Positions 1 through 12,475 of a stretch of DNA of 12,475 bases are shown here, one piece after another. Within the stretch, counting starts at the first letter, position 1; the number at the start of each line of letters is the position of its first letter. Source of the stretch: Thermococci archaeon (GTDB lineage: Archaea > Hadarchaeota > B88-G9). Location of the stretch: contig QMUK01000030.1 of assembly GCA_003660555.1 (NCBI GenBank), forward strand, positions 1-12,475. The letters are read 5' to 3'. Made by a program: the position numbers and the translations under genes. The notes beneath the pieces were generated by a model, which saw nothing but the letters and a program-made list of their open reading frames with translations, was not told the DNA's origin and searched no databases.

Positions 1-1253
1 AAATATTGAATTTAGTCGGAAGAGAAGCAAATATAGCTCTAGGTTGGGCTATCAGGAGAGGATGGGTGAAAATAGAAGAGAGAAATGGCAAGAAGACAGT
101 AGCACTAAGTGTAGAGGATCCGAGAAAATTATTAGACGAGGAAACCGAGGAGGAAAAGCTTCTTAAGTTTGTTTCCAAGTCAGAAGAAGTTTCTTTGGAT
201 GATATTAAGTCAAAAACTAGTGAAACTGCTCTGAATAACCTCAAATTGAGAGGATTGATTAGTGAATACAAGAAAAGAATTTGGTATGTAGAGATAACAG
301 AGGAGGGGCAGAAACTCGTAGAGCGAGGAATTCCGGAATCAGAAAAAGGTTTAAGCGAGATTACACCGCATGTGATAAAGAGTGGAGTATGGAAGAAAAT
401 TGGATTCAAGAAATATAAGGTAGAAGCAAGTGGTCCAAAAATATATCCTGGGAAGAGACATCCACTTAGAGAAATAATAGACAAAATAAGGAGAATATTC
501 CTAGAAATGGGCTTCAAGGAGGCGAGAGGACCGATAGTGGAGTCCTCCTTCTGGTGTTTCGATGCCCTTTTTCAGCCTCAGGACCACCCTGCCAGAGAGT
601 TGGCAGATACCTTCTACCTAAAGGGATTGGAATCCAAACTCCCAGAGAGGGATCTCGTAGAAAAAGTTAAAAAGACGCACGAAAATGGATGGATAACTGG
701 ATCGAGAGGTTGGAGATACGAATGGAAGGAAGAGATAGCTAAGAAGAGTGTTCTGAGAACTCACACTACTGCAGTATCTGCTAGGTACTTGCAGAAAGTC
801 AGTCCTCCATCGAAAGTATTCTCAATTGGAAAAGTATATAGAAACGAGAAAACTGATTGGAGGAGACTGCATGAATTCTTCCAAGTTGAGGGAATAGTAG
901 TAGATGAGGAAGCTACTTTCAGAGATCTTCTTGGTTATCTCTCCACGTTCTTTAGGAAATTGGGATTCGAGAAGATTAGATTCAGACCTGCTTACTTTCC
1001 ATATACCGAGATAAGTGTTGAACCAGAGGTATACGTCGAGGAGAGAGACACTTGGTTAGAACTAGGTGGAGCCGGCATATTCAGACCAGAAGTAACTGAA
1101 CCCTTCGGGATAGACTGCCCCGTACTCGCCTGGGGATTAGGACTAGAGAGACCGATAATGCTCATACTGGGAATGAGAGACATAAGGGACTTCTATAAAA
1201 ACGACCTTAATTGGATTAGGGAACTTCCATATAGGATTCTAAGGGGTGTGTGA
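1..1253 (+). CDS. pheS: Phenylalanyl-tRNA synthetase alpha subunit, archaeal type (5' partial)
   Basis: Catalytic subunit of the cytoplasmic alpha2-beta2 enzyme that charges tRNA-Phe. The frame is open to the left edge (first full codon ATA at base 3), so the gene starts outside the window. The TTG at base 6 lies inside a winged-helix-like N-terminal region and is probably not the start. Counting from that TTG, residues 1-110 hold the N-terminal helical/winged-helix part and 150-405 the class II catalytic core. Motif 1 is near 170-195 (GFKEARGPIVESSFWCFDAL), then the LRTHTTAVSARYLQ segment at 250-263, motif 2 near 275-296 (GKVYRNEKTDWRRLHEFFQ), and motif 3 near 375-390 (AWGLGLERPIMLILG). These are features of archaeal/eukaryotic PheS. 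The TGA stop is directly followed by the GTG of pheT, so the two are surely cotranscribed. Identity is very secure; only the N-terminus is missing. Confidence 0.97.
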   Translation, partial: ILNLVGREANIALGWAIRRGWVKIEERNGKKTVALSVEDPRKLLDEETEEEKLLKFVSKSEEVSLDDIKSKTSETALNNLKLRGLISEYKKRIWYVEITEEGQKLVERGIPESEKGLSEITPHVIKSGVWKKIGFKKYKVEASGPKIYPGKRHPLREIIDKIRRIFLEMGFKEARGPIVESSFWCFDALFQPQDHPARELADTFYLKGLESKLPERDLVEKVKKTHENGWITGSRGWRYEWKEEIAKKSVLRTHTTAVSARYLQKVSPPSKVFSIGKVYRNEKTDWRRLHEFFQVEGIVVDEEATFRDLLGYLSTFFRKLGFEKIRFRPAYFPYTEISVEPEVYVEERDTWLELGGAGIFRPEVTEPFGIDCPVLAWGLGLERPIMLILGMRDIRDFYKNDLNWIRELPYRILRGV

Positions 1254-2909
1254 GTGGCTACGCTTAAGTTCAGCTACAGTGACCTAATGGAACTACTCGG
1301 AGAGGAGATTCCCATTTCAGAGGTAGTGGAAAGTCTGACGATGATGGGAGTCCCCGTAGAGGAGGTCAAAGGAGATGAAATAGAGGTAGAGGTCTTTCCG
1401 AACAGACCAGATTTGTTGAGCGTAGAAGGTATAGCTAGAGCTCTCAAGGGGTTCTTGGGAATAGAGACGGGGTTGCCCTCGTTCAGAGTTACTTCAGGAG
1501 AGATAAAAGTGTTTGTGAGTGACTCCGTCAAGAAGATTAGACCATACATATCATGCGGTGTCATAAAAGGTGTAGACCTTGGAAGAGAAGAGACAATAGT
1601 CTCCTTAATGCAAATGCAAGAGAAACTACATGAAACTATCGGAAGGAGAAGGAGAAAGGCATCAATAGGAATATATGACCTAGACAAGATTTCACCTCCT
1701 ATATACTACAAAGTAGTAGGTCCAGAAGAAGTTAGGTTCGTTCCACTGGACTCTTTCGAGGAAATGTGTCCCAGAGAGATAATCGAGTCCCACCCTAAGG
1801 GCATAGAATACGGCTGGATACTCTCTGACCTAGATAAGTATCCATTGCTAGTCGATTCTAATGGAACTGTGCTTTCCATGCCGCCAATAATAAACAGTGA
1901 AGAGACCAAAGTAGAGGAAAATACAAAGAACTTATTCGTAGATGTTACAGGGACGCATGAAGAGACTGTGAGCCAAGTTCTAAACATAGTCTTGACGTCC
2001 ATTTCAGAGAGAGGAGGTGTTATAGAGTCCGTAATAGTGAGAGACTGGAGGGGAGAGAGAACTAGCCCTGATTTGTCACCACTGAAAATCAATTTGAGGA
2101 AGAGTTATGTGGAGAAGTTATTGGGTATTGAACTAAAGGTGAGTGAGATAAAATCCTTGTTGGAAAAAATGAGACTTGGTGTTTCTGATGACTTGAGCGT
2201 ACTAGTTCCTGCGTATCGAGTAGACGTTCTTCACGAAATAGACCTAGTAGAAGAGATAGCAATAGCATATAATTACATGAAGTTCGAGGCCAAACTTCCG
2301 GAGAAAATGACATTAGGAGAGGAAGATCGAATAGAATCATTTTTAGATTTGGTGAGGGACGTTCTCATTGGCCTCGGATATCAAGAGGTAATGACGTTCT
2401 CTCTGACCAACGAGGAAATTGTCTTTAACAAGTGCATGGCCCCTAAAGTGAAATACATTGAAATAATGAATCCCAAGACGGAGAAGTATCGAATAATAAG
2501 GCCTTGGATATATCCTGGCCTAATAAAGGTGCTAAGCAACAACAAGAGTTCTACTTTCCCGCAGACGATATTCGAAGTGGGAGAGGTAGCATATCCAGAC
2601 GAGGCTGAGGAGACTGGCGCTAGAATCGAAATACACTTGTGCGCAGCAGTTACTCATCCAAAAGCTGGATATACTGAAATTAGATCTGTTCTAGATGTGC
2701 TAATGCGTGAATTTGGTGTTGAACTTCAGGTGAGACCGAGAGACTTTGCTGCATTCATCCCCGGAAGATCTGGGGAGATAATCCATAAAGAGAGGCAGGT
2801 TGGGTTTATAGGGGAAGTACATCCGGAAGTGCTTGTCCTGATGGGGCTGGAAAACCCTGTCGCTTTGTTCGAGCTTAATCTCTCAGAAATATTCGAGGGG
2901 AGTCTTTAG
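1254..2909 (+). CDS. pheT: Phenylalanyl-tRNA synthetase beta subunit, archaeal type
   Basis: Non-catalytic subunit pairing with PheS; in this family it carries the editing (B3/B4) and structural domains. It has 551 residues, the usual archaeal length and much shorter than bacterial PheT because the N-terminal tRNA-binding extension and C-terminal anticodon domain are absent. The N-terminal part has the B1-like VEVFPNRPDLLSVEGIARAL at 45-64. The B3/B4 region lies at about 90-260 (SHPKGIEYGWIL at 179-190, MPPIINSEETKV at 209-220). The B5 domain is at about 275-345 (VLVPAYRVDVLHEIDLVEEI at 316-335), and a class II-like core fills 355-551 (GYQEVMTFSLTNEE, FEVGEV, GFIGEVHPEVL). The start is GTG, immediately after the pheS TGA with no intergenic base, so translation is probably coupled. 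The TAG stop lies 27 bases from the stop of the convergent channel gene; no clear terminator is visible in that gap. Confidence 0.97.
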   Translation: MATLKFSYSDLMELLGEEIPISEVVESLTMMGVPVEEVKGDEIEVEVFPNRPDLLSVEGIARALKGFLGIETGLPSFRVTSGEIKVFVSDSVKKIRPYISCGVIKGVDLGREETIVSLMQMQEKLHETIGRRRRKASIGIYDLDKISPPIYYKVVGPEEVRFVPLDSFEEMCPREIIESHPKGIEYGWILSDLDKYPLLVDSNGTVLSMPPIINSEETKVEENTKNLFVDVTGTHEETVSQVLNIVLTSISERGGVIESVIVRDWRGERTSPDLSPLKINLRKSYVEKLLGIELKVSEIKSLLEKMRLGVSDDLSVLVPAYRVDVLHEIDLVEEIAIAYNYMKFEAKLPEKMTLGEEDRIESFLDLVRDVLIGLGYQEVMTFSLTNEEIVFNKCMAPKVKYIEIMNPKTEKYRIIRPWIYPGLIKVLSNNKSSTFPQTIFEVGEVAYPDEAEETGARIEIHLCAAVTHPKAGYTEIRSVLDVLMREFGVELQVRPRDFAAFIPGRSGEIIHKERQVGFIGEVHPEVLVLMGLENPVALFELNLSEIFEGSL

Positions 2910-2936
2910 CTCATTGGATTTCACATTTACTTGACT

Positions 2937-3809
2937 TCATCGCCCTTCTTCTCTTCCCTTTCTTATTATTCTCACTTCCTCTGTCGCGAGAATGGCGTTC
3001 GGAAGTATCAGGATGTCCCCTTCCTCTGTTCTTATCGTTGTGTTGAGAATTCCAAGATCTTCCACTGTCCCTCTGTATCCTCTGACCTCTATTTCATCCC
3101 CTATGTCTATTTTACCTCCGAATGTCTCGTATATTCCATACATTATGCTCTGACCAACTTCTCTGAGGCCGAGACCTATTCCGAGTGCTAGCGCCAAACC
3201 GACTGAGCCGAAGAAGGCCGCGAATATTATGTAGACTATTTGTATGGATGAGGATGGAAGTATGAGAGACAGGAACACTACTCCAACTACTGAATAGAGG
3301 ACGTATCTCACTATGGATTCCATTAGTTGAGGATTCTTTATTCCTCTCGAAGACATTGTGCCGGCAAATGTCTCTGAGAAGAGATCTACTATAGTTACCC
3401 CAAGGAAAAGTACTATTATTGATCCTATAACTTGTGGTATGTACTTAAATGCGTCTGAAATGAATTCTTCAAGCACATCTATTTCCAAGGCGTATATAGT
3501 CAGCAATATAGCTATAGCGTAAATGGACCATCTCACTATCCGTGAAACGAAGGAAGAAGGAGTAGTTTCCATTCTCTCTAGTATCTTACTCATTCTCGTT
3601 TTAGAAACGTATTCATCCAATCCGACTTTCTTAAGAATTTTCGAGGTTATTACTCCAAGTACCTTTCCAATAATAAAGCCAGCAACGAGTATTATTAAGG
3701 CTGTTATCAGTTTGGGGGAATATTGAACTATTTGCCTCGAGAAGTTATCCCAGACATCGCTAAGTATCCTCTTAACGTTTTCCATTACAATAGAGATGAG
3801 GGGGGGCAT
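2937..3809 (-). CDS. MscS-family mechanosensitive (small-conductance) ion channel
   Basis: Membrane channel of the MscS superfamily, expected to open under membrane tension and release small solutes on osmotic downshift. It has 290 residues. Five hydrophobic segments are visible at about 33-53, 88-108, 123-145, 166-186 and 188-215. The first and third resemble the conserved TM-helix repeat of this superfamily, and the last is the Gly/Ala-rich pore helix (GSVGLALALGIGLGLREVGQ at 201-220). It is followed by the MscS beta domain at about 226-282 (GGKIDIGDEIEVRGYRGTVE, ILPNAILATEEVRI). The protein ends right after the beta domain, so the usual C-terminal alpha/beta cage is short or absent. The ATG overlaps the TAA of the upstream inositol synthase gene by one base (TAATG), with a GAGGG ribosome site 7 bases before, which implies coupling. 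A later ATG (residue 9) is possible but has no such site. Confidence 0.93.
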   Translation of the reverse strand: MPPLISIVMENVKRILSDVWDNFSRQIVQYSPKLITALIILVAGFIIGKVLGVITSKILKKVGLDEYVSKTRMSKILERMETTPSSFVSRIVRWSIYAIAILLTIYALEIDVLEEFISDAFKYIPQVIGSIIVLFLGVTIVDLFSETFAGTMSSRGIKNPQLMESIVRYVLYSVVGVVFLSLILPSSSIQIVYIIFAAFFGSVGLALALGIGLGLREVGQSIMYGIYETFGGKIDIGDEIEVRGYRGTVEDLGILNTTIRTEEGDILILPNAILATEEVRIIRKGREEGR

Positions 3810-4882
3810 TATCTATCCCTCTTCCCCTCTATAAATTCCTCGAGCATTTTCCTCGCCTCTGGGTCGGGATACTGCTTTGGAGGGTGCTTCATGAAATACG
3901 CAGATGCTGAATACAATGGTCCACCTATTCCTCTGTCTAAAGCTATCTTTGCACATCTTATGGCGTCTATTACAACACCAGCACTATTCGGACTGTCTAT
4001 GACGCTTAATCTTAGCTCTATTATTATGGGGGCGTCTCCGAACTTTCTTCCCTCTATTCTTATGTAGGCTACCTTGTTATCTCCTAAGAACTCCACGTAG
4101 TCACTTGGACCTATGTGCATGGGCACTTCATATGGTATGAGAGACTTCACTGCTTCCGTCTTGCTTATCTCTTTAGATTTCAATCTTTCTCTTTCTAACA
4201 TGTTCAAAAAGTCTGTGTTTCCGCCTACATTGAGTTGATATGTCTTCTCTATTTTCACTCCCCTTTCTACGAGGAGTTTCACTAAACTTCTGTGGACTAT
4301 CGTAGCTCCAACTTGACTTTTCACATCATCTCCTATGATAGGAACTTTCTTTTCCTCGAACCTTCTCTGGTAGTCTGGATTAGATGCTATGAAAACTGGC
4401 ATTGCGTTTATGTAAGCTGTACCTGCCTCTAAAGCTTGTTCAGCATAGAACTTAGCTGCCCTTTCTGCTCCCACTGGGACGAAGTTTACTAAGACGTCTG
4501 TTTTAGTTTCCTTTAGTACTTGTGAGACATCAACAGGCTTTTGATTGTCACTTACTTTTATTACACCCTTTAGATATCTCCCTAAACCATCTAGAACTGG
4601 ACCTTTCATCACTTCAACTCCGAGGTTTGGTACGTCTGAGAACTTCATTGTACAATTCGGCTCCGTGAATATTGCCTCCGAAAGATCCTTTCCTACTTTA
4701 TTGGCATCTATGTCGAATGCTGCACTGAACTCTATGTCCTTTATTCTGTATCCTCCAAGCACTGGATGCATCAAACCTGGTATGAAATCGTCCTCGGTGG
4801 CGTCCCTGTAATAGAAAACCCCTTGTACTAATGATGAGGCACAGTTACCTACTCCAACTATTCCTACTCTAATCTTGGCCAT
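3809..4882 (-). CDS. ino1: myo-Inositol-1-phosphate synthase
   Basis: NAD-dependent enzyme converting glucose 6-phosphate to 1L-myo-inositol 1-phosphate. In archaea the product feeds inositol phospholipids and, in hyperthermophiles, the osmolyte di-myo-inositol phosphate. It has 357 residues, the short form found in archaea and actinobacteria. The N-terminal Rossmann motif is [15 protein letters not shown] at 7-21. [12 protein letters not shown] at 56-67 begins the second part of the fold, with [20 protein letters not shown] at 129-148. The catalytic region includes [15 protein letters not shown] (184-198), [11 protein letters not shown] (218-228), and [11 protein letters not shown] (235-245), followed by [20 protein letters not shown] (255-274). 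The C-terminal oligomerisation part has [20 protein letters not shown] (296-315). The ATG start is fixed by a strong GGAGGGG site 5 bases upstream (4888-4894). It is the first gene of a two-gene operon with the MscS channel. Confidence 0.95.
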
Positions 4883-4924
4883 TAAAACCCCTCCTGACCC
4901 ACATTTCCTCTAGTCTGGCTAAGA

Positions 4925-4952
4925 GTTATATATTCGACATATATACTTTATC
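4925..4952. promoter_or_regulatory. Paired TATA-like boxes of the divergent ino1 / radical SAM intergenic region
   Basis: The 169-base gap 4883-5051 separates the divergent ino1 and radical SAM genes. It contains two AT-rich boxes, 4926-4933 (TTATATAT) and 4938-4948 (CATATATACTT), both readable as TATA on either strand. On the minus strand GGATAAAGTATATAT (4952-4938) looks like a purine-rich BRE plus TATA. A start about 25 bases on would leave a leader of roughly 35 bases carrying the GGAGGGG site of ino1. The same boxes could serve the plus strand with a leader of about 80 bases. No RNA gene was recognised in this gap. Assignment is by motif only. Confidence 0.5.
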
Positions 4953-5003
4953 CCCAGTCCGAAGTGCTCGAACCGTCTCTGAAAATCCCTCAGTCGCATT
5001 AAA

Positions 5004-5063
5004 GGAAGTTAAACTGGCATTCAGGAGAGATCAAAGAGCGGGGGAGTTAAATTGGAATTAGGG
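5004..5063 (+). repeat. Imperfect 22-base direct repeat overlapping the radical SAM gene start
   Basis: Bases 5004-5025 and 5042-5063 match at 17 of 22 positions with a 38-base offset; the core is AGTTAAAYTGGMATT. The second copy covers part of the GGGGAG ribosome site and the TTG start of the radical SAM gene. The first copy lies in the leader and has CTG where the second has TTG. It could be a pair of regulatory sites or a chance or old local duplication. Confidence 0.4.
5041..5046 (+). promoter_or_regulatory. Ribosome binding site fixing the TTG start at 5052
   Basis: GGGGAG lies five bases before the TTG at 5052. No ATG or GTG in frame nearby has a better site, so TTG is taken as the start of the radical SAM gene. 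Confidence 0.55.
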
Positions 5064-6227
5064 GGTAGTGTTAGATACTTAGTAGCCAGAACCTTGTCTA
5101 AGCTACTTGATATGGCTATAGACCCAGAAGATACAGGAAACTTGGAGAGATACCTAGAAGCTCTGGGAAATAGTGCCTCAAAATGGAAATTTCCTGTTCT
5201 TATCAAGAAAAAAATGCTGTGGCTTATTCTCAGGATAATTGACGAGAAAATAGATATCGAAGATAGGATACAATTGAGGAAAGGTGCCTTTATTGTTAAA
5301 AGTCTATCGAAAGGAGGCAAGTGGAGGCCATATCTCGGAATAGTCGGGTTGAGTGGGGAGTGTAACTTCAATTGTAATTATCCGTTTCCCGAGGGAGACG
5401 TTAACGCTTTCAGAGTGATAGAGATCCTAGATAGGATAGGAGTGTCATCCATCTCTTTCTGCTGCGGTGAACCTCTAGCTAGGAGGGAAATATCTGAATT
5501 AGTGAGACTCTGCTCCGAGAAAGGAATAAAGACTAATGTTCACACGAACGGGAAAAGACTCAATACTAAGCTGGCAGAAGAGTTGAGAGATGCTGGGCTG
5601 AACGAAATTGAAATATCCCTAAATAGTCACAGGTCTTCAGTGCACGACGCAATCTCTAAAGTCCCTGGCTCATATGATCGGGCCCTAAGAGCAATAAAGA
5701 CGTCCAAGGAAGTTGGTCTTACTGTTAAGGTCTCCTTAACAATCACTTCGCTAAATATTGGGGAACTCATGGAGACTATTGAATTCGTTGAGGGACTTGG
5801 AGTTGATGGAGTGAACCTCTACAGTTATATACCAAGAAACGAAAGGGACGAGCTCTTCGTCCCAGAAATAGGGAGAATATCTTCTTCTGGAAATCCTTGG
5901 AGCCACAAGCTGGATAAAATAGACCTTCCTTGGTGCAGAGGGTGTCCTGCTCTAGAACAGATGATATACGTTTCCCCAACTGGGGAGGTTTCCCCGTGTC
6001 CGTTCTTACCAACTGAGCTAGGATTCGAGGAGCTGTCCAATTTAGACTGGGCAGAACTAAGAAAGAAGTTTTCTTATATAGAAGAGAACTCATGTAAATT
6101 TTGTGAGAGCTTTTCTTCCTGTGGAGGGTGTAGGGCTAGAGCCCTTTCCCTCAGAGGTGACGAGGCAGAGATAGATCCAATATGTCCGAGGGGTGTAGAG
6201 CTTGTTCAGAAGGCCAAAGGGGACTAG
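5052..6227 (+). CDS. Radical SAM/SPASM-like protein with a degenerate cluster motif
   Basis: Radical SAM superfamily protein of unknown substrate, 391 residues. Residues 1-95 form a largely helical, charged N-terminal extension. The radical SAM core runs from about 96 to 285. The cluster motif reads GECNFNCNYPFPEGD at 102-116: Cys104 and Cys108 are present but the third ligand position (111) is Pro (codon CCG). The GGEP motif reads CCGEP (137-141), so its first Gly is Cys138. Later core strands are recognisable (TNVHTNGKRL 161-170, EIEISLNS 185-192). The C-terminal part (292-382) has a SPASM/twitch-like Cys array: 295, 298, 316, 348, 351, 357, 360 and 378, which would hold auxiliary iron-sulfur clusters. 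The reading frame is intact and encodes a well-ordered protein, so it is not an obvious pseudogene. Its last 26 bases overlap the start of hisS, implying cotranscription. The family is clear; the reaction is unknown, and normal SAM cleavage is in doubt. Confidence 0.85.
   Translation: MELGGSVRYLVARTLSKLLDMAIDPEDTGNLERYLEALGNSASKWKFPVLIKKKMLWLILRIIDEKIDIEDRIQLRKGAFIVKSLSKGGKWRPYLGIVGLSGECNFNCNYPFPEGDVNAFRVIEILDRIGVSSISFCCGEPLARREISELVRLCSEKGIKTNVHTNGKRLNTKLAEELRDAGLNEIEISLNSHRSSVHDAISKVPGSYDRALRAIKTSKEVGLTVKVSLTITSLNIGELMETIEFVEGLGVDGVNLYSYIPRNERDELFVPEIGRISSSGNPWSHKLDKIDLPWCRGCPALEQMIYVSPTGEVSPCPFLPTELGFEELSNLDWAELRKKFSYIEENSCKFCESFSSCGGCRARALSLRGDEAEIDPICPRGVELVQKAKGD
6188..6195 (+). promoter_or_regulatory. 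Ribosome binding site for hisS inside the radical SAM gene
   Basis: GAGGGGTG lies six bases before the TTG at 6202, within the 3' coding part of the radical SAM gene. It supports the TTG start of hisS and the 26-base gene overlap. Confidence 0.55.
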
Positions 6228-7431
6228 AGACTTTCTTCCAGAGGACATGAAGTTTAGGAGACACATAGAGAAAATCATCCGGAAAGTATTCGAATCTTAT
6301 TCCTATGAGGAAATACTAACCCCAACCTTCGAATATTTTGATTTAATAGCTGAGAAGTCTGGGGAAGAAATAAGGAGAAGTGTTTATGTCTTTGAAGACA
6401 AGGGGGGTAGGACCCTAGCTCTTAGGCCAGAAATGACTGCTCCGATAGCTAGGGTAATAGCAAACGAGCTGAGATCCAGACCAAAACCTCTGAGATTGTA
6501 TTACATAACAAATGTGTTTAGATACGAGGAGCCCCAGAGAGGTAGATGGAGAGAATTCTGGCATGCCGGGGTCGAGCTAGTAGGTAGTTCCAGAGTAGAG
6601 TCTGATGTAGAAGTAATTTCCCTTGGATGCGAGGTTTTAGAGACATTGGGATTTAAGTACTACGTCAAATTGGGTGATGTCAGTGAGATCAGGAATGTTC
6701 TATCCGAAATTGGTGTAACAGATGAGAGAGAGCAGAACCTCATTCTATCTATGATAGATAGGGGAGGAGACTATTCTTCATATTTGGAAAGCAAAGGATT
6801 TGATCCAAGAGCGCTGAACGAACTGTTCTCTACTAGAGAGGTAAATACCGAAAAAATCAGACAGGTATTGAACCTAATAGAGGACAAGTTCTCTGACAGA
6901 GTAATAGTAGATCTCAAGCTATCTAGGGGGTTGGACTACTATACTGGACTGGTCTTTGAGTTCTATGTCGAAGGACTAGATGTGGCCGTTGGCGGTGGTG
7001 GAAGATACGACAAATTAATAGAGACTTTCGGAGGACCAAGACTACCAGCTGTGGGTCTTGCATTTGGATTGGACAGAATAGAATTGGCTGCTAAAGAACG
7101 CAATCTAATCTCGGAGTCAGAAGTCATGAAAGCTATTGTAATACCTCTATCGGAGAAATGTGTCAAAAAAAGTTTTGAGATATCTTCTGCTCTAAGAGAG
7201 CTTGGAATAATCACAGAACTTGAAGTCATGGGGAGAAAACTGAACAAATCTCTCTCGTATGCGTCTGAAAAAGGTATTAGATTCGCACTAATACTAGGTG
7301 AAAAAGAGCTAGAATCAAATACCATAACTGTCAAGGACTTAAAAAAAGGAGAACAAGAAGAAATTGAGTTGGGAAAGCTCAAAAAATATTTTAAATCGAT
7401 TACTCGAGATACCGTTTGTACTTCTCTATGA
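6202..7431 (+). CDS. hisS: Histidyl-tRNA synthetase
   Basis: Class II aminoacyl-tRNA synthetase charging tRNA-His. It has 409 residues, about the usual length. The TTG start gives the canonical N-terminus RRPKGTRDFLPEDM (3-16); the next ATG (6247) would remove it. Motif 1 ends near TPTFEYFDL (40-48), then LRPEMTAPIARVIA (74-87). Motif 2 is YITNVFRYEEPQRGRWREFW (101-120) with HAGVELVGS after it. The histidine-specific motif is LSRGLDYYTGLVFEF (240-254), and motif 3 is GLAFGLDRIEL (285-295) after AVGGGGRYDKL. The anticodon-binding domain fills about 308-398. The start overlaps the radical SAM gene by 26 bases. The last 32 bases, coding the tail after about residue 398, overlap the 3' end of the ribbon-helix-helix gene on the other strand, so the final ten residues may be family-atypical. 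Identity is secure. Confidence 0.97.
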   Translation: MFRRPKGTRDFLPEDMKFRRHIEKIIRKVFESYSYEEILTPTFEYFDLIAEKSGEEIRRSVYVFEDKGGRTLALRPEMTAPIARVIANELRSRPKPLRLYYITNVFRYEEPQRGRWREFWHAGVELVGSSRVESDVEVISLGCEVLETLGFKYYVKLGDVSEIRNVLSEIGVTDEREQNLILSMIDRGGDYSSYLESKGFDPRALNELFSTREVNTEKIRQVLNLIEDKFSDRVIVDLKLSRGLDYYTGLVFEFYVEGLDVAVGGGGRYDKLIETFGGPRLPAVGLAFGLDRIELAAKERNLISESEVMKAIVIPLSEKCVKKSFEISSALRELGIITELEVMGRKLNKSLSYASEKGIRFALILGEKELESNTITVKDLKKGEQEEIELGKLKKYFKSITRDTVCTSL

Positions 7432-7753
7432 GCCTACTTACAGCGACCTCTACTATTTCCCTTATGTTCGAGTACCTTCCACTTGCCACCAATTCGAGCA
7501 TCTTCTTGTAGTCTTCCTCGAATACCTCTATCTCCACCATGCTGTGTTTTGGTAGAATTGGGTGATTCAGTTCTATGTTCTTCCTAGTGTCCATTGATAG
7601 CATATCGTAGTTCTTCTCTAGCATTTCTCCTATAGCTACTATGATTACGTCATTTAGGCTCATATTCCATTCCTCCGCTATTTTGCATAAATGTTTGTAT
7701 TCCTCTTCCGATATTTCGAGAGTTATTACTTCTTCTCGGGAGTAAAGGGTCAA
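7400..7753 (-). CDS. Tandem ribbon-helix-helix (CopG/MetJ-like) putative DNA-binding protein
   Basis: Hypothetical protein of 117 residues that appears to hold two copies of one fold. Copy 1 (about 9-47) has a short strand VITLEIS, then helices EEEYKHLCKIAEEW and SLNDVIIVAIGEMLEK. Copy 2 (about 72-112) has MVEIEVF, then EEDYKKMLELVASG and SNIREIVEVAVSRLIEK. The copies align almost without gaps (EEEYK with EEDYK, LEK with IEK), and strand-helix-helix is the ribbon-helix-helix pattern. Such domains normally bind DNA as dimers, so this chain could make an internal pseudo-dimer. No membrane segment or signal is seen. The TTG start is supported by GGGGGTGG (7765-7758) just upstream. It overlaps hisS tail-to-tail by 32 bases. 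The upstream region carries phased heptamers that may be its operators. The fold call is by eye; an antitoxin or another small regulator is possible. Confidence 0.72.
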   Translation of the reverse strand: MTLYSREEVITLEISEEEYKHLCKIAEEWNMSLNDVIIVAIGEMLEKNYDMLSMDTRKNIELNHPILPKHSMVEIEVFEEDYKKMLELVASGRYSNIREIVEVAVSRLIEKYKRYLE

Positions 7754-7854
7754 GCTTCCACCCCCATAGGCTCAAACAAAGGGTTCATTTCAGACACCAC
7801 TTGGGCTCATTACGGGTTCAATATGGGTTCAAAAGGTAATAAAAGTTGGGTCCG
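7747..7854. repeat. Phased GGGYTCA heptamer cluster upstream of the ribbon-helix-helix gene
   Basis: Plus-strand copies are GGGTTCA at 7781, 7814 and 7825, GGGCTCA at 7803, AGGCTCA at 7768, and weaker forms at 7747 (GGGTCA) and 7848 (GGGTCCG). Three successive copies (7803, 7814, 7825) are exactly 11 bp apart, and most other steps are 11, 13 or 22. In minus-strand orientation the unit is TGAACCC. All the strong copies lie between the small regulator's start and the end of the SAM synthetase gene. All copies point the same way, as for operator arrays bound on one DNA face. Confidence 0.65.
7758..7765 (-). promoter_or_regulatory. Ribosome binding site for the ribbon-helix-helix gene
   Basis: GGGGGTGG on the minus strand ends four bases before the TTG (7753-7751) and supports that start. 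Confidence 0.5.
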
Positions 7855-7858
7855 CACT

Positions 7859-7869
7859 TCATATAATGG
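7859..7869 (-). promoter_or_regulatory. Possible TATA box for the ribbon-helix-helix gene
   Basis: The minus strand reads CCATTATATGA here. A start about 25 bases downstream would fall near 7838, inside the heptamer cluster, so proteins bound to the heptamers could block initiation or early elongation. A second AT-rich palindrome, GTATATATAC at 7905-7914, is an alternative box. Motif evidence only. Confidence 0.35.
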
Positions 7870-7878
7870 ACATAATAC

Positions 7879-7910
7879 TGGGATATTAATGGGATATCTC
7901 GTTGGTATAT
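7879..7910. repeat. TGGGATAT repeats with 11 and 13 bp steps
   Basis: TGGGATAT occurs at 7879 and 7890 (11 bp step), and TGGTATAT follows at 7903 (13 bp step). They sit just beyond the GGGYTCA cluster in the same intergenic stretch and share its GGG head and near-11-bp spacing. They may be a second class of site or an AT-rich promoter element. Confidence 0.45.
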
Positions 7911-7926
7911 ATACGATGCGGAAATG

Positions 7927-9120
7927 TCAAAAGGTCTTTATCTTGCCTTTGACTATCATTTCAGTGAGTTTCCAAATTTCATTCAGGTTGTCTTTAACTA
8001 TTTCTTCAGATTCCCTGAGGATTCTTTTTCTGTTTTCTATGTCGTAATCTAATATTTGCACACTTGCATTCTCTGGCTGATTTATCGGGCTCCCTATTCT
8101 GCTCTGAAGTCTGACATATACTTCTAGCGCTCCAGTCTCACTGTGAATCTCTTCAGCGATCTTGTGAGCCATGACATTGTAGAGCTTTCCGATGTGGCTT
8201 ACGGGATTTTTACCACAGGCTGCTTCAAGTGACATGGGTCTGAATGGTGTTATCAAACCATTTACTCTGTTGCCCCTACCTGTGGATCCGTCATCTCCTG
8301 CTTCAGCAGAGGTGCCAGTCACAGTTATGTAAACTACTCTCTCTTCTTCATCGGCTGCATTAATAACTACTTCTAACTCTTTGTCGCTTCCAAGTATTTT
8401 CTTCGCCTTTGAGATTGCTATCTCTCTTACTTTCTCCTTAGCATCATAATACTCCTCATAACTGCTCAATTGAGAAGACACCATGGCAGAAGCTATTGTC
8501 AGAGAGTACTTGTCTCCGTTCCTAGTTCCCATTACCTTTATGTCCTCTCCCAGTGATGGCACTCTCCTCTTGCTACTGTCTGAATTCAACTCCATCTCCA
8601 CTTCCAGTACTGTCTTCTCCAATGGTGTCATTGGAGCAAAACCTACGCCAAAAGACGTATCGTTTGCTCTTGGCACATCTCCTCCCAATTTGAATAACTC
8701 TCTTAGATCTATTGATCCAGGTCTTATCATAGGAGATATCTCAACGTGTTCCTTCGGGTTCAGGAACCTAACTGTATCGTCCAGATATTTCACTGCGACT
8801 TCGTATGCTATTTCATTCACAGGTATTTCTTTTCCGTTGTATTCAGTAGTTGCTCTCCCGGCTAATAAAACATATATTGGTTTAGTGACTTTTCCCCCTC
8901 CTATCTCGGGTTCGGCTTCTCCTCCAACTATTTGGACGTGATCGGTATTGTGATGTAGTATTTCACCGAACTCTTCCATATACCTGAGAGACAGTGTCCT
9001 GCTTATCTCCTCTGCTATCCCATCTGCTAGACTGTCTGGATGACCTATACCCTTTCTCTCAACTATCTCTACTTTCTGAGAAGTTACTGGATCTCTGTTA
9101 AGAAACTCAACGGTTATCAT
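7927..9120 (-). CDS. mat: S-adenosylmethionine synthetase, archaeal type
   Basis: Makes S-adenosylmethionine from methionine and ATP in the cytoplasm. It has 397 residues from the chosen ATG, typical of archaeal MAT, which is very divergent from bacterial MetK. Visible motifs are [20 protein letters not shown] (20-39, substrate-binding), [20 protein letters not shown] (56-75), [15 protein letters not shown] (157-171), [20 protein letters not shown] (266-285, the Asp/Gly-rich phosphate loop), and [20 protein letters not shown] (303-322). A GTG at 9138 is in frame, but the codons between it and the ATG are themselves the GGGGGAGGGAG ribosome site, so the ATG at 9120 is the start. It is divergent from the HTH-CBS gene, with 84 bases between the starts. 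The next gene on its strand, the ribbon-helix-helix gene, begins 173 bases further on and probably has its own promoter. Confidence 0.96.
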
Positions 9121-9131
9121 CTCCCTCCCCC
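9121..9131 (-). promoter_or_regulatory. Strong ribosome binding site deciding the mat start
   Basis: The minus strand reads GGGGGAGGGAG directly before the ATG at 9120. It lies inside the extended reading frame that opens at GTG 9138, arguing against that longer start. Confidence 0.7.
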
Positions 9132-9148
9132 GCCACACTTCCTAAGAA

Positions 9149-9160
9149 ATAAATTTATAC
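9149..9160. promoter_or_regulatory. TATA-like element of the mat / HTH-CBS divergent promoter
   Basis: On the minus strand AAAAAGTATAAATTTA is a good BRE plus TATA for mat, giving a start near 9130 and a very short leader. On the plus strand AAATTTATAC can also act as TATA for the HTH-CBS gene, and GTATAAG at 9174-9180 is another candidate. The two genes share only 84 bases, so a factor binding here could affect both. Confidence 0.5.
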
Positions 9161-9192
9161 TTTTTCCGGTAATGTATAAGCGAGATTTATAT

Positions 9193-9198
9193 GGAGGG
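9193..9198 (+). promoter_or_regulatory. Ribosome binding site deciding the HTH-CBS start
   Basis: GGAGGG lies six bases before the TTG at 9205. The ATG at 9172 in the same frame lacks such a site and would place the GGAGGG inside coding sequence. Confidence 0.6.
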
Positions 9199-9204
9199 TC
9201 GGAG

Positions 9205-9759
9205 TTGCGGGTGCCAGGACCTGAGGAGATAAAAGAACTGAGGAAAAGACTTGGGATTACTCAGAAGGAGTTAGCTGAACTAGCTGGAGTGAGTCAATCT
9301 CTCATATCTCAAATAGAGAAGGGAAAAGTTGATCCTAGAGTGTCTACCATTAGGAAGATAATAAATGCTTTAGAAAAGGTGAGCGAACCGAGAATTACAG
9401 CTTCTGACATAATGACGTTTCCAGCAATATGTATAGAAGCTAGGAAGAGTGTCAAAGTCGCCATGGAACTAATGCTTGGTTCTGGATTTTCTCAATTACC
9501 AGTTATAGATTTTGGCAGAGTAATAGGAAGCATTTCGGAGGAGACTGTGCTTAAATTACTCAGTGAGGACAGAGGCGGATTAGAAAAAAAGGTAGAAGAG
9601 GTAATGGACCCTCCATTTCCCATAGTAGGACATAATGCGGATTTAGATTTGGTCTTAGAACTCTTAAGGAAGAATCATGCCGTTCTAGTAAGCACTAGGA
9701 ACGACTTCGGTATAATAACTAGGGCTGACGTAATAAGATTTTTCAGTAAAGTAGAGTGA
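9205..9759 (+). CDS. HTH (Xre/Cro-type) transcriptional regulator with two CBS domains
   Basis: Predicted DNA-binding regulator that senses a nucleotide-type ligand. It has 184 residues from the TTG, giving the N-terminus MRVPGPEEIKELRKRLGITQ, which suits archaeal members of this type. Residues 8-58 are a Cro/C1-type helix-turn-helix (ITQKELAELAGVSQSLISQI at 18-37). Residues 66-122 are CBS 1 (ITASDIMTFPAICIEAR, FSQLPVIDFGRVIGSIS) and 131-182 CBS 2 (VEEVMDPPFPIVGHNADLDL, VSTRNDFGIITRADVIRFF). CBS pairs commonly bind AMP, ATP or SAM. The gene is divergent from the SAM synthetase gene, so control of that gene, its own, or both is plausible. It converges with the M42 peptidase gene with an 11-base gap. 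Earlier in-frame starts reach into the SAM synthetase gene and are unlikely. Confidence 0.9.
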   Translation: MRVPGPEEIKELRKRLGITQKELAELAGVSQSLISQIEKGKVDPRVSTIRKIINALEKVSEPRITASDIMTFPAICIEARKSVKVAMELMLGSGFSQLPVIDFGRVIGSISEETVLKLLSEDRGGLEKKVEEVMDPPFPIVGHNADLDLVLELLRKNHAVLVSTRNDFGIITRADVIRFFSKVE

Positions 9760-9770
9760 TATTAGGAGCG

Positions 9771-10820
9771 CTAGTACAGTCCGGAGCTCGGAATTTCCTC
9801 TAGAGAAAATTTCAATAGTTCAAATGTCCTTTCCAGATCCTTCTTGTACACTAGCTGATTTGGGGAGTGTATGTATCTAGTGGGAACGGAAACTATCCCG
9901 GATGGGATTCCGCTCCTAGTTATGTGTATCCTGCCTGCGTCTGTCCCTCCATATGCGGGTTTCTTTATTTGATAGTCTATGTTGTTCTCCTCCGCCACTC
10001 TCTTCAGGAACGAGAAGATCTCTGGGCTTACTATTATTCTCTTGTCCATAATGGTTATTGCCGGTCCTAATCCTATTGAAGTTGGGCTTTCCTCTTCTCT
10101 GACTCCTGGAAGATCTCCTGCAGCGGTAGCCTCTACTACTAGAGCTATGTCTGGATTAATGCGGTATGCCGCCACTCCAGCTCCTCTGAGGCCTACTTCC
10201 TCCTGAACTGTGAAGACGAAATTCGTCTCAAAGTCCACGTCTATAGCTTTAGCTAGTTCTATCAGGAGTAATACACCAACTCTATCGTCAAGCGCTTTCC
10301 CTACTACGAAGTCTCCTATGTCCCTAAATTCTGAGTAGAGTGTTCCAGTACACCCGATTTCTATTCTTTCTAGGACTTCTTCCTTGCTCATACCTATGTC
10401 CAAGAATAACTCAGATATCTTAAATGCCTTTTCCATCTCCTTTCTACTTTGGATGTGTGGTGGTTTCGACCCTACGACTCCTTCCAGTTTCTCTCCATTC
10501 TTGTCTATTAGAATGGCTCTCTGAGATGGAAATACCCTCGGATCCCATCCACCTACTAGTTCTATCCTTATGAATCCTTTTTTGTCTATGTGCTTTACTA
10601 TGAACCCTATTTCGTCCATGTGTGCCGATATCATTACTCTAGGATGTCCCTCCCCAACCTTTAGATACAAATTCCCGATGCTATCTTGTTCTATTTCACC
10701 TAGCCCATCTATTTCACTTCTTATTAGGTTCCTGACTAAATCTTCGTGTCCCGACACTCCTATTTCCTCTGATAACTTCTTAAGTAGATGGAGGTTTATC
10801 CCTCCCAAGCGCTCACCCAT
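9771..10820 (-). CDS. M42-family metallo-aminopeptidase (TET/FrvX-like)
   Basis: Cytoplasmic zinc or cobalt aminopeptidase of the M42 family, which in archaea often builds large tetrahedral complexes and trims peptides. It has 349 residues, the usual length. Catalytic landmarks are SAHMDEIGFIV (65-75; His67 metal, Asp69), KALDDRVGVLLLIEL (175-189; Asp178 metal), TVQEEVGLRGAG (204-215; Glu207 general base, Glu208 metal), VVEATAAGDLPG (228-239; Glu230 in the fourth metal position), and YGGTDAGRIHITRSGIPS (290-307) with VPTRYIHSP (312-320; His318 metal). All are intact, so activity is expected. The ATG at 10820 has no ribosome site. A TTG at 10808 is preceded by GGGTGAG and is a possible alternative start, shortening the protein by four residues. 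The gene is divergent from the PP-loop/PUA gene with only 24 bases between starts. Confidence 0.94.
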   Translation of the reverse strand: MGERLGGINLHLLKKLSEEIGVSGHEDLVRNLIRSEIDGLGEIEQDSIGNLYLKVGEGHPRVMISAHMDEIGFIVKHIDKKGFIRIELVGGWDPRVFPSQRAILIDKNGEKLEGVVGSKPPHIQSRKEMEKAFKISELFLDIGMSKEEVLERIEIGCTGTLYSEFRDIGDFVVGKALDDRVGVLLLIELAKAIDVDFETNFVFTVQEEVGLRGAGVAAYRINPDIALVVEATAAGDLPGVREEESPTSIGLGPAITIMDKRIIVSPEIFSFLKRVAEENNIDYQIKKPAYGGTDAGRIHITRSGIPSGIVSVPTRYIHSPNQLVYKKDLERTFELLKFSLEEIPSSGLY

Positions 10821-10844
10821 CGTGTATTCGTGAGATGTATTGAA

Positions 10845-12475
10845 ATGCCTGCACCATACCTAGGTCCGATCAGAACGTGGTGGTGTCCTGAGTGTAACGT
10901 TCCGGTATTGAAAGAGAAATGCCCATCTTGTCGATCCAGAGCAGAGAAGTTGAAGGTCACTCCGCCTGGAGAGATTAAATTCGCCTCCGAGAAAGAGATA
11001 AGGATGATAAACCGAGTAATTGAAGAGAAATTTGGTGTGACAATACTAAGAAATGAACTAGTTCTTTTAAATAAGCTTCCAGCTACTGATAAAGCGTATG
11101 AAGTCATAGTAAATGGAAGAAGAATACTTCAAGTACACTTCCTCCCTGAAAGTGGATGGATTCCAAAGCTCAAACCGGAGGGTGGACAATTAATCTATAA
11201 TTTGGGTGGTAGGGGATGGATAATTGCTGATGGAAAGGCGTCTGAATCGATAGTCTCTAAGGGAGTAAATTTGATGGCTCCAGGAGTGACTGATGCTCAT
11301 CCGTCTTTGAAAGTTGGAGATGAGGTCTATGTATTGAATCCGGCTGGGAGAGTAATAGCCACTGGGACTCTCAAAGAAGTGTGGTCCTCTGTGAAGAGGG
11401 GTGTGATTGTTAAGGTTAGAGATAGTTGGGAGGCTGACGACATTTTCGACAAAGAGAGCTCATTAGAGGCTGCAGTAGAGGCCAACGAACCCATTCTAAA
11501 GGAGGAAGCAGAGCTCAGTGTTTCCTTTATTCAGAAGACTTTATCTTTTGTAAAAAAGGACGTTACTGTGGCATTCAGTGGAGGCAAGGACAGTCTCATA
11601 GTTTTAGATCTCGTTTCAGAAGTCATCGATCCGAAAGTCATATTCACCGACACCGGGATAGAATATCCGGAGACAGTTAAATACGTAAAGAGCTTCTCAG
11701 GAGACTACGATATTCTAGTAGCAGATGCCGAGGATGGTTTCTGGCGTGGATTCGAAATACTTGGTCCTCCTGCTAGAGACTACAGGTGGTGTTGCAAGGT
11801 TTGCAAATTGGGTCCCACCAATAAACTCCTGAAAGAGGTTTTTCCTGATGGATGCATAACCTTCGTTGGACAGCGTAGATATGAGTCCTCAAAGAGAGCT
11901 AAGCAGAGAAGAATATTTACCAATCCGTGGATTCCACTCCAGATAGGGGCTAGCCCAATAAGAAATTGGTCTTCACTTCAAGTATGGCTTTACATCTCAT
12001 GGAAGGGGCTCAGGATAAACCCCTTGTATCTGGATGGCTTTGACAGGGTCGGATGTTGGCCTTGTCCATCTTCCGACATGTGGGACTTCGAGATGCTCAA
12101 AGAAAGACATCCAAATCTACTTAAGAAATTAGAAAATGAACTCTCCAAGTTTCTGCCAGAGGAGGACATTAAAAGTGGGAATTGGAGATTTCTTAGAAAG
12201 AGATCTCCGTTAAAATTCTGGGAAAGAAATTTAGAGAGATGGATCTCACTCTTATCAAACGAGTACTATTCAAAGAGATTCAACAATTTGCTGAAATCGA
12301 TAAGAAAGAATTCAGAGAGCATTAGAATAGATCATCGTCTATCACTTCGTGATGAGAGAGAGATATTGTGGATATTGGCCAAAGCGGTGAGTTGCCTAGG
12401 TTGTGGATCCTGCTTAGGAAAATGCCCTACTGGGGCTCTAGGGCTCGGCGCAGATGGAAAAATTGAAATATCCGA
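10845..12475 (+). CDS. PAPS-reductase-like PP-loop protein with zinc ribbon, PUA and ferredoxin domains (3' partial)
   Basis: Multidomain archaeal protein running off the right edge; 543 codons plus two bases are visible. An N-terminal zinc ribbon has Cys14, 17, 26 and 29 (WWCPECNVP, KCPSC). A PUA RNA-binding domain covers about 88-190 (GVTDAHPSLKVGDEVYVLNP at 147-166). A PP-loop ATP-pyrophosphatase domain of the PAPS/APS-reductase family covers about 225-415: SGGKDS at 245-250, FTDTGIEYPETVKYV at 267-281, WCCKVCK at 315-321 and GCWPCPSSDMWDFE at 403-416. The Cys316-Cys317...Cys404-x-x-Cys407 pattern equals the cluster motif of iron-sulfur APS reductases. A 4Fe-4S ferredoxin motif follows (Cys517, 520, 523, 527). 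Automatic annotation would call it a phosphoadenosine phosphosulfate reductase. The PUA domain and lack of a visible ECG(I/L)H catalytic tail suggest RNA sulfur chemistry instead, but that is inference. ATG 10845 is chosen; GTG 10830 is an alternative. Confidence 0.88.
   Translation, partial: MPAPYLGPIRTWWCPECNVPVLKEKCPSCRSRAEKLKVTPPGEIKFASEKEIRMINRVIEEKFGVTILRNELVLLNKLPATDKAYEVIVNGRRILQVHFLPESGWIPKLKPEGGQLIYNLGGRGWIIADGKASESIVSKGVNLMAPGVTDAHPSLKVGDEVYVLNPAGRVIATGTLKEVWSSVKRGVIVKVRDSWEADDIFDKESSLEAAVEANEPILKEEAELSVSFIQKTLSFVKKDVTVAFSGGKDSLIVLDLVSEVIDPKVIFTDTGIEYPETVKYVKSFSGDYDILVADAEDGFWRGFEILGPPARDYRWCCKVCKLGPTNKLLKEVFPDGCITFVGQRRYESSKRAKQRRIFTNPWIPLQIGASPIRNWSSLQVWLYISWKGLRINPLYLDGFDRVGCWPCPSSDMWDFEMLKERHPNLLKKLENELSKFLPEEDIKSGNWRFLRKRSPLKFWERNLERWISLLSNEYYSKRFNNLLKSIRKNSESIRIDHRLSLRDEREILWILAKAVSCLGCGSCLGKCPTGALGLGADGKIEIS

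Follow-up and report, generated by a model that had tools for sequence, protein, structure and literature searches.

A degenerate archaeal radical SAM/SPASM protein with an altered SAM site and a retained SPASM cysteine array

The annotation of radical SAM proteins as radical enzymes rests on homology, and the locus described here raises the question of what such a protein does when the third cysteine of its cluster motif is missing. The gene lies in a window of 12,475 nucleotides (contig QMUK01000030.1, 12.5 kb) from a metagenome-assembled genome of approximately 1.3 Mb in 150 contigs; all positions given below are those of this window. It runs on the plus strand from 5052 to 6227 and, on the basis of the open reading frame list and Pfam, was read as encoding a degenerate radical SAM/SPASM protein of 391 amino acids from a TTG codon at 5052, 5 nt upstream of which is the sequence GGGGGAG (alternative starts are TTG at 5094 and ATG at 5112). 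The Pfam Radical_SAM model (PF04055) matched residues 120-246 with 63 bits, against a cut-off of 29.5. The gene sits between an inositol-1-phosphate synthase gene on the reverse strand and hisS on the plus strand (6202-7431, from the open reading frame list), the names of the neighbours being our reading of the translations. Its end overlaps hisS by 26 nt, so the two genes are likely to share one transcript; in a synteny check of 11 genomes of the phylum, a radical SAM gene beside hisS was found in none. Elsewhere in the window, an open reading frame at 9040-9759, divergent from metK, reads in translation as a helix-turn-helix and CBS-domain regulator.

The former cluster motif (5361-5384, plus strand) was delimited from its codons and by comparison with homologues. 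It reads C104-NFN-C108-NY-P111, with TGT for C104 (5361-5363), TGT for C108 (5373-5375) and CCG for P111 (5382-5384), and lacks the third cysteine. Alignment with homologues placed CCGEP (5460-5474, plus strand) at the position of SGGEP, Cys137 and Cys138 being encoded by TGC TGC (5460-5465). Two features expected of a functional radical SAM enzyme, a three-cysteine CxxxCxxC and GGE(P), are thus absent. The initial annotation had read both motifs in this way, and both readings were confirmed at codon level and in a second contig, NJEE01000060.1; the proline codon, which it had placed at least two changes from any cysteine codon, differs from TGT and TGC at all three bases. No TGT or TGC occurs between the C108 codon and position 5443 in any plus-strand frame, so a frameshift cannot restore the third cysteine. 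A further replacement was found by alignment at residues 198-203 (5643-5660, plus strand), where HDAISK stands for HDxFRG and the conserved Phe, Arg and Gly are lost; of 53 homologues, 52 carry Arg at position 202.

The distance from C104 to G139 (the second glycine of GGEP) is 36 residues, compared with 44-47 in 53 homologues, a shortening by 8-11 residues which indicates that the third cysteine was lost together with about 9-10 loop residues; segment lengths and alignment place the shortened loop at 5385-5402 (plus strand). To judge from the sequence, P111 may be a changed cysteine or may have come from a more distal part of the loop. The absence of the third cysteine noted earlier holds, but the change is more accurately a shortening of the loop in which that cysteine was included; cysteine-to-proline substitution alone was rejected as an account, since it would need a separate loop deletion as well. 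By segment lengths, the bridge from the radical SAM barrel to SPASM (5835-5933, plus strand) is also contracted, residues 260-298 spanning 39 residues compared with 61-96 in homologues (22-57 shorter). Segments 139-201, 201-260, 298-316 and 348-378 have the family length exactly or nearly, and the loop and bridge contractions are all in frame.

Homologues were taken from 394 related genomes, together with paralogues from elsewhere in the source genome (contigs C84 and C37); loci were drawn for the best-scoring genomes only, so the set is a sample of best matches. The first set was chosen by a pattern demanding an intact motif, and the comparison was repeated without that filter on 56 other homologues. 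CxxxCxxC was kept in all 56 and was lacking only in the window protein and its counterpart on NJEE01000060.1, while none of the homologues examined combined the loop deletion with CCGEP and a complete SPASM. No close orthologue was found in 28 genomes of the phylum or in the 394 related genomes, the best relatives being approximately 30% identical, and a scan of genome contigs for orthologues matched only the near-identical NJEE01000060.1. In the openly accessible literature, no description was found of a pseudo-radical-SAM protein or radical SAM pseudoenzyme of this kind. Among the homologues, L003 and L040 represent a group of archaeal radical SAM proteins of approximately 404-414 amino acids with CKCNCEHC, EGDP for GGEP and no CGGC part of SPASM; L058, a 639 amino acid open reading frame of the source genome (G000, contig C37), has an intact CNFRCIHC with IVGEP for GGEP. 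An IMG/VR contig (L071, 960-3056), which is probably cellular DNA in a viral collection, carries a gene for an AhbD-like radical SAM/SPASM protein with a fusion of approximately 340 residues at its N terminus.

NJEE01000060.1 (L056 in our set; Candidatus Bathyarchaeota archaeon ex4484_205) is 99.7-99.9% identical to the window over the shared parts. There are 8 SNPs and two indels between the two, none of them at motif residues, and P111 and C137/C138 are the same in both; these residues are therefore not a base-calling slip, in keeping with the earlier view that a sequencing error was unlikely. The two contigs were both assembled from metagenomes, and the samples may be related, but an artefact of assembly or sequencing in the cluster motif is extremely improbable, as contigs with this many differences between them agree exactly at the motif, no frame holds a cysteine codon at the site and further conserved positions are altered too. 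It had been suggested that the copy might be a lone variant among normal orthologues, or that close relatives might share Pro111 and Cys138. The lone-variant reading was half borne out: the homologues are normal and have neither residue, but their identity is no more than about 30%, and the change recurs in the one near-identical relative.

The same comparison bears on whether the gene is in decay, its open frame being residual and its product of no use. It is specific to one lineage and has a long branch (3.56 compared with a median of 0.15 in the tree, where its placement had no support), and both SNPs within it change amino acids (K156R and A389T). In addition, 174 bp of the window (4909-5082) are missing from NJEE01000060.1 at 5007/5008, between the inositol-phosphate synthase and radical SAM genes; this stretch takes in what are probably the start codon and ribosome-binding site of the latter, and its absence may be a real deletion or an assembly error. 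The contig also lacks 15 bp (window 6548-6562) within conserved motif 2 of hisS (region RGRWREFWHAGVE), a gap that would damage an essential enzyme and that suggests errors in the public contig itself. Against decay, 391 codons are open despite several in-frame deletions, SPASM keeps 17 of its 19 conserved positions and every cysteine, and the case from substitutions is judged on two SNPs only. The open frame had been cited at the outset as an argument against decay; the frame is indeed open, but the argument is weakened by the missing start region in NJEE01000060.1. Decay is on balance improbable, though less so than an artefact.

Conservation was uneven between the two domains of the protein. 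Among positions with at least 95% conservation across the homologues, 15 of 32 were lost from the radical SAM domain and two of 19 from SPASM (kept positions 17/32 compared with 17/19, Fisher p = 0.013). The lost radical SAM positions include W98, T101, H110, C111, G138, A164, D191, F201, R202 and G203, while C104, N105, C108, GEP, TN, S189, H198 and T230 are kept. The eight C-terminal cysteines reported previously were confirmed as C295, C298, C316, C348, C351, C357, C360 and C378 (5934-6185, plus strand; placed by conserved columns and AhbD spacing). The seven-cysteine SPASM array (CX9-15GX4C, CX2CX5CX2-3C, C) is present as C298-x12-G311-x4-C316, C348-x2-C351-x5-C357-x2-C360 and C378, so that all seven canonical cysteines are kept; the Pfam SPASM model scored 15 bits, below its cut-off of 21.5. 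C295 is new, with no counterpart within 7 residues in homologues, and may be the fourth ligand of AuxI.

A structure was predicted with AlphaFold2 from a shallow alignment of 12 sequences. In the model the barrel (about residues 120-250) mostly has pLDDT 77-97, the cluster loop (105-114) is below 50, as is most of the SPASM part, and residues 1-93 (5052-5330, plus strand) form an N-terminal helical extension of four helices at pLDDT 37-47. The barrel fold is thus predicted to be retained. Residues 90-260 matched SkfB, BlsE, viperin, SuiB, PqqE and MoaA with Z scores of 17.6-20, reaching 20 for SkfB and BlsE, and by fold and descent the protein belongs to the radical SAM superfamily (PF04055 score, six strands and these Z scores). 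SkfB, SuiB and MoaA have an intact CxxxCxxC, as do BlsE and PqqE, in contrast to the window protein. BlsE was the best solved match by sequence. In BlsE, alanine at any of the three cysteines or at either glycine of GGEP abolishes activity (PMC3715490), while PqqE C32S loses SAM cleavage and has an emptied RS site with both auxiliary clusters remaining (PMC5715301); AhbD without the RS cysteines likewise retains its auxiliary clusters (PMC10452713). The window protein carries lesions of both the BlsE and PqqE mutant types, as well as the loop deletion.

These results bear on whether the protein could still be an active radical SAM enzyme, with C137 or C138 as third ligand and SAM bound and cleaved. 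C104, N105, C108, GEP, TN, S189 and T230 are retained and the barrel fold is predicted, but the loop is gone, the positions of R202, D191 and W98 are changed, and cysteine in place of the first glycine, where alanine kills BlsE (PMC3715490), should clash with the methionine group of SAM. The working site-differentiated cluster put forward in the initial annotation is consequently unlikely, as G138C places a side chain in the SAM methionine pocket, and an active enzyme is very improbable. G138C alone is no proof of inactivity, since the first glycine is also replaced in homologues L003 and L040 (Glu) and in the paralogue L058 (Val), in all three of which CxxxCxxC is intact, and BioB is functional with AAW at the GGE position (PMC3715490).

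We favour a pseudo-radical-SAM/SPASM protein, in which the SAM site has been lost, the two SPASM sites have been kept and another job has been taken on (probability roughly two in three). Such a protein would descend from the archaeal AhbD/NirJ/Gms-like radical SAM group; removal of the loop with the third cysteine, together with the Gly-to-Cys change in GGEP, would leave no SAM-binding [4Fe-4S] cluster, while a partial TIM barrel, as predicted, and two auxiliary Fe-S sites of SPASM would be retained. SAM would not be cleaved, the auxiliary clusters would be occupied and the protein would have a new cellular role, for which electron transfer, the carrying of clusters or service as a partner protein through the remaining SPASM clusters may be proposed. 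This corresponds to the last of the options offered initially, in which SAM cleavage is lost and the SPASM array kept, and it fits best because SPASM is near-complete, the residues of the SAM site are widely lost and the BlsE and PqqE mutants are inactive.

Simple loss does not explain everything: C104, N105, C108, GEP, TN, S189 and H198 are kept though a mere loss of SAM binding would not call for them, and the retention of C104 and C108 alongside the gain of C137 and C138 is left unexplained. Position 138 is Gly in all 53 motif-intact GGEP homologues and position 137 is Ser or Thr. Cysteine is rare in the neighbouring proteins, at only 0.5%, and we estimate the chance of two cysteines at named adjacent positions at approximately 3e-5 to 1.4e-4 (before allowing for the choice of position). 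Given this rarity, an adjacent pair at the GGE position is unlikely to have arisen by drift, and the gain looks like rebuilding rather than loss. A CCG (HdrB-type) cluster domain, with the motif CX31-39CCX35-36CX2C, was considered and rejected: C104-x32-CC fits its first half, but there is no CX2C at +35, the next cysteines being 154 and 295.

The main alternative is a rebuilt, closed four-cysteine site of C104, C108, C137 and C138, holding [4Fe-4S] or Zn, that is unable to bind SAM and has a role in electron transfer or structure; as regards SAM cleavage it is a special case of the pseudo-radical-SAM/SPASM protein. Both remaining RS cysteines are kept, the two gained lie across the site from them, on its other wall, and 12 of the 13 cysteines fall in the two metal regions. 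With C295 in AuxI, there would be three four-cysteine sites. Adjacent cysteines are, however, uncommon as ligands of one cubane, the model has pLDDT below 50 in loop 105-114, and the C137/C138 pairing occurs in one lineage only, so that no covariation can be drawn upon. With such low confidence in this loop, the model speaks neither for nor against Cys137/138 as substitute ligands, another option of the initial annotation. GGE in normal enzymes contacts the amino group of SAM, which ligates the unique iron (PMC3715490), and the side chain at 138 should by this reasoning point toward the unique-iron side. We regard the rebuilt site as possible but unlikely, and its use to turn the radical SAM barrel into a three-cluster electron-transfer protein as slightly more doubtful again.

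A pseudo-radical-SAM/SPASM protein of the proposed kind is a warning against assuming radical chemistry from a Pfam match. With the SAM site dismantled and both auxiliary cluster sites kept, it would also be a natural experiment on the function of SPASM clusters by themselves. Were the four-cysteine rebuild true, it would show how deletion of a loop and the gain of two cysteines can convert a site-differentiated catalytic cluster into a closed one.

Degenerate radical SAM/SPASM proteins have already been named as such (TIGR04347, 'pseudo-SAM/SPASM'). Among NCBIfam models, AhbD scored best, followed by GeoRSP, NirJ and TIGR04347, all far below cut-off. TIGR04347 (pseudo_SAM_Halo) resembles the window protein, judging by its NCBIfam name, as a SPASM family with a degenerate radical SAM core; it differs in score (89.2 bits, or 80.7 in the genome search, against a cut-off of 525) and, being haloarchaeal by name, in lineage. 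In the searched genomes the model picked up only AhbC-like relatives with an intact motif, TIGR04347 members proper not being among these genomes.

The nearest archaeal homologues have for the most part 459-530 amino acids, with approximately 120 residues ahead of the cluster motif. They recall the GMGT synthase Gms (PMC11186832), and the window protein has in common with these Gms-like proteins an N-terminal extension of approximately 100 residues, a radical SAM barrel, a bridge and SPASM with CGGCRARA. The closest (such as L031, L033 and L057, the last being the intact paralogue on contig C84; 459-490 amino acids) have their RS cysteines near 123/127, as in Gms, and L006 (C121/C125) has the spacing of Gms from C370/C372 to C438, its C361 and C429 being 68 residues apart like C370 and C438 of Gms (PMC11186832). 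Similarity of the N-terminal domain to that of these homologues was not significant, the true match ranking sixth in a set of 1000 of which 999 were shuffles. Gms homologues have been defined by more than 420 amino acids, more than 30% identity and E <1e-50 to Gms (PMC11186832), and an intact RS motif is expected of them; the window protein may or may not belong with them, its 391 amino acids and broken RS motif being out of line with this description. It is approximately 30% identical to the Gms-like proteins, from which it also differs in the absent third RS cysteine and loop, the replacement of SGGEP by CCGEP and the shorter bridge.

The AhbD equivalog model (TIGR04545) gave 118.7 bits against a cut-off of 500, which places the window protein outside that family. 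The likeness lies in SPASM: the auxiliary ligands of M. barkeri AhbD are C256, C274, C312, C315, C321, C324 and C342 for AuxI and AuxII, and the spacings C298-C316, C348-351-357-360 and C360-C378 of the window protein are identical to theirs (PMC10452713). The window protein differs from AhbD in its broken RS motif and in having no counterpart of the AuxI ligand C223 at the corresponding distance, for which C295 is a possible substitute.
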